NCBI RefSeq assembly: GCF_000092205.1
Contig: NC_014216.1
Coordinates: 2,671,742-2,735,741 of the forward strand
Length of the DNA stretch: 64,000 nt
Direction of reading: 5' to 3'
Source: Desulfurivibrio alkaliphilus AHT 2
GTDB lineage: Bacteria; Desulfobacterota; Desulfobulbia; Desulfobulbales; Desulfurivibrionaceae
The translations under genes were made by a program, and so were the position numbers. Below the pieces are notes generated by a model, which saw only the letters and a list, made by a program, of their open reading frames with translations, searched no databases and was not told where the DNA came from. This document shows, one piece after another, positions 1-64,000 of the stretch; the first letter of the stretch is position 1, and the number at the start of each line of letters is the position of its first letter.

Positions 1-369
1 TACCGCCGCCTGCCCCTGGACCGGGCGGAGGCGGCGGTGCTGGGGTTGGACCATGGCCGGGTGGGGCGGATGATCGGCGAGAAATGGCAGCTTAACGCCG
101 ACCTGGTGGAACTGCTGGCCGGGCATCATCGCGCCTCGGCCGAAATCCGGGAAGATCTGCGTTCCATGGCGGCCCTGGTGGCGGTGGCCGATGCCTTTAT
201 GAATTTACAGGGGCCGGGGGCCGCCGGCAACTCCTACCCCGACAAGGCAAATCTGAAGGCATTGCTGCAACAGGAAAAAATCAACTGGCGGGCCCTGGCC
301 GGGTTGTTGCCCGAGGTGGAGGCGGAAATCGAAAAGGCCCAGATATTCCTCACCGTGGCCCGCCAATAA
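1..369 (+). CDS. HDOD domain protein, C-terminal part (cut by window edge)
   Basis: The reading frame is open from base 1 and stops with TAA at 367-369, so the N-terminus lies outside the window. The visible 122 residues include the pattern LGLDHGRVGRMIGEKW, then a HH pair, then an alpha-helical tail with VAVADAF. This is the usual C-terminal half of HDOD domains, which are HD-like but mostly non-catalytic signalling domains. What is fused upstream cannot be seen. A family-1 palindromic repeat starts 2 nt after the stop. The HDOD call rests on the dH..vG...a..W pattern and is an inference from the family. Confidence 0.7.
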   Translation, partial: YRRLPLDRAEAAVLGLDHGRVGRMIGEKWQLNADLVELLAGHHRASAEIREDLRSMAALVAVADAFMNLQGPGAAGNSYPDKANLKALLQQEKINWRALAGLLPEVEAEIEKAQIFLTVARQ

Positions 370-371
370 AG

Positions 372-521
372 GTAAGCGTTCAGCAGCACCGCATCTTCGG
401 GCGATCAGCCAGGCTTACGTACAGGGGTACGCTGCACCTGGCTGCTTGCCCGAACCTGCGGCACTGCTGAACGCTTACCGCCCGTTGAACCGGTAGGTTA
501 GTGCCTCTGAAGCACGGTTAC
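372..521 (+). repeat. Family-1 palindromic repeat, copy 1 (with second unit)
   Basis: The main palindrome (372-478) has ends GTAAGCGTTCAGCAG and CTGCTGAACGCTTAC, a perfect 15-bp outer stem, enclosing an imperfect stem with the conserved cores CACCGCATCTTCGGGCG and CTTGCCCGAACCTGCGGC. A second unit (479-521) runs from CGCCCGTTGAACCGG to a final GGTTAC. The element begins 2 nt after the stop codon of the HDOD gene and ends just before the ribosome binding site of the next gene. Confidence 0.9.
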
Positions 522-537
522 CAATAAAGGAGAGCTT

Positions 538-1458
538 ATGAAGATCAGGCTGAAATTCTGGGGGGTGCGGGGTTCGGTGCCTTGCCCGGGTCCGGAAACC
601 GTTCGTTACGGCGGTAATACCGCCTGCCTGGAGATCCGTTTTCCCGAGCTGGATGATCGCTTGCTGATCATCGACGCCGGCAGCGGCCTGCGCAGTCTGG
701 GCAACCAGATGATGGCCCGGGATTTTGCCCGTGGCCCCATCGACGCCTCCATCTTTCTAACCCACACCCACTGGGACCATATCATGGGTTTCCCCTTTTT
801 CGTGCCCATCTATGTGCCCGGTAACAAGCTGACCATTTACGGGCCGGTAAGCTACGAGGAAGACACCCTCCAGGGTATCGTCGGCGGGCAGTTGACCTAC
901 CGCTATTTCCCGGTGCGGGAGGCCGAGCTGGCCGCAACCATCAATTACGTCGAGCTTAAGGAAGGCCGCCTGGACCTGGGGGACGGGGTCAGCCTGGTTA
1001 CCCGTTACCTCAATCACCCTGTGCTTTGCCTGGGTTATCGCATTGAGTATGGCGGTAAGGTGCTGTGTACGGCCTACGACACCGAGCCCTACCGGAACCT
1101 CTTTGTCACCGACCCCGCCGCCCCCGGCTATGACGCCGAGATGGCTCGGGAAGGTGAAGAGGTGGCGGCGGAACAGAACCGGCTCCATGAAGAGTTCTTT
1201 GCCGGGGCCGATCTGCTGATTCACGACAGCCAGTACACCGAACAAGAGTATCTGGCCGGCAAGCTGGGCTGGGGGCACTCCAGTTTCGAACGGGCCATTG
1301 CCGTGGCGCGCCGGGCAGGCGTAAAAAGCCTGGCCCTTTTTCATCACGACCCCGAGCGCACCGACGCCCAACTCGATGATTTGGCAGCCAACTATTGCGA
1401 CCGGGAAGATGGCCTGGAAATTTTCATGGCCCAAGAGGGTATGGAAATAGAAATTTGA
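538..1458 (+). CDS. Metallo-beta-lactamase-fold hydrolase
   Basis: 306-residue cytoplasmic protein. The N-terminus has the FWGVRGSVPCPGP...GGNTAC signature of the MBL subfamily that includes cyclic-nucleotide phosphodiesterase-like enzymes. The zinc-binding HTHWDH motif is at residues 76-81. Further conserved ligand-type residues are seen in NHP (about 161), AYDTEP, LIHDSQY and ALFHHDP near the C-terminus. GGAGAG lies 6 nt before the ATG. The substrate cannot be told from sequence; in this subfamily members are often fused to or placed near signalling proteins, which fits the HDOD gene upstream. There is no signal peptide. Confidence 0.85.
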   Translation: MKIRLKFWGVRGSVPCPGPETVRYGGNTACLEIRFPELDDRLLIIDAGSGLRSLGNQMMARDFARGPIDASIFLTHTHWDHIMGFPFFVPIYVPGNKLTIYGPVSYEEDTLQGIVGGQLTYRYFPVREAELAATINYVELKEGRLDLGDGVSLVTRYLNHPVLCLGYRIEYGGKVLCTAYDTEPYRNLFVTDPAAPGYDAEMAREGEEVAAEQNRLHEEFFAGADLLIHDSQYTEQEYLAGKLGWGHSSFERAIAVARRAGVKSLALFHHDPERTDAQLDDLAANYCDREDGLEIFMAQEGMEIEI

Positions 1459-1518
1459 GCTGTTGAAAAAAACTGAACCAACCGGGGGTTATTGCCGATC
1501 AGTTAAACAGAAAGCCAA

Positions 1519-1575
1519 AACTTGATGACTTCGCCAGAAGTCCATGGGCGGACTTTTTGCGATCCCATCTAATTC
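1519..1575 (+). terminator. Imperfect hairpin with T-run after the MBL gene (possible terminator or repeat)
   Basis: An imperfect palindrome of about 24-nt arms is centred on AAGTCCatgggcGGACTT and followed by TTTTGC. A second, mutually exclusive hairpin, GACTTC-gcca-GAAGTC (1527-1542), shares bases with it. It may terminate the MBL transcript. The overlapping hairpins would also fit an attenuator or an interspersed repeat. Confidence 0.4.
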
Positions 1576-1586
1576 GGGTGGCTGGT

Positions 1587-2015
1587 ATGGTTATTTCCGA
1601 CGAATACAAATTTCCCCGGGTGTTACCGGTGGACCCGTTCCGCAAACGACGCCGGGTTGAGGAAGTGGACCCGGTGCCGGCGGTGGCCCGCATCGGTGCT
1701 TTCAGGCGGGAATGGAACCGGAACCGGGGAGGGGAGCAGCAGTCGGCGCCCCGGCCCCGGAATTTGAACGCCGAACAGGAGCAGGAAGTGCGCCGCCAGG
1801 TTCGGCACGCCAACCGCAAGTTCGAGGAACAGGGTATTTTTTTGCGGTTGGTTCTGTCCCGGCGTGAAGATGGTTTCCACCTGGACGTCTACGATTGCAC
1901 CGATAACACAATGTGCCAGCTGGCGGCCGATCTTGTCATTACCCTTGATGAATTGCCGACCCTGCTCCGCAACCTGGAAGACGAAGCGGGCCTGCTGGTC
2001 GACACCCGCACCTGA
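1587..2015 (+). CDS. Small hypothetical protein with FlaG-like C-terminus
   Basis: I do not firmly recognise this protein. The frame is open from a TTG at 1557, but the ATG at 1587 (MVISDEYKFPRV) is more natural and gives 142 residues. The N-terminal half is basic and proline-rich; about residue 60 on it reads RQVRHANRKFEEQG, then an amphipathic strand pattern (RLVLSRREDGFHLDVYD) and QLAADLVITLDELPTL...GLLVD. That order resembles FlaG, a small flagellin-associated protein (the 'vkvvD..T.e.irqip' block), but key residues differ. The flagellar operon is 54 kb away in this window, so the role is unknown. Confidence 0.5.
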   Translation: MVISDEYKFPRVLPVDPFRKRRRVEEVDPVPAVARIGAFRREWNRNRGGEQQSAPRPRNLNAEQEQEVRRQVRHANRKFEEQGIFLRLVLSRREDGFHLDVYDCTDNTMCQLAADLVITLDELPTLLRNLEDEAGLLVDTRT

Positions 2016-2095
2016 GGCACCGGTTTTTTTGTTTTCCCTACCCTCCTTTTTTGTCTTGAAATCCCCGGTCGAACGTGCTACCAATGCCTCTTAAT

Positions 2096-2115
2096 TTCTG
2101 AACCGGTATTCAGAA
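2096..2115. promoter_or_regulatory. Perfect inverted repeat upstream of the dsr operon (candidate operator)
   Basis: TTCTGAA-ccggta-TTCAGAA is a perfect 7-bp inverted repeat with a 6-bp spacer, 70 bp before the first gene of the dsrMKJOP transcription unit. It has no T-run, so it is not a terminator. Which protein would bind it is unknown. Confidence 0.4.
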
Positions 2116-2184
2116 TAGCCGCTTGGGCCTTGCTTTTGGGCAAGTGGGGAGCGGAAAACAGAGGGAGAGGGAGGAATCAGGGGG

Positions 2185-2763
2185 ATGACGCTGGAGCAAT
2201 TTCTAGCCGAGAACAAGGGGGAGTTGCAAGATCGCTGGGTTGACCGGGTTCTTGACAGCTATGCCGGAGATGCCGCCACCATATTCAAGGGCGAGCAGGA
2301 CCGTTTTGCCAACCCGGTGGGCTACAACACCCGCCACACGCTAACCGCCATCTATTCCCTGCTTTTTGATCAACCGGAAGTGGACCTTCAGCGGCTCAAG
2401 GCCGAACTGGAGACCTTCATCAAGATCCGCGCCGTGCAGACCTTTACCCCGGCTTCGGCGGTGGGGTTCATCTACGACCTTAAGGCCGTGGTCCGCCACG
2501 CCGTCGGCAAACAGCGCGATCTGACGGTCAGCCAGGAAGAGTGGGCCAACTTCCACGACACCCTCGACCAGCTTGCCCTGGTGGTTTTCGACCTCTACAT
2601 GGCCAGCCGGGAGCGCCTTTTTCAGGCCCACCTCAACGAAATTAAAACCATGAATCATATGCTTACCAAGCACGGCTGCCCGTCAGCCGGGCTGGTGGAT
2701 AAAACCACGCAGTTAATGGCGGATGTTCAACCTCTTCATACTCAAAGCAACGAAGCGAGGTAA
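2185..2763 (+). CDS. RsbRD N-terminal-domain protein upstream of dsrM
   Basis: 192 residues, soluble. It starts MTLEQFLAENKGELQDRWVDRVLDSY and continues with helical segments typical of the RsbRD_N (globin-like sensor) domain, which almost fills the protein; the last 35 residues are a disordered-looking tail. It ends 6 nt before dsrM with an AGCGAGGTAA context, so it should be cotranscribed. A gene of this type directly ahead of dsrM is common in sulfate-reducing Desulfobacterota (from memory). The function is not established; a signalling or assembly role for the Dsr complex is only inference. Confidence 0.75.
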   Translation: MTLEQFLAENKGELQDRWVDRVLDSYAGDAATIFKGEQDRFANPVGYNTRHTLTAIYSLLFDQPEVDLQRLKAELETFIKIRAVQTFTPASAVGFIYDLKAVVRHAVGKQRDLTVSQEEWANFHDTLDQLALVVFDLYMASRERLFQAHLNEIKTMNHMLTKHGCPSAGLVDKTTQLMADVQPLHTQSNEAR

Positions 2764-2769
2764 TGGTCA

Positions 2770-3828
2770 ATGAGAGTCCTGAAAGCCTTTATCGCGGTCG
2801 TGGCACTGGTCCTGGTCGCCCTGGTGGTGGCCCAGGTGCCTGGCGGGCAAAGCCTGCTCGGGATAGTGCTGCCCTACCTGGCATTTGCCATTTTTCTGGG
2901 CGGCTTTATCTACAAGGTGGTGTATTGGGCCAAATCACCGGTGCCTTTCCGGATCCCCACCACCTGCGGGCAGGAAAATTCGCTGCCCTTCATCAAGCAG
3001 AACAAGCTTGACTGCCCCACCACCAAGGGCCAGGTAGTGGGCCGGATGCTGCTCGAGGTGCTGCTGTTCCGCTCGCTGTTCCGCAACACCCGGGCCTCCA
3101 TTCATGACGGCCCGACCCTGGCTTATGGCTCCAATAAGTGGCTCTGGCTTTTTGCCTTGTTGTTCCACTACAGCTTCCTGGTCATTATCCTGCGCCACAT
3201 GCGGCTTTTTACCGACCCCATCGCCGGCTTCGTGCCAATGCTGGAATTTGCCGACGGTTTTCTGGAAGTGGGCGCCACCACCATCTACCAGAGCAGCTTC
3301 ATCCTGCTGGCGGCGGTGACCTTCCTCTTCCTGCGCCGGGTGGTGCGCCCCTACCTGCGCTACATCTCGCTGCCCGCCGACTACTTCCCGCTGCTGCTGA
3401 TCTTCGGCATCGGCTTGAGCGGGATCCTGATGCGCCATGTCTTCCGGGTCGATATCGTCTCCGTCAAGGAGCTGACCATGGGGCTGGTAACCTTCTCGCC
3501 CAGCATTGAAGGACAAATCGGCGCCATCTTCTTCGTTCACATCTTCCTGGTCTGTGTGCTGCTGGCTTACTTCCCCTTCAGCAAGCTGATGCACCTTGGC
3601 GGGGTCTTCATGAGCCCCACCCGCAACATGGCCAACAACAGCCGGATGGTGCGCCATGAGAATCCGTGGAACGATCCCAACATTAAGCCCCACTCTTACG
3701 CTTCTTACGAGGATGAGTTCCGCCAGTTCATGGTAGATGCCGACCTGCCGGTGGAAAAGCAGCCGGAACCGGCTACCGCTGAGCCGGAAGCCGAGGAGGC
3801 TGCTCCCACGGAAGAGCCAAAGGCGTGA
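2770..3828 (+). CDS. dsrM: DsrM, cytochrome b subunit of the DsrMKJOP complex
   Basis: 352-residue integral membrane protein of the nitrate-reductase gamma-subunit (NarI-like) family. Two N-terminal membrane helices (about 5-25 and 37-57) are followed by a soluble stretch and further helices. Histidine-containing helices such as HYSFLVIILRHM supply candidate heme b ligands. It should exchange electrons with menaquinone and pass them to DsrK. The C-terminal 40 residues are Pro/Glu/Ala-rich and cytoplasmic. It is the first structural gene of the operon, 49 bp before dsrK. Identity is certain from gene order M-K-J-O-P. Confidence 0.95.
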   Translation: MRVLKAFIAVVALVLVALVVAQVPGGQSLLGIVLPYLAFAIFLGGFIYKVVYWAKSPVPFRIPTTCGQENSLPFIKQNKLDCPTTKGQVVGRMLLEVLLFRSLFRNTRASIHDGPTLAYGSNKWLWLFALLFHYSFLVIILRHMRLFTDPIAGFVPMLEFADGFLEVGATTIYQSSFILLAAVTFLFLRRVVRPYLRYISLPADYFPLLLIFGIGLSGILMRHVFRVDIVSVKELTMGLVTFSPSIEGQIGAIFFVHIFLVCVLLAYFPFSKLMHLGGVFMSPTRNMANNSRMVRHENPWNDPNIKPHSYASYEDEFRQFMVDADLPVEKQPEPATAEPEAEEAAPTEEPKA

Positions 3829-3877
3829 TCCGGCCTTGCCGACAGTGCATAAAATCTTCAGATAAGGAACGACGACA

Positions 3878-5524
3878 ATGGCAGATACCAAAGCAGCAGA
3901 AATGAAGGTTAAGGTGGTCACGGAGCCGTCCCTGATGACCGGCGCCGTCCCCACCCACGACTGGTGGGATGTGGAGGCGATCTTTAAGCCCGGCAATTAC
4001 TGCTACCCGGCCAAGAAGAGCATTGCCGAGTACCACGGCAAGAATCTTCCCGGACTGTTCGGCGAACCCCGCGACTGGGATATTGAAAGTGATGACTGGG
4101 CCTTGCCGGAAAACTGGAAGGAGATCATCATCAACGGCATCAAGGAGCGGCTGGATAAGTTCCGCTCCCTCAAGATATTCATGGACTGCTGTGTCCGCTG
4201 CGGGGCTTGCGCCGACAAGTGCCACTTCTTCCTGGGCACCGGTGATCCCAAGAACATGCCGGTGCTGCGGGCCGAGCTTTTCCGCTCGGTATACCGCAAC
4301 GACTTCACCACCGCCGGCAAAATTCTGGGCCAGATCGCCGGGGCCCGGCCCATGACCTTCAAGGTGTTGAAGGAATGGTTCATGTACTTCTACCAGTGTA
4401 CCGAGTGCCGGCGCTGCTCGGTCTTCTGCCCCTACGGCATCGACACCGCCGAGGTGACCATGATGGGCCGGGAATTGCTGCATCTGGTGGGGGTCAACAC
4501 CAACTGGATTCTCGAGCCGGCGGCCAACTCCAACCGCACCGGCAACCACCTGGGCCTGCAGCCCCACACCTTCAAGGAAAACGCCGAGTTCCTGCTCGAC
4601 GACATTGAAGAGGCCACCGGGGTAAAGCTCAACAATCTCACTTTCAACCGCAAAGGGGCCGAGGTTCTCTTCATCATCCCCTCGGCGGATGTCTTCGCCG
4701 ACCCTGGCATCTTCACCTTCATGGGCTACATCATGCTCTTCGAGCATATCGGCCTTGATTACACCATCAGCACTTACTCTTCGGAAGGCGGTAACTTCGG
4801 GTTGTTCACTAACAACCAGTTGATGAAAAAGCTCAACGGCAAGATGTACGCCGAGGCCAAGCGCCTGGGCGTGAAGTGGATCCTGGGCGGTGAGTGCGGC
4901 CATATGTGGCGGGTCGTTCACCAGTACATGAACACCATGAACGGTCCGGCGGATTTCCTGGAAATACCCAAGAGCCCCATCACCGGTACGGTCTTTGAAA
5001 ATGCCGCCGCCACCAGGATGGTGCATATCAGTGAGTTTACCGCCGACCTGATCCACCAAGGCAAGCTGAAAATCGACAAAAACCGCAACGACAACCGGAT
5101 CGTGACCTTCCACGATTCCTGCAACACCTCCCGCGGCATGGGCTTGCTGGAAGAGCCCCGCTACATCATCAACAGCGTCTGCAACAACTTTTACGAAATG
5201 CCGGAAAACACCATCCGGGAAAAGACCTTCTGCTGCGGCAGCGGTACCGGCCTCAATACCGGCGAGATCATGGATTTGCGGATGCGCGCCGGATTGCCCC
5301 GGGCCAACGCGGTCAAGTACGTGGCCGAGCGCCATGGGGTCAACATGCTCGCCAATGTTTGCGCCATTGACCGGGCCACCTTGCTGGCCCTCAATCAATA
5401 CTGGAATCCGGAAGTGCAGGTTTGCGGTATTTCGGAACTGGTCGGCAACGCCCTCATCATGGAGGGAGAAAAAGAGCGGGAAACGGACCTGCGGGGCGAA
5501 CCCCTGCCGGGAATGGAGGGTTAA
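3878..5524 (+). CDS. dsrK: DsrK, HdrD-like iron-sulfur catalytic subunit
   Basis: 548 residues, cytoplasmic face. Two [4Fe-4S] motifs are visible: CVRCGACADKC (about 105-115) and CTECRRCSVFCPYG (about 174-187). The C-terminal half has CCG-domain features (FHDSCNTSRGMG near 412; FCCGSGTG near 449), the family that holds the noncubane cluster of heterodisulfide reductase HdrD. Its likely partner is the DsrC trisulfide made by dissimilatory sulfite reductase; dsrC is not in this window. A good ribosome site (AAGGAACG) precedes the ATG. dsrJ starts 3 nt downstream. Confidence 0.96.
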   Translation: MADTKAAEMKVKVVTEPSLMTGAVPTHDWWDVEAIFKPGNYCYPAKKSIAEYHGKNLPGLFGEPRDWDIESDDWALPENWKEIIINGIKERLDKFRSLKIFMDCCVRCGACADKCHFFLGTGDPKNMPVLRAELFRSVYRNDFTTAGKILGQIAGARPMTFKVLKEWFMYFYQCTECRRCSVFCPYGIDTAEVTMMGRELLHLVGVNTNWILEPAANSNRTGNHLGLQPHTFKENAEFLLDDIEEATGVKLNNLTFNRKGAEVLFIIPSADVFADPGIFTFMGYIMLFEHIGLDYTISTYSSEGGNFGLFTNNQLMKKLNGKMYAEAKRLGVKWILGGECGHMWRVVHQYMNTMNGPADFLEIPKSPITGTVFENAAATRMVHISEFTADLIHQGKLKIDKNRNDNRIVTFHDSCNTSRGMGLLEEPRYIINSVCNNFYEMPENTIREKTFCCGSGTGLNTGEIMDLRMRAGLPRANAVKYVAERHGVNMLANVCAIDRATLLALNQYWNPEVQVCGISELVGNALIMEGEKERETDLRGEPLPGMEG

Positions 5525-5527
5525 AAC

Positions 5528-5911
5528 ATGTACGGAAGCGGACGAATCATTCCAGCATTGATCATCTTTGTCGGCCTGATGACCTTTCCCATCTGGTACA
5601 ACGCCGGCAAGGCCCAGCAGCCGCCGGTGCTGGTGCTGCCCACTGAACATACCGAATGCGTACGCGACGCTCAGTACATGCGCGAGAGCCATATGGTGCT
5701 GCTGCACGAATGGCGCGACGACATTCTCCGTAAAAGCGGGCCCCGCTCCGGGGTGACCGCCAGCGGCATGCAGTACCAGCGCAGTCTGCAGCAGGGTTGT
5801 ATGAGCTGTCACTACGACAAGAAAAACTTCTGCGACCAGTGCCATGACTACACCGCCGTGGTCCCCGACTGCTGGGCTTGTCATCTCGAACCGACCAAGG
5901 AGGCCATCTAA
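5528..5911 (+). CDS. dsrJ: DsrJ, triheme cytochrome c
   Basis: 127 residues. An N-terminal hydrophobic helix (about 8-24) is probably an uncleaved signal anchor, leaving the rest in the periplasm. Three CXXCH heme-binding motifs are present: CMSCH (91-95), CDQCH (102-106) and CWACH (115-119). Cys44 in TEC is placed where DsrJ proteins have the unusual cysteine heme ligand. Length and order between dsrK and dsrO are standard. dsrO begins 1 nt after the stop. Confidence 0.95.
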   Translation: MYGSGRIIPALIIFVGLMTFPIWYNAGKAQQPPVLVLPTEHTECVRDAQYMRESHMVLLHEWRDDILRKSGPRSGVTASGMQYQRSLQQGCMSCHYDKKNFCDQCHDYTAVVPDCWACHLEPTKEAI

Positions 5912-5912
5912 G

Positions 5913-6728
5913 ATGAAGAAGGACAGGCGAGATTTTCTTAAACTTGCGGGCTGTGCGGCGGTCGCCGGGGTTGGCTCATCCACCGCCTTTCACTCGCTGC
6001 TGCGCGGCGAGGCCGAGGCCGCCGGCCTGAGAAGGGCCGGCACCAAAAAAGAGAAGACCGGTGTCCGCTTGGGCATGGTGATTGATATCCAGAAGTTTCT
6101 CGATGACCAAGACCTGGCCCGGCGCTGCATCAGGGTCTGCCACCAGATCCATAACGTGCCGGAGTTCGGCAACCCCAAGGATGAGATCAAGTGGCTGTGG
6201 ACCGATCGCTTCGAGCATGTCTTTGTCAAGGATACCCATTACCGCCAGGCCCAGCACCTCCAGGGCATGCCGGTGCTGACCCTGTGCAACCACTGCGACA
6301 ATCCGCCCTGCGTGCGGGCCTGCCCCACCAAGGCGACCTTCAAAAAGGCCGACGGGATAGTGGGGATGGATTACCACCGCTGCATCGGCTGCCGTTTCTG
6401 CATGGCGGCCTGTCCCTACGGCGCCCGGAGTTTTAACTGGCGCGATCCGCGGGGTATGGATGAGCACGGCCGCTCCTTTATCCGCGAGCTTAATCCCGAT
6501 TACCCGGCCCGAACCATGGGCGTGGTGGAAAAGTGTAACTTCTGCAGCAAGCGGCTGGCCCAAGGCAAGCTACCTGCCTGTGTGGAAGAGGCGGCCGGAG
6601 CAGAGGCCATGTTTTTTGGCGATCTCAACGACCCCAACTCCGAGGTCAGCCGGGTGCTGCGCGAGAAGTTCACCATTCAGCGGCGACCGTCCCTGGGAAC
6701 CTATCCATCCGTCTTCTATATCATTTAA
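5913..6728 (+). CDS. dsrO: DsrO, periplasmic ferredoxin-like iron-sulfur protein
   Basis: 271 residues from the ATG at 5913. The frame is open 69 nt further upstream, but that part overlaps dsrJ and would bury the Tat signal. The N-terminus has RRDFLK at residues 5-10, a twin-arginine export signal followed by a hydrophobic stretch and an Ala-rich cleavage zone. Cysteine groups for several [4Fe-4S] clusters follow: CIRVC, CNHCDNPPCVRACP, CIGCRFCMAACPYG and CNFCSKR. It should carry electrons between DsrJ and the DsrP membrane subunit. Confidence 0.95.
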   Translation: MKKDRRDFLKLAGCAAVAGVGSSTAFHSLLRGEAEAAGLRRAGTKKEKTGVRLGMVIDIQKFLDDQDLARRCIRVCHQIHNVPEFGNPKDEIKWLWTDRFEHVFVKDTHYRQAQHLQGMPVLTLCNHCDNPPCVRACPTKATFKKADGIVGMDYHRCIGCRFCMAACPYGARSFNWRDPRGMDEHGRSFIRELNPDYPARTMGVVEKCNFCSKRLAQGKLPACVEEAAGAEAMFFGDLNDPNSEVSRVLREKFTIQRRPSLGTYPSVFYII

Positions 6729-6739
6729 GGTGAGCCGTC

Positions 6740-7909
6740 ATGATTGAAAAAGCGTTTCAGGGGAGTAAAGGATACTGGACGTGGATAGCGTGTCTGCTGG
6801 CGGTCATCGCCATCGGGGGCATGTTCTACGTGCAGCAGTGGAACTACGGTTTGGGAATCACCGGCATGAGCCGGGACGTATCCTGGGGCTTGTACATCTC
6901 CCAGTTTACCTTCCTGGTCGGGGTCGCCGCCGGCGGCTTGATGCTGGTGCTCCCCTATTATCTGCATAACTACAAGGAATTCGGGCGGATTACCATCCTC
7001 GGCGAATTCATGGCCATCGCCGCGGTGGTGATGTGTCTGATGTTTATCATCGCCGACCTGGGCCAGCCCATGCGGGCCCTCAACGTGCTGCTGCACCCCA
7101 CCCCGCAATCCATGCTGTTCTGGGATATGGTGGTGCTTAACGGCTACCTGGCCCTCAACCTGATCTGCGGCTGGGCCATTCTTCACTCCGAGTACAAAGG
7201 GGTCAAGTACTCCAACTGGGTCAAGCCCTTTATCTACCTTTCCATTCCCTGGGCCATCAGTATCCATACCGTTACCGCCTTTCTGTATGCCGGTCTGCCC
7301 GGCCGCGATTACTGGCTCACCGCCATCCTGGCGCCGCGCTTTCTGGCCTCGGCCTTTGCCGCCGGTCCGGCCCTGTTGCTGATCATCGCTCTGATCATCG
7401 AGCGCAACACCCTTTTCCGGGTAGGCCAGGTGGCCAAGGATAAGCTGGTGACCATTATTTCATACGCCGCCATCATCAACTTCTTCTTCCTGGCCTGTGA
7501 GTTCTTCAGCGCTTACTACAGCCAGTACCCGAGTAAGATGTACACCAAGGATTATCTCTTCTTCGGCTTGGAGAAGGACGGCAGCATCTTCAACAACCTG
7601 GTGCCCTACATGCAGGCCTCGGTGGTGATCGGACTCATCGGTATTGCCATGATTTTTTACGCCCGCTCGAAAAAATCGGACCTGCTGCTGGGGATTTCCT
7701 GCGGTCTGATCTTCCTGTCGCTGTGGATCGACAAGGGCCTGGGCATGGTGCTGGGCGGCTTTGTCCCCAACCCCATGGGCCAGGTAACCCAGTACTATCC
7801 CACCATTCCTGAGCTGGGTATCACCGCCGCCGTCTGGGCCACCGGCTTCCTGATCCTGACCATTCTTTACAAGGTGGCCATCAGCGTTAAACTGGAGAAA
7901 GAGCTGTAG
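6740..7909 (+). CDS. dsrP: DsrP, NrfD-like integral membrane subunit
   Basis: 389 residues with about ten hydrophobic helices, the NrfD/PsrC-type quinone-interacting membrane protein of the complex. The conserved early block VSWGLYISQFTFLVGVAAGG is typical of this family. It follows dsrO by 11 nt and closes the operon: a clear rho-independent terminator lies 35 bp downstream. No heme ligands are expected in this family. Confidence 0.95.
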   Translation: MIEKAFQGSKGYWTWIACLLAVIAIGGMFYVQQWNYGLGITGMSRDVSWGLYISQFTFLVGVAAGGLMLVLPYYLHNYKEFGRITILGEFMAIAAVVMCLMFIIADLGQPMRALNVLLHPTPQSMLFWDMVVLNGYLALNLICGWAILHSEYKGVKYSNWVKPFIYLSIPWAISIHTVTAFLYAGLPGRDYWLTAILAPRFLASAFAAGPALLLIIALIIERNTLFRVGQVAKDKLVTIISYAAIINFFFLACEFFSAYYSQYPSKMYTKDYLFFGLEKDGSIFNNLVPYMQASVVIGLIGIAMIFYARSKKSDLLLGISCGLIFLSLWIDKGLGMVLGGFVPNPMGQVTQYYPTIPELGITAAVWATGFLILTILYKVAISVKLEKEL

Positions 7910-7943
7910 TAAAAACTCTTGCCAGCCAATAGCAGTTCCTTTA

Positions 7944-7988
7944 TGAAGCAGGTTTGGGCATGGGTCCCCGAACCTGCTTCATTTTTTT
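7944..7988 (+). terminator. Rho-independent terminator of the dsr operon
   Basis: TGAAGCAGGTTYGGG-type stem: GAAGCAGGTTTGGG pairs with CCCGAACCTGCTTC across a short loop and is followed by a run of seven T residues. It lies between dsrP and pgeF. Confidence 0.9.
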
Positions 7989-7997
7989 GGTTAGACG

Positions 7998-8729
7998 ATG
8001 AATATTATTCGTTATCGTAATCTGGCTGGATTGGCAACGGCCCCGGTGCATGGCTCGTTTGGCCGTTGGGGCGGGGTGAGCCACGGCGCCCTGGCCGATT
8101 TGAATGTCGGGGCGGCGGTGGGGGATGAACCGCAACGGGTGGCGGAAAACCGCCGCCGCATGGGCCAGGCCCTGGGGCTTGAACTGCTGGTCTCGGCCGG
8201 CCAAGTGCACGGCGATCGGGTGGCGGTGGTGGCCGAGAGGCCGGAGGTGGACCAAGAGATAGCCGACTGCGACGCCCTGGTCAGCAACCTGCCCGGCGTG
8301 GGGCTGCTGATCTGCCAGGCCGATTGCCAGGCGATAATGCTCCATGACCCGCAGCGGAGGGTGGTGGCCAATATTCATGCCGGCTGGCGGGGCAGCGCTT
8401 TGAACATCATTGCCGTCACTATCAAGGTGATGGCTGAGCGCTTCAACACCGCCCCCACCGACCTGCAGGCCGCCATCAGCCCTTCCCTCGGCCCCTGCTG
8501 CGCCGAGTTCGTCAACCATCACCGTGAGTTACCCCCGGCCTTTCAAGCCTACCAGGTGCGGGAAAACTATTTCGATTTCTGGGCCATCAGCCGGGAGCAA
8601 CTGCTCTCTGCCGGGGTGTTGCCAGGCAACATAGAAGCGGCGGAAATCTGCACCCGCTGCAACCCCAACTTCTTTTCCTTTCGCCGCGATCGCGCCTGCG
8701 GTCGCCAAGGTTCTGTAATCGCCTTATGA
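7998..8729 (+). CDS. pgeF: PgeF/YfiH-family laccase-domain purine nucleoside phosphorylase
   Basis: 243 residues. Conserved blocks include HGSFGRWGGVS, NVGAAVGDEPQRVAENRRRM, QVHGDRVAVV, DCDALVSNLPGVGLLICQADC and AGWRGS, which hold the zinc-binding His and Cys residues of the DUF152/YfiH family. The C-terminus has GPCCAEF and NPNFFSFRRD. The family was long labelled multicopper oxidase but acts on purine nucleosides and in peptidoglycan editing. Its stop overlaps the rsmB start by 4 nt (ATGA), so the two are translationally coupled. Confidence 0.9.
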   Translation: MNIIRYRNLAGLATAPVHGSFGRWGGVSHGALADLNVGAAVGDEPQRVAENRRRMGQALGLELLVSAGQVHGDRVAVVAERPEVDQEIADCDALVSNLPGVGLLICQADCQAIMLHDPQRRVVANIHAGWRGSALNIIAVTIKVMAERFNTAPTDLQAAISPSLGPCCAEFVNHHRELPPAFQAYQVRENYFDFWAISREQLLSAGVLPGNIEAAEICTRCNPNFFSFRRDRACGRQGSVIAL

Positions 8730-10231
8730 AAAAGAATCGATCATCTTCACCTACGGCGGCTGGAGAGGGTTTACGCCCTCGGCAGGTGGCGCTGGAAATA
8801 CTGCTGCAGCAGGAACAGCAAAATCGTCCCCTGGACCAGGTGCTGGCGGAGTATCCCGCCCGGCGCTGGCCTTCCGATCGCCGTGACCGGCAACTGGTGC
8901 GGGCGCTGGTTTATGAGGTGCTGCGCCGCCGGGGTTTTCTCGACCATGTCGTGGCCCGCTACGCCAAGCACCCGCTGGCCAAAATGAAACCCCTTACCCT
9001 GGCGGCCTTGCGCTTGGGGCTGGCGCAACTGCTCTATTTTGACCGCCTGCCGCCGGCGGCGGCCATTGATGAAACCATCCGCGCCCTCAAGGCGGCCCGC
9101 CAGCCTCGCTGGATTACCGGTTTTGTCAATGGATTGCTGCGCAATGCGGCCCGGGAGCGGGCGGAGCTGTTGCGCCTGGCCGCCGAGCAGTGCGATTGGC
9201 TCAGCGTCCCGGCCTGGCTGCGGCAACGCCGTGAGCAGCAATTAGGGCAGGAAAGGGCTTACCATCGCAGCCGGGCGGAAAACCAGCCGCCTCCCCTGGT
9301 ACTGCGGGTCAATACCGCCAAAATCAACTGCGCGACCCTGGCTGAGCAGTTGCAACACAACGGGATCGAAGTGGAGGAGAGCACTTTCGCCCCGGCGGCC
9401 TTGCGCCTGCCTTCATACCATGGCCGGGTGGAAGAGTTGCCCGGTTTTAACGAGGGCTGGTTTGCCGTCCAAGATGAAGCGGCGCAACTGGTAACCATGC
9501 TGCTGCAAAAGGAACCCGACCCGGAACCGGGGGCGTTATTCCTTGATGCCTGCGCCGGCTTGGGAGGCAAAACCGCGCATCTGGCCGAGCTTTTACCGGC
9601 AGAAAGCAGGCTGGTAGCACTGGAGCCCCACACCGGCCGTTTTGCGCTTCTTGCTGAAAACCTGGCTCGCCTGGGCCACAAATTTTTTAAATTACCGCCG
9701 GACGGCCCCCCTGAAGAACTTGCCCGCCGCCTGCAGACGGCCGCCGCCGGGAAGCCCGCACCGCTGCTGCTCTGCCCGCAAACCCTGGCAAGCTTCGCCC
9801 GCCTGCTTGATTCAGCTTCCGTTGCCCCCGCCTTCCAGGGTATATTGCTGGATGCTCCTTGCTCCGGCTTGGGCGTGGTTCGGCGGCACCCGGACATCCG
9901 CTGGAACCGGCAACCCGAGGATCTGCCGCGTTACTGCAAGCAACAAATTGCCCTGCTCGACCAGGCGGCCAAGCTGCTGGCCCCAGGCGGGGTGCTGGTC
10001 TACGCGGTCTGCAGCAATGAGCCCGAGGAAAACCGGGAGGTAATCCAGGCGCTAACAAGCCGTCACCCGGAGCTGGAGGTGACCGATCCCCGCCCCTGGC
10101 TGCCGCCGCCGGCCGCCACTCTGGTTGACGACGAGGGATACTTGCGCTCCACCCCTGAAACGGGCCTGGACGGCTTCTTCGCCGCCCGCCTGCAAAGAGG
10201 TGACGCCCTGGAAAGCGTAAAAAAGATGTAG
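8726..10231 (+). CDS. rsmB: RsmB, 16S rRNA (cytosine-C5)-methyltransferase
   Basis: 501 residues. An N-terminal NusB-like RNA-binding domain (about 12-150: [22 protein letters not shown]) is followed by a RsmB/NOP-type methyltransferase domain. The SAM-binding block is [18 protein letters not shown]. The catalytic motif [19 protein letters not shown] holds one catalytic cysteine, and [15 protein letters not shown] holds the other. The protein is somewhat longer than E. coli RsmB (429). The extra length is partly in the central region between residues 300 and 360. Confidence 0.92.
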
Positions 10232-10263
10232 GCTCAAGAGGGCAAGATGCAAGCTACGTGAAT

Positions 10264-10418
10264 CCTGGACGGGGGCCGGGAAAACCGGTAGCGGCGGGTT
10301 CGCTGGCGGCCGGGCGCATGGACGCGCAGGAGGCCGCCAGCGCCTCGGAGGCGGGCATGGATGCCCGCCGAGAATGAGCCGCTACCGGTTTTTCCGGCTC
10401 CCACCCCCTGGCCACAAC
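10264..10418 (+). repeat. Family-2 three-way-junction repeat, copy A
   Basis: An outer stem of about 20 bp (10276-10295 with 10378-10397; core AAAACCGGTAGCGGC) encloses two hairpins: CGCTGGCGGCC with GGCCGCCAGCG, and CTCGGAGGCGGGC with GCCCGCCGAG. The flanks CCTGGACGGGGGCC and CCACCCCCTGGCCACAACC recur at other copies. It fills most of the gap between rsmB and uvrA. Confidence 0.85.
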
Positions 10419-10457
10419 CCCAAAAACTACGGTCATAAGCCCGTTGAGAATTATTTA

Positions 10458-13295
10458 ATGGAACCGCAATATCTCCGCATCCGGGGCGCCCGGATGCACA
10501 ATCTGCAAAATATCGACGTCGATCTGCCCCGCAACCGCCTGGTGGTCTTCAGCGGCCTGTCGGGCTCCGGCAAGTCTTCGCTGGCCTTCGACACCCTGTA
10601 TGCCGAAGGGCAGCGGCGCTACGTGGAATCGCTTTCCACCTACGCCCGCCAGTTCCTGGGCCAGATGGACAAGCCCGATGTGGACCTGCTGGAAGGGCTC
10701 TCGCCGGCGGTATCCATCGAGCAGCGCACCACCAGCCGCAACCCCCGCTCCACCGTGGGCACCATCACCGAGATTTACGACCACTTGCGCCTGCTGTTCG
10801 CCCGGGTGGGCCAGGCCCACTGCCCCCATTGCGGCGAGGCCATCCAGCCCCAGTCCTTGCAGGACATGGTCAAAACCCTGCTGGGCTACCCCGAGGGCAG
10901 CAAACTGATCCTGCTGGCCCCGCTGATTGACGATAAAAAGGGCGAACACCAGGCGGTGTTACAAAAACTGCGCCGGGACGGCTTTGTCCGGGCCCGGATC
11001 GATGGCGAAATAATCGGCCTTGACCAGGAGATCACCCTGGCCAAAACCAAAAAACACACCATCGAAGCGGTGGTGGATCGCCTGATCATCAAGGAGGGGG
11101 TGGCCCGGCGGCTGGCCGACTCGGTGGCCACCGCCCTGCACCTGGCCGAGGGCAAGTTGCTGGTCCACTTTCCCGAGCTGGCCGGCAGCGAGCAGGAGCG
11201 GCTGTTCAGCGAACTGGCCGCCTGCGTCAGTTGCGGCCGTAGCCTGCCGGAGCTCTCGCCCCAGCTCTTTTCCTTCAATAACCCCAAAGGCGCCTGCCCG
11301 GAATGCGGCGGCCTGGGGGTCAAGCAGGTGTTCGACCCGGAACGTGTGGTGGCCGATCCCCAGCTCAGCCTCAACCAGGGGGCGTTGCTGCCCTGGAGCG
11401 GGCGCAGTTCCGGCTCCTACGTCCGCAACCTGATCAAGGCCCTGGCCGAGCGTTACGGCTTCGACCCCGATCGTCCCTTTGCCCGGCTGCCCCAGGCCGC
11501 CAAAGAGCTGATTTTTAACGGTAGCGGCCCTGAGCCCGTTACCTTCAGCTACACCCGTTTCCGCCGCCGCCGCACCCACAGCAAGCCCTTTGAAGGGCTG
11601 CTGCCGCAGCTTACCCGGCGCTACCTGGAAACCGAATCGGCGGCGGTGCGCGAGGAGCTGGAGCAGTACATGAACGAGCAGCCCTGCCCGGCCTGCCAAG
11701 GCGCCCGCCTGCGGCCCGAGGCCTTGGCGGTAACGGTGGGCGACTACTCCATCGCCCGGCTTTGCAGCTTAAGTATCGAAGAGCTGCTGGCCGCCCTGCC
11801 GGCCCTGGAGTTCGCTCCGGCCAGGGCCCCGGTGGCGGCCCGGATCATCAAGGAGATCCACGACCGGCTGACCTTCCTCCACGACGTGGGCCTGGGCTAC
11901 ATCACCCTGGCCCGGCGGGCCTCCACCCTTTCCGGCGGTGAGGCCCAGCGGATCCGGCTGGCCTCCCAGATCGGGGCGCGGTTGGCGGGGGTGCTCTACA
12001 TCCTCGATGAACCCAGCATCGGCCTGCACCAGCGGGACAACCGCCGGCTGATCAACACCCTGCTGCGGCTGCGGGACCTGGGCAACACGGTGATCGTGGT
12101 GGAACACGACGAGGATACCATCAGGGCTGCCGATCATGTGTTGGACATGGGCCCCGGTGCCGGGGTGCATGGCGGGCGGGTGGTTTATAACGGCGATGTA
12201 ACCGGATTGCTGGCGGCGGAAGAGTCGCTCACCGGCGGTTATCTTGCCGGGCGGCTGGCCATTGCGGTACCGGCCAAGCGCCGGCGGCCGGGGAAAAAAA
12301 GCGCCTGGCTCAAGCTTAACGGTGCGGCGGCCAACAATCTGCAAAACGTGGAGGTGGCGCTGCCTTTGGGCCTTTTTACCTGTGTGACCGGGGTCTCGGG
12401 CTCGGGCAAGTCTTCGCTGGTCATCGAAACCTTGTACAAAGCGGTGGCCCGGCACCTTTACGGCTCCCGGGAGACCCCGGGGGAGTATAAAAAAATCAGC
12501 GGCCTGGAGCAACTGGACAAGGTCATCGATATCGACCAGAGCCCCATTGGTCGCACCCCGCGCTCCAACCCCGCCACCTACACCGGGGTGCTGACCCCGG
12601 TGCGGGAACTCTTTGCCCGCCTGCCGGAGGCCCGGGCCCGGGGCTACAAGCCCGGCCGCTTCAGCTTCAACCTCAAGGGCGGCCGTTGCGAAGCCTGTGA
12701 AGGCGACGGGGTGATCAAGATCGCCATGCACTTTCTGCCCGACCTGTACGTGACCTGCGAGGCCTGTAACGGCAAGCGCTACAACGAGGAAACCCTGGAT
12801 ATCCGGTACAAGGATAAAAATATCGCCGAGGTGCTGGCCATGACGGTGGCCGAGGGGCGGGAGTTTTTCAGCGCCGTGCCGACCATCCGCAACAAGCTGG
12901 AGACCTTGTTTGAGGTGGGGTTGGGCTACCTGCCCCTAGGGCAGTCCTCGGTGACCCTCTCCGGCGGCGAGGCCCAGCGGATCAAGCTGTCCCGCGAGCT
13001 GAGCAAGCGCCAGACCGGCCGCACCCTCTATATCCTCGACGAACCCACCACCGGCCTCCATCCCGCCGACATCGAGCACCTGCTCCATGTCTTGAACCGC
13101 CTGGTGGAGAGCGGCAACACGGTGGTGGTGATCGAGCACAACCTGGATGTGATCAAGACCGCCGATTACCTCATCGACCTGGGCCCGGAAGGCGGCGAGG
13201 GCGGTGGCCGGGTGGTGGCCGCCGGCCCCCCGGAACAGGTGGCGGCCTGCCCGGAATCACATACCGGCCGCTATCTCAAGCCACTGCTGGGCTGA
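10458..13295 (+). CDS. uvrA: UvrA, excinuclease ABC subunit A
   Basis: 945 residues from the ATG at 10458 ([15 protein letters not shown]), close to the usual 940. A start at 10374 is possible in frame but would translate part of the family-2 repeat and is rejected. Two ABC ATPase modules are seen: Walker [13 protein letters not shown] and [12 protein letters not shown], signatures [12 protein letters not shown] and [12 protein letters not shown], Walker B LYILDEPS and LYILDEPT. Zinc-binding cysteine pairs include [30 protein letters not shown] and CEACNGKR. It recognises damaged DNA in nucleotide excision repair. Confidence 0.97.
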
Positions 13296-13305
13296 CAGGT
13301 AAGGC

Positions 13306-13334
13306 TTGGCATTCGGGTGAATATTCGCTATATA
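13306..13334 (+). promoter_or_regulatory. Predicted sigma-70 promoter of secB
   Basis: TTGGCA (-35) and TATATA (-10) are separated by 17 bp, 60 bp upstream of the secB ATG. It lies just after the uvrA stop. Confidence 0.5.
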
Positions 13335-13393
13335 TGCTGACTTAACCCTGCGGAAATCATAAAAGAACAACCGACTGAGCAAGGAGATGAGCA

Positions 13394-13924
13394 ATGAGCG
13401 AGGAACAGAAAGGCGATGCGGCGGCAGGTCAGGGCCAGGCCCAGGGCCAGCAACAGGCTGCAGCCCCGGTATTTCGACTGCAGAAGATGTACCTCAAGGA
13501 TCTTTCCTTTGAAAGCCCCACCGCGCCGGGGATCTTTACCGAGCAGGGGGTGGACCCCAAGGCCGATGTGCAGTTGAAGCTGGAAAATCGCAAGCTGGAA
13601 AGCGCCGATCAATATGAGGTGACCATCAAGATCACCGCCACGGTGACCAACAACAAAACCGGCAAGACCATGTTCATCGTTGAGGTGGAACACGGCGCGG
13701 TCTTCCTGCTCCAGAACATCCCCGCCGAACACATGCCGGCGGTGCTGGCCGTAGAGTGCCCGGCCACTCTGTTCCCCTTTACCCGCCAGATCATCAGCCA
13801 GACCACCGCCGACGGCGGCTTCATGCCCTTCCTGATGGACCCGGTCAACTTCCTGGCTTTGTATGAAAACTCGCGCCGCCAGCAGCAACAGCAGCAGGAA
13901 GGCGTCGCCCCGCAGCAGCAGTAA
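13394..13924 (+). CDS. secB: SecB-type protein-export chaperone
   Basis: 176 residues. The central part (about 27-150) reads FRLQKMYLKDLSFESP, GVDPKADVQL, VEVEHGAVFLLQNIP and LFPFTRQIISQTTADGGF, all close to SecB. SecB is a tetrameric cytoplasmic chaperone that keeps preproteins unfolded and delivers them to SecA. Both ends are Gln-rich (QGQAQGQQQ near residue 20; QQQQQQ near 160), longer and more Gln-rich than the E. coli 155-residue protein. It has an AAGGAG ribosome site and its own predicted promoter, and is followed by a strong terminator. Confidence 0.92.
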   Translation: MSEEQKGDAAAGQGQAQGQQQAAAPVFRLQKMYLKDLSFESPTAPGIFTEQGVDPKADVQLKLENRKLESADQYEVTIKITATVTNNKTGKTMFIVEVEHGAVFLLQNIPAEHMPAVLAVECPATLFPFTRQIISQTTADGGFMPFLMDPVNFLALYENSRRQQQQQQEGVAPQQQ

Positions 13925-13951
13925 GAGAAAAAAATAAAGAAACAAAAAGAA

Positions 13952-13986
13952 AAAAGGCCGTGAACCTGGTTGGTTCACGGCCTTTT
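13952..13986. terminator. Bidirectional rho-independent terminator
   Basis: AAAAGGCCGTGAACC pairs perfectly with GGTTCACGGCCTTTT around a 5-nt loop. The A-run on the left and T-run on the right let it serve both secB (plus) and the convergent pilus operon (minus). Confidence 0.9.
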
Positions 13987-14013
13987 CTGTTGGGGTAGTC
14001 GACGGGGGGTGTT

Positions 14014-15888
14014 TTATAACGTGTCAAAACAACTGCCTGACTCACCAAAAGGGCTGGGATTGCCGGGTGGGTTGATGCCACTGTCGTTCAGGTCATCGGC
14101 CAGCATGGGGAGGCGGAAATAGCGGCTTCTCTTGCCTTCGCTGCCGGCCACCATGGCCCGGGCGGTCAGTTCCACCCGGATCCAGTGACCCAGTTCCCGG
14201 AAATAACGGATATCAAAATGGCCAAAGCCGTCATCGCCGGTGATAACCTCGACGGTGGTGGCGGTGCCCGCTTCGTTGGACAGGGTTACCACGTTGCCGG
14301 GGGTCAGGTTGCCACTGTTGTTCTGGTCTTCCCCGGCGTCCTCAATACCGTCCCTGTTTACATCTTCATTTTCGCAAATAGCGGTGGTGGTTGGCACCCA
14401 GTAACTCCCACCCCAGGTGTAAAAACCCTTGTAATAATGGGTGGGCCAGATACTGAGGGTCACCTTGGCTCCAGCTACGGGACCGCCGGCTGAGTCAGTT
14501 ACCAGCACTCCGTAAGGCAGGGCATAGGAAAGCTCGCCATATTCACCGATCACGTTGCTGGTGCCTAAGGTAATAAACAGAGGCGCGCCGCCGACCGTGA
14601 CAGTAACGGTTTTGTTAACCGCTGGGGCATCGGATACTTGGGCGGTGATCTCCACGGCTTCGTCCAGGGCGCTGGAGGAATCGCCAGCATAGTAAGTGGT
14701 TCTTGCCCGGCCGTAGCGGTCGGTGATCGCTGAGATGGGGTCGATTACACCGCTGGTGTTATCGGCCAAGCTAAATTTCACGGTCTTGTTTTTAACCAGG
14801 TTGTTTAACGGGTCACGGACGGTGGCGACAATTTCACTTTGCTCCCCCGGGGCGATGATGGCTGGATCGGCCTGCAGGGTCATGGAGTCGGCGACGGTGG
14901 CGACAAACAGCACTTCGGTGGTCGCCTGCTGCGTTTGATGCTCAGCTGAGATTTTGGCCAGGCCAGCGCCGTCGGCGCCGGTGGCGGTAAGGTTGACCGT
15001 GGCTTTGCCTTCGGCATCGGTCGTGGCGGTGGGCGGCAAAAGAGAGCCACGCGCACTGTGAAAATTGATCTCTTCGCCTGCCACGGGAGCACCGGAATGG
15101 GTCCACTGGAGTGTTACCTCGTAGGTTTCGTCCAGTTCCAGTTCCGGCCATTCTTCGCCGTCGGCTGCGGTGGGTGCAATAAACACAAAGATGTCCGGCG
15201 TAACCTGAAAGGTGTGGGTAACGGCAGTACCAGCACCGCTGATGGTAATGGTGTCCTCTACATCGTTGGTTACTGTTATGGCGATGGTGGTTCGGCCGCT
15301 GGCGTTGGTAGGGGCGATTTCTGCAATATCGTTTTCCGCCGCCGATTCAGCGGCCAGGGTAATGCCTTGAATTCCGGCTCCGGCTGAGTCCCGCAGGGCC
15401 ACCTCCAGTTGGATGGTGCTGTTATGGGTGGCGGTACCAGGAGCGGTGAGCAGAGTGATCTCGGTGCCGGTGACCATCACGCTGACCGTGTCACTTACGG
15501 TCCCGGCGCGGGCCCTGACCTGAATTTCTCGGTTGCTCTTGTCGCCGGGGGTGGAAAGAAGGGCCTGGGCCCGGCCGGCCTCATCGGTGGTGGCGTTGAC
15601 CACCGCCAGGCTGCCGCTGTAGCCATCGACAATGGAAAAACTGACGGTAACCCCTTGCATCAGCACGTTGCCGGTATCATAAACGATGGCGTCCAGGGTT
15701 ACCGGCTGGGTACTGGCGGAAGGCAGCTCCGGGCTGCTGGCCAGCAGGGTAATGCTGCCGACATCGGCAAATTCACCATTGTCGATGTCGTTGTCGTCGT
15801 CGTTCTTGTTTTCCGCGCAGGCGCTGAAGATGAACAGAAGCAGGAGCAGCAGGACTCCGTAACCAGCTGTTTTTGCCATGTTAAGCAT
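14014..15888 (-). CDS. Ig-like (Big-1/invasin-type) lipoprotein at the end of the pilus operon
   Basis: 624 residues. A lipoprotein signal peptide ends in FSAC (Cys about 24), followed by an acidic Asp/Asn linker. About five Ig-like beta-sandwich repeats follow. Each carries the Big-1 type pattern (ATTDEAGRAQALLSTPG; TTDAEGKATVNLTATG; ITDRYGRARTTYYAG). Near the C-terminus DVNRDGIEDAGEDQNNSG resembles a calcium-binding DxDxDG loop. It starts 18 bp after the secretin stop with GGAGGGG 7 nt before the ATG, so it belongs to the pil operon. Surface adhesion or a pilus-associated role is inferred from context only. Confidence 0.75.
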   Translation of the reverse strand: MLNMAKTAGYGVLLLLLLFIFSACAENKNDDDNDIDNGEFADVGSITLLASSPELPSASTQPVTLDAIVYDTGNVLMQGVTVSFSIVDGYSGSLAVVNATTDEAGRAQALLSTPGDKSNREIQVRARAGTVSDTVSVMVTGTEITLLTAPGTATHNSTIQLEVALRDSAGAGIQGITLAAESAAENDIAEIAPTNASGRTTIAITVTNDVEDTITISGAGTAVTHTFQVTPDIFVFIAPTAADGEEWPELELDETYEVTLQWTHSGAPVAGEEINFHSARGSLLPPTATTDAEGKATVNLTATGADGAGLAKISAEHQTQQATTEVLFVATVADSMTLQADPAIIAPGEQSEIVATVRDPLNNLVKNKTVKFSLADNTSGVIDPISAITDRYGRARTTYYAGDSSSALDEAVEITAQVSDAPAVNKTVTVTVGGAPLFITLGTSNVIGEYGELSYALPYGVLVTDSAGGPVAGAKVTLSIWPTHYYKGFYTWGGSYWVPTTTAICENEDVNRDGIEDAGEDQNNSGNLTPGNVVTLSNEAGTATTVEVITGDDGFGHFDIRYFRELGHWIRVELTARAMVAGSEGKRSRYFRLPMLADDLNDSGINPPGNPSPFGESGSCFDTL

Positions 15889-15906
15889 TGATGAACCCCT
15901 CCGTCA

Positions 15907-17505
15907 TCAAATAATGGTGGGCTGCAGCAGGATGACCAGTTCCCGTTTACGGGAGGTCTTGGTTTCGTGGCTGAACAGCTTTCCTAAAATGGGGATGTTG
16001 CCCAGAATCGGCACCCGGTGGCTGGTGCTATCCTGCACATTGTCGATCAAGCCGCCGATCATCAGGGTGTCGCCGTCCCGTACCTTGACCACGCTGTTGA
16101 GTTCGCGGATGTTGATCTGGGGCAACTGGACGGTCATGCCCTGAAAGGTCCGCTCCTGCATGGGTTGGGTAAGGCTGGAGGTAACCGGGGTCAGGCTCAG
16201 GACGATCTCGTTCTGATCGGTGATGGTAGGCAGCACCGCCAGACCCAGGCCGGACATCACGGTGTCGGTGGTCACGCTGGTGGAGATGCCGCCGCCGGTG
16301 TCGGTGGTGGTTTCTACCTGGGAGATGTAGCGGAAGGTTTCACCCACCGTGATCAGGGCCGGTTGACCGTTCATCACGCTGATCTTGGGGTTGGCCAAAA
16401 CATCGGCGGCGCCCTGGGTCTCAATGGCATCAAGCAGCACCTGGAAGGGGTTGGGACCGATGGTGGCCTGGGTTACCCCGCCGCCGGCGGCGTCCCAAGG
16501 ATAGATAATCCCCTCGGGGCCGAACAGCTCAAAGTTGAGGTGCTTGCCGCTTAATACCCCGCGCCAGTCGATACCGCTTTTGTGCTGCTCATCCAGGTTG
16601 ACCTCGACGATCTTGGCCTCGATGGAGATCTGGCGGAACAAACGGGATTTCAGGTTATCCAGGTATTCCTCGATCTTGTTGACCAGGGGCCGGGGGGCGT
16701 TAACGGTGATCAGCCCGATGGGCTTGTCGATGGCGTAATAGCCTTTGGCCCCTTTGACATCACGACGGCGGGTGGTGGTGACCTCGCCGTTGGTGCCCGG
16801 GGCCGGGGTGGTCTGCACGGTTTCATCCCAGATCTCCAGGATCTGGTCCAGGTTTTTGCGAATATTTTCCCAGATATCGAACTCATTGCCGTCGCTGGTA
16901 AGCTGAATGTTGCCCACCAGGGCGCCACTGCCGCCGCCTATGCCGCCGGCACCCAGTACATCGCCGCCTACACCGGTACTGTAGGTGGAGCGCATGAAGG
17001 GCATGGCCACGTGGAAGGCCCGGGTTTCCTGGTACCTGACCACGATGGTGTTGTTGTCCACCTCGTGGAAGTAGTCGACCTGGCGCAGGAGGTTATTGAT
17101 GGCCTGGTAAAAATCATCATTGGCCCGGATATCCACATCCACCGGCACATGCTGATCAACATCGCTGGCCCAGCTGATGTTCATTCCCCTAAGGCCGGCC
17201 AGTTTACGCAAAATCTCCCGCAACGGCACCGGGCCGACGCTGGAAGAGATATCGGCTCCCACCGGCACCCGGACTTCCGGTTCATCCTCGACGCCAAGCT
17301 GCAGTCTGGCGTCCTGGGTACGGAAGGCATAGGCCGGGCGCTGGTAGCGTGCCGGCAGTTGGTCGGTGGTCTCCTGTTCCACGGTGGGGGCCAGTGGGGC
17401 GGCATCCCGTTCCGAGGGATCGGAGGCAACGGGGGAGCAAGCGGCCAGACCCAGGGTCAGGGCGATAATTCCCAGTATGGTCGGCATAATTTTCAGTGCT
17501 CGCAT
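15907..17505 (-). CDS. Type IV pilus secretin, MshL/PilQ-like lipoprotein
   Basis: 532 residues. The signal peptide ends in the lipobox LAAC (Cys23). An STN-type domain (about 80-165: VPLREILRKLAGLRGMNISWASDVDQHVPVDVDI) and an N-domain (PIGLITVNAPRPLVNKIEEYLDNL) precede the secretin channel domain, which has VLANPKISVMNGQPALITVG and the C-terminal block VPILGNIPILGKLFSHETKTSRKRELVILLQPTII. It forms the outer membrane pore for pilus exit. The layout resembles MshL more than classical PilQ because the AMIN domain is missing; that domain sits in the gene just upstream. Confidence 0.88.
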   Translation of the reverse strand: MRALKIMPTILGIIALTLGLAACSPVASDPSERDAAPLAPTVEQETTDQLPARYQRPAYAFRTQDARLQLGVEDEPEVRVPVGADISSSVGPVPLREILRKLAGLRGMNISWASDVDQHVPVDVDIRANDDFYQAINNLLRQVDYFHEVDNNTIVVRYQETRAFHVAMPFMRSTYSTGVGGDVLGAGGIGGGSGALVGNIQLTSDGNEFDIWENIRKNLDQILEIWDETVQTTPAPGTNGEVTTTRRRDVKGAKGYYAIDKPIGLITVNAPRPLVNKIEEYLDNLKSRLFRQISIEAKIVEVNLDEQHKSGIDWRGVLSGKHLNFELFGPEGIIYPWDAAGGGVTQATIGPNPFQVLLDAIETQGAADVLANPKISVMNGQPALITVGETFRYISQVETTTDTGGGISTSVTTDTVMSGLGLAVLPTITDQNEIVLSLTPVTSSLTQPMQERTFQGMTVQLPQINIRELNSVVKVRDGDTLMIGGLIDNVQDSTSHRVPILGNIPILGKLFSHETKTSRKRELVILLQPTII

Positions 17506-17517
17506 GGTCTTTCTCCT

Positions 17518-19167
17518 CTACTCTCCTGTGTCGGCGATTCGGCTCCGGATAAAACGCTGCAGGTCCTGCGGCAGCTCAAATCCGGAATGCAGAATAGCGC
17601 GGTATTGCTCTCGGGCCTGCTGTACGGCGCCGGTACGGTCAAAAAGTCGGGCTTTGGCGATCATGGTGTCCAGGTCGTCACCAAACAGCTGCTTGTAGCG
17701 TTGCAGCAGGGCCAGGGCCCCATTGGGGCTGTCATGCTCCTCGGCAAAGGCGGCATAGCTGATCAAGGCCTCGGCCGACGGCTGGGGCTGGCTGATGGAC
17801 TGGTCGAAGAACTCCTTGGCGTCGGCGCCGCGCTGCATATTGGCGGCGGCAATGGCCGCCACCAGGGCGGCCCGGTCGTTGGTCTCGTCGTGGCGCAGGG
17901 CCATGCGGGCAAAATGCAGGGACCGGGCATTGTTGCCAAGCTTAACCAGGTAGATGGTGGCGATACGCTCCGCCAGGAGCGAGTTCTCCGGCCACAGCTC
18001 CAGGGCCGTTTCGTAGACGGTCAACGCTCCGTCATGGTTGCCGGTTTCGTCCAGTTCGGTGGCCTGGCGGATCAATCGGCGTGCCCGGATCTGCTCCGGT
18101 GGCAGCTCGATGCGCTGCTGCACGGTGATCTGCGGGGCGGCTCGAACCTGCAACTGTTGCGGGGCCACGGTGTCATCTTCTCTTTCCGGCCAGACAAATT
18201 CTTTGGCCCGGGGGGAGATGACGATGGTGTTGTGGCGTTCTTCCTTTTGCAGATCCTTGAGGTTGAGGATGATGTTCAAGGCAAAATCCCATGGCACATC
18301 CTTCAGGGTCAGGGTGAGTTGACCGCGAACGGCTTCGTCCACCACCACATTGCGCCCGGTGGCCTGGGCAAAAAAGCGAAAGACGTTATGCAGGTCGGTC
18401 TTGAAAAATTCCACATTGACCCGCATCTGTTCATCATCGGGTTCCGGCGCCAGCACCGGCGGCTCCTCCATCGCTACCCCGATGGCGAGGTCGGCCAGGT
18501 CATAAGCCGGGGTTTCCGGCTTTGGCTCCACCCGTGGCCGGGTATGAAACTCCAGGGATGGAATTCTGGGCACCACCGGCTCGGCGGTCTCCAGCGGCGG
18601 TTGCGCCTTTTTAAGATCGGCCAGGATGGCGGCGGCAGGATCATCGGGCTTGGGCGCCGGAGGTTGCTTGATCTTGGGCGCGGGGATGGTCTTGCTGATC
18701 TCTTCTTCCACGGCCGGGGCCGGTTTGGCCTTGCCGGCGGTCATCACCCGCGGCGGGGTGGCCAGGGTCAGCAGAATGTCATGATGGTCGGCGGTGGTAC
18801 GGTAATCCAGGGTGCTGGAAAGAATGGCCTCCAGACGGATGATGTTCTGCGGCTCCAGGGAACGGCGGCGCAGTTCCTGCAGTTCACCCTGCGGCAAACC
18901 GGGCGGGGTGACCAGGCCCTCGGCCCAGTCGGCATCGGCGATATCAATCACCACCCGGGGCGGGTCAAAGAGCAGGTAGCTGGTAAAGGTCGGCGCCGAA
19001 CTGCCGGAGATTCGCAACATGATGGCGTCGTCTTTTGGTTCCAGGGTGATGGCGTCAACCACATAACCGGCGGTCGCGGCGGTGGCACCAGCCTGGTGGC
19101 CGCCCAGCAGCCCGCCGAGCAGCAGCACCAGCACGATCGCCTTGATATGTCGGGGGATGGGTGTCAT
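17518..19167 (-). CDS. AMIN / STN-like / TPR protein of the pilus operon (split-PilQ N-terminal part)
   Basis: About 549 residues from the ATG at 19167; a TTG at 19176 and a GTG at 19170 are alternatives. A signal peptide is followed by an AMIN domain (about 38-140, binds peptidoglycan in PilQ), a long Pro/Ala/Lys/Glu linker (about 145-250), a secretin N-terminal STN-like domain (about 250-322: NVEFFKTDLHNVFRFFAQ) and TPR helices to the C-terminus. PilQ proteins usually carry AMIN and STN on the same chain as the pore. Here they lie on a separate protein with added TPRs, placed between pilP and the secretin gene. Confidence 0.75.
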   Translation of the reverse strand: MTPIPRHIKAIVLVLLLGGLLGGHQAGATAATAGYVVDAITLEPKDDAIMLRISGSSAPTFTSYLLFDPPRVVIDIADADWAEGLVTPPGLPQGELQELRRRSLEPQNIIRLEAILSSTLDYRTTADHHDILLTLATPPRVMTAGKAKPAPAVEEEISKTIPAPKIKQPPAPKPDDPAAAILADLKKAQPPLETAEPVVPRIPSLEFHTRPRVEPKPETPAYDLADLAIGVAMEEPPVLAPEPDDEQMRVNVEFFKTDLHNVFRFFAQATGRNVVVDEAVRGQLTLTLKDVPWDFALNIILNLKDLQKEERHNTIVISPRAKEFVWPEREDDTVAPQQLQVRAAPQITVQQRIELPPEQIRARRLIRQATELDETGNHDGALTVYETALELWPENSLLAERIATIYLVKLGNNARSLHFARMALRHDETNDRAALVAAIAAANMQRGADAKEFFDQSISQPQPSAEALISYAAFAEEHDSPNGALALLQRYKQLFGDDLDTMIAKARLFDRTGAVQQAREQYRAILHSGFELPQDLQRFIRSRIADTGE

Positions 19168-19172
19168 CACGG

Positions 19173-19727
19173 TCAATCTCCCTCTTGGGTTAAAAACATT
19201 TCAATGGTGCGGTATTCCGTTTCGCCCGTTGGGGTCACCGTGGGCTCTTTGATAATGACCCGACCCGGGGTGATGCTCTCCACCCGGCCCTGGCGGCCGA
19301 TTAAGTCACCGGGGCGGATGAAATAGCCGCGGCCGGTGGAGTCCTCGGCCATGGCCATGGTCTCCCGGTCGCTGACGATGATGGCGGTCAGGGTCAATTG
19401 CCCGGGTTCAAACCGGCGCAGGCCGGTAAGTACCTCCTCCTCTCTTTCTGCTACGTCAACGTCCGGCGAGGGAGCGGGGGCGGCCTCCACGAAGGGCATA
19501 AAGGGGTCGGGGCGGCCGACCAGGCGGTAAACAAAGTCGGCCTGAGGCGAAAGCTGTAACTCCGGGGTGTCGGCCAGCGACGGCGGGGCCGGTACCTCCA
19601 GGATGACTTCCGGGGACACTTGGTCGGCTGCAGGCGCCTCTTCTCCGGTGGCCCATTGCGGGCCGGCAAGGCCAAAAGCCATGGCCAGGGTGCCGATGCG
19701 TATGGTTTTGCTTGCCGAATAACGCAT
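19173..19727 (-). CDS. pilP: PilP, type IV pilus inner-membrane lipoprotein/periplasmic subunit
   Basis: 184 residues. It has an N-terminal signal sequence (ends near WATGEEA), a Pro-rich linker, then the PilP beta-domain: GRPDPFMPF, LRRFEPGQLTLTAII, GYFIRPGDLIGRQGRVESITPGRVIIKE. No lipobox cysteine is visible, unlike many PilP proteins. PilP links the PilMNO inner complex to the secretin. It lies 6 nt after pilO on the same strand. Confidence 0.9.
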   Translation of the reverse strand: MRYSASKTIRIGTLAMAFGLAGPQWATGEEAPAADQVSPEVILEVPAPPSLADTPELQLSPQADFVYRLVGRPDPFMPFVEAAPAPSPDVDVAEREEEVLTGLRRFEPGQLTLTAIIVSDRETMAMAEDSTGRGYFIRPGDLIGRQGRVESITPGRVIIKEPTVTPTGETEYRTIEMFLTQEGD

Positions 19728-19733
19728 GATTTC

Positions 19734-20378
19734 CTATCGCCTCCGCGAGCGGGCCGGTGGGGGCGGCGCCGTTTCCGGTTCGATGAAGCGGTAAGTCAGC
19801 AAAGTGATGTTGGTGGTCAGGTACATCCGGTTCCCGGTGCGGGTCGGTGAACTCATATTGATGTCCTGCACCGTGACAATCCGGGGCAGTTTGCTGATGC
19901 GGTCAAGAAAGGTGCCGACGTTATGGTATGGTCCCCGGACCGAGATACTGAGGGGGATTTCGGCGTAAAACTGGTGTCGCACCTCACTCTGGGGGCGGAA
20001 CAGCAGAAAATCCAGGCCGGAGTGGGTACCCAGGTTGGAGATGCTGGTCAGCAGCAGGGGAATCTCTTTTTCTTCGGGTAGCAGTAGGGATAGTTCTTCC
20101 AGTCGCAGTTCCACCTGCCGGGTGTCTTCCCGATGCTGGTCAATTTCCCTTGCTACCCGGGCAAGACGTGTGATCTCGCTTTCCAGGTTTTGGATGCGGT
20201 TGCGGGCCTGGTCCATTTCGCCCGCTTTGGGGATAAACACCAGGAAGGTGAAAATAACCGCCGGCAGCGCGCAGACCCCCAGCAGGATCAGCAGTTTGTG
20301 CAGGCTGGTGAGCATGCCGGTTTTGGTTTCCAGCAGTACATCCAGCTTTTTGAGCAGCGGCTTCAGTTTCTGGTTCAT
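19734..20378 (-). CDS. pilO: PilO, type IV pilus alignment subunit
   Basis: 214 residues. One transmembrane helix (about 29-48), then a coiled coil (about 55-100: ARNRIQNLESEITRLARVAREIDQHREDTRQ) and a ferredoxin-like periplasmic domain (EIPLLLTSISNLGTHSGLDF, PLSISVRGPYHNVGTFLDRISKLPRIVTVQDI). This is the PilO plan. The start overlaps the pilN stop by 4 nt. Confidence 0.92.
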   Translation of the reverse strand: MNQKLKPLLKKLDVLLETKTGMLTSLHKLLILLGVCALPAVIFTFLVFIPKAGEMDQARNRIQNLESEITRLARVAREIDQHREDTRQVELRLEELSLLLPEEKEIPLLLTSISNLGTHSGLDFLLFRPQSEVRHQFYAEIPLSISVRGPYHNVGTFLDRISKLPRIVTVQDINMSSPTRTGNRMYLTTNITLLTYRFIEPETAPPPPARSRRR

Positions 20379-20944
20379 TCCGCTTCCTCCGATGCCGGTT
20401 TGGGCGGGGTGACCCGGATAACCAGGGAAAATGATTTAAGCCGGTTGCCGCCCACCTCGGTCTGGGTGGAACTGGTCAAATCAGCGCTGCTAAAATAGGG
20501 GGAGCGTTCCAGGGCCTGCATGTATTGGGCGATGGTGGGGTTGTCCAGGCCGATACCGGCCAGGTTGATGGTGGTGCCGGACATCCGCAGGGAGGTTAGC
20601 CACATCCGGGCGCTGGGAGTCAGGTTGCTGATCTCGTCCACGATTCGGACGGGCAACTGGGAGTCGGCGCGCAACTGGTCGATGGCGGCAATCTTGACCT
20701 CCAGCTCTTCACGCTTTCTTCTAAGGCCGTCGATTTCTCTTTGGATGGCGACATAAGAGGCCCGCTCCGCCTCCAGGTCGCTGATTCTCGCCTCCAGCCG
20801 GCCGGCCTGAAGGGCCATCACCAGGGTGATTCCGCCCAGAACAAGCAGCACAACCGCCAGGGCGCCGAAAAGGCCGAAAAACTCGTAGCGCCGGCGCAGT
20901 TTTTGCCTGATTTCCTTGATCGGCAGCAGGTTTATCTTAATCAT
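20375..20944 (-). CDS. pilN: PilN, type IV pilus alignment subunit
   Basis: 189 residues. It begins MIKINLLPIKEIRQKLRRR, the cytoplasmic INLLP motif that binds PilM, followed by a transmembrane helix (about 25-45), a coiled coil and a periplasmic domain. It lies 9 nt after pilM and pairs with PilO. Confidence 0.93.
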   Translation of the reverse strand: MIKINLLPIKEIRQKLRRRYEFFGLFGALAVVLLVLGGITLVMALQAGRLEARISDLEAERASYVAIQREIDGLRRKREELEVKIAAIDQLRADSQLPVRIVDEISNLTPSARMWLTSLRMSGTTINLAGIGLDNPTIAQYMQALERSPYFSSADLTSSTQTEVGGNRLKSFSLVIRVTPPKPASEEAE

Positions 20945-20953
20945 GGTCTTCCC

Positions 20954-22072
20954 CTAAAACTCCACCGACCGGGTGGCCAGGCCGAAGGCCTGGCCCATTT
21001 CCGGGGCGGCGACCTGCAGGTACTCGGGGTCGATTTTTTTTGGGTCGTATTCAATTCTGGTGAAGGGATTGAATACGGTGCAGGGCAACTCGCACTGTTG
21101 GGCCAGGTAATCGGCCAGGCCGGTAAGCCTTGCGCTGCCGCCGCTGATCACGATCCGGCTGATGGGCTGGTCCTCGTTGCTGGAGAGGTAAAAAGCGATG
21201 GCCCGCTTGATCTCTTCGCTCCACTGCCGGCAGGTGTCTTGTACAATCTCCGCCGCTTTTTGCCGTGTTTCTTCCGAGGGAGCCGGCATTTTGCCGGTTT
21301 TCAGGGCCTCGGCCTCATCGAAGGAAAGACCCAGGGAGTTTTGCAGTTGAATGGTCAGGTCGCGGCCGCCCAGGGTGATGTCGCGGGTCAGGGCCGAACT
21401 GCCGCCACTGAGCAGGTTGATGTTCATTTTGCCGGCCCCGATGTCCACCAGGGCCACGTTTTCCGCTTGCTGCTGGTGGGCGTCGAAGGCGTTTTCCAGG
21501 GCAAAGGCGTCCACGTCCACCACCACCGCTTCCAGCCCCAGGCCGTCCAGCAGTTCCAGGTAGCCGTCCACCAGCTCCTTTTTGGCCGCCACCAGCATCA
21601 CATCGGTGTTTTCGTCGCCTTCCCGGTTGGTCTGCAGGTCGTGGAAGTCCAGGTAAACATCATCGATATCAAAGGGGATGTACTGCTCCGCCTCTTCGAT
21701 GATGTGCTTTTCCAGCTCTTCGGTACTCATCACCTGGAGGTTGATTTTTTTTACGATCACCGAGTAACCGGAAACGGAAATGGCCACTTTGCGGTTTTTG
21801 CTTTTCAGGTTGGCCAGCAAAGGGGAGAGCACCCCGGCCACGGCCTCGGCGTCGAGCAGAGCGCCATCTTCGGTGGCCTCGGGCGGGATCAGGGCGCTGC
21901 CCAGGGTCAGCAGCCGGTAGCCGTCGGTCAGGCGATGCAGCTCGCAGACCTTGACGGCATGGGAGCCGATGTCCAGCCCCAGGGCCAAAGCGGATCGGCC
22001 GCCACCGGGCAGGGTAAGCCGCCCGAGGGAGGACAGGCTTATTTTTTTAAGGTTTGGCAGGGTTAAGGCCAT
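20954..22072 (-). CDS. pilM: PilM, actin-like ATPase of the pilus machine
   Basis: 372 residues from the ATG at 22072, which has AGGA 6 nt upstream; a GTG at 22087 is the alternative. FtsA/actin fold: LGLDIGSHAVKVCEL (phosphate 1), VALVDIGAGKMNINLLSGG (phosphate 2), ISRIVISGGSARLTGLADYL (adenosine motif). It is a cytoplasmic protein that binds the PilN tail. It is the first gene of the pil operon, divergent from lepB across a 357-bp region. Confidence 0.93.
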   Translation of the reverse strand: MALTLPNLKKISLSSLGRLTLPGGGRSALALGLDIGSHAVKVCELHRLTDGYRLLTLGSALIPPEATEDGALLDAEAVAGVLSPLLANLKSKNRKVAISVSGYSVIVKKINLQVMSTEELEKHIIEEAEQYIPFDIDDVYLDFHDLQTNREGDENTDVMLVAAKKELVDGYLELLDGLGLEAVVVDVDAFALENAFDAHQQQAENVALVDIGAGKMNINLLSGGSSALTRDITLGGRDLTIQLQNSLGLSFDEAEALKTGKMPAPSEETRQKAAEIVQDTCRQWSEEIKRAIAFYLSSNEDQPISRIVISGGSARLTGLADYLAQQCELPCTVFNPFTRIEYDPKKIDPEYLQVAAPEMGQAFGLATRSVEF

Positions 22073-22429
22073 CGCTGATCCTGTCACCAGACTTGCACAA
22101 CATTGCTATGTAAGCAGGCAACTCATCATTTGTCGCCTTTCTTTATGCTTCCGGGTACTTCCAGGCTTTTAAGCCTAACGTCATGATCGCATTAAGGACA
22201 TAAAAGGGCCGCGATGTCAAGGGTAAAGCTTAAATATCAAGCGGTTGCTTGTCTTTTTTTGTGCTTTGCGGTATAGCTACACAGGTTTGCCGGACGGTTT
22301 TCGCCGCCCCGGGTGACGGCCCGAAACCCTGACAGGCATTGGGTTTAAGATGGGGCGCCTCCAGGCACCGGCGCCGTTGGCGGCAGTTTAAGCGGGTCTT
22401 TTAAAAAATCTTTTGCTGGAGGAAAAAGT
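22073..22429. other. Divergent intergenic region between pilM and lepB
   Basis: 357 bp without a gene. It must hold promoters for both sides. A weak sigma-70-like pair for lepB is TTGTCT (22249) and TATAGC (22272) with a 17-bp spacer. No match to a riboswitch class or repeat family was recognised. Confidence 0.35.
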
Positions 22430-23059
22430 TTGACCGATAATAATCGGGAGTCTTCACGGAAATCAGTTTTTCGTGAATATGCCGAGGCCATTATTGTGGC
22501 CCTGCTCCTGGCCCTGCTCATTCGCACTTTTGTGGTGCAGGCCTTTAAAATTCCCTCCGGCTCCATGGAACCGACGCTGTTAATCGGCGATCATCTGCTG
22601 GTCAACAAGTTCGTCTACGGGGTGCGCAACCCCTTCAGCGGGGAGGTCTGGGTCAGTCTGCAAGAGCCTAAGCGTTACGACGTGGTGGTTTTTCGCTATC
22701 CCCGTAACCCTAGGCAGGACTATATCAAGCGAATTATCGGCCTGCCGGGTGAGACCGTGGAGATTCGTGATAAACAGGTTTATATCGACGGTGAACCACT
22801 GGAAGACCCCCGGGCGGTGTTTCGCGACGACGATATCCTGCCTCCCTCCCGCCAGCCCCGCGACAACTTCGGCCCGGTGAAAGTGGGCCCCGATGAACTT
22901 TTCACTTTGGGGGACAATCGCGATAACAGCCACGACAGCCGCTTCTGGGGCATGGTGGAGACCACTGCCCTGCGGGGCAAGGCCTTTGTTTTATACTGGT
23001 CCTGGGATCATGAGGAAACCGGGGTGCGCTGGAATCGACTGGGGCAGAGGATAGAATAA
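22430..23059 (+). CDS. lepB: Signal peptidase I (LepB)
   Basis: 209 residues. The TTG start at 22430 is supported by GGAGG 7 nt upstream and by lack of a nearby ATG. One N-terminal membrane helix (about 19-38) precedes the catalytic-Ser motif [14 protein letters not shown] (Ser45). The box with the catalytic Lys is [20 protein letters not shown], and the conserved [14 protein letters not shown] follows. It cleaves signal peptides of secreted proteins. pyrB starts 2 nt after its stop. Confidence 0.95.
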
Positions 23060-23061
23060 CC

Positions 23062-23994
23062 ATGAGCGCCGATTACCTTTTTCCGCATCGACACATCCTG
23101 GGGCTTGGTGATCTGGCCGCCGCCGATATCGATTTCATTCTTAAAACCGCCGAGAGCTTCAAGGAAATATCGCAACGCTCGATCAAGAAGGTGCCCACCC
23201 TGCGGGGGAAAACGGTTATCAACCTGTTTCTGGAACCCTCCACCCGCACCCGGCTCTCTTTCGAGATCGCCGCCAAGCGGATGAGCGCCGACACCTTCAA
23301 CATCTCCGGGGCCGGTAGCAGCACGGCTAAGGGTGAGACCATGGTGGATACGGCCCGTAACCTGGCGGCCATGAACCCCGACTGCATCATTATCCGTCAC
23401 TCCTGTTCCGGCTCCCCCGGCCTGCTGGCCCGGCATATCGATGCCTCGGTGATCAACGCCGGCGACGGGGCCCATGAGCACCCCAGCCAGGGCCTGTTGG
23501 ACCTGATGACGGTGCGGGAGCACAAGGGGCGAATTGCCGGTTTGAAAGTGGCGATCATCGGGGATATCACCCACAGCCGGGTGGCCCATTCCAATATTAT
23601 CGGCTTTTGCAAAATGGGGGCCGAGGTTCGGGTGGCCGGGCCCGCCACCTTGATCCCGCCGGGGATTGCCGCCATGGGCGCGCAGCATTGCCGCTCGGTG
23701 CGCCAGGCGGTGAGCGGGGCCGATGTGGTGATGACCCTGCGGATTCAGAAGGAGCGCCAGCAGGACCCGCTGCTGCCCTCCTTGCGGGAATACGCCATCT
23801 TTTACGGGATTACCCCGGAAATCATGGCCCTGGCCGCGCCCGATGCCATCCTGATGCACCCCGGCCCCATTAATCGAGGGGTTGAGCTTGATCCGGCCCT
23901 GGCCGACGGGCCCCGCTCGGTTATCCTGGACCAGGTGACCAACGGGGTGGCGATCAGGATGGCCCTATTGTACCTCATAATGGGTGGAGAATAG
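23062..23994 (+). CDS. pyrB: Aspartate carbamoyltransferase catalytic subunit
   Basis: 310 residues. Carbamoyl phosphate-binding motif STRTRLSFE (about 54-62), the HPSQGLLDL block and a C-terminal [11 protein letters not shown] aspartate-binding loop are all present. It performs the first committed step of pyrimidine synthesis and is followed by pyrC. The G of its TAG stop is the first base of a family-1 repeat that separates the two pyr genes. Confidence 0.97.
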
Positions 23995-24144
23995 TAATCG
24001 TACAGCAGCACCGCATCTTCGGGCGATCAGCCAGGCTTACGTACAGGGGGTACGCTGCGCCTGTCTGCTTGCCCGAACCTGCGGCACTGCTGAACGATTA
24101 CGGCCCGTTAGACCGGTAAGTTGGTACCCCTGGTGAACGTTTAC
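23994..24144 (+). repeat. Family-1 palindromic repeat, copy 2 (with second unit)
   Basis: The main palindrome (23994-24101) has ends GTAATCGTACAGCAG and CTGCTGAACGATTAC, with one mismatch in the outer stem. The second unit (24102-24144) ends GTGAACGTTTAC. It shares one base with the pyrB stop codon and ends next to the pyrC ribosome site. Confidence 0.9.
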
Positions 24145-24159
24145 GGAGAATAATTGCGT

Positions 24160-25473
24160 ATGTCTGCTGATGCTTCGATTTTGCTGGAAAACGCTCGGCT
24201 GCTGGACCCGGCTTCCGGTCTGGACGAGAAGGGATATCTGCTGGTGCACGAGGGCCGGATCGTGGCGGTGGCGGCGGGCAGCCCCGCGGGGTTGGAGTTG
24301 CCGCCGCAGTTGCGGCGGATTGACGCCGACGGTCGCTGGCTGGCACCCGGCCTGATCGACATCCATGTGCATTTGCGGGAACCCGGCGAGGAACACAAGG
24401 AAACCGTCGCCAGCGGGGCGGCGGCCGCCGCCGCCGGCGGCTTCACCGCCGTGGCCTGCATGCCCAACACCAGGCCGGTCAACGACAGCGCGGCGGTTAC
24501 CTGCCAGATCATGGCCGCCGCCGCCGGGGCCGCCGCCCGGGTTTACCCGGTGGGGGCCATCAGCGTGGGGTTGCAGGGCGAAACCCTGGCCCCTTTTGGT
24601 GAAATGCGCCGGGCCGGGGTGCGGGCGGTCAGTGACGACGGCCGGCCGGTGGGCAACAGCCAGTTCATGCGCCGGGCCTTGGAGTATGCCGGCGACCACG
24701 ACCTGCTGGTGATCAGCCATGCCGAAGATGACAGCTTGAGCCGCAACGGGGCGATGAACGAAGGGGAGACCGCCACCCGCCTGGGCCTGCGGGGGATTCC
24801 GGCAGTGGCCGAGGAGATTATGGTGCACCGGGAGCTGGCCCTGGCCGAGTATACCGGCCGGCCCATCCATATCGCCCATGTCAGTACCGCCGGAGCGGTT
24901 GACCTGGTGCGGCGGGCCAAGGCGCGGGGAGTGCAGGCGACGGCGGAAACCGCCCCCCACTACTTCACCCTCACCGAAGAGGCGGTGGGCCTTTACGACA
25001 CCCGGGCCAAGATGAACCCGCCGCTGCGCACCGCCGCCGATGTGGCCGCCATCCGCGAGGCCCTGGCCGACGGCACCCTGGAGGTGATCGCCACCGACCA
25101 TGCCCCCCACAGTGAACTGGAAAAGGAGCTGGAATTTGAACTGGCCGCCAACGGCATCATCGGCCTGGAAAGCGCCCTGCCTCTGAGCCTGGCCCTGGTG
25201 CGGGACGGCTTGCTCAGCCCCCTGCAACTGGTGGCCCTGATGAGCACCAATCCCGCCCGGATCCTGAGTGTGCCCGGCGGCCGCCTGGCGGTGGGCGAAC
25301 CCGCCGACCTGACCCTGATCGACCCGGATTACCGGTTTACCTTTCAGGCCGATCAACTCAAATCGCGCAGCCGCAACTCACCGTTTCTCGATTGGGAAAT
25401 GCAGGGCAGGGCGGTGCTGACCATCATGGATGGCCGGATTACCCATGAGGTCGTAAGCGTTCACCAGGGGTGA
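24160..25473 (+). CDS. pyrC: Dihydroorotase
   Basis: About 437 residues from the ATG at 24160; a TTG at 24154 closer to GGAGAA is the alternative. Metal-binding DIHVHLREPG, the carboxylated-Lys region GEEHKETV, ISHAEDD, HIAHVST and the C-terminal metal aspartate in ATDHAPHS are visible. It is a class I (PyrC/AllB-type) dihydroorotase acting after PyrB. The last six residues (VSVHQG) and the TGA stop lie inside a family-1 repeat that begins exactly at codon 432. Confidence 0.95.
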   Translation: MSADASILLENARLLDPASGLDEKGYLLVHEGRIVAVAAGSPAGLELPPQLRRIDADGRWLAPGLIDIHVHLREPGEEHKETVASGAAAAAAGGFTAVACMPNTRPVNDSAAVTCQIMAAAAGAAARVYPVGAISVGLQGETLAPFGEMRRAGVRAVSDDGRPVGNSQFMRRALEYAGDHDLLVISHAEDDSLSRNGAMNEGETATRLGLRGIPAVAEEIMVHRELALAEYTGRPIHIAHVSTAGAVDLVRRAKARGVQATAETAPHYFTLTEEAVGLYDTRAKMNPPLRTAADVAAIREALADGTLEVIATDHAPHSELEKELEFELAANGIIGLESALPLSLALVRDGLLSPLQLVALMSTNPARILSVPGGRLAVGEPADLTLIDPDYRFTFQADQLKSRSRNSPFLDWEMQGRAVLTIMDGRITHEVVSVHQG

Positions 25474-25601
25474 TAGCTTACCGCTTAACGGGCTGTAATC
25501 GAACAGCCGTGCCGCAGGTTCGGGCAAGCAGCCAGGTGCAGCGTACATCAGTACGTAAGCCTGGCTGATCGCCCGAAGATGCGGTGCGGCTGTTCGATTA
25601 C
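25453..25601 (-). repeat. Family-1 palindromic repeat, copy 3 (with second unit)
   Basis: Second unit 25453-25493, main palindrome 25494-25601 with ends GTAATCGAACAGCCG and CGGCTGTTCGATTAC (perfect 15-bp outer stem). It overlaps the pyrC 3' end and stops 6 bp short of the stop codon of the convergent flagellar rod-like gene. Confidence 0.9.
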
Positions 25602-25607
25602 ATGAGG

Positions 25608-25964
25608 TTAGCTTTTGATGTTCAGCAGGCTCCCCAGCCGCTCGTCCTCGCTCTGGACGACCTTGAGGTTGGCCTGGTAGTAGCGGCGGCTGAGCATCAG
25701 GTTGGGCATCTCCTGAGCCAGATCAACGTTTGATTTTTCCACCATCTCCGGGCCTGCGGCGGTTTGCTCCTGCACCACCGGGCCGGGGGTCTCGATCTTC
25801 TCCGCCCGTGGCTCCACGGTGCCGGGGGCCACGCCTTCATGCAGGGTTACCCGGACCTTCTTGTAGCCGTCGGTGTTGACATTGGCGGTGTTATGGGCCG
25901 TGGCCGCGGTCTTTTGCTGCAGGGCCAGCAGGCCGGACAGGGCTGAATGGATTCCGGTAACCAT
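25608..25964 (-). CDS. Flagellar rod/hook-basal-body family protein (FlgC-like), stand-alone
   Basis: 118 residues. The N-terminus GIHSALSGLLALQQKTAATAHNTANVNTDGYKKV is the flagellar basal-body rod N-terminal signature (SALSG...Q......NiANv.T.Gyk). The C-terminus NVDLAQEMPNLMLSRRYYQANLKVVQ is the matching C-terminal domain. The length and short centre resemble FlgC or a FlgE/F/G fragment. It is not beside other flagellar genes here and has its own promoter (-35 at 26113) and an AGGGAG ribosome site. It may be a real FlgC-type paralogue or a protein with a new role; not resolved. Confidence 0.75.
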   Translation of the reverse strand: MVTGIHSALSGLLALQQKTAATAHNTANVNTDGYKKVRVTLHEGVAPGTVEPRAEKIETPGPVVQEQTAAGPEMVEKSNVDLAQEMPNLMLSRRYYQANLKVVQSEDERLGSLLNIKS

Positions 25965-25978
25965 GGTGCGTACTCCCT

Positions 25979-26007
25979 GTAAGCGACGGTACTCCGTAAT
26001 CGCTTAC
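25979..26007. repeat. Minimal family-1 derivative (GTAA...TTAC hairpin)
   Basis: GTAAGCGA and TCGCTTAC form a perfect 8-bp stem around 13 nt. It has the same boundary bases as family-1 repeats but lacks the centre. It lies in the leader of the rod-like gene, 14 bp before the ATG. Confidence 0.55.
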
Positions 26008-26089
26008 ATATTGGCAGGTTATAAGCAGTCAGCGGTGGTTAGCGTTATGCATGATGCTGAAAGCTTAAACTTATGGTGTTATTCTCTAT

Positions 26090-26118
26090 ATTATACTTAT
26101 CGGATTACCGATTGCCAA
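26090..26118 (-). promoter_or_regulatory. Strong sigma-70 promoter with inverted repeat in spacer, for the rod-like gene
   Basis: On the minus strand TTGGCA (26113-26118) and a perfect TATAAT (26090-26095) are 17 bp apart. The spacer contains ATCGG-taat-CCGAT (26099-26112), a likely operator. The leader to the ATG at 25964 is about 118 nt. Confidence 0.65.
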
Positions 26119-26147
26119 GTTCCAACAATAATTTTTCCTGCTTTTAG

Positions 26148-28454
26148 TTATTCCCCTTCCTCCGGCAATTCCTCGGAGTAACGGCACTCCTTGTTGGGGC
26201 AGGCCAGACGGCGGCCCTTTTTGCTGCTTTTTTCCACCAGGAAAGGGGAGGAGCACAGCGGGCAGGGCTTGGCCACCGGTTTGTCCCAGAGGGCGTAGGT
26301 GCATTTGGGGTAGCGGTTGCAGCTGTAGAAGACCTTGCCGCGCTTGGAGACTTTCTGGACTATTTCCCCGTCGCAGCCGTCCTCCGGGCAGCTTACCCCG
26401 GTGCTGATGGCCCGGACGTTCTTGCAGTCCGGGTAGCCAGAGCAGGCCAGGAATTTGCCGAAGCGGCCATGCTTGTAGACCATGGGCTTGCCGCACTTGT
26501 CGCAGCTTTCCCCTGATTCTTCCGGGGCCTCCCGTTCCAGGGGTTTGATTTTGCCCTCTTCATCGCGGGTGAAATCCTGGGTGTGCTTGCACTCCGGGTA
26601 GTTGCTGCAGGCCAGAAACTCCCCCTTGCGGCCCCACTTGATGACCAACTCGCTCTCGCATTGGGGGCAGTTGAGGCCGGTGGGGATGGCGCTGTGCTTG
26701 ACCGCTTTCATCTCTTCCCTGGCCTGTTCCAGGTTCTGCTGGAAAGGCCCGTAGAACTCGCGCATCACCTGGACCCAGTCGACCTTGCCGGTTTCAATCT
26801 CATCCAGCTCCTGTTCCAGCTTGGCGGTAAAATCGGTGTCGATTACCTTGGGGAAATGGGCCACCAGCAGCTTATTGACCATTCGGCCCAAATCGGTGGG
26901 GTAGAATTTGCGCTGGGTGAGCCTGACGTACTCCTTGTCGACAATGGTGGAGAGGATGGCGGCATAGGTGCTGGGGCGGCCCACCCCGTTTTCTTCCAGC
27001 GCCTTGACCAGGGTGGCCTCGGTGTAGCGGGGCGGAGGCTGGGTGAAGTGCTGCTTGGGGGTGATCTCATTGAGCTTGAGCAGTTGCCCTTCCTGCAGAT
27101 CGGGCAGTAGGGCGTCCTTGCCGCCTTTGCCGCTTTGCTTGCCTTCTTCCGGGGTTTCATCCACCGCTTCCACATAAAGGGTCATGAAACCGGGAAAGCG
27201 CATGATGGAGCCGGTGGCCTTCAGTTCATGCCTGCCCTCGGGGCCGCCGGCAATGCGGATGCTGGTCTGATCATAAATTGCCGGGGCCATCTGGCTGGCC
27301 ACGAAACGTTTCCAGATCAGGGTGTATAAGGCCAGCATGTCTTTGTCCAGCTTGCCGGCCAGGCTTTCCGGGGTGCGGCTGACATCGGTGGGGCGAATGG
27401 CCTCGTGGGCGTCCTGGGCGCCCTTGCCGGTTTTGTACTGCACCGGCTTGGCCGGCAGGTAGTCGGCGCCGTAGGTGCTGCCGATGTAATCCCGGGCCAT
27501 GCCCAGCGCCTCGTCGTTGACCCGGGTGGAATCGGTTCGCATGTAAGTGATCAGCCCCACCGGACCTTCCTTGCCCAAGTCTATCCCCTCGTAGAGGCGC
27601 TGGGCCTGGGCCATGGTCTTTTTGGCGGAAAAGCGCAGCTTGCGGTTGGCGTCCATCTGCATGGTGCTGGTGATGAAGGGCGGGCTGGGGCGTCGGCGCT
27701 GCTGCTTTTTATCCACCCCGGCAACTTTCAGCTCTGCTGCCATGAGTTGCAATACCAGTTCCCGGGCCTGGGCTTCATCGGCGATTTTACGCTTGCGGTT
27801 GTCCAGTTTGCGCCCGTCCACCTTTTCCAGCAGGGCCTGGAAGGGCGGCGGTTGAGGGCCGGCCAGGGTGGTGGTGATCGACCAGTATTCTTCAGAGACA
27901 AATTTTTCAATTTCCTCTTCCCGCTCGCAGACCATCCGCACCGCCACCGACTGTACCCGGCCGGCACTCAGCCCCCGGCGTACCTTGTCCCAGAGCAAGG
28001 GAGAGATCTGGTAACCCACCAGCCGGTCCAGCACCCGGCGGGCCTGTTGGGCCTCGAAGAGGTGGTGGTCCACCTCGCCGGATTTCTCCAGCGCCGCCAG
28101 TACGGCCTTGTGGGTCAGCTCATGAAAAAGCACTCGCCGGATTGGCTTTCTGGTGGTTTTGAGGGCTTCGGCGATATGGTAGGCAATGGCCTCGCCCTCG
28201 CGGTCGGGGTCGGGGGCCAGGTAAACCTGATCGGCCTCTTTGGCGGCTTTTTTCAAATCGCTGATCACCTTGGCCTTGCCTTTGATGGTGACATACTGGG
28301 GGGCAAAGTCGTGGTCGATGTCGACCCCCAGCGAGCTCACCGGCAGATCGCGGATATGGCCCACCGAGGCCTTGACCAGGTAATCTTTGCCCAGGTGTTT
28401 TTGCAGGGTCCGGGCCTTGGCCGGTGATTCCACGATAATTAATGATTTTCCCAT
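26148..28454 (-). CDS. topA: DNA topoisomerase I
   Basis: 768 residues. It starts with the Toprim motif MGKSLIIVESPAKARTLQKHLG, has DPDREGEAIAYH (acidic metal-binding residues) and the active-site tyrosine in GLITYMRTDSTRV (about residue 305). The C-terminus holds four zinc-finger-like modules with paired cysteines, starting near CPQC, CDKC, CPEDGC and CPLC. It relaxes negative supercoils. It follows dprA on the same strand across a 204-bp gap that contains family-1 copy 4. Confidence 0.97.
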   Translation of the reverse strand: MGKSLIIVESPAKARTLQKHLGKDYLVKASVGHIRDLPVSSLGVDIDHDFAPQYVTIKGKAKVISDLKKAAKEADQVYLAPDPDREGEAIAYHIAEALKTTRKPIRRVLFHELTHKAVLAALEKSGEVDHHLFEAQQARRVLDRLVGYQISPLLWDKVRRGLSAGRVQSVAVRMVCEREEEIEKFVSEEYWSITTTLAGPQPPPFQALLEKVDGRKLDNRKRKIADEAQARELVLQLMAAELKVAGVDKKQQRRRPSPPFITSTMQMDANRKLRFSAKKTMAQAQRLYEGIDLGKEGPVGLITYMRTDSTRVNDEALGMARDYIGSTYGADYLPAKPVQYKTGKGAQDAHEAIRPTDVSRTPESLAGKLDKDMLALYTLIWKRFVASQMAPAIYDQTSIRIAGGPEGRHELKATGSIMRFPGFMTLYVEAVDETPEEGKQSGKGGKDALLPDLQEGQLLKLNEITPKQHFTQPPPRYTEATLVKALEENGVGRPSTYAAILSTIVDKEYVRLTQRKFYPTDLGRMVNKLLVAHFPKVIDTDFTAKLEQELDEIETGKVDWVQVMREFYGPFQQNLEQAREEMKAVKHSAIPTGLNCPQCESELVIKWGRKGEFLACSNYPECKHTQDFTRDEEGKIKPLEREAPEESGESCDKCGKPMVYKHGRFGKFLACSGYPDCKNVRAISTGVSCPEDGCDGEIVQKVSKRGKVFYSCNRYPKCTYALWDKPVAKPCPLCSSPFLVEKSSKKGRRLACPNKECRYSEELPEEGE

Positions 28455-28507
28455 GAATTCAACTTGTTGGTTTAGGTTTTGTTAAGTGTTTGCCGGCTGT
28501 CAGGTTT

Positions 28508-28658
28508 GTAACCGTTCACCAGGGGTACTAACCTACCGGTATAACGGGCCGTAAGCGAACAGCCGTGCCGCAGGTTCGGGCAAGCAGCCAGGCGCAGCGT
28601 ACCCCCTGTACGTAAGCCTGGCTGATCGCCCGAAGATGCGGTGCGGCTGTTCGCTTAC
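28508..28658 (-). repeat. Family-1 palindromic repeat, copy 4 (with second unit)
   Basis: Second unit 28508-28550; main palindrome from 28551 with ends GTAAGCGAACAGCCG and CGGCTGTTCGCTTAC (perfect outer stem). It abuts the dprA stop codon (28659) with no gap and sits between dprA and topA. Confidence 0.9.
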
Positions 28659-29790
28659 TCAGGTTTTACGGTACTGGGGGCCGGGTTCGCTCTCGATCAG
28701 CCCCTGCAACTCCAGTTCCAGCAGCACCGCGTTGACCTGCCGGGCCGCCATTCCGGCCTGAGTGATGATCTCTTCGATGGCCTTGGGGTAGTCGTCCAAT
28801 ACCGCCAGCACGGTGGCGGCCTCATTGGTAAGCGGCGGCCCCGCAAGGAGATCGCTGCCGGCGCCCTGCCGGCCGCCTGGTGCAGTGGCGGCGCCGGCGG
28901 CCGGTTGTGCTGGCCGGCTGGTACCCAGTTCCTCCAGGATGTCTTCCACCCCGTGGACCAGCTTGGCCCCTTCTTTGATCAGGCGGTGGCAGCCTTCGCT
29001 TTTGTTACTGTCTGCCCGGCCCGGTACGGCAAAGACCTCCCGCCCCAGTTCCATGGCCATTTCTGCGGTGATCAGGGAGCCGCTGCGGCGGGCCGCTTCA
29101 ATCACCGCCGTACCGGCGCTCATCCCGCTGATAATGCGGTTTCTGGCCGGAAAACGAAAAGGTTCCGGCCTGGTGCCCGGTGGATATTCGCTCAGGAGCA
29201 TACCTGTTGCGGCGATCTTTGCAAAAAGTTTTTTGTTCTGGGGCGGATAAACAACATCCAGGCCGCAGCCCAGCACCGCCACCGTTCGGCCGCCGGGGGT
29301 GTCGAGGGCGCCCTGGTGGGCGGCGCTGTCGATCCCCAGAGCCCCGCCGCTGACCACGGTGAACCCGGCGGCGGCCAGCTCACCGGCCAGTCTGGCCGCC
29401 ATTTTCAGCCCGTAAACCGAGGCGGCCCGGGCCCCGACCAGGGCCAGGGCCGGTTGGGCCAGGGCGTTGGGGTCTCCGTGGCCGTATAAAATCAGCGGCG
29501 GGTCGCTGGTTTCGTTGAGCAGAGCGGGATAAAGGGGGTGGTCCCGGGGCAGGCAGTGCAGGCCGGCGTGGCGGGCGGCCGCCAGTTCCCGGCGGGCGGC
29601 GGCCAGTCCGTCGCGTTTGATCAGGGCTTGAGCGATGGCCGGGCGCAGGCCCAGGGCCTGGAGTTCGTTGGGGCTGGCGGCAAAGAGCTGTTCAATACTA
29701 CCGGTGGCCTCGAGCAGCCGGTTGGCGCCGGCCGGCCCCAGGCCCGGCGTGTGGGCCAGGGTCAGCCAGCGGAGCAGCGGAATGTCTGGC

Positions 29791-29804
<14 letters not shown>
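28659..29804 (-). CDS. dprA: DNA-processing protein DprA
   Basis: 381 residues. An N-terminal helix-hairpin-helix/SAM-like part ([15 protein letters not shown]) is followed by the Rossmann-type DNA-binding domain: [49 protein letters not shown] and [12 protein letters not shown]-terminal winged-helix domain follows a Gly/Ala/Pro linker. DprA loads RecA on incoming single-stranded DNA in natural transformation, and the window also encodes the type IV pilus core. Its start overlaps the rpoD end by 14 nt. Confidence 0.94.
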
Positions 29805-31458
<1,654 letters not shown>

Positions 31459-31482
31459 AACATGCTACTCCTTGAGATATGT

Positions 31483-31589
31483 GTAAGCGTTCAACAGTGC
31501 CGCAGGTTTGGCCTTGCAGCCAGGCGCAGCGTACATCAGTACGTAAGCCTGGCTGATCGCCCGAAGATGCGGTGCGGCTGAACGCTTAC
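31483..31589 (-). repeat. Family-1 palindromic repeat, copy 5 (main palindrome only)
   Basis: Ends GTAAGCGTTCAACAG and CGGCTGAACGCTTAC. Its terminal TTAC, read on the minus strand as GTAA, supplies the TAA stop codon of dnaG (31586-31588). No second unit is present. It fills the dnaG-rpoD gap. Confidence 0.9.
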
Positions 31590-33364
31590 TGCAGGGCTTG
31601 TTTCTGCTGCATCAACTCCAGCAGCCGCTGTTGGTCGCCGCTCTGGTAGGCGGCGTTGATTTCCCGGTTAAGCTGGTCGGCGGTTTTTTTACGCTGGTTG
31701 CGTTTTAGCCATTGCATAAGCTGCTGGGAACTCTCTTCCCGGTGTTCATCGGGGTAAAAGGTGCCGCCCTGAATCAGCAGGCGCGCCACCAGCGGCTTGA
31801 AGCTGCCCTCGGCCAGGTTGAGTAGATTTTCCGGGGTGCGGACAAAATCGTTGCCGGCCTCGAGCATCAGCTCCAGCAACCGGTGGGCGGCGGGGCTGGT
31901 AATGACCTCCTGCAGCCCGGCTTCCATGAAGTCCGGCAGGTGAGAACCATGCAGGAAAAGGAAGGCAAACAGTTTTTCCTCGTTGGCTTCCAGCCGGGCG
32001 GTTGCCTCCTGGTCGCCTTCTTCCGGGGGCTGGCGGCGAACCTGGGGCCGGCGGGCGATGCTCTGGCAGAACTGGTCGCCGGAGATCCCCAGCCGCTCGC
32101 TGAAGTGTGCAATAAAGCGGGTACGCAGCAGCATCTGGTCATCCAGGCTGTGCACGATGGGGGCAAGCTCTTCGATGATCCGGTTTTTGCCGTCCACCCC
32201 CAGGCCGTGCCGGGCCACCAGTTCGGTAAAGACGAACTCCGGCAGGGAAACGGCGGCGACGGTCAGTTGCCGCAATCCGTCGGGGCCGTGGTGGCGGACA
32301 AAGGTGTCCGGGTCGTGGCCTTCCGGCAGCATGGCCACCCGGCCGGTGAGCTTGGCGGCCAAAAACAGCGGGATGGCCCGCATGGCCGCCTTGAGCCCGG
32401 CGGCGTCGCCGTCGAACAGCAGGACCGCCTCGTCGGCATACCCCCGGAGGATCCGCAGGTGTTCCGTGGTCAGGGCGGTGCCCAGGGGGGCGACCACCTC
32501 GGAGATTTCGTGGGCCGCCAGGGCCAGCAGATCGAAGTTGCCTTCCACCAGCAGGCAGCTTTTGGCCTTGCGAATGGCCTCGCGATGCTGGTAAAGCCCG
32601 AACAGGATACGGCTTTTGTCGAATACCGGGGTTTCCGGAGTGTTTAGATATTTGGGCTCACCCTGGCCGAGAATGCGGCCGCCAAAACCGCAAACCCGGC
32701 CGGTAAGGTCGGTGATGGGAAAAATTATTCGGTTACGGAAGCGGTCGTAGTAGCCGCGGGCGGAATGGCCGTCGGGGGCGTTTTTTTTGGCCGCCAACAG
32801 ACCGGCCTCGGCGGCCAGTTCCGGCGAGAGCCGCTCTTTTTTGAGCTGATTGAAGAGGAAATCCCAGCTGTCCGGGGCAAAGCCCAGTTGAAAGCGCTGG
32901 ATGATTTCCCCGGCCATGCCCCGTTGGGCCAGGTAGTCGCGGGCCGCGGCGGCGGCCGGGCTGTGCAGCAGGTAGTGGTGGTAAAGTTCGGCGGCCCGGG
33001 CGTTGACGGCGTAAAGATTTTCCCGCCGGCGGGCTTCCTCCTGCTGCTGCGGCGTCAGGGTGTTTTCCGCCAGGGGAATCCGGTAACGGTCGGCCAGTTG
33101 CCTTAAGGCTTCGGGAAAGCTGAGCCGGTGGTAGAGCATGAGAAAGCTGAAGACATCACCGCCTTCGCCGCAGCCGAAACAGTGGAAACTGCCGCGGTCG
33201 GGGCTGACCATGAAGGAGGGTGTTTTCTCGGCATGGAAAGGGCACAGGCCCTTGAGATTGGCTCCCGAGCGCTGCAGGCTGACATGCTCACCGATAATTT
33301 CGGCAATATCCGCCGCTTCCTTAATCCGCCGAACGACTTCCTGGCGTGTCTGCTCTGCCGCCAT
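31586..33364 (-). CDS. dnaG: DNA primase
   Basis: 592 residues. The N-terminal CHC2 zinc finger ([17 protein letters not shown]...[17 protein letters not shown]), the RNA-polymerase-like core ([23 protein letters not shown]) and the Toprim motifs ([26 protein letters not shown]) are all seen. The C-terminal helicase-binding region is Gln/Glu-rich. It makes RNA primers at the replication fork. The stop codon comes from family-1 repeat copy 5. Confidence 0.97.
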
Positions 33365-33724
33365 AAACTCACTTCCCCTCAGGTAACCGCCCAGTGCTGC
33401 TGGACGGTTACGGCCCGCTACGCCCGCAGGGTACAGGCCATGGTAAACGGTTACGCTATCGTTAACAGTCCGCTGGAAAACGGGCTGTCAGCAAGTCAGG
33501 GCCGGCAAACGTCGTACCGGTACAAGCTTTTCCCACAAGCTCCTTCGCCCCAATCTAACTGGTTAAACTGAACCCGGTTTTCCACCGCTGTCAAGGGAAA
33601 AGGCTTTACCGGGGCCGGTGGGCCTGGTACTTTTGGTCCTGTTTGCCGCCCCCCGCTCAAGGCCCATAACTGCTCGTAGAAAATGCCAGGGCTGGTTTTT
33701 TCTGCGGACCGATAAGGAAATGTG
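33365..33724. other. Divergent intergenic region between dnaG and the antiporter gene
   Basis: 360 bp. It holds a reduced family-1 element (33383-33454) near dnaG and then about 270 bp with no gene that I can support. Promoters for dnaG (minus) and the antiporter (plus) should be here but none is clear by eye. Confidence 0.5.
33383..33454 (+). repeat. Reduced family-1 element lacking the palindrome centre
   Basis: GTAACCGCCCAG-tgctg-CTGGACGGTTAC keeps only the outer stem, then the second unit follows (GGCCCGCTACGCC...GTAAACGGTTAC). About 80 bp of the usual centre is missing. Confidence 0.75.
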
Positions 33725-34690
33725 ATGACGGAAACCACCCTGCTCTGGCCCCTGTTGATTCTGCTGAGTGGCTTGCTGCTGCTTTGGGGAGGAGGGGAGT
33801 TGCTGGTCGGCGGGGCACGCCGGCTGGCCCGGCTGTGGGGGATGTCGCCTTTGCTGATCGGCCTGACCGTGGTAGCTTTCGGGACTTCCCTGCCGGAGTT
33901 GTTCGTTAGTCTGGCCGCGAGCTGGCGAGGGCATCCAGAGATCATGCTGGGTAATGTGGTCGGCAGCAATATTGCCAATATTGGTTTGATCCTGGCCCTG
34001 GTTCTGCTGCTGGTGCCGCTGCGCCTTGCCTTCCGGACGGTGGTGCTGGAATTGGGTCTGCTGCACCTGGCTACGGCATTGCTGCTGGCCCTGGCCTTTT
34101 ACGGTTTTTTCCCCCGCCCGGTCGGGCTCCTGTTTGTCGGGGCGCTGATATTTTATACCTCTTGGGCTTATCGTGGCAGTAACCGTGCCGGCAAGGAAGC
34201 GGCGCTGCAGCAGGACCCCGAAATTCAAACCAAGCCGGGGGGCGGTGGGGCGGTCGCGCTGGCCCTGTTGCTGGTGTTGGGTGGATTGGCGGCCCTGGCC
34301 GGGGGGGCGGAACTTTTCATCCAGGGCGCAGTGGCGGTCGCTTCCTATTTTGGGGTTGCCGAGCTGGTGATCGGCCTGACCCTGGCCGCCATTGGGACAT
34401 CGTTGCCGGAACTGGCCACCTGTCTGGTGGCCGTGCGTCATCGCCAGGATGCTCTGGTGGTGGGTAACATCATCGGCAGCAATTTGTTCAACCTCCTGAT
34501 GGTGCTGGGAGTCACCGCCAGCCTGATGCCCTTTGCCCTGCCGCCGGTGCTGCTGGCCCGCGACCTGCCGGTGATGCTGGCCTTTTCTTTGCTGCTTCTG
34601 GTCATGCTCTATCTGCGGGAGCGCTTGAGTCGTGGGCTGGGGGTTGTCCTGCTGGCAACCTATCTGCTCTACATCGTGAGTCTGGTTTGA
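33725..34690 (+). CDS. Calcium/sodium antiporter, CaCA family
   Basis: 321 residues with about ten hydrophobic helices in two homologous halves. Each half has the alpha-repeat signature: GTSLPELFVSL with GNVVGSNIANIGLILAL in the first, GTSLPELATCL with GNIIGSNLFNLLMVLG in the second. This matches YrbG-type K-independent Na/Ca exchangers of the inner membrane. The ATG at 33725 has AAGGAAA upstream; a GTG one codon earlier is possible. Confidence 0.92.
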   Translation: MTETTLLWPLLILLSGLLLLWGGGELLVGGARRLARLWGMSPLLIGLTVVAFGTSLPELFVSLAASWRGHPEIMLGNVVGSNIANIGLILALVLLLVPLRLAFRTVVLELGLLHLATALLLALAFYGFFPRPVGLLFVGALIFYTSWAYRGSNRAGKEAALQQDPEIQTKPGGGGAVALALLLVLGGLAALAGGAELFIQGAVAVASYFGVAELVIGLTLAAIGTSLPELATCLVAVRHRQDALVVGNIIGSNLFNLLMVLGVTASLMPFALPPVLLARDLPVMLAFSLLLLVMLYLRERLSRGLGVVLLATYLLYIVSLV

Positions 34691-34701
34691 ATGTGTTTTA
34701 C

Positions 34702-34759
34702 GGGGGGCTTGGTGTACAACATGAAATTTCCGTGCAGCCCCCACCCCCTGGCCACAACC
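34702..34759 (+). repeat. Family-2 repeat remnant
   Basis: A GGGGGCT / AGCCCCC stem is followed by CCACCCCCTGGCCACAACC, which is identical to the right flank of family-2 copy A. The internal hairpins are missing. It lies between the antiporter and the aldolase gene. Confidence 0.6.
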
Positions 34760-34842
34760 AACTATGGTAAAGCCTTTCGGGACTTCCCGTGAACGTTGCG
34801 CCCCTTTTTATTGAGTAATATCTATTGCTAAGGAATGAGCCG

Positions 34843-37134
34843 ATGAAAAACCTTTACGATCATCTTGAGGCCCGGGAGTTTGTGGCTGCCCGTTCTGATT
34901 GTTCCGAAGCGCTGGCCCTGCGGGTTTATACCTCGCGGCTGATCGGCCGTGAACCGGAACTGGTGCTGCATGGCGGCGGCAACACCTCGGTTAAGGCGGT
35001 GGTTCCCAATATCCTGGGCGAGGAGATGGAAGTGCTCTACATCAAGGGCAGCGGCTGGGATCTGGCCACCATCGAGGCGGCCGGTTTTCCCGGCCTGGAT
35101 CTGGCCTGGCTGCGTCGTCTGCGGGTGCTTGAGCGCTTGAGCGATGAGGAGATGGTCAACCAGTTCCGTACCCACCTGCTGGATGCCGCCGCCCCGGGGC
35201 CGTCCATTGAAACCCTGGTGCATGCCTTTCTGCCCCACCGTTTCATTGATCACACCCACGCCGACGCCATTGTCACCCTGACCAACCGCCATCAGCCGGA
35301 AAAGCTGTTGCGGGAGGCTTTGGGCGACCGGATCGCCATCCTGCCCTTTATCATGCCGGGCTTTCCTCTGGCCAAGGCCATGGCCGCCGCCTATGAGGAA
35401 AACCCGCAGATTGAAGCGATTATTTTGCTCAACCACGGGATTTTCACCTTTGCCGACGAGGCCGAGACCGCCTACGGCCGGATGATCGATTACGTCAGCC
35501 GGGCCGAAAATTTTTTGACCAAGGTGGCCCAAGAATGGAGCGCCAGGGGAGAAGATCTTAAGGCACTTGGTCATGGCACCGGGGTGGGGGCCGCCAACTC
35601 CGGTAGCGGCTCATTCTCGGCGGACCTGCGGCCCGCCTCCGAGGCGTCGGCTGCCGCCGACGAACCCGCCGCTACCGGAGTTGGCGGCCCCCGTCCAGGC
35701 GCGGATGTGACGGGTGCCCGGGAGGGCGTCAACGCCTCTGGCGCCGAAGTCCTGGCTTCGCCTCCGCCGCCTGCTCCGGTGGAACTGCTGCCCCTGCTGC
35801 GGGGTGCCCTGAACCGCGGCCTGGAAGACCAACGCTTGTGCTTCAGCCTGGACTGGCGGCGGGATACCGACCTGCAGGCGGCCCTGGCCCGGCCCGACGG
35901 CCGTGAGCTGTTCACCGGCGGGGTATTGACCCCCGATCATGTGATCCGCACCAAGAACTACCCGCTGTGGCTGGATTTTGCCGGGGCGTCCGACGAAGCG
36001 GCCCGGAACGCTTACCTGAAACGGGCCCTGGCTGACTATGCTGCCGCTTACCAGGGCTATTTTGAGGAGCAGTGCGCCGCCGGGAAGGTGCAAAAACAGC
36101 GGCTGGATCTGCTGCCCCGGGTGATTATGGTCCCCGGCCTGGGCCTGATCGGGGCCGGCACCAGCCCGGCGGCGGCCCGGATCGCCGCCGATATCGCCAC
36201 CCATACGGTGCGGGCCAAGCTGCGGGGTGCGGCCTTGGGGCAATACCGGGAACTGGAGCCGGCCTCGATCTTTGCCATGGAGTACTGGAGCCTGGAACAG
36301 GCCAAGCTGGGCAAGGGCAGCCCAAGGCTGCTGGAGGGCAGAACAGCCTTGGTTACCGGCGGTGGCGGGGCCATGGCCCTGGGCATTGCCGATCGCCTGC
36401 TGGCCGCCGGCGCCCGGGTCCTGCTGGCCGATATTCAACCGGAGCGCCTGCAACTGGTGGTCGACAAATTACAGCGGCGCTTTGCCCCGGAACTGGTGCA
36501 GGGACTAAAGTTTGACGTCACCGACCCGGAGTCGGTGCGCGCCGGGTTTGCGCAGTTGGTGGGGCAGACCGGAGGCCTGGACATCTTGGTGCCCAACGCC
36601 GGGATTGCCCAAGTGGCCAGGCTGGAGGAACTGTCGGCGGAGGGTTTCCGCCGGGTGATGGCGGTCAATGCCGACGGGGTGCTGCTGACCATCCGGGAGG
36701 CGGCGAAAATTTTCCGGCGTCAAAATTGCGGCGGCCAGATCGTCATCAACAGCTCCAAAAATGTCTTCGATCCCGGTGCCGCTTTCGGGGCTTACAGCGC
36801 CTCCAAGGCGGCGGCGCACCAGCTGGGGAAAATCGCCGCCCTGGAACTGGCGGAAATCGGGGTGCGGGTCAACATGATCAACGCCGATGCGGTTTTCGAC
36901 GCCGACGGGGTTTCCTCCGGGCTCTGGGACCTGGTGGGGCCGGAGCGGATGCAGGCCCGCAACCTGGACCCGGAAGGCCTGCGGGCCTATTACCGCCAGC
37001 GCAACCTGCTGAAAACCGAGGTCAAAGCTGAAGATGTGGGCAACGCCGTGGTCTTCTTCGCCGCCGGCCAGACCCCCACCACCGGCGCCACCCTGCCGGT
37101 GGATGGCGGCATACCCGCCGCTTTTCCCCGGTAA
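34843..37134 (+). CDS. Bifunctional class II aldolase / short-chain dehydrogenase
   Basis: 763 residues from the ATG at 34843, preceded by AAGGAA. The N-terminal half is a class II aldolase/adducin domain (HGGGNTSVKA; metal-binding HTHADAI; ILLNHGIFTF). The C-terminal half (about 500-763) is a Rossmann dehydrogenase (LVTGGGGAMALGIADRLLAAG; NAGIA; catalytic YSASKAAAHQ). This is the RhaD/YuxG-type fusion likely acting on a deoxy-sugar phosphate or similar polyol; the substrate is unknown. Residues about 245-312 are a Gly/Ala/Ser/Pro-rich insertion, of which 245-285 is encoded by an intact family-2 repeat in frame. It ends at a family-1 GTAA. Confidence 0.88.
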   Translation: MKNLYDHLEAREFVAARSDCSEALALRVYTSRLIGREPELVLHGGGNTSVKAVVPNILGEEMEVLYIKGSGWDLATIEAAGFPGLDLAWLRRLRVLERLSDEEMVNQFRTHLLDAAAPGPSIETLVHAFLPHRFIDHTHADAIVTLTNRHQPEKLLREALGDRIAILPFIMPGFPLAKAMAAAYEENPQIEAIILLNHGIFTFADEAETAYGRMIDYVSRAENFLTKVAQEWSARGEDLKALGHGTGVGAANSGSGSFSADLRPASEASAAADEPAATGVGGPRPGADVTGAREGVNASGAEVLASPPPPAPVELLPLLRGALNRGLEDQRLCFSLDWRRDTDLQAALARPDGRELFTGGVLTPDHVIRTKNYPLWLDFAGASDEAARNAYLKRALADYAAAYQGYFEEQCAAGKVQKQRLDLLPRVIMVPGLGLIGAGTSPAAARIAADIATHTVRAKLRGAALGQYRELEPASIFAMEYWSLEQAKLGKGSPRLLEGRTALVTGGGGAMALGIADRLLAAGARVLLADIQPERLQLVVDKLQRRFAPELVQGLKFDVTDPESVRAGFAQLVGQTGGLDILVPNAGIAQVARLEELSAEGFRRVMAVNADGVLLTIREAAKIFRRQNCGGQIVINSSKNVFDPGAAFGAYSASKAAAHQLGKIAALELAEIGVRVNMINADAVFDADGVSSGLWDLVGPERMQARNLDPEGLRAYYRQRNLLKTEVKAEDVGNAVVFFAAGQTPTTGATLPVDGGIPAAFPR
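35575..35700 (-). repeat. Family-2 three-way-junction repeat, copy B, inside a coding sequence
   Basis: A perfect 25-bp outer stem (35586-35610 with 35668-35692; core CCAACTCCGGTAGCGGC) encloses hairpins CTCGGCGG/CCGCCTCCGAG and GTCGGC/GCCGAC. The inner order is reversed relative to copy A. The flank GCCCCCGTCCAGG is shared. It keeps the host frame open. Confidence 0.85.
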
Positions 37135-37140
37135 AAGCCG

Positions 37141-37248
37141 GTAAAAGTCCGTAAGCACCGCATCTTCGGGCGATCGCCCCGACTTGCGTACCTGGGGTAC
37201 GCGGCGCCGGGGCGCTTGCCCGAACCTGCGGCACTTACGAACTTTTAC
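37141..37248 (+). repeat. Family-1 palindromic repeat, copy 6 (main palindrome only)
   Basis: Ends GTAAAAGTCCGTAAG and CTTACGAACTTTTAC; the stem differs from all other copies but still pairs. A direct duplication of its edge, CCGGTAAAAG, lies at 37129-37138 and 37139-37148; the first GTAA supplies the stop of the upstream gene. Confidence 0.9.
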
Positions 37249-37381
37249 CTCGTTGCCTGGTGGGTGTTTTGGATGATGCTGTTAAGGAGGAGGGAGTAGA
37301 AGACCAGCCGGTCAACCGGGGGCCAATCAATCGGGAAACGGGACCAATCACCTAGGCATTATCCCTGCCGGGACAACACGG

Positions 37382-37505
37382 GTAAACGGGTCGCAGTGCC
37401 GCAGGTTGCGGCAAGCGGACCGGCGCCGCGTACCCCGGGTACGCAAGCCGGGCCGATCGCCGCAAGATGCGGTGCTGCGGCCCGTTTACCCTGCGGCCCG
37501 TTTAC
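37382..37505 (-). repeat. Family-1 palindromic repeat, copy 7 (main palindrome only, edge duplicated)
   Basis: Ends GTAAACGGGTCGCAG and CTGCGGCCCGTTTAC (37489). The terminal 16 bp (CTGCGGCCCGTTTACC) are repeated directly at 37491-37506. The second copy abuts the SH3-protein stop codon. Confidence 0.9.
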
Positions 37506-37961
37506 CTACCAGCCCCATAGGAGGTCGCGTGACATCCAGCCGGTGAGCCCGTTTTCGTGGCGCACTTTTACCCAGCCGCTGCCCCGTTCCATGGTCTGCA
37601 GGACCACCCCGTAGCGGGCCTGACCCACCAGCCGGTAGCGAGTGCCGGGGCCGCTGCGGATGTTGGCCACCGGTACCTTGACCACCAGGTGCGGGGTCCG
37701 CCCCACCAGCGGTTGGTAAACCCAGCCTTCGTCGCCTTCAAAATCGCGCACTTTCATCCAGTTGCCCTGGCGTCCGATGACCATCAGGGGGTAGCCTTTG
37801 CCCAATTCCCACAGGATGGAGTGGTTGGTGCCGGGACCGCTGCGCATGTTGATTTTGGGGCGGTCGACGCTGACCATTTCAATGGCCTGGGCCGCGGTGA
37901 CCAGGCCGAGCAAGAACAGGACAGCGAAAAAAAGGCTCAAGGCAGTGCGTTTACCGATCAT
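37506..37961 (-). CDS. Exported protein with two bacterial SH3 domains
   Basis: 151 residues from the ATG at 37961, which has AGG 7 nt upstream; the frame stays open to 37988. A signal peptide (about 1-26) ends AQA before IEMVS. Two SH3b (SH3_3) domains follow: INMRSGPGTNHSILWEL...GNWMKV and ANIRSGPGTRYRLVGQ...GSGWVKV. Such periplasmic modules usually bind peptidoglycan or other envelope parts. It is last in a minus-strand cluster with the polyferredoxin. Confidence 0.85.
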   Translation of the reverse strand: MIGKRTALSLFFAVLFLLGLVTAAQAIEMVSVDRPKINMRSGPGTNHSILWELGKGYPLMVIGRQGNWMKVRDFEGDEGWVYQPLVGRTPHLVVKVPVANIRSGPGTRYRLVGQARYGVVLQTMERGSGWVKVRHENGLTGWMSRDLLWGW

Positions 37962-38026
37962 GGTCATACCTGTTTTTGGGGTTTTCATGGTCGCGGTTGC
38001 CGTCTTTTGGTTGGTGTTACTGGTTG

Positions 38027-38926
38027 CTATGGCTTACGGGCGTCAGCGGCAGCGGGCCGGGGGCTGCGAGAGCCCACCGTTACCCCGCCGATCTCCAGCG
38101 AAATGGCGTCAAATTCGCAGGCTTTGTCCATGCAGGCCAGGCAGGTGATGCACTCGGCATCGTCCGGTGACTCGTTGAACTTGACCCCCATGGGGCAAAC
38201 CTGGTGGCAGGCCTTGCAGTTGGTGCAGCGGGAGCGGTCAAGTTGCAACCTGACCAGCCGCACTTTGGCAAACAGGGCGTAAAAGGCGCCCAACGGACAG
38301 GTGGTCCGACAGAAAGGCCTGCTCGCGTAAACCGCCCATATTATGAACATAACCATAATAAATAATTTATTCAAGAAAAGAAGGCCCGCCGCCTGGCGCA
38401 GGCTGGGCTGCATGATCAACATGGGGATTCCGGCGGTCAGGGTTCCGGCCGGGCATATGTATTTGCAAAACCAGGTGTCGCCGCTGCCGAACTGGTTAAC
38501 CACCAAAAGGGGCAGCAGGATCACGAAAAAGAGCAGAAAGCCGTACTTGAGGTAACGCATAAAGTAAGGAATGCCGAACTTGCGGCTGGGGATCTTGTAA
38601 AGCAAATCCTGAATCAAGCCAAAAGGGCAGAGCCAACCGCAGACCGCCCGGCCCAGCACGCCCCCCATCACCCCCATGAAGCCGGCGACATAAAGGCCGA
38701 TGTAAAGCTGCCCGCTTTCCAGGGTGTGGCGCACGCCGGCAAAGAGTTGCTGCAGGGCGCCGATGGGGCAGGAGGTGGTGGCGGCCGGGCAGGAGTAGCA
38801 GTTAAGGCCCGGAGCGCAGAGCACCTTCAGCGGCCCCTGGTAGATGGTACGGGTAACCGGGAATTCCCAGTAGCCGTTGACCAGCAGGGTGGACAACACC
38901 TGAACCCAGCGACGTATCCTTTCCAT
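38027..38926 (-). CDS. Polytopic 4Fe-4S membrane protein (NapH/YccM-like)
   Basis: 299 residues. Several hydrophobic helices alternate with cysteine motifs: CYSCPAATTSCP, CGWLCPFGLIQDL, CKYICPAGT, CRTTCPLGAFYAL. Two ferredoxin-type clusters follow (CTNCKACHQVCPMGV and CITCLACMDKACEF). This is the NapH/NosR/RnfB-related polyferredoxin plan for electron transfer across the inner membrane. It starts 4 nt after the stop of a 58-residue CXXC protein, a pairing seen in other bacteria. Substrate or partner is unknown. Confidence 0.87.
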   Translation of the reverse strand: MERIRRWVQVLSTLLVNGYWEFPVTRTIYQGPLKVLCAPGLNCYSCPAATTSCPIGALQQLFAGVRHTLESGQLYIGLYVAGFMGVMGGVLGRAVCGWLCPFGLIQDLLYKIPSRKFGIPYFMRYLKYGFLLFFVILLPLLVVNQFGSGDTWFCKYICPAGTLTAGIPMLIMQPSLRQAAGLLFLNKLFIMVMFIIWAVYASRPFCRTTCPLGAFYALFAKVRLVRLQLDRSRCTNCKACHQVCPMGVKFNESPDDAECITCLACMDKACEFDAISLEIGGVTVGSRSPRPAAADARKP

Positions 38927-38930
38927 TCCC

Positions 38931-39107
38931 TCAACCCACTCCGATACAGCTCAGGCAAACCTGGATGGCCTGCTCCAGGACCCGCCGGGGCTCGCCGGCG
39001 GCAATGCCGACGATACCCATGAGCATGAAAACCAGGATCACCACAAAGGGGGCATGGCGGATTTCGGTGCGGTTCTTTTTACTTTTACGGCTTTGTCGGG
39101 CGGGCAT
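38931..39107 (-). CDS. Small CXXC membrane protein (CD1871A-type)
   Basis: 58 residues: a basic N-terminus (MPARQSRKSKKNRTEIRH), one transmembrane helix (APFVVILVFMLMGIVGIAAG) and a tail ending CLSCIGVG. The single helix followed by a C-terminal CXXC near IGxG matches the CD1871A family of CXXC proteins, which sit directly upstream of 4Fe-4S membrane proteins. It ends 4 nt before that gene, so the two are almost surely cotranscribed and may work together. The family name is from memory. Confidence 0.72.
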   Translation of the reverse strand: MPARQSRKSKKNRTEIRHAPFVVILVFMLMGIVGIAAGEPRRVLEQAIQVCLSCIGVG

Positions 39108-39137
39108 GAGTAGACTCCGGGAAACAAAACTGGTTGC

Positions 39138-39521
39138 TCAGACGATGGTATCCGGTTTTTCCAGTTGGCGGGAAAACTCTTCCTCCACCTGGTCCGGATC
39201 GCCAAGGTTGTAGGCGATGATGTTTTTCAAATGATAAAAGCTGTCCAGATCCATGGCAAAGAGACGCAGGGCCAGGCCGTTTTGTTCCACCCGAACCACC
39301 TCGCCCTTCATTTGCAGGCGCAGGTTGCTGGTACTACCGGTAAGATAAAGTTCCACCCGGCACTGTTCGCCCACCTGATGGCCGTTGATACCCTCCACCG
39401 ACACCCCCTTCAGGCTGAGGTCGGAGGTTTGGCAATGCTCGTAAGTATGATGGTCAAAGCGCAGGGTGGCGGTGGCCTGAAAAGGGACCCGGCTGTTATG
39501 ACGACGGTTGGCGGTGGTCAT
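39138..39521 (-). CDS. PilZ-domain protein (c-di-GMP receptor candidate)
   Basis: 127 residues from the ATG at 39521, with AGGATAAGG upstream; the frame is open to 39557. The c-di-GMP-binding RxxxR motif (RRHNSRVPF) and DLSLKGVSVEG (the D/NxSxxG motif) are both intact, followed by a beta-barrel pattern to about residue 90 and a short helical tail. It can therefore be expected to bind c-di-GMP. It stands alone as a PilZ domain. The target is unknown, but pilus and flagellar genes are both in this window. Confidence 0.88.
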   Translation of the reverse strand: MTTANRRHNSRVPFQATATLRFDHHTYEHCQTSDLSLKGVSVEGINGHQVGEQCRVELYLTGSTSNLRLQMKGEVVRVEQNGLALRLFAMDLDSFYHLKNIIAYNLGDPDQVEEEFSRQLEKPDTIV

Positions 39522-39586
39522 GGCCTTATCCTCCCGGTCTGGTTTGTTGGGCGTCACTCCCGGCAGCTTGCGGGGGGCAAAAAAAG

Positions 39587-40600
39587 TCAGTCCCGCTCGG
39601 GCATGGTCAGAAAACCCTCCCGCTCCAGCAGGGCGCGGGGGTTGAGCAAAGGGTAAGAGGCGTCGTCATCGGTGGTGCCCAGGCCGGCGATATCGCCGTT
39701 GGCGGCCGCCTGAAAACGCTTCAAGGTCAGCGGCTTGCTGCCGGCCAGGCGAACCGGGATCACTCCGTGCCACTGGCCGTGGCTGAGGACCAGCAGGTGG
39801 TCGGCGTTTTCCGGCGGCAGCGGCGGCAGGCCCCCGCCTCTGGGCAGGATAAGGGGAAGTTTGAGTTTTTTCAAGCGGCCGGCGGGGATTTTGCTCAACG
39901 GGCCGTGAAAAAGCCTGGGCAGCCGGCGGAACAGGCGACTGAAATCTTTCAATGACACTTCGGTGGCCGCCAGCAGGGCCTGGCGCTCACTGGGCTTGAT
40001 GGGAGCCAGCCGGGCAACGGCTTTGCCGACTACCAGCAGCGGAAACTCGCCGATTTTGATCAGTCGACAACTCTCGCCGGGGATCGGGGCATAGCGGTGG
40101 GGCCGGTTGCTGCCCGCTGCCCCGGCTGCATTCGAGGCGGGGGCAACGGTGGGGCGGCTGGCTTTGCTGGCCGGGGGATTGGTGTTTGCCGGTGGGCGGT
40201 CTTGGGATGGAGTTGCCGCCCGGTTGGCCGGTTGCGGGCTCCGGCGCTCTTGTAACTGATTTTTCAGGCCGGTGAAGCGTTTGTACATGCGCCGCCCCAA
40301 CTCTTCTTCCCGTTCGGGGTCGAACTTGCCTTCTTCGTAAATATTGACCACATGGGCCAGGGTTTCCTTGAGGAAGTCCAGGCATTCGGGATCTGCCACG
40401 GCCTGCCGCTTGCGCATGTAAAGGACCACCCCTTCTGCCATACCCAGCAAGGCCAGGATGTTTTTGCGCGATTTAAAACGCTGTTTCAAGCAGGCGCAGG
40501 CCTCCAGCAGCGGTTCGCTGCGCCGCTGGGGCAGGCGCTGATCCTGGGAGATGATCTCTGCCTTGAAGATTCGAATGGATTCGTCGATGGAAATGGCCAT
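39587..40600 (-). CDS. Hypothetical protein, possible degenerate CheW-like C-terminus
   Basis: 337 residues, soluble; I do not recognise the family. An N-terminal helical domain (about 1-120) is followed by a Pro/Ala/Asn-rich linker (about 120-160). A C-terminal domain from about 168 begins CRLIKIGEFPLLVVGKAVARL and ends DHLLVLSHGQWHGVIPVRLAGSKPL then YPLLNPRALL. The strand pattern and the second half recall CheW folds, but CheW-specific glycine positions are not secure. It is followed by the PilZ gene 65 bp downstream, so a signalling role is possible. Confidence 0.5.
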   Translation of the reverse strand: MAISIDESIRIFKAEIISQDQRLPQRRSEPLLEACACLKQRFKSRKNILALLGMAEGVVLYMRKRQAVADPECLDFLKETLAHVVNIYEEGKFDPEREEELGRRMYKRFTGLKNQLQERRSPQPANRAATPSQDRPPANTNPPASKASRPTVAPASNAAGAAGSNRPHRYAPIPGESCRLIKIGEFPLLVVGKAVARLAPIKPSERQALLAATEVSLKDFSRLFRRLPRLFHGPLSKIPAGRLKKLKLPLILPRGGGLPPLPPENADHLLVLSHGQWHGVIPVRLAGSKPLTLKRFQAAANGDIAGLGTTDDDASYPLLNPRALLEREGFLTMPERD

Positions 40601-40664
40601 GGCGGTGAAACCTTCAGTGTTGAAGAGCTTTTTTGCTGCATCTTAACCGGTTCCGATATACCAT

Positions 40665-41477
40665 ATGCCGATGGAATATCACATCCCTTATTACCTGCTT
40701 ATCGCCATGGTCATGGTTCTGGGGGCGGTGGTGGGCAGCTTTTTGAACGTGGTTATCCTGCGCCTGCCGGCCAGTATGCTGGGAGCGAAGGAGACCATTG
40801 TCTGGCCGGCCTCCCGTTGTCCCCGGTGTAAAAATCCTCTGGCCTGGTACGACAATATTCCGCTTGTCAGCTTTATGCTGCTCCGTCGGCGCTGCCGGGC
40901 CTGCCAGGCAAAAATCTCCTGGCGCTACCCCCTGGTGGAGGCGGCCATGGCCGGCCTGGCGCTGGCTCTGCTGCTGCGCCTGGGGCTGACGTTGGACTGG
41001 CTGATTTACTTTATCTTTTCCGCCGCGCTGCTGGCTATCCTTTTTATCGACCTCGATCATCAACTGATCCCCGATGTCATCAGCCTGCCCGGCATTGTGC
41101 TGGGTTTTGCCGCTTCTTTTGTGTTGAGCGGCGTTACCTGGGTTGATGCCGGCCTGGGCATCTTGCTGGGCGGTGGCTCCTTTTACCTGGTGGCCCTGGG
41201 TTACCGGCTGGCCACCGGACGCGACGGTATGGGCGGCGGCGATATCAAGCTGCTGGCCATGTTGGGGGCTTTTCTGGGCTGGCAGTCCCTGCCTTTTATT
41301 ATTCTGGCCAGCTCACTGCTGGGGCTGGTGGTGGGCATCGGGGCCATGATCCGCCAAGGCAAGGGCGGCCGCAGCGTGATCCCTTTCGGCCCCTTCCTGG
41401 TGGTTGCCGCCTGGCTCTGGCTCTTCTTTCCCGCCTGGATCGATGAGCTCTGGCACCTGCTTTTCCTGCCGCAATGA
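40665..41477 (+). CDS. pilD: Prepilin peptidase / N-methyltransferase (PilD family)
   Basis: 270 residues. The N-terminal methyltransferase domain has GSFLNVVILRLP, CPRC (52-55) and CRAC (77-80) zinc pairs. The aspartic protease parts are FIDLDHQLIPDVI and GMGGGDIKLLA, carrying the two catalytic aspartates. About eight membrane helices are present. It cleaves and methylates type IV pilins and the pseudopilins. It lies away from the pil operon. No good Shine-Dalgarno is seen ahead of the ATG; 40671 is an alternative start. Confidence 0.94.
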   Translation: MPMEYHIPYYLLIAMVMVLGAVVGSFLNVVILRLPASMLGAKETIVWPASRCPRCKNPLAWYDNIPLVSFMLLRRRCRACQAKISWRYPLVEAAMAGLALALLLRLGLTLDWLIYFIFSAALLAILFIDLDHQLIPDVISLPGIVLGFAASFVLSGVTWVDAGLGILLGGGSFYLVALGYRLATGRDGMGGGDIKLLAMLGAFLGWQSLPFIILASSLLGLVVGIGAMIRQGKGGRSVIPFGPFLVVAAWLWLFFPAWIDELWHLLFLPQ

Positions 41478-41486
41478 GGACAGGAG

Positions 41487-43376
41487 CTAGCGCACAATAC
41501 TCATGGTCGCCTCCAGGACAATCGGCCGGCCGATGCGGTTTTCGATTGCGGTTTTGACCTCCTCCAGTTGCCCGTCACTGATGGTTCCCGCCGAGATCAG
41601 CCGTAAGCTAAGGTGCAGCGGTTCGCCTGGCCGGATCCGCACTTCACGGATGGTTACCTCTTGCAGGGTTAGTCCCTCCAGTTGACTGACCAGAGTCTGC
41701 TCTTCCTTCATGCCCATAAAGCCCAGCAGTAAGGGAATACTGATCAGCGTTACCGCTGCCATGGTAATCAGCAGCCCTCGCCTGGCGCGATGAAAAGGCG
41801 CGTAGCCAAGGGTAAGAAAGGTAAGCCCGGCGGCCAGCACAATTCCGGCCAGGTTGGTCAGGAAGAGCAGCGAGGCGCCCCAAAGTACCGACCAGTCCCC
41901 CCAGCCGATACCGATGCCGGCCACCGCCAGCGGCGGTACCAGGGCCACGGCGATGGCCACCCCGGCCAGGCTGCGGGCCACTTCCGCCCGGGCATGGGCA
42001 TAGGCCCCGGCAATGCCGGAGATGATCGCCACGCCCAAATCGAGCAGGGTGGGGGTCAGGCGGGCCCCGATTTCGGTGGTGACCACCTTCAGTGGCAGCA
42101 AGGCAGCCAGCAGGGCAGCGCAGCCAAGCCCCAGAACCACCCCCAGGGCCAGGGTCCGGGCGCTGCCGGCCAGCAGCGCCGTGTCTTGGCGTGCCACCCC
42201 CATGGCCAAAGAAATGATGGGAGCCATGAGCGGGGCCAGAATCATGGCCCCGATGATCACCGGGGGCGAGTTGGCAAAAAGACCGATGGTCGCCAGCAGG
42301 GTGGAAAGCACCATCAGGGTGAGATAAGCCGGGGTGGCCAAGGCGTTTTGCCGCAGGGCCTGGTACAGCTCCTTGAAATCTTCGGTGGCGGCATGGGGCA
42401 GGATGGGCAGGGATTTGGCCAGCAGCGCGGTACGGGCCTCGCCGGTGGGCAGCCCCTGGATGCGAAATCTTTCCTTGCCGGGGGGGACGGCCCGGTCGAT
42501 GGTAAGATGGCGGCCGGGCAGCAACCGCAGCGCCTTGGGCACCGTTTCGCAGACCAGTTTTTTCTGGCTCAGGGAAAGGCCGTCCTGCTGATAATCGATG
42601 GCTGTGGGAGCGCTGATTTCCAGCGTACCGGTTTTGATATGGCCGGCAAAAGGCGGGAATTGGCTGCCGCGGTGAAAACCCAGCAGGCCGCCCAGCAGGT
42701 GGCGGAGCAGGCCCAGCAGGCTGCGGGGGGCCAGTATCATGGCATGCATCATGCCGTCATTGATGTTGCTGTCCGGCAGGAGGTTGCGAGTCAGCAGGCT
42801 GCTGCGGGTGTGTTCCACCAGCAGTACCCCCAGGGCGGCGGTATGCAGGGTTTTGCCCAGGGCGGTTTTAAAGGTGTATGGCTTTAGGTACAGGGTGGTC
42901 AGCCGCTTCAGGTTGCCAAAGAACTTGGTCAGTCGGGCGGAAAAACCCGCCACATGGCTGCCCGGCGCCAGATCGAAAACCTCGCCCAGGACCACCGACT
43001 GCAGTACCGGTCGGCCGTTGACCAGCAACAGGTCCACCCAGCGCTCTTCCCCGGTGAAGATATCGGCAACCGCTTCCGGCAGGTTGGCTGCAATCCCAAA
43101 CCCCGCCTTGGCCCGGTTCAACTCCGGGTGCGGCAGCAAAGCCAGTCGCCAGCCCTGTTCCATGGCCAGGGGCAACACCATGGCCAGTTCCCGATCCCCC
43201 AGGTAGCAGACCACGGTGGTTTCACCTTCCGGCCAGAGCGGCGGTTTGCCCGCCTTGTATGGCACCGCCTCCAACGGCCGGTCCCCGAACAGCGGCAGCA
43301 GCCTTTGGCTTACCTGCTCTTGGCGTTGCGGGTCGTAAAGCAGTTTCAGGTTGTGGTAATGGTGTTCTTTGGCCAT
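41487..43376 (-). CDS. DUF389 membrane protein with N-terminal kinase-like domain
   Basis: 629 residues from the ATG at 43376. Residues 1-310 are soluble, resembling a diacylglycerol/NAD-kinase-type fold (PEGETTVVCYLGDRELAMVLPLAMEQGWRLALLPHP; SDSNINDGMMHAM-like GGDGT equivalent is not conserved). Residues about 340-560 are the DUF389 membrane domain (SPPVIIGAMILAPLMAPIISLAMG; GIAGAYAHARAE; ALVPPLAVAGIG). A soluble tail follows. DUF389 function is not established. The fusion may couple a nucleotide- or lipid-binding domain to a membrane carrier; this is inference. Confidence 0.72.
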   Translation of the reverse strand: MAKEHHYHNLKLLYDPQRQEQVSQRLLPLFGDRPLEAVPYKAGKPPLWPEGETTVVCYLGDRELAMVLPLAMEQGWRLALLPHPELNRAKAGFGIAANLPEAVADIFTGEERWVDLLLVNGRPVLQSVVLGEVFDLAPGSHVAGFSARLTKFFGNLKRLTTLYLKPYTFKTALGKTLHTAALGVLLVEHTRSSLLTRNLLPDSNINDGMMHAMILAPRSLLGLLRHLLGGLLGFHRGSQFPPFAGHIKTGTLEISAPTAIDYQQDGLSLSQKKLVCETVPKALRLLPGRHLTIDRAVPPGKERFRIQGLPTGEARTALLAKSLPILPHAATEDFKELYQALRQNALATPAYLTLMVLSTLLATIGLFANSPPVIIGAMILAPLMAPIISLAMGVARQDTALLAGSARTLALGVVLGLGCAALLAALLPLKVVTTEIGARLTPTLLDLGVAIISGIAGAYAHARAEVARSLAGVAIAVALVPPLAVAGIGIGWGDWSVLWGASLLFLTNLAGIVLAAGLTFLTLGYAPFHRARRGLLITMAAVTLISIPLLLGFMGMKEEQTLVSQLEGLTLQEVTIREVRIRPGEPLHLSLRLISAGTISDGQLEEVKTAIENRIGRPIVLEATMSIVR

Positions 43377-43458
43377 GGCGCCTCCCTGGCTCAATGCTTG
43401 TGGCCGCGACCGTCTACCCCTGGCGTCAGCCGGTGCTGATCTGCACCGAAGCTGTTGG

Positions 43459-45447
<1,989 letters not shown>

Positions 45448-45458
45448 CAACTTCCCCG

Positions 45459-46961
45459 TCAACTTCCCGTTCCCGCCGCTTGTTTACGGCTGAAAAGGCG
45501 TATTTCCGGGCGGCGGGCGGTGCGCCAGAAGGCGGGGGTCAGCAGGACGATCACCGTGTAGAGCTCCAGGCGGCCGGCCAGCATGCAGAAGGTGAGGACC
45601 ACCTTGGCCAGGGCCGGCAGCTCGGCAAAGCCGTGGGCCGGACCCACCAAATGCAGCCCCGGGCCGATATTGTTCAGGGTGGCGATCACCGCCGTGGTGC
45701 CGGTGACCAGGTCCACCCCCAGGGCGGTGACCACCAGGGTGGCAATCAAAAAGATCATGAAGTAAAGGGCGAAAAACCCCAGCACCGCGGTCATTACCTC
45801 CCGGGGCACCCGGTGCCCGCCCAGCTTGATGATGCTCACCGTCTGGGGGTGGATCAGGCTGCGCAACTGCAGCCGGACATACTTGAAAAAAAGCAAAAAA
45901 CGCACGGTCTTGATACTGCCGGCAGTGGAGCCGGCCATGCCCCCCACCAGCATCAACCCCACCAGGATCAACTGCGAAGAGGAGGGCCAGAGGGTGAAAT
46001 CGGCGGTGCCGAAACCCGAGGTGGTGAGGATGGAGACAGTCTGAAAGGAGGCGTAGCGCAAGGAGCCGGCCAGATTTTCGTAAAGATTGAAGTGGTAGTT
46101 GAAAAAGGTAATCAGCAGGGTGGCGCCCACCGCCAGCCCCAGGAACAGCCGGAATTCCTCGCTGTGCCAGTAGGTGCTCAGCCGCCCCCGTAGCACGTGG
46201 TGGTGCATGGCGAAGTTGATGCCGCCGATGAACATGAAGATGATCACCACCACCTCCACGTAGAGGGAGTTGAAATGGCCCACACTGTCGTTATAGGGCG
46301 AAAAACCGGCGGTGGAGATGGTGCAGAAGGCCTGGGTGACGGCGTCGTAAAAGCTCAGGCCACCCAAGAGCAGCAGGGCGATGAGCAGGATGGTGAACAG
46401 CAGGTAGACGGTCCACAAAATCCGGGCCGTATCCTGGATGCGGGGGGTCAGCCGATCCTTGGTGGGGCCGGTCATCTCGGCCTGAAAAAGCTGCATACCG
46501 CCGATTCCCAGCAGCGGCAGGATGGCCAGCGAGAGGACGATGATCCCCATCCCCCCCAGCCACTGGGTGGTGGCCCGCCAGAAGAGCAGGCTGGGGGCCA
46601 GGGCCTCGATGTCGGTGAGGATGGTGGAGCCGGTGGTGGTAAAGCCGCTCATGGACTCGAACAGGGCGTCGATGAACGATGGCACTTGGGCGGAAAGCTG
46701 GTAGGGCAGCGAGCCCAGCAGGGCCATGCCCAGCCAGCAGACGGTAACCACCGCGAAACCATCACGCAGGCTCAGTTCCTTGATGGGCTTGAACAGCAGG
46801 ATCAGCGCCGCCCCGGCCCCGGCCCCGATGGCGGCGCAGAGCAGAAAAATATCCATCAGCCCGTCGTCGTAGTAGGCGCTGACCGGAATGGGGGTCAGCA
46901 GAAACAGGGAGATCAGCAGCAGCAACTTCCCTAAAATATTTAATACGCCACCGGTATGCAT
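45459..46961 (-). CDS. trkH: TrkH-family potassium channel subunit
   Basis: 500 residues with about ten membrane helices. Four P-loop regions are seen, with selectivity-filter glycines in [35 protein letters not shown] and [12 protein letters not shown]. It forms the potassium-conducting pore, gated by TrkA on the cytoplasmic side. The gene starts 2 nt after the trkA stop. Confidence 0.94.
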
Positions 46962-46963
46962 CG

Positions 46964-48319
46964 TTATTTATCGAAAAGGGATTCCACGCCCTGCTCGGCG
47001 TCGCTGGTGAAAAAGATGATCAGGTTGTCGTCCGGGGCCAGCAGGGTGTCGCCAGTGGGAATAATGGTCTGATGCCCCCGGATAATGGCCCCGACGATGG
47101 ATCCGTGGGGAAAAGTGAGGTGCTTGAGCGGCAGGTCGACAAACTGATCTTGGTCCGGTACCTTCATCTCCACTAACTCGGCCTCGCCGCCCAGCAGGCT
47201 GGCCACGCTGACGATCCGGCCACCGCCGTGGCGGACGTAGCGCAGGATCATGTTGGCCGCCACCAGGCGGGGGCTAAGCGGCACATCGATGCCCAGCTTG
47301 CCCAGCATGGGCATGAAACCGGGGTTACTGATCAGGGTGATGCATTTCTTAGCCCCGTGGTGCTTGGCCAGCAGGCTGGAGAGAATATTGGTGGTGTCGC
47401 TGTTGGTTACCGCGATTACCAGATCCACTTGGTCGATATCTTCTTCCAGCAGGTCGTTGGCCTCCAGGCCGTCGCTGTTGAGCACCACCGTGTCCTCCAG
47501 CTCTTCGGCCAGGGTTTCGCAGACCTCGGGATTCTGTTCCAGCAGGCTGATATCGACGTTGAGTTGCTCCATCTGGCGGGCCACCATGGCCCCGATGGGG
47601 CCGCCGCCGATGACGAACACCTTGCGGGGCAGGCGGCTGGTGCTGGCAAAGAGCAGGTGTTCCACCGCCGGTACATCGGGGCGACGGGCGACAATATACA
47701 GCTTGTCGCCGGGCTCCACCTGGTCGTGGCCCCGGGGGATGATGGTTTTTTCCCCCCGGGTGATGGCGACCACCAGGAAGTGGTACAGGTCCTGCAGGTC
47801 GCGCAGGTCGGCCAGGGATGAGCCCACGCAGGGGTGTTCCTCCTTGGCCACGTAGCCCAGCAGGTCCACCTGGCCGTGGCCGAATTCCGCCACCTCCACC
47901 GCCTGGCTTAAGGTGGTGAGCCGCAGGATCTCCTCGCTCATGGCCAGGTCCGGGCTGATAACCAGGTCGATCCCCAGGGTCCTTTCCACCCCGGAGGTGC
48001 CGTGGGCGTAAAAGTCCTTGTTGCGCACCCGGGCAATCCGGGTCTTGACCTTGTACTGGCGGGAGATGATGCAGGCGATCAGGTTGATCTCATCGCTGTC
48101 GGTGACCGCGATGAACAACTCGGTCTGCTCGATGCCGGCCTTTTCCAGCACCTTGGGGGAGGCGCCGCTGCCGTGCACCGGCATGACATTAAGTTCGCGT
48201 TCCAGCCGGCGCAGTTTTTTTTCATCGCTGTCCACCAGCACCACTTCCTGGCCTTCGCCGGAAAGTTTCTCGCACAGATGGCGGCCGACCATGCCGGCCC
48301 CGACAATCATGATCCGCAT
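46964..48319 (-). CDS. trkA: TrkA, NAD-binding regulator of potassium uptake
   Basis: 451 residues from the ATG at 48319. Two tandem RCK units each begin with a Rossmann glycine motif: MIVGAGMVGRHLCEKLSGEG and FVIGGGPIGAMVARQME. Each is followed by a RCK_C ligand domain (to about 225 and 451). The frame runs open upstream to 48772, but that part overlaps a methyltransferase in another frame and is rejected. trkA, trkH and mnmG form a tight operon. Confidence 0.95.
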   Translation of the reverse strand: MRIMIVGAGMVGRHLCEKLSGEGQEVVLVDSDEKKLRRLERELNVMPVHGSGASPKVLEKAGIEQTELFIAVTDSDEINLIACIISRQYKVKTRIARVRNKDFYAHGTSGVERTLGIDLVISPDLAMSEEILRLTTLSQAVEVAEFGHGQVDLLGYVAKEEHPCVGSSLADLRDLQDLYHFLVVAITRGEKTIIPRGHDQVEPGDKLYIVARRPDVPAVEHLLFASTSRLPRKVFVIGGGPIGAMVARQMEQLNVDISLLEQNPEVCETLAEELEDTVVLNSDGLEANDLLEEDIDQVDLVIAVTNSDTTNILSSLLAKHHGAKKCITLISNPGFMPMLGKLGIDVPLSPRLVAANMILRYVRHGGGRIVSVASLLGGEAELVEMKVPDQDQFVDLPLKHLTFPHGSIVGAIIRGHQTIIPTGDTLLAPDDNLIIFFTSDAEQGVESLFDK

Positions 48320-49386
48320 CGGGTGCCTCCGCTTTTTATGGGAGAATCCGTTGAAATTTTTGGTTGTTGCACCGGGCTTCGCGGCCCCCGTCCATGCGCG
48401 GAGGCCTGGTTTTTTTCCCAATGGATAAGGGCCCACTGGGAGGGGGTGTCGCGGCGCAGGGCCAGGCGGCCGTCCGGCTTGGGGTGCAGGCGGGCGTCTG
48501 CGTACTCCTCCAGGCGGTGCTGTTCTTCGGGGGAAAGGGGTTCTTCGGCCGGGATCATCCAGAGCAGGGAGTCGATGGCCCGTTGCCGATCCGGATAAAT
48601 TCGTTCGTGGTCGAGGATGATGAAGTCCACCTTGGCGTGGATACCCAGTCGGTAGAGGATGTTGAGGGTGTAGATATAATCCGGGCCGGGGTCGAAGGGG
48701 CGGCCCAGGGCGGCAAAGAGTTCCGGGTCGAAGGGGCCGGCCCCCACCCGGTCGCCGATGATGGCCAGGCATTTGCTGAAGCGGTCCATCTTTTTTAACG
48801 CCCCCTCCAGGTCGTCCACCGCCAGGGAACGGGAGGCGATGACCACGTCGTGGGCCTCTATGGCCAGTTTCTCCCAGTCATCCTCCCAGGCTGCCTGGAC
48901 GGGGCGGATGTTGTTAAGGCCCTGGCGCTGCTGTTCCTTGCTCAGTTCGGCCAGCATGGCGGCGGCGTAGTCAACGGCGGTTACCCGGTGCACCCGGCGG
49001 GCCAAAGGCAGAGCCAGGGTGCCGGGGCCGCAGCCGGCATCCAGCACGGTCCAGTGCGGTTGCCAGTGGAACCTGGCGAGGAACTGGTCGGTGTAGGGGG
49101 AGTCCAGGTTGCGGCTGGCAAAGTCGGCCGCCCGCCGGTCCCACTCTCCCCGGTTGCGGCGGGGTCGGCTCTTGTGGCGCCGCTCTTCCCGCCACATGGC
49201 GTTCCAGTCAAGATCGCGGTAGCGTAAGCGATCACGGGGCACCCCACCTTGCGGCAAGCGGGCCGGCTCACGTGCTGGAGCACGCATCGCCGTCCCGCTT
49301 GCCGCAATCTGGGGCACCCCGTGACCGCTTACCCCTCGATCCCCTTTATCATTTTGATCATTTTGATCATTTATGCGGTGGCGCAT
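48307..49386 (-). CDS. SAM-dependent methyltransferase, class I, with repeat-derived N-terminus
   Basis: Up to 359 residues. The SAM-binding glycine motif VLDAGCGPGTLALPLA (about 113-128) is followed by VTAVDYAAAMLAEL. The C-terminal part (WALIHWEKNQ) is family-typical but the substrate is unknown. Residues about 18-54 are encoded by family-1 copy 8 (49224-49332). The first conserved residues are near RYRDLDWNAMW, so the true start may be the GTG near 49242 or the ATG at 49201. The stop overlaps the trkA start by 13 nt. A short family-2-like fragment is at 48370-48403 near the 3' end. Confidence 0.7.
   Translation of the reverse strand: MRHRINDQNDQNDKGDRGVSGHGVPQIAASGTAMRAPAREPARLPQGGVPRDRLRYRDLDWNAMWREERRHKSRPRRNRGEWDRRAADFASRNLDSPYTDQFLARFHWQPHWTVLDAGCGPGTLALPLARRVHRVTAVDYAAAMLAELSKEQQRQGLNNIRPVQAAWEDDWEKLAIEAHDVVIASRSLAVDDLEGALKKMDRFSKCLAIIGDRVGAGPFDPELFAALGRPFDPGPDYIYTLNILYRLGIHAKVDFIILDHERIYPDRQRAIDSLLWMIPAEEPLSPEEQHRLEEYADARLHPKPDGRLALRRDTPSQWALIHWEKNQASAHGRGPRSPVQQPKISTDSPIKSGGTRCGS
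49224..49332 (-). repeat. Family-1 palindromic repeat, copy 8 (diverged), in the methyltransferase 5' region
   Basis: Ends GTAAGCGATCACGGGGCACC and GGCACCCCGTGACCGCTTAC pair with few mismatches, and the centre keeps the TTGCGGCAAGCGG / CCGCTTGCCGCAA motif seen in copy 7. The boundary GTAA...TTAC is kept. It is 89 bp from the preceding gene stop, not flush as in other copies. Confidence 0.75.
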
Positions 49387-49421
49387 TTCAGTGGCCGCTT
49401 ACCCGATGGGTTCCCGAGCAG

Positions 49422-50123
49422 TTATTTTTTTTGTAACCGGCTGAGGATGATGGTGTGTTCGCTGTCGTTGCTCCGCATCCGCCGCTGGCTGATGGCAATG
49501 GTGAAATTCTTCTCTTTTTCCGCCCTGGTCAGGAAGGGGGAAACACTCTGGCGGCGGATGTCGTGGGCCAGGTAAATGGTGCCGCCGGGGGCCAGAAAGC
49601 GGTCCATGATCTCCAGCAGGGGCGAGAAAAACTCTTCCCGGAAGAGAATTTCCGCCCCGATGATGGTGGAAAACTGCGGCAACTCACCCGGGCTGAGCCA
49701 GTCCAGCAGCAGGTGCTCCACTTGCTGTTCCACCCCGCTGGCGGCGGCGCTGACCCGTTGAAAATCAAGAATGTGCTCCTCAAAGTCGCTTAGGGTTACC
49801 CGGTGGCCGGCGGCGGCCGCCGCCAAACCCGGCAGGCCCAGCCCGGCCCCCAACTCCAGCACCCGGCCTTGCGGCTCGGGGGCCTGGGTGGCCATGAAAT
49901 CGGCCAGGACCAGGGCCGCTTCCCACACCTTGACCCAGAAAGGGAAGCCGGCGACATCCTCAAAAGGGTCCTTATCGCCCAGCAGCGGCGCCAGGTCGCT
50001 GACCTGAAGCAGGCGCAACTGATGCTCCCGGATATTCCACGGCTCCAGTTCCACCTGGTAGGTTTTTTGTAAATTGGCCAGAATTTCGGCCGCTTGCGGG
50101 GGCAAAACAGGGTCGTTTGGCAT
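49422..50123 (-). CDS. SAM-dependent methyltransferase, Methyltransf_16-like (protein methyltransferase type)
   Basis: 233 residues. After a N-terminal helical part comes GFPFWVKVWEAALVLADFM, then motif I VLELGAGLGLPGLAAAAAG, the acidic residue block LSDFEEHILDF, and IIGAEILFREEFFSPLLEIM. This is the ETFB-lysine/METTL21-like methyltransferase group, whose members methylate protein lysines; the target here is unknown. It precedes copy 8 and the other methyltransferase on the same strand. Confidence 0.85.
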   Translation of the reverse strand: MPNDPVLPPQAAEILANLQKTYQVELEPWNIREHQLRLLQVSDLAPLLGDKDPFEDVAGFPFWVKVWEAALVLADFMATQAPEPQGRVLELGAGLGLPGLAAAAAGHRVTLSDFEEHILDFQRVSAAASGVEQQVEHLLLDWLSPGELPQFSTIIGAEILFREEFFSPLLEIMDRFLAPGGTIYLAHDIRRQSVSPFLTRAEKEKNFTIAISQRRMRSNDSEHTIILSRLQKK

Positions 50124-50179
50124 TAATTTGGTCCTTTCAGGTAACGTGCCGGCGAGTTGCCGGGCCTTGGTTGACAGCT

Positions 50180-50698
50180 TTACAGGATACTTTGCAGCTC
50201 GCGTTCCAGGATGCGAATATCCACGTAACCGTCGAAACGCTGGATGATCTCGCCGTTGCGATCGATGAGAAAAGTAGTGGGAATCCCGAAAACGTCGCCG
50301 AAGTTACGCGGGGTGTCGGCATCGCTCATCACCACCGGGTAGTTGATGCCCAGTTCGTTCATGAAGTTGCGAACCGTCCGGGTGTCTCCCTGGTCCACCG
50401 AAATGCCCAGCACCGAAAAGTCACCATCGCCGTACTTGTTCTGCAGGGCGATCAAGGTGGGTACTTCCTGCCGACAAGGCGGGCACCAGGTGGCGAAAAA
50501 AGTCACCACCAGAGTTTTGCCGGCAAAATCGCGGCTGTGAATGGTGCGGCCGTCCTGGGCGGAAGCAAGGGAAAAAGTCGGCATGCTGGTAACCGGACCG
50601 TCGCTGCGGGAGCAACCGGTGACAGCAGGCAGGGTCAGCAGTACCAGGGCGAACAAGCAAAACAGCAACAGGGGCAGGGGGGCAAGGTGGCGCGACAT
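50180..50698 (-). CDS. TlpA/ResA-like thioredoxin lipoprotein
   Basis: 172 residues from the ATG at 50698, with GGAG 9 nt upstream; the frame extends to 50770 but lacks a signal-peptide-like start there. The signal peptide ends in the lipobox VTGC (Cys29). The redox motif WCPPCR is at 71-76 after VTFFAT. A redoxin fold follows (VLGISVDQGDTRTVRNFMNEL; FGIPTTFLIDRNGEII). It is a periplasmic disulfide reductase for c-type cytochrome maturation or similar. Partner genes are not adjacent. Confidence 0.9.
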   Translation of the reverse strand: MSRHLAPLPLLLFCLFALVLLTLPAVTGCSRSDGPVTSMPTFSLASAQDGRTIHSRDFAGKTLVVTFFATWCPPCRQEVPTLIALQNKYGDGDFSVLGISVDQGDTRTVRNFMNELGINYPVVMSDADTPRNFGDVFGIPTTFLIDRNGEIIQRFDGYVDIRILERELQSIL

Positions 50699-50870
50699 AC
50701 TTTTTTTCTCCGTGATTATTCTGAGCAAGATGTAACTATCCAGTTCGTTTCGTAATGTAACTACAGCCATCCGGGTTGCGGTTAGCAGGCCGGGGTAGTG
50801 TATGCATCAGGCACCCAAACCGACCTGATAGCCGCTTACGTGGTGCTACTGGCTGGTTACTAAAAAAGAG

Positions 50871-50904
50871 AAATTCTCACCGGGTTGGCTCCCGGTGAGA
50901 ATTT
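50871..50904 (-). terminator. Rho-independent terminator of the hcp operon
   Basis: AAATTCTCACCGGG pairs perfectly with CCCGGTGAGAATTT around a 6-nt loop. On the minus strand it is followed by TCTTTTTT. It lies downstream of the ferredoxin gene and upstream of the TlpA gene. Confidence 0.85.
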
Positions 50905-51023
50905 GCATGACAAGCGGTGATTATACCGTATTGTTTGGAGAAATGCCAACCCCTGGTTTTTTGGCAAGATAGCTCAAAAAATCAAGGGGTTGGGCGGTTT
51001 GGGCTCGCCGGATGGCGGGGCGT

Positions 51024-51809
51024 TTACAGCCGGTTGCCTCTCACCCCGATCACCACCTCTTCCACCGGAATGGCCGTGCCGGCCCGCTGCTGGGCGGCCT
51101 GGATAATGCCGCGCATGCTGCCGCAGCAGGGTACTTCCATGATGGCCACGGTGATGCTCTTGATCCCGGCGGTGCGAAAAATTTCGCTGAACTTCGCCAC
51201 GTAGGATTCGGCGTCGTCGAACTTGGGGCAACCCAGCAGCACCGTCTTGCCCGGCAACAGCTCCCGGTTGAAAGCGGGGTGTGCCACCGGCACGCAGTCG
51301 GCGGCCACCAGCAGGTCGGCCCCTTTCAAAAAAGGCGCCTCGGGCGGCACCAAACGAATCTGGATCGGCCAGTGGGTGAGGGCGGAGGACTCGGCCTCGG
51401 CGCCGGCGTAGGCCGCCGGTACCGGCGGCGCATTGGTCATGGCTCGGGGCTGGTTGGCCGCCTGGCAAGGTGAGACGGTCGGGCCAAAGCTCTGGATATG
51501 CGAAGAGGCGCAACCGCAGGCCATGGTATCAGCCGGCGCGGGGGCCGCTTCGGCCTGGGCCTTTTGGGCGGCCAGCAACTCTTCCACCGCCGCTTCGTCG
51601 AAGTCGTCGGCCTGGCGCTCGATCACTTTCAAGGCCCCGGTGGGACAGGCTCCCAGGCAGGCGCCCAGGCCGTCGCAGTACTTCTCCGCCACCAGCCGGG
51701 CCTTGCCGTCAACGATTTCCAGAGCCCCTTCGGCGCAGTCGGGCACGCACTGGCCGCAACCGTCGCAGAGGTTTTCGTCAATCTCGATTATTTTACGCAT
51801 TACTTTCAT
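51024..51809 (-). CDS. Ferredoxin-domain protein of the hcp operon
   Basis: 261 residues; GGAG lies 8 nt before the ATG (51809). The N-terminus carries a two-cluster ferredoxin fold: CDGCGQCVPDC (15-25) and CDGLGACLGACP. A Pro/Ala linker leads to a C-terminal domain (about 155-255) containing LLVAADCVPVAHPAF, LLGCPKFDDAESYV and PCCGSMRGIIQ. Genes of this type are common beside hcp in anaerobes and may donate electrons to it; this is context-based. It lies last in the operon, 69 bp after the HD gene. Confidence 0.82.
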   Translation of the reverse strand: MKVMRKIIEIDENLCDGCGQCVPDCAEGALEIVDGKARLVAEKYCDGLGACLGACPTGALKVIERQADDFDEAAVEELLAAQKAQAEAAPAPADTMACGCASSHIQSFGPTVSPCQAANQPRAMTNAPPVPAAYAGAEAESSALTHWPIQIRLVPPEAPFLKGADLLVAADCVPVAHPAFNRELLPGKTVLLGCPKFDDAESYVAKFSEIFRTAGIKSITVAIMEVPCCGSMRGIIQAAQQRAGTAIPVEEVVIGVRGNRL

Positions 51810-51878
51810 GGTTGTAGCTCCACTGGGCCGGGCCCGCCCTTGTCGGCGATGGCCCGGTTATTATTTCAATGACTGATG

Positions 51879-52499
51879 TTAATGTTGTTCTTCCGCCGCC
51901 CGGTGGGCCTGATGCAGAATTTGCAGGTTGATGTTGATCTCCTTGTCGTCGGCGTTGTCGGTCGTCGTTTGATGCAGGGACTCCACGGCGTGGCAGATTT
52001 CTTCCACCAGGCCGGTATTGGCCCCGGCGTCGGCCAGCAGTTGCCGGATTTCCGCAGTGGCTTGGCCCTGTTCGGCTGCTTCGGCCGCCGGTTGATAAAG
52101 GTCGTGCAGATAAGCGGCCAACCGTACCACCGCCGGGTTGGCTCCCTCCGTGTCGGCGGCCAGTTCGGCGGCCCGGTTGGCCACCCGCCCGGCATGACCG
52201 ATACGTTTAAAATCGTCGCCATAAAGCTTCTTGACCGCCACCGCCACCTTGTCCACCAACTCTTCCTGTTTCTTTTTCAGCAACTCCGGTGGCAGCTCGC
52301 CCAGGCATTGTTCGGCGTAGGGGCAGTAAGAGGCACAGCCGAAGTCCATCTTGGGGTTGAGCATCCGGTGGCCGCAACTCTTGCAGACCCGCTTGGCGTC
52401 ATCCTTGAAAAACTCCAACTCGGCGCCGCACTTCTCGCAGGTGGTTTCAAAAACCGCGCTACCGTCCCAAAAACGGCTATCCTGTCCGGGGCATTGCAT
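51879..52499 (-). CDS. Zinc-ribbon/HD-domain protein of the hcp operon
   Basis: 206 residues from the ATG at 52499 (MQCPGQDSRFWDG). The open frame runs up to 52631 but its 5' end is within the family-2 repeat. A zinc ribbon-like part has CEKCG (about 25) and CKSCGHR, then CASYCPYAEQC. A C-terminal HD-type helical domain follows (GHAGRVANRAAELA...AAYLHDLYQ). It resembles phosphohydrolases next to hybrid cluster genes. The second conserved HD ligand group is only partly visible, so enzymatic activity is uncertain. Confidence 0.75.
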   Translation of the reverse strand: MQCPGQDSRFWDGSAVFETTCEKCGAELEFFKDDAKRVCKSCGHRMLNPKMDFGCASYCPYAEQCLGELPPELLKKKQEELVDKVAVAVKKLYGDDFKRIGHAGRVANRAAELAADTEGANPAVVRLAAYLHDLYQPAAEAAEQGQATAEIRQLLADAGANTGLVEEICHAVESLHQTTTDNADDKEININLQILHQAHRAAEEQH

Positions 52500-52741
52500 G
52501 ACAATAAGGTCTCGTGGTATTGGTCTGCTCCAGGCATAAAAATGATCCGCCATGAAGCGGGTGAAAACTTCCAAAGAGCGTTCCGGGTTGACCGGTTCAC
52601 TGTTTTTGCGGGTTTGGCCGCTGCCGGGCACATGGACGTGCAGGAGGCAGCGGCCACCTCGGAGGCGGGCAGGATGCCCGCCGAGAATGAGCTAAAACAG
52701 TGAACCGGTCAACCCTCGCTACGGGCTCCTTTTGCAACCCC
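52500..52741. other. Intergenic region between hcp and the HD gene
   Basis: 242 bp, mostly occupied by family-2 copy C (52585-52715). No gene is supported here. Confidence 0.7.
52585..52715 (+). repeat. Family-2 three-way-junction repeat, copy C
   Basis: A perfect 22-bp outer stem (52585-52606 with 52694-52715; core TTGACCGGTTCACTG) encloses hairpins TGGCCGCTGCC/GGCAGCGGCCA and CTCGGAGGCGGGC/GCCCGCCGAG. The loop CATGGACGTGCAGGAGG matches copy A, while the outer stem is different. Confidence 0.85.
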
Positions 52742-54436
52742 TTATCCCAAAATGGTCTTCAAATCCTCATCCGGGGTACTGATGGGCTTAATATCGAAAT
52801 TCTCCACCAGCACGTTCAGCACGTTGGGGGTAACAAAAGCCGGCAGGCTCGGTCCCAGGCGAATATCCTTGATGCCCAGGTGGAGCAGGGTGAGCAGGAT
52901 GGCCACCGCCTTCTGCTCGTACCAGGAGAGCACCATGGAAAGCGGCAGGTCGTTGACCCCGCACTCGAAGGCCTGGGAAAGCGCCACGGCGATCTGGATC
53001 GCTGAGTAGGCGTCGTTGCACTGGCCCACGTCCAGCAGCCGCGGAATGCCGCCGATGTCGCCCAGGTTCTGGTCGAAGAAGCGGAACTTGCCGCAGGCCA
53101 GGGTCAACACCACGCAATCGGAGGGCACCTTCTCCACAAACTCGGTGTAGTAGTTGCGGCCCGGCTTGGCGCCGTCGCAACCGGCCACCAGGAAGAAGTG
53201 GCGGATGTTCTTGTCCTTGACCGCCTGGATAACCTTGTCGGCCACACCCATCACGGTGTTGCGGGCAAAACCGACCATGACCTTGCCCTTGTCGGTGTCG
53301 GCGGCAAAGCCCGGCAGTTCCTGGGCCTTTTTGATCACCGCGCTGAAATCCTTACCCTGGCTGCTGCAACCCAGGCCCACCGCACTCTTAACCTTGTCCA
53401 GCAGGCTGGGGCAGCCCTTGTCGTCGACATGGGCCACGGCCGGCCAGCCCACCAGACCGGTGGTGAAGATGTTGCCCTGGTAAGACTGCTGGGGCTTCTG
53501 GATGCAGTTGGTGGTCATCAAAATGGCCCCGGGAAACTCGGCGAACTCCTTCTGCTGGTTCTGCCAGGCGGTGCCGTAATGGCCGTAGAAGTGGGAATAC
53601 TTCTTCAACTCGGGATAACCGTGGGCCGGCAGCATCTCGCCGTGGGTGTAAATGTTGATCCCCTTGCCCTCGGTCTGCTTGAGCAGCATTTCCAGGTCTT
53701 TCAGGTCGTGGCCGGAGACCAGGATGGCCTTGCCGGCTTTGGCGCCCAAGGGTACCTCGGTGGGTACCGGATGGCCGTAGGTGCCGGTGTTGCCCGCATC
53801 CAGCAGCTCCATGGCGCGCAGGTTGGTCTCGCCGCATTTGAGCACCAGACCCACCCAGTCCTGCAGGCCCATGTCCTTGCGCAGCAGGTTGACCAGGCTT
53901 TCCTGGATGAAGGCGTAAACCTGGTCATCTTCCTGGCCAAGGATTTTGGCATGGTCGGCGTAGGCGGCCACACCCTTGATGCCGAAGAGCAGGATGTGCT
54001 TGAGCGACTGGATGTCGGCATTGTCGTCGGAGGCGTTTTTCAGGTCTACCTCTTCGCCCTGCTTGACCAGGCCGTTAAGGTCGGCGGCGGGCTGGAAGGT
54101 GAAAGCGGCCTCGCTGAAGTCGGTCTTGCCGCCGGCGGCCTTGACCTTCTGGGCCAGGGAGTCGCGCAGGGCCACGGTGCGCTTGATCAGGGCGACGAAA
54201 CGCTCGGGGTCGAAATCAACGTTGGTCAGGGTGGAGAAAACCGCCTCGCAGGTGAAGAGGTTGGCTTCTTCATCCGTCACGCCCGCCTTGCGACCTTCCA
54301 CCGCCACCAGGGCCAGGCCCTGCAAGGCGTAAATCAGCAGATCCTGCAGCGCCGCCACTTCCGGCTTCTTGCCGCATACCCCCATGGTCTTGCATCCTTC
54401 ACCTTTAGCCGTCTGTTCACACTGGTAACAAAACAT
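52742..54436 (-). CDS. hcp: Hybrid cluster protein (hydroxylamine reductase)
   Basis: 564 residues from the ATG at 54436, which has GGAGG 7 nt upstream; a longer frame to 54565 is not needed. The N-terminal cluster motif is MFCYQCEQTAKGEGCKTMG with Cys 3, 6, 15 and 21. Conserved C-terminal ligands of the hybrid [4Fe-2O-2S] cluster include GHDLKDLEMLL, NCIQKP, HFFLVAGCDGAKPGRNYY, LACGKFRF and SWYEQKAV. It reduces NO or hydroxylamine in nitrosative stress. It heads a three-gene operon with an Fnr-type promoter. Confidence 0.95.
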   Translation of the reverse strand: MFCYQCEQTAKGEGCKTMGVCGKKPEVAALQDLLIYALQGLALVAVEGRKAGVTDEEANLFTCEAVFSTLTNVDFDPERFVALIKRTVALRDSLAQKVKAAGGKTDFSEAAFTFQPAADLNGLVKQGEEVDLKNASDDNADIQSLKHILLFGIKGVAAYADHAKILGQEDDQVYAFIQESLVNLLRKDMGLQDWVGLVLKCGETNLRAMELLDAGNTGTYGHPVPTEVPLGAKAGKAILVSGHDLKDLEMLLKQTEGKGINIYTHGEMLPAHGYPELKKYSHFYGHYGTAWQNQQKEFAEFPGAILMTTNCIQKPQQSYQGNIFTTGLVGWPAVAHVDDKGCPSLLDKVKSAVGLGCSSQGKDFSAVIKKAQELPGFAADTDKGKVMVGFARNTVMGVADKVIQAVKDKNIRHFFLVAGCDGAKPGRNYYTEFVEKVPSDCVVLTLACGKFRFFDQNLGDIGGIPRLLDVGQCNDAYSAIQIAVALSQAFECGVNDLPLSMVLSWYEQKAVAILLTLLHLGIKDIRLGPSLPAFVTPNVLNVLVENFDIKPISTPDEDLKTILG

Positions 54437-54523
54437 AGTCCATCCTCCGTTCTGAATTGGGATAATAAAGCTGGTCGGCAGCCCCGATGACGCCGACCGG
54501 TTTTTATCTTCGTGTTGAAAGGC

Positions 54524-54529
54524 ATGGTA
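54524..54529 (-). promoter_or_regulatory. -10 element of the predicted hcp promoter
   Basis: TACCAT on the minus strand matches 4 of 6 of TATAAT. Its centre is 32 bp from the centre of the Fnr-like palindrome, the exact spacing of a class II (-41.5) activated promoter. No -35 box is needed for such promoters. Confidence 0.6.
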
Positions 54530-54551
54530 ACGGATGGAATCTTTTGCCACC

Positions 54552-54565
54552 TTGACCTGGGTCAA
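54552..54565 (-). promoter_or_regulatory. Crp/Fnr-family activator site (HcpR-like) for hcp
   Basis: TTGACCTGGGTCAA is an almost perfect palindrome of the Fnr type (TTGA-N6-TCAA), 115 bp upstream of the hcp ATG. Regulators of the HcpR type bind similar sites at hcp genes in sulfate reducers (from memory); no regulator gene is near. Confidence 0.75.
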
Positions 54566-54580
54566 GAGGATTTGTTTTTT

Positions 54581-55051
54581 TTAATAAAGGATTTTGTCCG
54601 GCATTTCCTGCCATTCTTTGAACAGGGGCAGGGCCTTGTCCCGTAGCAGTTGCCGGGTGGGGATACTGCGCTTAGCCGGGGGGCGGGTCAGTTCTTCATA
54701 AATGTGCAGATCGGCGAAGCCGATGGCGGCGGCATCATGGCGGTCGGCGGCGTAGTAGATCTGTTCGATGCCGGCCCAGTAGGCCGCGGCCAGGCACATG
54801 GGGCAGGGTTCGCAGTTGACGTACAGGGTGCAGCCGGCCAGGCTGAAGTCACCGACTTGGGCGCAGGCGGCCCGGATGGCCTCCACTTCGGCGTGGGCGG
54901 TGGGGTCATTGGCGGAGGTGACTCGGTTCCAGCCCCGGCCGATGATTTCGTGGTCCCGCACCACCAGGGCGGCGAAAGGGCCGCCATCGCCCCGGCGCAT
55001 GGTTTCTCCGGCCAGGGCGATAGTTGCCGCGATGAACTTTTCGTGTTCCAC
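54581..55051 (-). CDS. guaD: Guanine deaminase
   Basis: 156 residues from the GTG at 55051, with GGGA 8 nt upstream; the frame is open to 55192. Zinc-dependent cytidine-deaminase fold: SANDPTAHAEVEAIR (His and catalytic Glu) and CEPCPMCLAAAYWAG (two Cys). GFADLHIYEEL and the Arg-Ser-Ile-Pro context match Bacillus GuaD, also 156 residues. TadA-like activity on tRNA is less likely because the C-terminal motif follows GuaD. It ends 16 bp before the Fnr-type site. Confidence 0.85.
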   Translation of the reverse strand: MEHEKFIAATIALAGETMRRGDGGPFAALVVRDHEIIGRGWNRVTSANDPTAHAEVEAIRAACAQVGDFSLAGCTLYVNCEPCPMCLAAAYWAGIEQIYYAADRHDAAAIGFADLHIYEELTRPPAKRSIPTRQLLRDKALPLFKEWQEMPDKILY

Positions 55052-55143
55052 TTGCTGTTCCCGGTTTGCAATGGTTGGTTTTTTCGTTGGTTGTAAAGCG
55101 ACAAGCGGCAAAAAAACGGGCAAGTTGCCGGAAAGATGATATC

Positions 55144-55171
55144 TTGAACCGCTTGCGGTCAATGCTATCAT
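55144..55171 (+). promoter_or_regulatory. Predicted sigma-70 promoter of plsY
   Basis: TTGAAC (-35) and TATCAT (-10) with a 16-bp spacer. The predicted transcript start lies about 26 nt before the ATG at 55204, which favours that start. Confidence 0.5.
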
Positions 55172-55203
55172 ACTTCTGTGGATAAATGACAATGGATTTT
55201 TCG

Positions 55204-55866
55204 ATGGCTATTTACATTGTGCTGCTGCTGGGCGCCTACCTGCTGGGCTCGGTGCCCTTTGGCCTGTTGTTGGGGAAAATGGCGGGGATAGACGTCAGGC
55301 GTGGGGGCAGCGGCAATATCGGGGCCACCAATGTGGGGCGGCTACTGGGTAAAAAACTGGGGGTGGCGACTTTGCTGGCCGACCTGCTCAAAGGGGTGCT
55401 GCCCATGCTGCTGGCTTCCTGGTGGCTGGCCGGCGATGAGCAGCGCTCGCTGGTGGTGGGGCTGTGCGGCGCGGCGGCCTTTCTGGGGCATCTTTTTCCC
55501 ATCTACCTGGGTTTTAAGGGTGGGAAAGGGGTGGCCACCGCCCTGGGGGTTTTTTTGTACCTGACCCCGCTGGCGGCCCTGGGGTCCATGGTGGTTTTTG
55601 TGCTGGTGCTGCTTAACTGGGGCTATGTCTCCCTGGCCTCGCTGAGCGCCGCCCTGCTGATGCCGGGCCTGGTCTGGCTGCTTTACAGTGCGCCGGCGGC
55701 TTTGGAGCCGGGGGTGGGGGAACTGCTGGGCCCGGCCTGGGTTGAAATTTGGCTGGAAACCTTGCTGGCCCTGCTGTTTGCCCTGTTGATCTGGTTTAAA
55801 CACCGGGACAACATCGGGCGCTTGTGGCGCGGTGAGGAAAAGAGTTGGCGCAATCATCAAAAATGA
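55204..55866 (+). CDS. plsY: Glycerol-3-phosphate acyltransferase PlsY
   Basis: About 220 residues from the ATG at 55204; ATGs at 55186 and 55192 are alternatives, and none has a strong ribosome site. Several membrane helices. PlsY motifs: AYLLGSVPFGLLLG, GSGNIGATNVGRLLGKK, FLGHLFPIYLGFKGGKGVATALG, and a C-terminal FKHRDNIGRLWRGEE. It transfers acyl groups from acyl phosphate to glycerol-3-phosphate in membrane lipid synthesis. It is divergent from guaD. Confidence 0.94.
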   Translation: MAIYIVLLLGAYLLGSVPFGLLLGKMAGIDVRRGGSGNIGATNVGRLLGKKLGVATLLADLLKGVLPMLLASWWLAGDEQRSLVVGLCGAAAFLGHLFPIYLGFKGGKGVATALGVFLYLTPLAALGSMVVFVLVLLNWGYVSLASLSAALLMPGLVWLLYSAPAALEPGVGELLGPAWVEIWLETLLALLFALLIWFKHRDNIGRLWRGEEKSWRNHQK

Positions 55867-56007
55867 ACGGCAAACATGATCGGCGGCGGGCTGATTGGGT
55901 GAACCTTTGGCATGGTCAAGATGGGGTGTGCCACGGCACTTCCTTGTGCCGTATAGCCGTTTAATGGCAGCCTTGCCCGGCGGGAACCCTCTTTCCTGGG
56001 TAATGCT

Positions 56008-56487
56008 TCAGTTCTCTTCCGGCTCAAATACCGGCCAGGCGGCGTCGAACTTGTTGGGATCCAGCAGGATCTGTTTGGCCAACTGGGAAACCGGGTTCAG
56101 CACCACCGGTCCCAGCAGGTTGGCGGTCATTTGCTCAGGCTTGCCCTGGGGGATGGCCAGGATCAGCAGCAGCTCAAGCTTGCTGTTCTCGGGGTCACCC
56201 AGTTCCCGCAAGGCGGCGGTGGGTAAATCCGGCTGGTACTGGGGCACCAGGCGGCTGGCCTGGATCACCACAAAGGCCAGCTCGGGGTTGTCCAGTGACT
56301 GCAGCCACATGAAGGGTGATTTGCTGCTGTGCTGGCGCAGTACGAAACGGCGTGATTCGGGAAAGCCGGGAAAAGCGCTGGTCACGGTGATGATCTTTTC
56401 CGGATCGACGCTGATCCTGCCGAAACGGCTGGTCTGCAAGGTGATGGTTGGGGTGCCTTCTTCAATCTTCATCGCTGCTTGAGCCAT
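56008..56487 (-). CDS. fliW: FliW, flagellar assembly factor and CsrA antagonist
   Basis: 159 residues from the ATG at 56487, which has GGAGG 8 nt upstream. Typical blocks are IITVTSAFPGFPESRRFVLRQH, SPFMWLQSLDNPELAFVVI, ENSKLELLLILAIPQG and MTANLLGPVVLNPVSQLAKQ. FliW binds flagellin and CsrA. It follows csrA, the reverse of the more usual fliW-csrA order. Confidence 0.93.
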   Translation of the reverse strand: MAQAAMKIEEGTPTITLQTSRFGRISVDPEKIITVTSAFPGFPESRRFVLRQHSSKSPFMWLQSLDNPELAFVVIQASRLVPQYQPDLPTAALRELGDPENSKLELLLILAIPQGKPEQMTANLLGPVVLNPVSQLAKQILLDPNKFDAAWPVFEPEEN

Positions 56488-56576
56488 TTGGTTCACCTCC
56501 TGGTGGTTTTAGAACGGACCTCATGTCCGCCCTTTGTTGTAATATCGGCTTGTTGCCAGATTTCTGAAACAAATTA

Positions 56577-56819
56577 TCAACTTTCACGCTTTTTTTCGGC
56601 CAAGTTGACGGCGAGGCTTTCCAGGTCGCCGAACTCTCCTGCGGCGGCGCGGCGGTTGGCCTCTAAAATCCGGCGGTAAATCTCTTCCCGGTGGACGGAA
56701 ACATGATCCGGCGCCTCGACACCGAGCTTGACCTGGCCGTTTTTTACCTCCAGCACCCGGATGGAAATCTCATCGCCGATGGCCACTGCTTCCCCCGGTT
56801 TTCTGGCTAAAATCAACAT
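56577..56819 (-). CDS. csrA: CsrA, carbon storage regulator (RNA-binding)
   Basis: 80 residues from the ATG at 56819 ([20 protein letters not shown]), with AGGAGG 9 nt upstream; an ATG 2 codons earlier (56825) is in the same frame. RNA-binding residues are in the first strand and [10 protein letters not shown]-like end ([11 protein letters not shown]). The C-terminal extension (about 65-80) is longer than in E. coli CsrA (61). A possible autoregulatory hairpin covers its ribosome site. Cotranscription with flgL and fliW is likely. Confidence 0.95.
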
Positions 56820-56824
56820 TGTCA

Positions 56825-56837
56825 TGCCCTCCTGGCA
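56825..56837 (-). promoter_or_regulatory. Candidate CsrA-binding hairpin over the csrA ribosome site
   Basis: On the minus strand TGCC-AGGAG-GGCA is a 4-bp stem with a GGA-bearing loop that contains the Shine-Dalgarno sequence itself. This is the classic form of CsrA self-repression. The hairpin is short. Confidence 0.5.
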
Positions 56838-56945
56838 AAATCTGCCGGCTGCTTTCCTGGCGGCCGGTTTTTGTTCTGGTGTTAATGCAGGGTGCGTGCC
56901 GCCCGGTGGCGAACGCGGTGCTGTTACTCCTTATGCCCGCTTGGT

Positions 56946-59897
56946 TTAAAGGAAATTAACCAAACTCAACTGCATGGTTCTGGCCGCCGCGCTAAGGGCT
57001 GCTTCGTAAGCTACTTCCTTGGCCTTCAGTTCCATGATGGCCTTAATCATATCGGTATCTTCCAGTTCGGAAAGATTTTCCGCCGTGGCCAGCTTCAGGT
57101 TCATGTAAATGTTGTTCTGAACCTCCATGCGGTTGGCCCGGGCGCCGAAATCGGCGATCTGGTTGGTCAGCTCGTTGAGCAGGCCTTCAAGGTCGCCGAT
57201 GGATTTTTGCAGGCCGCTGGTCTGAATATTGTCAAACTCCAGGCCGGTGGCGTTGAGCAGGCCGCTGGTATCCTCCTTGAGATCGAAGCTGTAGCGCTCG
57301 TCACTGCTGTTGAGCTGCAGGTACCCGCTGTCATCCCAGTGGGCGTTGAGGCCGGGGATGCCGTTGAGCCGCTGGGCGATATCGTTTAGGGTGTCGTTTG
57401 CCGGGTCCACCTGGATGGTGATTACCCGCTCCTGCGGCGGCACCTGGTGGTGGTCGGTGACCGCCACCTTGAAGCTGCCGGCCTGGATGCGCTCTTCCAG
57501 TTCCAGCCCGGTTTCGCCGCTGCCCAGGGTGGCGTGAATGTCCCCGGCCTGGGCGGCGCTGGTAGCGGTGCGGAATCCTTCGCCCTTGAGAAACTGCTCC
57601 AGATCTTTCAGGATACTGAACACCCCGGTGTCGTAAATGGCGTCAAAGCCGTTTTTACTGATATCGATGGTGCTGTGCTGGCCCACCTTGATGGCGATGT
57701 CGTTGTTGCGATCGCCGGCGTAACGGACGTAATCGTTGTCCCGGTGGATGGTCCGGACCTGCATGACCCCGTCTTCCAGGCGGTCGTCATGGCCGGTGGG
57801 TTCGCTCAGGCCCAAGGCGGCAAAGCCTACATCGATGGCCGCATCATCTTCGCCCACCTGGCCGCTTTCCAGCCGGAAGGGCTGGTCCGACCACAAGCGT
57901 ACTGAGCCGAAATGGACCTGATCACCGCTGAAACCGGTGGCATAATGGCCCTGGGCCGAGGTTTGCACATGAACGTTGCGGCCATCCACCGCGGTGAGGA
58001 TCAGTTTGCCGTCTTGGTCGCGGCCGGCGGTAACCCCGGTTTCCTCCGTTTTGGCGTTGATGGCCCGGATCAGGGTGTTGTCGGCGTCCCCTTCCTGGAT
58101 GGTGGCGGGCTCATCAAAAATGCTGATCCCGTTGATCACCAGGTCGTTTTCGCTCAACCGGGTGCGGTGGGGTTGGTCAATGCTCACCGCCTTGACCGCC
58201 AGTTTATCACCGTCGGCATCTGCCGCCGCGAAAGTGATGTCACCGGTGCCGGCCCCGCTGACGATGGTTAACTCGGTGCCGTCAACGGCCACCGGGTAGT
58301 CGGCGCTGACGGCCGTTGCCAGCCCGGCAATGACAGCGTCAAGGTCATCTCCGACCTGGGCTTCGTAAGCAAAATCCTGATTGTTTATGGTCAGGGTGTA
58401 AGTGGCGCCTTCTTCCACGTCCATGCCGTTGAAATCAATGTGCCGTGAAACTCCCGCATGGCCGCTGTTTACTGCCGTGCCCGCGATAACCGAGGCAGGG
58501 GTGACTTCCGCCGTCACCCCGTAATTGCCCCCGTTAATGGCCGCTGCCTTGGCCGCTGCCGAGGCATCGGCGTAGATGGTGGAATGCTCATCGGCGGCAG
58601 TGGTCACCGGTTTGCCGTTGATCAGCAAATCGCCTTCCTGCAGGGACGGGCCGTAACGCAGCACCCCGTCGTCGGGCAGGTCGGCAAAACCCCAGCCGCC
58701 GCCGTGCAGGCCGATCATTTCGAGAATGGTGTCATCGGGCGGGTCATTTGCCGCCCCACTGGTGGTGATGGTAAAAGATTCGGCTCCGCTCAGGGAGATA
58801 GAGCCGGTGTTGCCGTTATTCACGGTGTAGGCGCCGGCGGCCAGGCCGGTATTGGCATTGGCGTTGGTTAGTGGTCCGACTTCGATGTCAGATTCATCGC
58901 CGGGGTTAAGGTTGTAAAGCACCACCGAGTTGAGTGCACCGCCGTTGTCGCCGTCTCCGACTCTGGCGGCCACTCCGGTTAGTTCAGTAATATTATTGAT
59001 CGCCGCCACGGTAAGTTCGGCAACATCGGCGGCGCTGGCTCCGTCCGGCACGACCACGGCAAAGTTGACGCCATTGATGGATTGGAGCATGGTCTCGCCA
59101 CCATTGCCGCCCTCGGCGTTGGCTGCCGCCCCGGCGGTCAGGGTGGTCAGGCTGGCGGTTACCCCGGTAATGTCGCCGACTTCATTCAAGGCCGCGGCTA
59201 AAGCGTCAGCATTGGCCATCTCCAGGCCTAACGTGGCGGGATTGTTAAGCGCAAGGTCGTCGTCGCCGTTCAGGCCGGGATATTCGGCCTCCTGCAGGAG
59301 GGTTACCAGGTCTTGGCCGTTGATTTGCAAATCATCGGTGGTCAGGGTTCCGCCGGAGATCTGGTCGCTGGTCAATGGCCCGCTGATTCCTTGCGGGGCG
59401 GGATCGGCGCCGTTAACAAAATAGCCGTCCATGGCGCCTTTGACAAAGGGGGTGGGTTCGGCCGGGGTGTAGCCGATGGTGCGGAAGCCGCCGAAGATAT
59501 GCTTGCCGTTAACCGCCGAGTTGGCCAGGATGATGGCCTGCTCCCAGAGGTTTTTTACCTCCATGGCGGCGTTCTCTCGATTTTCCGCGGTCATGGGGGC
59601 GTTGGCCGCCTGGATGGCCAGGGTCTTGGCCCGCATCACCAGGTCCTTGGTTTCCGTTAAGGCGGTTTCCGAGGCGCTGATGATGGTGTTGCCGTAATTG
59701 ATATTTCGCTGGTACTGGCCGATTTCCGACAGGTTGGTGCGCAGGCCCAGGGCGTTGACCAGGTTCACCGGATTGTCCGAGATCTTGGACATCAGCTTGC
59801 CCGAGGAGATCTGTTGGTTGATCCGGTTCATATCGCTGTTAACCTTGTTCAGGTTAGTCAGGATATTGTTATAGATAGACTGCATTGTAACCCGCAT
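56946..59897 (-). CDS. flgL: FlgL, hook-filament junction protein, very large
   Basis: 983 residues, against about 300-500 in most FlgL. The conserved N-terminus (about 1-140: MRVTMQSIYNNILTNLNKVN, GLRTNLSEIGQYQRNI, ANSAVNGKHIFGG) and C-terminus (last 100: LEGLLNELTNQIADFGARANRME...ALSAAARTMQLSLVNFL) match the flagellin-like FlgL core. The long middle carries Ig/flagellin-IN-like repeats: one near 309-398 that also occurs in FlgK, and one near 600-650 (LVINGISIFDEPATIQ). It starts 12 nt after the flgK stop. Confidence 0.92.
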   Translation of the reverse strand: MRVTMQSIYNNILTNLNKVNSDMNRINQQISSGKLMSKISDNPVNLVNALGLRTNLSEIGQYQRNINYGNTIISASETALTETKDLVMRAKTLAIQAANAPMTAENRENAAMEVKNLWEQAIILANSAVNGKHIFGGFRTIGYTPAEPTPFVKGAMDGYFVNGADPAPQGISGPLTSDQISGGTLTTDDLQINGQDLVTLLQEAEYPGLNGDDDLALNNPATLGLEMANADALAAALNEVGDITGVTASLTTLTAGAAANAEGGNGGETMLQSINGVNFAVVVPDGASAADVAELTVAAINNITELTGVAARVGDGDNGGALNSVVLYNLNPGDESDIEVGPLTNANANTGLAAGAYTVNNGNTGSISLSGAESFTITTSGAANDPPDDTILEMIGLHGGGWGFADLPDDGVLRYGPSLQEGDLLINGKPVTTAADEHSTIYADASAAAKAAAINGGNYGVTAEVTPASVIAGTAVNSGHAGVSRHIDFNGMDVEEGATYTLTINNQDFAYEAQVGDDLDAVIAGLATAVSADYPVAVDGTELTIVSGAGTGDITFAAADADGDKLAVKAVSIDQPHRTRLSENDLVINGISIFDEPATIQEGDADNTLIRAINAKTEETGVTAGRDQDGKLILTAVDGRNVHVQTSAQGHYATGFSGDQVHFGSVRLWSDQPFRLESGQVGEDDAAIDVGFAALGLSEPTGHDDRLEDGVMQVRTIHRDNDYVRYAGDRNNDIAIKVGQHSTIDISKNGFDAIYDTGVFSILKDLEQFLKGEGFRTATSAAQAGDIHATLGSGETGLELEERIQAGSFKVAVTDHHQVPPQERVITIQVDPANDTLNDIAQRLNGIPGLNAHWDDSGYLQLNSSDERYSFDLKEDTSGLLNATGLEFDNIQTSGLQKSIGDLEGLLNELTNQIADFGARANRMEVQNNIYMNLKLATAENLSELEDTDMIKAIMELKAKEVAYEAALSAAARTMQLSLVNFL

Positions 59898-59908
59898 GGC
59901 CTTGTCTC

Positions 59909-62521
59909 CTATCTTACGGTGTCCAGCAGGGTGACCAGCATTTCGTCGGAGGTGGAGATCAGCCGGGCCGCCGCCGTGTAGGCATGCTGGAACTTGATCA
60001 GGTTGGCCATCTCCTCGTCCAGGGAGACCCCGGAGACGGTATCCCGCATCTCGTTCATCTGGTTTAGCACCAGGGTGTTGAACTCCACGTTGCGGTCGAT
60101 GGTCCGTCCCTTGTTGCCGATATCCCCCACCAGCGAGTTGTAAAAACCATTAAGCGAGCTGACCCGGCCACCGAGGAAATGAATGTCATCCTTGTGCTGC
60201 AGGTTGCTGAGCTCCAAGGCGTTGCGGTTGTCGCCGGGAAAAATTTCGCCGTTTTCGCCCACCTTGCCGGCGGCCATGTAGTCAAGATTGTCGGCAATAA
60301 CCCGGTTGACCCCAATGGTGCCGGCACTGTGGCCGGTGAAAAAAGTGTTGAGGCCGGCCACTTGGAGGAAGTTGGAGGAATCTGCGCCAAAGGCGAACTG
60401 GTGGCCGGCGACGGGGTCAAGCTTGAAGCGGCCGCTCTGGCGGTCGAAAGAGGCCTTCACCCAAGGGGTTTCGCCGTCGCTGGTGCCGCCGGCGGCGAGA
60501 ATCGCCTGGTTGATGGCCTGGGCGGCATCATTGGCCGAGTAGGCCCGCTCCAAGGAAACGGTTACCGGTTCCGGCAGGGCCAGGGAGCCGTCGGCGCTGT
60601 AAAGCCAGATTTCAAAGCTGCCGTCTTCGGTGTTCAGCTCATCGCCGTACTTGAAGCCGGTGAGCAGGACTTTATCTTCCAGAGGGTCCGGGGTTACCGC
60701 GATCCGGCCGTTGCCGGTGATGCCGTCATCGCTTTTGTCGTGCAGGCCCAACTGGGCCAGGATGGTATCGTCCACCCCGGCCTTGATGGTGTAGCGCTGG
60801 TCGGAAAAGAGGGTGACCTGGCCGGTATTGTGGTCGGCATCGGCGACAATGGTTTCGCCGGCAAGGGCATCCAGGCCGAGCATGGAGGCGCTGAGCCCGG
60901 CGGGGTTGTCCTCGTCGTCCGGGGTAAAGATCAGATTGTCGATGGTGATGGAGGACTCATCCCCGGCGTTGGTGTTGCGGAAGAGCAGGGCGTTGGTGGC
61001 GGCGCCGTTGCTGCCGTCGCCCACCGCCGCTTCAATATTGTGATCTTCCAGCACCTTGCTGATTTCTTTGGTCAGCTCTTCCAGGAACTTGGTATGAACG
61101 TTTTCGCCCTCTTCGAGGTCGCCGATGCTAAAACTTATGTTGTCTCTGCCATTTACGTTGAACTCGATTTCATTGTCATCATCGTCTGGGTCTTGAAATC
61201 CGTCTACATTTGATAATGTGACGGTTATCTCTTCTCCGTTGACCGTGAAGCTAAAGCTGTCGCCGGCGCTGACGGCGTTAAGGTCAGCTTCGGTAATGGC
61301 CACCCCGTTTGCCTGGGTGGTCAGCCGGGCGCTGACCCCGGTATCGGCCTGGTTGATGGCCTCCACGGTGTTGGCCGCCTTGGTGGTGGCCAGTCCGTGC
61401 ACCGGGAAGGCGCCGTTGATGGCGCCGATATCCAGGCCGTTGATCTGGATTGCCCCGGCGGCAATGTTGCGGCTGGCGGTGCCGGTGGCCACGGTACCGG
61501 TGGTCACCGAGGTGGGTCGACCGATGTCGCCGCCCACCAGTTGGTCGGCAAATTTTACCGTGCCGCTGCCGGTGCTGTGCACCTGGTTAAGCTCGCGGAT
61601 CAGGGCGTTGGCCAAGGCATCCAGGCGACCGGCATAGTTGTTGGGGTTGCCGGGGGCCAGTTCGCTGTGGATCTCCAGCCAGCCGCCCATCTTGCCGCCC
61701 AGTTGGGCGCCGGTGAGGGGGCGGCTGACCTTTTTGCCGGAACCATCGGTGCTGACCCAGTTGAGTTGGTTGTCGCTCCAGCTTACCTGCCAGGCCTCAT
61801 CGCCTTCCACCAGTGGGTGGCCGTTGGCCATCAAGACCGTGTAGGTGCCGTTTTTGCTGGCAAAATGGCTGATCTCCACCAGTCCCGCCAACTCCTTGAC
61901 CAGGTTGTCGCGCTGGTCCCGCAGGTCGTTGGCCTCCGCCTTGGCCACCTCGGCGCTGGTGATGCGGGAATTCAGCGCGGCGATCTGCGAGGTCAGGGAG
62001 TTGATGTCGCCCACCGCGGTGTCGATGTTGGTGCCGATATCCGAGCGGGCCCGGATGATCTCATCGTTCATGGTTTTAAAATGATCGGACAGCAGATGGC
62101 CGTTTTGCAGCACATTCTGTCGGGCCGCCAGGCTTTCCGGGTTATCGCTGAGTTCCTGCCAGGAGTTCCAGAACTGGTTGAGCAGGTCGTTCATGGCCAG
62201 GCCGCGGGCCTCGTTGAAAATCGGCTCCACCACCCGCAGGGACTGCTGCTGGGCCTGCAAATTACCCATCAGGGAAGACTGGCGGGTGATCCGCTCCACC
62301 ATGAACTGATCGTAGCTGCGGGTAATGGTGTCTGGTGAGACCCCGCCGCCCAGCAGGGCATTGCCCATCTGCACCGCATGGTTGGCCCGGATATTGTGGG
62401 TTTGCCGGGAATAGCCCGGGGTATCCACGTTGGCCACGTTGTGGCCGGTGACCTGGATCGACCGCTGCTGGGTCAGCAGGGCCTGTTTGGCGGTATTCAG
62501 GACGTGCGTTAAGCCGGCCAT
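59909..62521 (-). CDS. flgK: FlgK, hook-associated protein 1, large
   Basis: 870 residues, longer than the common 450-650. The N-terminus reads LTHVLNTAKQALLTQQRSIQVTGHNVANVDTPGYSRQ, followed by the coiled-coil FlgK block (NQFWNSWQELSDNPESLAARQNVLQNG) and GWLEIHSELAPG. The C-terminus VSGVSLDEEMANLIKFQHAYTAAARLISTSDEMLVTLLDTVR is typical. The variable middle includes a low-GC part (about 426-470, DPDDDDNEIEFNVNG) and a module (497-594) homologous to one in FlgL. It starts 4 nt after flgN. Confidence 0.95.
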   Translation of the reverse strand: MAGLTHVLNTAKQALLTQQRSIQVTGHNVANVDTPGYSRQTHNIRANHAVQMGNALLGGGVSPDTITRSYDQFMVERITRQSSLMGNLQAQQQSLRVVEPIFNEARGLAMNDLLNQFWNSWQELSDNPESLAARQNVLQNGHLLSDHFKTMNDEIIRARSDIGTNIDTAVGDINSLTSQIAALNSRITSAEVAKAEANDLRDQRDNLVKELAGLVEISHFASKNGTYTVLMANGHPLVEGDEAWQVSWSDNQLNWVSTDGSGKKVSRPLTGAQLGGKMGGWLEIHSELAPGNPNNYAGRLDALANALIRELNQVHSTGSGTVKFADQLVGGDIGRPTSVTTGTVATGTASRNIAAGAIQINGLDIGAINGAFPVHGLATTKAANTVEAINQADTGVSARLTTQANGVAITEADLNAVSAGDSFSFTVNGEEITVTLSNVDGFQDPDDDDNEIEFNVNGRDNISFSIGDLEEGENVHTKFLEELTKEISKVLEDHNIEAAVGDGSNGAATNALLFRNTNAGDESSITIDNLIFTPDDEDNPAGLSASMLGLDALAGETIVADADHNTGQVTLFSDQRYTIKAGVDDTILAQLGLHDKSDDGITGNGRIAVTPDPLEDKVLLTGFKYGDELNTEDGSFEIWLYSADGSLALPEPVTVSLERAYSANDAAQAINQAILAAGGTSDGETPWVKASFDRQSGRFKLDPVAGHQFAFGADSSNFLQVAGLNTFFTGHSAGTIGVNRVIADNLDYMAAGKVGENGEIFPGDNRNALELSNLQHKDDIHFLGGRVSSLNGFYNSLVGDIGNKGRTIDRNVEFNTLVLNQMNEMRDTVSGVSLDEEMANLIKFQHAYTAAARLISTSDEMLVTLLDTVR

Positions 62522-62525
62522 GGTT

Positions 62526-63029
62526 TTATACCTCGCGGCTGATCAGGCTGGGGCGGGAGGCCCCCGGACGCTGTTGGTGGCCCGGCTTGCCGTACCCGGT
62601 TTGCTCTTCCCCGGCGGCGCGGGTGATCAGGCTGATGGCGTCATGTAAATGACGCTTGGTGTCTTCCACGAAATTGTAGTTGATCACACTTTTGGCGGCG
62701 ATATCCTGGCGCAGGGCCACCAGTTCGCGGCGTTGTTTTTCCAGGGTCTTTTTCTCTTCCCCGTCGGTCATCGCGGCCAGGTCGGAAAGCCGGACGGCGT
62801 TTTCAGAGGGCTTGCCGGTGAACTCCTCCACCGACCGCCGCAACTGCTCGTCCACCTCCTTCAGGGTGGCGATCTGTTCGGCCTTGCGACGGCTCAAGCC
62901 CACCAGTTCACGCATGTCCATGTTGACAATGGCCTGCTGTTCCCGGTCCAGCATGACCAGCAACTCGCGGGAGAGGGTAAACTCCTGCTCCAGAAGATCA
63001 AAGATGTTGGCTGGTATTTTATGCCGCAT
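62526..63029 (-). CDS. flgN: FlgN-type flagellar chaperone
   Basis: 167 residues, mostly helical: LLEQEFTLSRELLVMLDREQQAIVNMDMRELVGLSRRKAEQIATL followed by further heptad-like helices. This is the FlgN pattern of a secretion chaperone for FlgK and FlgL. It directly precedes flgK (stop to start 4 nt). The C-terminal 25 residues are polar and disordered-looking. Assignment rests on sequence pattern and gene order. Confidence 0.85.
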   Translation of the reverse strand: MRHKIPANIFDLLEQEFTLSRELLVMLDREQQAIVNMDMRELVGLSRRKAEQIATLKEVDEQLRRSVEEFTGKPSENAVRLSDLAAMTDGEEKKTLEKQRRELVALRQDIAAKSVINYNFVEDTKRHLHDAISLITRAAGEEQTGYGKPGHQQRPGASRPSLISREV

Positions 63030-63051
63030 GGTCCTATCCTCTGCTGTAATG

Positions 63052-63202
63052 GTATCCGTTCACCAGGTTTACTAACTTAGCTGTCTGACGGGCCGTAATC
63101 GTTCAGCAGTGCCGCAGATTCGGGTAAGCAGCCAGGCGCCGCGTACACCGGGTACTCAAGCCTGGCTGATCGCCCGAAGGTGCGGTGCTGCTGAACGATT
63201 AC
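63052..63202 (-). repeat. Family-1 palindromic repeat, copy 9 (with second unit)
   Basis: Second unit 63052-63094 (starts GTATCC instead of GTAA); main palindrome to 63202 with ends GTAATCGTTCAGCAG and CTGCTGAACGATTAC (perfect stem). Its final TTAC supplies the flgJ stop codon (63199-63201). It sits between flgJ and flgN. Confidence 0.9.
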
Positions 63203-63495
63203 CTGTAATGCTGCTGGTTGATCTGCCGGTAGAGCATTTCACCGAACCCCATCCCTTTGCCGGAGGCCAGGTGCCGGGCCAGCTCCTGGTCGTGGAGCGA
63301 CTGGTACATCTCTTCGGCATGCCCTCCGCCCAGCAGATCGCTCTGGGGCCCGGTCTGGCGGGCCATGCTGAGGAATTTCTGCAGGATGATGGCCTCGAAC
63401 TCGGCGCAGGCCTGCCGCAATTGGGGATTTCCTTCCTTATCGGACGTTGCGGTCGCGGGCTTGAATGGGCCGCCGGTCAGGCTGTTGATTTCCAT
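63199..63495 (-). CDS. flgJ: FlgJ-like rod-binding protein (no muramidase domain)
   Basis: 98 residues: CAEFEAIILQKFLSMARQTGPQSDLLGGGHAEEMYQSLHDQELARHLASG is the rod-binding domain PF10135 type. The peptidoglycan hydrolase domain of enterobacterial FlgJ is absent, as in many non-enteric bacteria. It follows flgI and its stop codon is within family-1 copy 9. Confidence 0.93.
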   Translation of the reverse strand: MEINSLTGGPFKPATATSDKEGNPQLRQACAEFEAIILQKFLSMARQTGPQSDLLGGGHAEEMYQSLHDQELARHLASGKGMGFGEMLYRQINQQHYR

Positions 63496-63521
63496 GTCTT
63501 ACTCCCGTGGCTGGTTGGGTT

Positions 63522-64000
63522 TTAGATGATTTCCAGTTCGGCGTTCAAAGCGCCGGAGGCCTTGATGGACTGAAAGATGGCAATCAGATCCCGGGGGGCG
63601 ACGCCCACCGCGTTCAGGGCCTGGACCACCTCGCCCAGCGTGGCGCCGGGGTCAAGCCGTACCAGCTGGTCGCCTTCGGCGGCCATCGGTGCGGCATCCG
63701 GCTGCAGCAACTCTTCCGGGCCCAGGGCCGGTGCCACCTGCAGGTTAAGATCGCCATGGGCCACGGCCAACTCCCGGATGCGGACGTTTTCGCCCATCAC
63801 CACCGTCCCGGTGCGCTCATCCAGCACCACCCGGGCCCGGTTGTCGGGAACAATCTGCAGGTTTTCCAGTTCGGCCAGCAGGAAAATTTCGTTGTCGCGG
63901 TAATTCTCCGGCACCCTGACCACCACCGTGGCGCCGTCCCGGGGGTGGGCGGCGCTGTTGCCCAGGTGGTTGTTAATGGCCTGGGTCATGCGCTGAACGG
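63522..64000 (-). CDS. flgI: FlgI, flagellar P-ring protein, C-terminal part (cut by window edge)
   Basis: The frame is open to the right edge, so the N-terminus lies outside. The visible about 159 residues match the C-terminal half of FlgI: RARVVLDERTGTVVMGENVRIRELAVAHGDLNL, then the Pro/Ala-rich stretch and LVRLDPGATLGEVVQALNAVGVAPRDLIAIFQSIKASGALNAELEII. FlgI forms the periplasmic P ring around the rod. It precedes flgJ on the same strand. Confidence 0.92.
   Translation of the reverse strand, partial: VQRMTQAINNHLGNSAAHPRDGATVVVRVPENYRDNEIFLLAELENLQIVPDNRARVVLDERTGTVVMGENVRIRELAVAHGDLNLQVAPALGPEELLQPDAAPMAAEGDQLVRLDPGATLGEVVQALNAVGVAPRDLIAIFQSIKASGALNAELEII

Follow-up and report, generated by a model that had tools for sequence, protein, structure and literature searches.

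A probable IS66-type miniature transposon family supplies terminal GTAA stop codons to genes of Desulfurivibrio alkaliphilus

Introduction

In the single-contig genome of Desulfurivibrio alkaliphilus AHT 2 (3,097,763 bases), the essential primase gene dnaG ends within a palindromic repeat that separates it from the sigma factor gene rpoD. What is this repeat, does it provide the stop codons of the genes beside it, and does it act on their expression? The original prediction, made for the 64,000-nucleotide (nt) stretch of DNA analyzed here (the window), held that a mobile-like repeat supplies gene ends at several sites and that its copy at dnaG may tune the ratio of primase to sigma factor. Here, we examined the repeat within the window, across the genome, and in relatives.

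Results

Architecture and copies of the repeat. The repeat is a quasi-palindrome of 107 to 108 nt (GTAANCG...CGNTTAC). A covariance model was built from 36 copies, and a genome search with this model listed 150 copies; three copies of the window were absent among the matches listed, and the genome therefore carries at least 150 copies, with the true number being higher. The sequence around all 150 listed copies (447 kb) was analyzed, and genes beyond the window were called with a home-made hexamer caller. In the long form (92 of the 150 copies), the core is preceded on its left by a 43-nt arm, yielding an element of approximately 150 nt that begins with GTAACCGTTCACC in the arm and finishes with TGAACGNTTAC at the end of the 107-nt core. 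The other 58 copies, among them the one at dnaG, are core-only. With a length of 107 to 150 nt and a high copy number, the repeat has no coding capacity for a transposase. A search of the 64-kb window against Rfam 15 gave no match at the gathering score, and a search of phage records matched sigma factors only. Many near-identical copies were also seen at contig ends of one relative (genome G003, L274-L283), indicating that the repeat breaks assemblies of that genome. The copies of the window and the genes at dnaG are listed in Table 1. The diverged palindrome at 49224-49332, which ends in GTAAGCG...CGCTTAC, possibly represents a third, older subfamily.

Table 1. Repeat copies and the dnaG-rpoD genes within the window
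Feature	Position	Strand	Remarks
Long copy, 150 nt	372..521	-	Target duplication CAATAAAG at 364-371 and 522-529
Long copy, pyrB/pyrC gap	23994..24144	-	Target duplication GGAGAATA at 23986-23993 and 24145-24152
Long copy at pyrC end	25453..25601	+	Target duplication ATGAGGTC/ATGAGGTT
Long copy	28508..28658	+	Target duplication TCAGGTTT, perfect
rpoD sigma factor	29791..31458	-	Downstream of copy 31483..31589; Pfam
Core-only copy, 107-nt quasi-palindrome	31483..31589	+	dnaG-rpoD gap; without 43-nt arm and 8-bp target duplication
dnaG primase	31586..33364	-	Stop is the terminal GTAA of the repeat; Pfam DNAG_N, Zn_ribbon
Diverged core-only copy	37141..37248	-	Outer stem changed yet paired (GTAAAAG...CTTTTAC)
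Diverged core-only copy	37382..37489	+	GTAAACGGGTCGC... subtype
Candidate distant member	49224..49332	.	Palindrome GTAAGCGATCACGGGG...CCCGTGACCGCTTAC; no target duplication
Long copy at flgJ end	63052..63202	+	Perfect target duplication CTGTAATG at 63044-63051 and 63203-63210

Gene ends within the window. The repeat affects the stops of four genes in the window, namely dnaG, flgJ, pyrB, and pyrC; Pfam matches agreed with the gene names. The predicted position of the dnaG stop was confirmed, as its TAA (TTA on the plus strand, 31586-31588) lies inside the CGCTTAC of the copy. Similarly, the flgJ-like gene (63199-63495, minus strand; Pfam Rod-binding PF10135) stops at 63199-63201 inside the terminal GATTAC of copy 63052-63202, and the TAG of pyrB (23062-23994) shares its G, the first base of copy 23994-24144, with the repeat, both as had been proposed. 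The aldolase/SDR gene was likewise described correctly: its TAA (37132-37134) is part of a GTAAAAG that is duplicated just before copy 37141-37248, and this copy begins 6 nt after the stop, which thus lies outside it. The fourth affected gene, pyrC (24181-25473), had been missed; it takes its last residues and its TGA stop from the 43-nt arm of copy 25453-25601. Read off the flanks of this copy, the rebuilt native protein ended in THEVSF and now ends in THEVVSVHQG, while the flgJ product changed from a rebuilt QQHYSRG to QQHYR. At pyrB, the native TAA spanned the insertion junction and is now TAG, leaving the protein unchanged; the 8-bp duplication at this site also restores a GGAG, possibly preserving a ribosome-binding site for pyrC.

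Supply of stop codons across the genome. A called gene stop was located inside the repeat in 48 of the 150 listed copies, and in 41 of these 48 it fell exactly at the terminal G-TAA. The proposal that the repeat supplies stop codons is therefore borne out by 41 in-frame cases among the 150 listed copies. Read from the core end in the sense of the gene, the consensus provides an immediate TAA in one frame, and the other two frames are stop-free. An insertion in either of these would add a long tail, and the rarity of such cases points to selection; insertions in the two open frames were presumably purged. When empty sites were rebuilt by joining the flanks at the duplications, nearly all copies with 7 or 8 matching positions of 8 had their native stop at -2 to +31 nt relative to the junction, with one native stop at +64 nt.

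Stops were also compared with those of 28 orthologs in the relative G002. Approximately 24 of them had no recognizable element at the site, and the stops of these were located between -5 and +40 nt of the junction as projected; at least 2 of the 28 shared the element, and 2 more contained related or remnant sequence. Several G002 proteins carry longer tails (LKPARP versus LKPV, FFDLREVAR versus FFDLR, AKSNKRS versus PKS). Several orthologs stop at the identical codon without an obvious element, so that some G-TAA stops left the protein as it was. The check suggested by the original prediction, a comparison with relatives lacking the repeat at dnaG, favored that prediction for this gene and revealed ends that differ from the QKQALQ found here: QKQALHG (TGA) in G002, QKQSLNGLNAHQGQ in G001 (L044), and QERQI in G004, or, in short form, QALHG, QSLNGLNAHQGQ, and QERQI.

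Target duplications and kinship to IS66. Direct repeats of 8 bp flank 65 of the 92 long copies at 7 or 8 matching positions (46 at 8/8 and 19 at 7/8). When flanks of different copies were paired as a null, the corresponding values were 0.02% at 8/8 and 0.25% at 7/8. In two relatives, G013 (another genus) and G027 (another family), such duplications flank 19 of 19 and 10 of 12 long copies, respectively. Only 4 of the 58 core-only copies reach 7 or 8 matches, 54 being below 7/8, and the copy at dnaG is flanked by the dissimilar sequences AGATATGT and TGCAGGGC. The genome encodes one IS66 transposase, in an element with the ends GTAAGCGCTCAGCAAACCCC and GTAAGCGCTCAATGAACCCC, and an open-frame IS66 of G002 has the same ends. 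The motif GTAANCGYTCA is common to the repeat and to the IS66 ends of both genomes, and the repeat ends match the first 11 to 13 bases, approximately, of the resident IS66. Inverted repeats of IS66 elements begin with GTAAGCG and are accompanied by 8-bp direct repeats (PMC11946415). The mobility that had been proposed for the repeat is thus supported by the 8-bp target duplications and the terminal motif common to IS66.

Judged by these duplications and by the ends common to IS66, the long form is an IS66-type miniature inverted-repeat element (MITE), an identity proven for this form only. Its mobilizer would be an IS66 transposase, a role assigned indirectly, since the genome contains a single 1.5-kb IS66 without a target duplication and a search of G013 found no IS66. 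This resident element (L155, 2116500-2122500) probably arose by deletion from the 2.4-kb IS66 of G002. As core-only copies mostly lack duplications, arrival of the dnaG copy by insertion is something we infer; some core-only copies may be old residents, with orthologous sites occupied in G002 and G001.

Collectively, the most probable reading (probability of about 0.86) is that the repeat is a family of IS66-type MITEs whose terminal GTAA re-ends genes at insertion. An IS66-type transposase would mobilize the long form of approximately 150 nt and create the 8-bp target duplication. Where the element entered in or beside the last codons, its terminal GTAA would close the frame immediately, and the gene would lose or swap only a few residues. 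The core-only dnaG copy would have come by the same route. Speculatively, the transcribed hairpin might then alter mRNA decay or translation, by analogy with REP or ERIC elements.

Placement, orientation, and covariation of the stems. The repeat is placed and oriented with respect to genes in a highly nonuniform manner. Among copies outside genes, the core end was located at -4 to +8 nt of a stop for 48 of the 56 core-only ones and 52 of the 88 long ones (approximately 70% overall); if only core-only copies whose core end adjoins the 3′ end of a gene are considered, this holds for 48 of 52. Of the copies between codirectional genes, all 34 core-only ones and 40 of the 56 long ones had the core end directed toward the upstream gene, and between convergent genes, the closer stop was on the core-end side in nearly all cases. 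Young long copies are already polar, with stops at the core end in 26 of 46 and at the arm end in 4 of 46. Stop-facing copies also prevailed by 8 to 1 in G013; the pattern was absent among 12 young copies of G027, and it may therefore not extend to the repeat family as a whole. Stop supply was rejected as the cause of the polarity because insertions past an intact stop are equally polar. Orientation showed no bias with respect to the replichore, with the origin assumed near base 1.

The stem is paired at nearly every position across the copies, and all four Watson-Crick pairs occur at the fifth base from each end. In core-only copies, the two sides of the outer stem change together even if GTAA has been altered (GAAA...TTTC, ATAA...TTAT, GTGA...TCAC, GCAA...TTGC). 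Counted on a tree that is weak, being based on 108 columns only, the stem underwent 59 paired double changes, and one-sided changes comprised 64 from Watson-Crick to G.U and 10 from Watson-Crick to A.C on the model strand. The strand with the G.U preference is the template strand, antisense to the abutting gene. Mutation bias was rejected as the source of the G.U excess, as unpaired columns showed merely weak strand asymmetry.

These data bear on the strongest alternative, which we entertain tentatively: the core-only copies would be domesticated 3′-end hairpins with a role at the stop at the level of RNA (or single-stranded DNA), and the long MITE would have captured the core and now spreads it. 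Their tight placement at stops, the uniform facing between codirectional genes, the covariation of the outer stems, the double changes and G.U excess, and the presence of copies at the same sites in G002 and G001 all speak for it. However, pairing is conserved on the template strand rather than in the transcript of the abutting gene, compensatory changes could likewise result from arm-to-arm correction, the young long copies are polar already, and the tree is based on 108 columns. Somewhat more doubtful still is a mobile family that homes to stops, or is rapidly kept solely at them, in a fixed orientation, with the template-sense strand folding under selection. If true, a transposon hairpin would work at gene ends, in translation termination, at mRNA 3′ ends, or in antisense transcription, and it would have been domesticated many times within one genome.

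The dnaG-rpoD gap. The original prediction raised the idea that the element between dnaG and rpoD might set the primase:sigma ratio through partial termination or RNA processing. In the sense RNA, a strong hairpin of approximately -59 kcal/mol extends from the stop onward and occupies nearly the whole 127-nt gap, and ERIC MITEs in Yersinia destabilize upstream mRNA in an orientation-dependent manner (PMC2229807). Nevertheless, neither a terminator-like site nor a U-tract was found on the minus strand between 31380 and 31700, and a Rho-independent terminator was rejected because the GC-rich hairpin has no U-tract on the operon strand. Relatives, moreover, lack such an element in the gap: they have a start-stop overlap (G004), a short gap, or a different dispersed repeat (G002), suggesting that no conserved element is needed there. 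A ratio-setting role is thus possible but not supported, and we regard it as improbable. The repeat in the G002 gap (L125, approximately 1340-1560) is another dispersed palindrome, TCGCAAAAACCCGCC...GTTGGTCGGTAACACGAAAACAA..., also present in L332 and L337; two repeat families have reached the same gap independently.

Weaker alternatives. A repeat of the REP/REPIN type, mobilized by a Y1 (TnpA_REP) transposase, would also be palindromic and extragenic with a tetranucleotide tag, here GTAA, and the genome contains two Y1_Tnp genes. REPs and REPINs, however, are hairpins of 20 to 40 nt, tagged with GTAG or GGAG and flanking a Y1 transposase gene, and the repeat departs from them in its length of 107 to 150 nt, its tag, and its 8-bp duplications. 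An origin via Y1 was rejected since neither Y1 gene has a copy of this family beside it, the flanking repeats being different ones, and this alternative is largely excluded. The two Y1 (REP-type) transposase genes (L031, L032) each carry distinct short terminal repeats, GTCAAGTCTTGACATGACAG and AAGTTTTTAAGTCCGTCCCC-like. A merely fortuitous coincidence of gene ends and an intergenic repeat is excluded: short gaps (median of 38 nt) put any insertion close to a stop, but uniform insertion into intergenic gaps would place approximately 5% of core ends at 0 to 8 nt past a stop, compared with the 70% or so observed in the slightly wider interval of -4 to +8 nt, and 41 of the 48 contained stops are in-frame G-TAA.

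Discussion

Our results illustrate across the genome how a mini-transposon can persist where genes are closely packed: it settles at gene ends, and its terminal GTAA restores a stop. The genome also offers at least 150 natural hairpins, mostly within a few nucleotides of stops, on which the effect of structure at the stop on translation termination and mRNA decay could be studied. The uniform facing combined with covariation on one strand was unexpected and is testable.

Among known systems, the IS66 family resembles the repeat in its GTAA-starting terminal repeats (IS66/ISBst12-type ends) and its 8-bp target duplication, and the noncoding nature and many copies of the repeat are MITE-like. 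Unlike a plain IS66-family MITE, it contains an internal 107-nt quasi-palindrome, faces stops with its core end, and has core-only copies without duplication. No IS66-derived MITE was found described in the literature searched, with subscription papers and ISfinder lying outside the search. Integron attC sites were considered for their adjacency to stops and folding of one strand; by inspection, GTAANCG...CGNTTAC does not fit their consensus RYYYAAC...GTTRRRY. The Correia/NEMIS, ERIC, and RUP MITEs share a length of approximately 100 to 155 nt and stem-loop RNA with the repeat; Correia elements likewise have long and short forms (155 and 107), and ERIC shows orientation effects (PMC2229807). 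ERIC and Correia MITEs are also reported to affect mRNA in cis (PMC2229807). All of these are tabled with TA termini (PMC2229807), whereas the repeat described here has another terminal sequence and an 8-bp duplication. The termini of GTAG-tagged REPs reportedly often give a TAG stop to flanking open reading frames (PMC3733652); these are palindromic and close to gene ends, as is our repeat, which supplies TAA instead, but they measure 20 to 40 nt and carry GTAG/CGTC tags, in contrast to 107 to 150 nt with 8-bp duplications. Stop-giving repeats were thus already known, and what distinguishes the present family is its IS66-type mini-transposon build together with its strikingly fixed facing toward genes.

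Follow-up and report, generated by a model that had tools for sequence, protein, structure and literature searches.

RESULTS

An aldolase/dehydrogenase gene with a perfect stem in its coding sequence

The window, by which we mean the whole stretch of DNA analyzed here, comprises 64,000 nucleotides (positions 2671742-2735741) of the Desulfurivibrio alkaliphilus AHT 2 genome, a single contig of 3,097,763 bases (3.1 Mb). On its plus strand, at 34843..37134, lies a gene for a bifunctional aldolase/short-chain dehydrogenase (aldolase/SDR) of the PRK08324.2-2 / NF006194 family, identified through its open reading frame, NCBIfam, and Pfam. The gene starts with the ATG at 34843 and encodes 763 amino acids in one open frame. 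The NCBIfam model NF006194 covers the whole protein (1,289.9 bits), and the Pfam domains are Aldolase_II at residues 29 to 221 and adh_short at residues 501 to 681. Directly downstream, the gene is adjoined by a copy (37141-37248) of a second dispersed palindromic repeat family of about 108 nt, the copies of which are 60 to 88% identical; others in the window lie at 23994-24101, 28551-28658, 63095-63202, and 372-479 and also at 25494-25601 and 31482-31589.

The initial annotation had described an element with a perfect 25-bp stem that sits within the aldolase/SDR coding sequence and keeps the frame open. We observed exactly this: the left arm is at 35586..35610 and the right arm at 35668..35692, both given on the plus strand, and there is no stop across the element. 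The full arms, 35576-35610 and 35668-35702, are 89% complementary over 35 nt, with the 25-bp core perfect, and 35574-35705, folded as RNA, has a predicted energy of -103.9 kcal/mol. A palindrome is indeed present in the span first assigned to the element, 35575-35780, but the limits had to be moved. Semi-global alignment to the 202-nt consensus of the repeat family described below places the whole palindromic MITE-like element, 178 nt long, at about 35544..35721 (plus strand), where it codes for residues ~235 to 293. Between the arms are two inner hairpins on the same strand. Hairpin 1 (35619..35637) is degenerate in this copy, as judged from an alignment of 32 copies and pair counts. Hairpin 2 (35645..35662) has lost its conserved loop relative to the other copies and is therefore shorter, yet its 7-bp stem, read from the sequence, is perfect.

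We then considered whether the gene is intact, as had been proposed, and the data agree. Besides the single open frame and the full-length NF006194 match, comparison with the gene of the sister species (84 to 86% protein identity) gave a dN of 0.10 and a dS of 0.58. Since private changes at 350 columns conserved in other relatives number only 4 in the window protein, versus 1 in the sister protein, the alignment gives no clear sign of decay. An AlphaFold2 model built from a 30-sequence alignment had a mean pLDDT of 81, with 599 of the 763 residues at 70 or more and the folded domains modeled with good confidence. Residues 241 to 304 fell below 50 and are flanked by helices at 207 to 234 and 312 to 325. 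The model thus predicts a disordered stretch that separates folded parts of the enzyme.

The segment interrupts a short, variable linker

Peptide patterns retrieved 80 homologous loci, the longest match spanning 2,121 nt, versus 2,289 nt in the window; the closest named relative in the genome collection is Desulfurivibrio sp. AMeS2. In an alignment of 34 homologues, residues 228 to 270, 278 to 295, and 304 to 308 of the window protein are absent from more than 80% of the sequences, and the insertion corresponds to about residues 228 to 295. The proposal that residues 245 to 312 are inserted was therefore right for most of its length and wrong at its end: residues ~294 to 312 (VNASGAEVLASPPPPAPV; 35722..35778, plus strand) align with the short variable linker common to relatives and, judged from this alignment, are native linker lying outside the element. 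The sister species has only such a linker at the site and reads RAEDYLTLAAGKPVTVSAAAIEVSESPAEILPLLRGAL in place of RAENFLTKVAQEWSARGEDLKALGHGTGVGAANSGSGSFSADLRPASEASAAADEPAATGVGGPRPGADVTGAREGVNASGAEVLASPPPPAPVELLPLLRGAL in the window protein. This indicates that the element probably fell into a native short, variable linker, which makes up the end of the low-complexity stretch. Homologues from other genera, in which the initial annotation had asked whether the same linker recurs, lack the segment.

The segment belongs to a dispersed repeat family

A genome search with the window palindrome returned 57 matching pieces, and the 202-nt consensus built from the copies finds about 37 places in the genome. 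The element is thus one member of a repeat family, as first suggested, and not a chance palindrome. Copies are 178 to 236 nt long and contain no transposase gene. Their common architecture consists of an outer stem and two inner hairpins, the loops of which are conserved, and the terminal inverted repeats start with CAGGGCAACGTCAAAGTC; intact copies, such as that at 1593432-1593644, are bounded by CAGGGCAACGTCAAAGTC and its complement. Other scored copies are 79 to 93% identical to the consensus. The window copy, with 73% of consensus positions identical when its internal deletion is included, is the most divergent of 44 copies, partly because hairpin 2 lost its loop, and its terminal inverted repeats have decayed.

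Some copies in this genome match the core alone (consensus 62-146), for example that at window positions 52608-52692. Others in the window are at 10239-10419, just upstream of a uvrA-like gene, and at 48371-48402, so that full, core-only, and partial copies are all represented. The sister species (G002) has many copies, and related ones occur in other genera of the order, with conservation there often limited to the core around hairpin 1. In two different genera a copy lies upstream of a cobyrinate a,c-diamide synthase-like gene (L099 and L066). Rfam matched nothing in the window at gathering score, and a full copy gave just a chance-level match. A literature search for this palindromic repeat family found no description of it, and the family appears to be undescribed so far.

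These observations bear on the simplest alternative, that this protein family natively has a low-complexity linker here, which is palindromic by chance. In all relatives the linker at this site varies naturally, as this explanation would have it. However, the segment occurs in no homologue, the sister species makes do with a short linker, and the same sequence family recurs ~37 times in the genome, mostly outside recognizable genes. We regard a native origin as extremely improbable.

Copies carry the marks of transposition

We compared the flanks of 44 copies from two species with re-paired flanks (200 re-pairings) as a control. An exact 8-mer was repeated at both ends in 5 of the 44 copies, against 0.09 expected and a maximum of 1 in the re-pairings. 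The target-site duplications of this subset are exact and 8 to 10 bp long, the clearest being GGTGATCATG (10 bp, at the copy in the HypF gene described below) and GTGCCGAGCC (at the copy at 614898). The family is short, dispersed, and multicopy, with terminal inverted repeats and target-site duplications, which is the structural definition of a MITE. From the duplication size alone, we infer a DDE transposase as the putative mover. A search of this genome for an autonomous partner with the terminal 18-mer (up to 3 mismatches) found no inverted end pair at insertion-sequence distance.

For the window copy, the flank comparison gave no 8-mer target-site duplication with one mismatch or none. A weak candidate for the left duplication, GGAGCGC at 35537..35543 (plus strand), can be read opposite GGAGGGC at 35721-35727 and is not significant alone. 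Because this copy is without a clear duplication and is the most divergent of the 44, its probable mechanism of insertion is taken by analogy from its family.

The stem is maintained across the family

In the alignment of 32 copies, 97.6% of stem cells are paired and 19 pairs are changed on both sides, a level reached in 0 of 500 shuffles. In the window copy, three stem pairs (alignment columns 52, 55, and 56; within 35586-35692) have changed on both sides relative to the other copies and are still paired. Neutral decay alone, in a linker that codes for protein, would not be expected to leave such a perfect stem, which weighs against the reading favored below. They could be explained by template-switch correction of imperfect palindromes or by descent from an unseen source copy.

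The hairpin might instead be retained because it acts in the mRNA, perhaps by causing a pause that lets each half of the enzyme fold separately. Its stem is very stable, it sits between folded parts, and the strong covariation fits such a role. However, the covariation comes mostly from copies outside genes, it could equally reflect maintenance of a palindrome at the DNA level (through transposition or template-switch correction), and relatives of the enzyme manage without the hairpin. An mRNA role therefore seems to us very unlikely.

Other in-frame copies of the family

The same genome holds a second genic copy, at 258490-258686, which lies in frame in the gene for HypF (L089) and spans residues 403 to ~470. 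The NCBIfam hypF model matches both flanks of residue 403. The alignment of the solved HypF structure 3vth stops at query residue 402 and resumes at 481, with only four 3vth residues in between. HypF of the sister species is continuous at the insertion site, as are solved HypF sequences, and the insert is bounded by the exact 10-bp duplication given above. We found one hypF in the genome. The sister HypF (L154/L149, G002:C28) has its own extra segment of ~40 residues elsewhere, before the Sua5-like domain.

The sister species has in-frame copies, full or partial, in PepN, in the linker of MutL, in SucC, between two CoA-activase domains, in a transglutaminase-like protein, and at the C terminus of a methyltransferase. 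In another genus of the family (G005), a copy lies between two Pfam domains of RNase HI. PepN, MutL, SucC, CoA-activase, and RNase HI are likely further cases of insertion, and the strength of the cases differs. Empty sites are demonstrated for HypF and aldolase/SDR; PepN is supported by the shorter linker of the window genome at the site of the insertion; and the rest are supported by domain boundaries or solved structures. Of the ~40 extra residues in SucC, 17 match the element. Three related genomes yielded no SucC orthologue with which to show an empty site, and this case therefore rests on solved structures.

Just 2 of the about 37 copies in the D. alkaliphilus AHT 2 genome are clearly genic. 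Long open frames over seven further copies (L081, L082, L101, L127, L131, L096, and L114) had no protein-family match and were treated as spurious.

Reading frames of the copies

Next, we asked how open the copies are. On average 2.1 of 6 frames are open per copy, versus 2.5 of 6 in dinucleotide shuffles. We therefore dropped the idea that the element was selected for openness. The two in-frame cases of this genome share one frame (GTGVGAA..GSGSFSA). Across species, at least three frames are used, including an Arg/Pro-rich one in the G005 RNase HI; this is the third of three mostly open frames, and the suggestion that just two of them are ever used was dropped.

It has to be weighed, then, whether the element is adapted as a portable protein segment, kept open and benign so that its insertions build new protein parts, an idea put forward for coding palindromes. 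The shared frame of the two cases here is what one would expect of such a segment, as are the several likely in-frame cases within conserved enzymes of relatives. Against this, copies are no more open than their shuffles, three frames including the Arg/Pro-rich one are in use across species, and mere survival of in-frame insertions would give the same pattern. Given no excess of open frames and the use of at least three, selection after insertion can explain the pattern without coding adaptation, and we consider a portable protein segment very unlikely.

DISCUSSION

We conclude that the segment most probably (roughly 85%) reached the aldolase/SDR gene by transposition and is one copy of a non-autonomous, MITE-like palindromic element. 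A dispersed element with CAGGGCAACGTCAAAGTC inverted ends, which left 8- to 10-bp duplications in a subset of copies, would have been moved in trans by a DDE-type transposase. Most copies would settle outside genes, as the open reading frame analysis of their loci suggests. A genic insertion would survive only if it is in frame, is free of stops, and falls at a site that tolerates it, owing to purifying selection afterwards and not to coding adaptation; the few tolerated genic copies are in frame, and most of them occupy inter-domain or loop positions. The window copy lies in frame and stop-free where relatives have a short variable linker, and the ~60 residues it adds are predicted to be a disordered linker, rich in Gly, Ala, Ser, Pro, and Asp, that joins two folded parts of the enzyme. 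At the level of sequence, the original proposal of a structured repeat that makes a new protein segment thus appears to hold.

A broader reading would have a mobile palindrome throughout the Desulfurivibrionaceae repeatedly making inter-domain linkers in core enzymes (aldolase/SDR, HypF, PepN, MutL, SucC, and RNase HI), with the hairpin kept perfect in coding sequence by acting on translation or cotranslational folding. We view this as speculative and unlikely.

Most of what is known about palindromic repeats inserted in coding sequence comes from Rickettsia and Wolbachia; there, small intracellular populations experience weak selection, which offers a ready explanation. The present family extends the known phenomenon to the Desulfobacterota, in a probably free-living sulfur bacterium. 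At least one insertion, that in HypF, is recent and still flanked by its intact target-site duplication, and the sister genome has empty sites. Because the family appears to be independent, the HypF insertion is recent, and the sister sites are empty, it should be a tractable system for measuring the rate of linker gain from mobile DNA. HypF would serve well as a test case: a single hypF was found in the genome, and D. alkaliphilus was isolated as an H2-dependent sulfur reducer (PMC12142623).

Comparison with known palindromic elements

MITE fusions in general have been described in reviews (PMC2229807, PMC10969869). The Correia/NEMIS, ERIC, and RUP elements are likewise short and non-autonomous, with terminal inverted repeats, target-site duplications, and occasional in-frame fusions (PMC2229807, PMC10969869). 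They differ from the present family in their 5'-TA-3' motif, in place of which we observed an 8- to 10-bp duplication and the termini CAGGG..CCCTG. Related coding palindromes are cited in PMC2229807 for Wolbachia and Methanocaldococcus jannaschii; going by the cited titles, these protein-coding repeats seem to be the same phenomenon in other lineages.

The Rickettsia palindromic elements (RPE; Ogata et al. 2000, as reviewed) are about 105 to 146 bp long and form in-frame fusions in conserved protein genes; they reportedly contain an open frame specifying a conserved peptide, and nearly half of them reportedly lie within genes (PMC2229807, PMC10969869). Both families are palindromic, roughly 100 to 200 bp long, and dispersed, and both occur in intergenic DNA as well as in frame in conserved protein genes (here aldolase/SDR and HypF), the host proteins of which presumably work. 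However, open frames are not in excess in the Desulfurivibrio copies, which lack the conserved coding frame reported for RPE, and 2 of about 37 copies in the genome are clearly genic, versus nearly half for RPE. Because the family has the structure of a MITE and lacks the conserved RPE open frame, we class it as MITE-like palindromes with in-frame genic insertions and not as RPE, a comparison made by description. Thus, the process is a known one, with its closest precedent in Rickettsia, and the element family appears to be independent.

Follow-up and report, generated by a model that had tools for sequence, protein, structure and literature searches.

NapH is described as a quinol-side subunit (PMC5928378; PMC8238504), and NapH-like proteins, which serve many reductases, as modular carriers to extracytosolic flavoproteins (PMC8238504). 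NapH (TIGR02163) and the membrane module of NosR/RdhC combine CX3CP-bearing membrane segments with [4Fe-4S] motifs at the C-terminus (PMC5928378); whether the CX3CP motifs work as disulfides is left undecided there. A different route is provided by CcdA/DsbD with TlpA/ResA, through which reducing equivalents are exported to periplasmic thiols, including those of apocytochrome c. TlpA/ResA-type redoxins, DsbC-like proteins and cytochrome c assembly all require reduced thiols.

The locus described here lies in a window of 64,000 nucleotides (the whole stretch of DNA that was analysed; NC_014216.1, positions 2,671,742 to 2,735,741) of Desulfurivibrio alkaliphilus AHT 2, whose genome is a single 3,097,763-bp contig. 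The first-pass annotation had reported a 58-residue membrane peptide with a C-terminal CLSC motif, 4 bp ahead of a NapH-like gene, and this description was borne out by the open reading frames (spacer at 38927-38930), the protein domains and the match to NCBIfam NF040920, the CD1871A family (Table 1). The peptide starts with ATG and consists of a basic N-terminus, a single hydrophobic segment and the ending CLSCIGVG-stop. Its score against NF040920 is 34.8 bits (curated cut-off, 32), and it has the C-terminal CXXC of the family at residues 51-54, so that domain and motif are common to both. A chance open reading frame was ruled out by this score, together with the recurrence elsewhere of the same frame, tail and partner. 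The nearest named relative is from Desulfurivibrio sp. AMeS2 (70% identity). The NF040920 family name carries neither a function nor a selenocysteine (Sec) form, unlike the Sec relatives described below.

Table 1. Features of the peptide-NapH pair in the window (positions are those of the window).
Feature	Position	Strand	Basis
CD1871A-family (NF040920) single-pass membrane peptide, 58 aa	38931..39107 (stop codon included)	-	Open reading frame, NF040920 score, relatives
CLSC motif, C51-L52-S53-C54	38946..38957	-	Sequence; the first Cys codon here is TGC
Predicted membrane-spanning helix, roughly residues 20-38, with the basic flank first	38994..39050	-	AlphaFold2 model of the core and charge; topology inferred
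NapH-type membrane polyferredoxin, 299 aa	38027..38926	-	Open reading frame, PF12801 and Fer4 domains, conserved Cys, AlphaFold2

An AlphaFold2 model of the 44-residue peptide core (mean pLDDT 76) contains two helices, residues 4-22 and 25-41, with the CXXC ending the second. Over 112 peptides the mean net charge is +1.6 before the helix and -0.4 after it, and the peptide is probably oriented with its N-terminus inside and its CLSC tail outside.

The family was surveyed at phylum level in 395 genomes of Desulfobacterota (107 family groups). The NF040920 profile matched in 91 of these genomes (E <= 0.01) and a model of 112 peptides in 125 (E <= 0.001). The family was counted in 123 genomes from 38 family groups, a number that excludes weak, partial matches in G311 and G282; also uncounted are G131 and G109, with NF040920 matches, and one locus dropped as a false match (L105, in G378). 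In all there are 144 distinct peptide loci, 105 of the Cys and 39 of the Sec form. Loss of the small frame or of its CXXC in relatives would have spoken against the first-pass annotation; instead, [Cys or Sec]-x-x-Cys is present at all 144 loci. Within the 44-residue core of 112 aligned peptides only C37, C40 and G42 are invariant, Sec being counted as Cys.

The annotation had also supposed that such peptides are constantly paired with a NapH-like gene, and had proposed a neighbourhood survey of CD1871A-like proteins. In that survey a NapH-type gene adjoins the peptide at 139 of the 144 loci, downstream at 137 and directly upstream at two (L061, L184). The downstream frame starts within 2.2 kb at all 137, the largest gap being 798 nt; the gap is at most 130 nt at 131 loci and at most 20 nt at 115. 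No NapH-type gene was found in the stretch examined at five loci, namely L055 and four loci of family group f24 with Sec peptides (L176, L178, L179, L181). L055 is a second copy in its genome (G203, about 5048-5179), of the Cys type CMLCLSCIGMG; the same genome also has a Sec copy. In the reverse direction, the partner alignment was searched in 80 genomes, four of them positive controls. Ten of the other 76, all without an earlier peptide match, gave a long NapH-type match above 200 bits, and the remaining NapH-type matches listed for these 76 reached at most 104 bits. A missed peptide was present in nine of the ten, directly upstream in seven and in G160 and about 570 nt upstream in G005; the sole exception was G102, where no peptide was found. 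The pairing is thus nearly but not fully constant, from the side of either gene. It also extends beyond the surveyed phylum, the outside example being Peptoclostridium acidaminophilum (Bacillota), where the annotated CD1871A member overlaps the gene of a 4Fe-4S binding protein that is 46.9% identical to the window partner.

The window partner combines about four membrane segments with three motifs of the CX3CP type; a CX2CX6C stretch lies in its N-terminal part and two [4Fe-4S] motifs in its C-terminal part. A Pfam scan up to E 1 gave 4Fe-4S binding families only and no DsbD transmembrane domain (PF02683). The score against NapH TIGR02163 is 69.5 bits, below the family cut-off of 213, and the protein does have the CX3CP (C96/C100, C206/C210) and the two C-terminal [4Fe-4S] motifs of the NapH type. 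Unlike NapH, it contains additional conserved Cys loops (43/46/53 and 154/158), and its usual neighbour is a small peptide, no nap genes being recognised among the neighbours examined. All 103 aligned partners have Cys at positions 43, 46, 53, 96, 100, 158, 206 and 210, and 101 to 103 of them keep the ferredoxin cysteines; less constant are position 37 (Cys in 96 partners) and position 154 (in 74). A change of C154 to Ser was considered as linked to Sec and ruled out, since Ser also occurs in partners of Cys-type peptides of family group f30; it is taken as a clade marker. Hydrophobic segments and charge would place Cys 43/46/53/158 outside and 96/100/206/210 inside, in a topology prediction whose hydrophobicity cut missed the first membrane segment. 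The AlphaFold2 model of the partner is of high confidence (mean pLDDT 92.4, pTM 0.87). A Foldseek search with it gave no match at E < 0.001 and no usable solved fold for the membrane part; weaker structural matches, mainly to residues 223-290, and the sequence search indicate the ferredoxin part.

Sec forms of the peptide lie outside the first-pass finding, the window copy being of the Cys form. A TGA inside an NF040920 match was first met in seven f30 genomes, where it takes the exact place of the first Cys of CLSC, after which the frame reads LSCIGVG-stop. Within f30, 16 of 24 genomes match, 11 of them with TGA, and a DNA pattern gives four more genomes of this group. This pattern, U-L-x-C-(I or M)-G-x-G-stop, occurs at 32 sites in 29 of the 395 genomes, with none in the reversed control, and the peptide model added the Sec genomes G005, G078, G083, G351 and G210. 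Altogether an in-frame UGA aligned with the first Cys of the CXXC, with conservation continuing beyond it, occurs at 39 of the 144 loci, in 34 of the 395 genomes and 12 family groups; four f30 genomes outside the sample have it as well. By sequence, these UGA-bearing relatives are predicted selenocysteine forms. Among ten scanned, NF040920 was the best NCBIfam match of every one, always below the cut-off (at most 31.1 bits). In ten Sec forms about 35-53 codons precede the UGA, and Sec forms are therefore probably cut or missed by gene finders. At nine loci (L171-L175, L177, L178, L183, L185, in f24, f48, f89 and f98; e.g. L172:6025-6417) the UGA is preceded by an uninterrupted reading frame of up to about 130 aa, and these long frames may represent extra N-terminal membrane helices on the Sec protein or contain an internal start.

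A bacterial SECIS element was modelled as having its apical loop 16-37 nt after the UGA, with G in the first two positions (PMC13188914). A predicted hairpin common to most Sec loci, with a GGGU loop 18 nt after the UGA, fits this model in position; its five inner pairs are intact at 33 of 36 Sec loci vs 3 of 83 Cys loci, and its 3' arm lies mostly beyond the stop codon. Three f10 Sec loci have a different hairpin, farther downstream. The stem-loops of the five Sec loci found later are clean at L223 and L224, weaker at L220 and L221 and irregular at L222. On 32 distinct sequences 92% of cells pair, compared with 35-58% after sliding of the partner. Double-sided changes occur in two pairs, a count reached in 84 of 500 shuffles; as the stem is nearly invariant, most covariation measures are only modestly above shuffles. 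tRNA-Sec was found in 32 of 33 Sec genomes tested, a set that lacks G005, G078, G083, G210 and G351; the one without it is G397, an 89% complete genome. It was also found in two of five Cys-only f30 genomes, and SelB scored above cut-off in six of seven Sec genomes tested. The window genome encodes tRNA-Sec and SelB, although its peptide copy is of the Cys form. A tree of 118 partners, of which 30 go with Sec and 88 with Cys peptides (a quick method, six incomplete NapH rows left out), requires at least four Sec/Cys changes, against a shuffled mean of about 27, with the f10 Sec forms nested within Cys and the f30 Cys forms nested within Sec.

Recoding of UGA as Trp or Gly, or a pseudogene, was rejected because the UGA falls on the first Cys of the CXXC, because UGA ends most of these peptides, and because of the hairpin and tRNA-Sec. 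The selenoprotein TsoA (NF045695), a LULAXC motif protein by its name (PMC13188914, Table 1), has a similar-looking L-U-L motif; its name implies a U-x-x-x-C spacing, in contrast to U-x-x-C in the peptides here, and no match to it appeared among 11 proteins at E up to 10, in a search where HMMER filters drop most weak matches.

Where Cys and Sec exchange at a UXXC motif, the residue is usually a redox residue, and the occurrence of Sec exactly at the first Cys of the CXXC makes this Cys probably catalytic. Most uncharacterised selenoprotein families with such motifs have been considered likely redox proteins (PMC13188914). Together, the near-constant NapH-type partner and the Sec in place of one tail Cys suggest a role of the pair in moving electrons outward through the cell membrane to thiols. 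On balance we think it probable, from sequence evidence, that the two genes encode a transmembrane thiol (selenol-thiol) reductase, in which electrons would pass from the NapH-type protein to the peptide tail and on to periplasmic redoxins. The NapH-type protein would take electrons on the cytoplasmic side, from ferredoxin or quinol, and its two ferredoxin-type clusters and conserved membrane cysteines would conduct them onward. At the outer face the NapH-type protein would reduce the CXXC (UXXC in Sec forms) of the C-terminal tail of the peptide, and the reduced tail would in turn reduce periplasmic thioredoxin-like proteins of the TlpA/ResA or DsbC type. These redoxins could then act on further thiols; where the pair is encoded among cytochrome c genes, these would include the haem-binding cysteines of apocytochromes c. 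We infer the topology, the cluster assignment, the direction of electrons, the contact between the two proteins and the clients. Use of a NapH-type protein in such a relay is plausible in view of the modular NapH-like carriers (PMC8238504) and of the question of CX3CP disulfides left undecided in PMC5928378. With the flavinylated extracytosolic systems the pair would share a NapH-type protein as modular transmembrane electron carrier; the carrier there is covalent FMN (PMC8238504), and here it would be the CXXC/UXXC tail. Between the thiol relay and the cofactor delivery that the first-pass annotation had offered as examples of a function, the relay is favoured by the Sec/Cys exchange at the first Cys, the nearby redoxins and the depletion of DsbD/CcdA. 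The cysteines kept in every partner, in loops predicted on both sides of the membrane, also speak for it. Points against it are a failed prediction on cytochrome c, the many redoxins without CxxC, the six loci that follow formate dehydrogenase genes, the five loci without NapH and the absence of a recognised thiol gene near most loci.

The tail might instead serve as a ligand to a metal centre of the NapH-type protein (an Fe-S cluster or another metal), which it would complete or shield, with no redox relay. The near-constant pairing, the invariant C-terminal tail and the Cys-rich partner would all be in keeping with such a role, and Sec has been proposed to coordinate nickel in [NiFeSe] hydrogenases (PMC13188914). 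We nevertheless consider it unlikely: each of the two loop sets of the partner already has four invariant Cys, and the solo copies without NapH adjoin a YCVAC redoxin, which lies immediately upstream of the Sec peptide at L176, L178 and L179 (f24). Nor was a hydrogenase gene recognised among the neighbour clusters scanned (a subset), which also bears on the C-terminal peptide of NiFe hydrogenases, with its UXXC, considered as a candidate identity.

Neighbouring genes were called roughly, from our own scoring of open reading frames, and part of their clusters was annotated. At 25 of 36 Sec loci vs 5 of 89 Cys loci, redoxin-like genes were found on the same strand within about 6 kb; many Cys flanks were only 1.5 kb long. 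Of 125 loci, 12, from six family groups, have a TlpA-like gene with (W/Y)CxxC no more than 2.5 kb away on the same strand. At L176, a Sec locus without NapH, the upstream redoxin has (W/Y)CxxC, and genes for a DsbC-like thioredoxin and a cytochrome c554-like protein lie downstream; in Peptoclostridium acidaminophilum a TlpA gene lies upstream of the pair. At 17 Sec loci with redoxin-like frames all of these frames are without (W/Y)CxxC, some being TPR fusions with WSxRS, and they could not themselves take electrons through that motif. WSxRS replaces WCxxC in redoxin-like proteins upstream of the Sec peptide at L047, L050, L136, L137, L170, L177, L180, L182 and L188, the protein at L136 being a redoxin-TPR fusion by Pfam; redoxins without CxxC kept beside Sec peptides are perhaps scaffolds. 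At most loci, the window included, no recognised thiol gene was found near the pair. In the window, PilZ and SH3 genes adjoin the pair. A protein of 337 aa (39587-40600, minus strand), for which Pfam gave no match, is conserved upstream of the pair at 10 loci, often with PilZ between. Many Cys loci (L072, L074, L077, L094, L097, L098, L103 and others; 29 by clustering) have a thiamine-binding protein gene (PF01910) just upstream, and at the same type of locus RdgB/Ham1 (21 loci) or RNase PH lies downstream of the pair, for no evident reason.

The DsbD/CcdA family PF02683 was found in 330 of the 395 genomes, with a weak match in the window genome (E 7e-4). The pair is present in 48 of the 65 genomes without PF02683 vs 74 of the 330 with it (odds ratio 9.8; 122 pair-positive genomes, G210 excluded). 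When one genome per family was drawn, the median odds ratio was 8.6 and the median p 3.5e-5. CcdA-like families other than PF02683 exist, and absence here refers to this family alone. The proposed common task of both systems is the export of reducing equivalents to periplasmic thiols, and their genome distributions are partly complementary. The partner of the pair is without PF02683, and iron-sulfur clusters would replace the thiol-only membrane relay of CcdA/DsbD.

This distribution bears on the direction of the relay. Like DsbB or VKOR, the pair could work in reverse, oxidising periplasmic dithiols and passing the electrons to the quinone pool or the cytoplasm, as sequence cannot tell direction and NapH is described as a quinol-side subunit (PMC5928378; PMC8238504). 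This direction seems quite improbable, because genomes that lack the reductive DsbD/CcdA family are enriched in the pair, and because TlpA/ResA-type redoxins, a DsbC-like protein and cytochrome c assembly genes are found among its neighbours.

FdhE is encoded upstream of the pair at six Cys loci from three family groups (L025, L027, L031, L037, L071, L093; f41, f53, f86), five of which also have a Fer4_11 formate-dehydrogenase-like iron-sulfur subunit, and at L071 and L093 TatA- and TatC-like genes (named by eye) lie between FdhE and the pair. This conserved order may tie the pair to formate dehydrogenase export, and it allows a respiratory role. The pair would then be a general electron-transfer module, for example the membrane unit of a formate dehydrogenase, whose tail serves any enzyme at hand, much as NapH-like proteins serve many reductases (PMC8238504). 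Such a general function is very doubtful, given that the FdhE order is limited to six of 125 loci, all with Cys peptides, and that no enzyme was recognised as common to both kinds of surroundings in the partly annotated clusters.

CcsA-like clusters occur at 16 of 36 Sec loci vs 5 of 89 Cys loci, ResB-like clusters at 9 vs 2, and a CXXCH-type cluster at 12 Sec loci; genes for CXXCH cytochromes adjoin some loci. These genes might indicate a factor devoted solely to cytochrome c maturation, which is highly improbable because the pair occurs in Peptoclostridium acidaminophilum, an organism with, to our knowledge, no c-type cytochromes, because many Cys loci have unrelated neighbours, and because PF01578 is found in 80 of 80 genomes, pair present or absent. 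The 80 include all 17 with neither DsbD/CcdA nor the pair, for which cytochrome c assembly had been predicted to be absent. The idea that cytochrome c assembly requires DsbD/CcdA or the pair failed in this test, which leaves further substitutes besides the pair, a third route or overlooked CcdA-like families as explanations.

The 2026 review lists 119 prokaryotic selenoprotein families or subfamilies (PMC13188914); the family is absent from its selenoprotein table, and neither NF040920 nor CD1871A appears in its text. No account of the family appeared among the literature hits listed; prior notice in Haft and Gwadz (2023) or Haft and Tolstoy (2025) is possible. As a tentative proposal, the transmembrane thiol reductase described here may represent both an unrecognised selenoprotein family and a second bacterial machine for the export of reducing power, from polyferredoxin to single-helix UXXC/CXXC peptide to periplasmic redoxins, that stands in for CcdA/DsbD in many anaerobes. 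A named family of small proteins without a function thereby gains a testable role, and its near-constant partner indicates a possible source of electrons. If the proposal is true, anaerobes that lack DsbD/CcdA would reduce extracytoplasmic thiols by an iron-sulfur route, which would bear on cytochrome c maturation and on thiol homeostasis.
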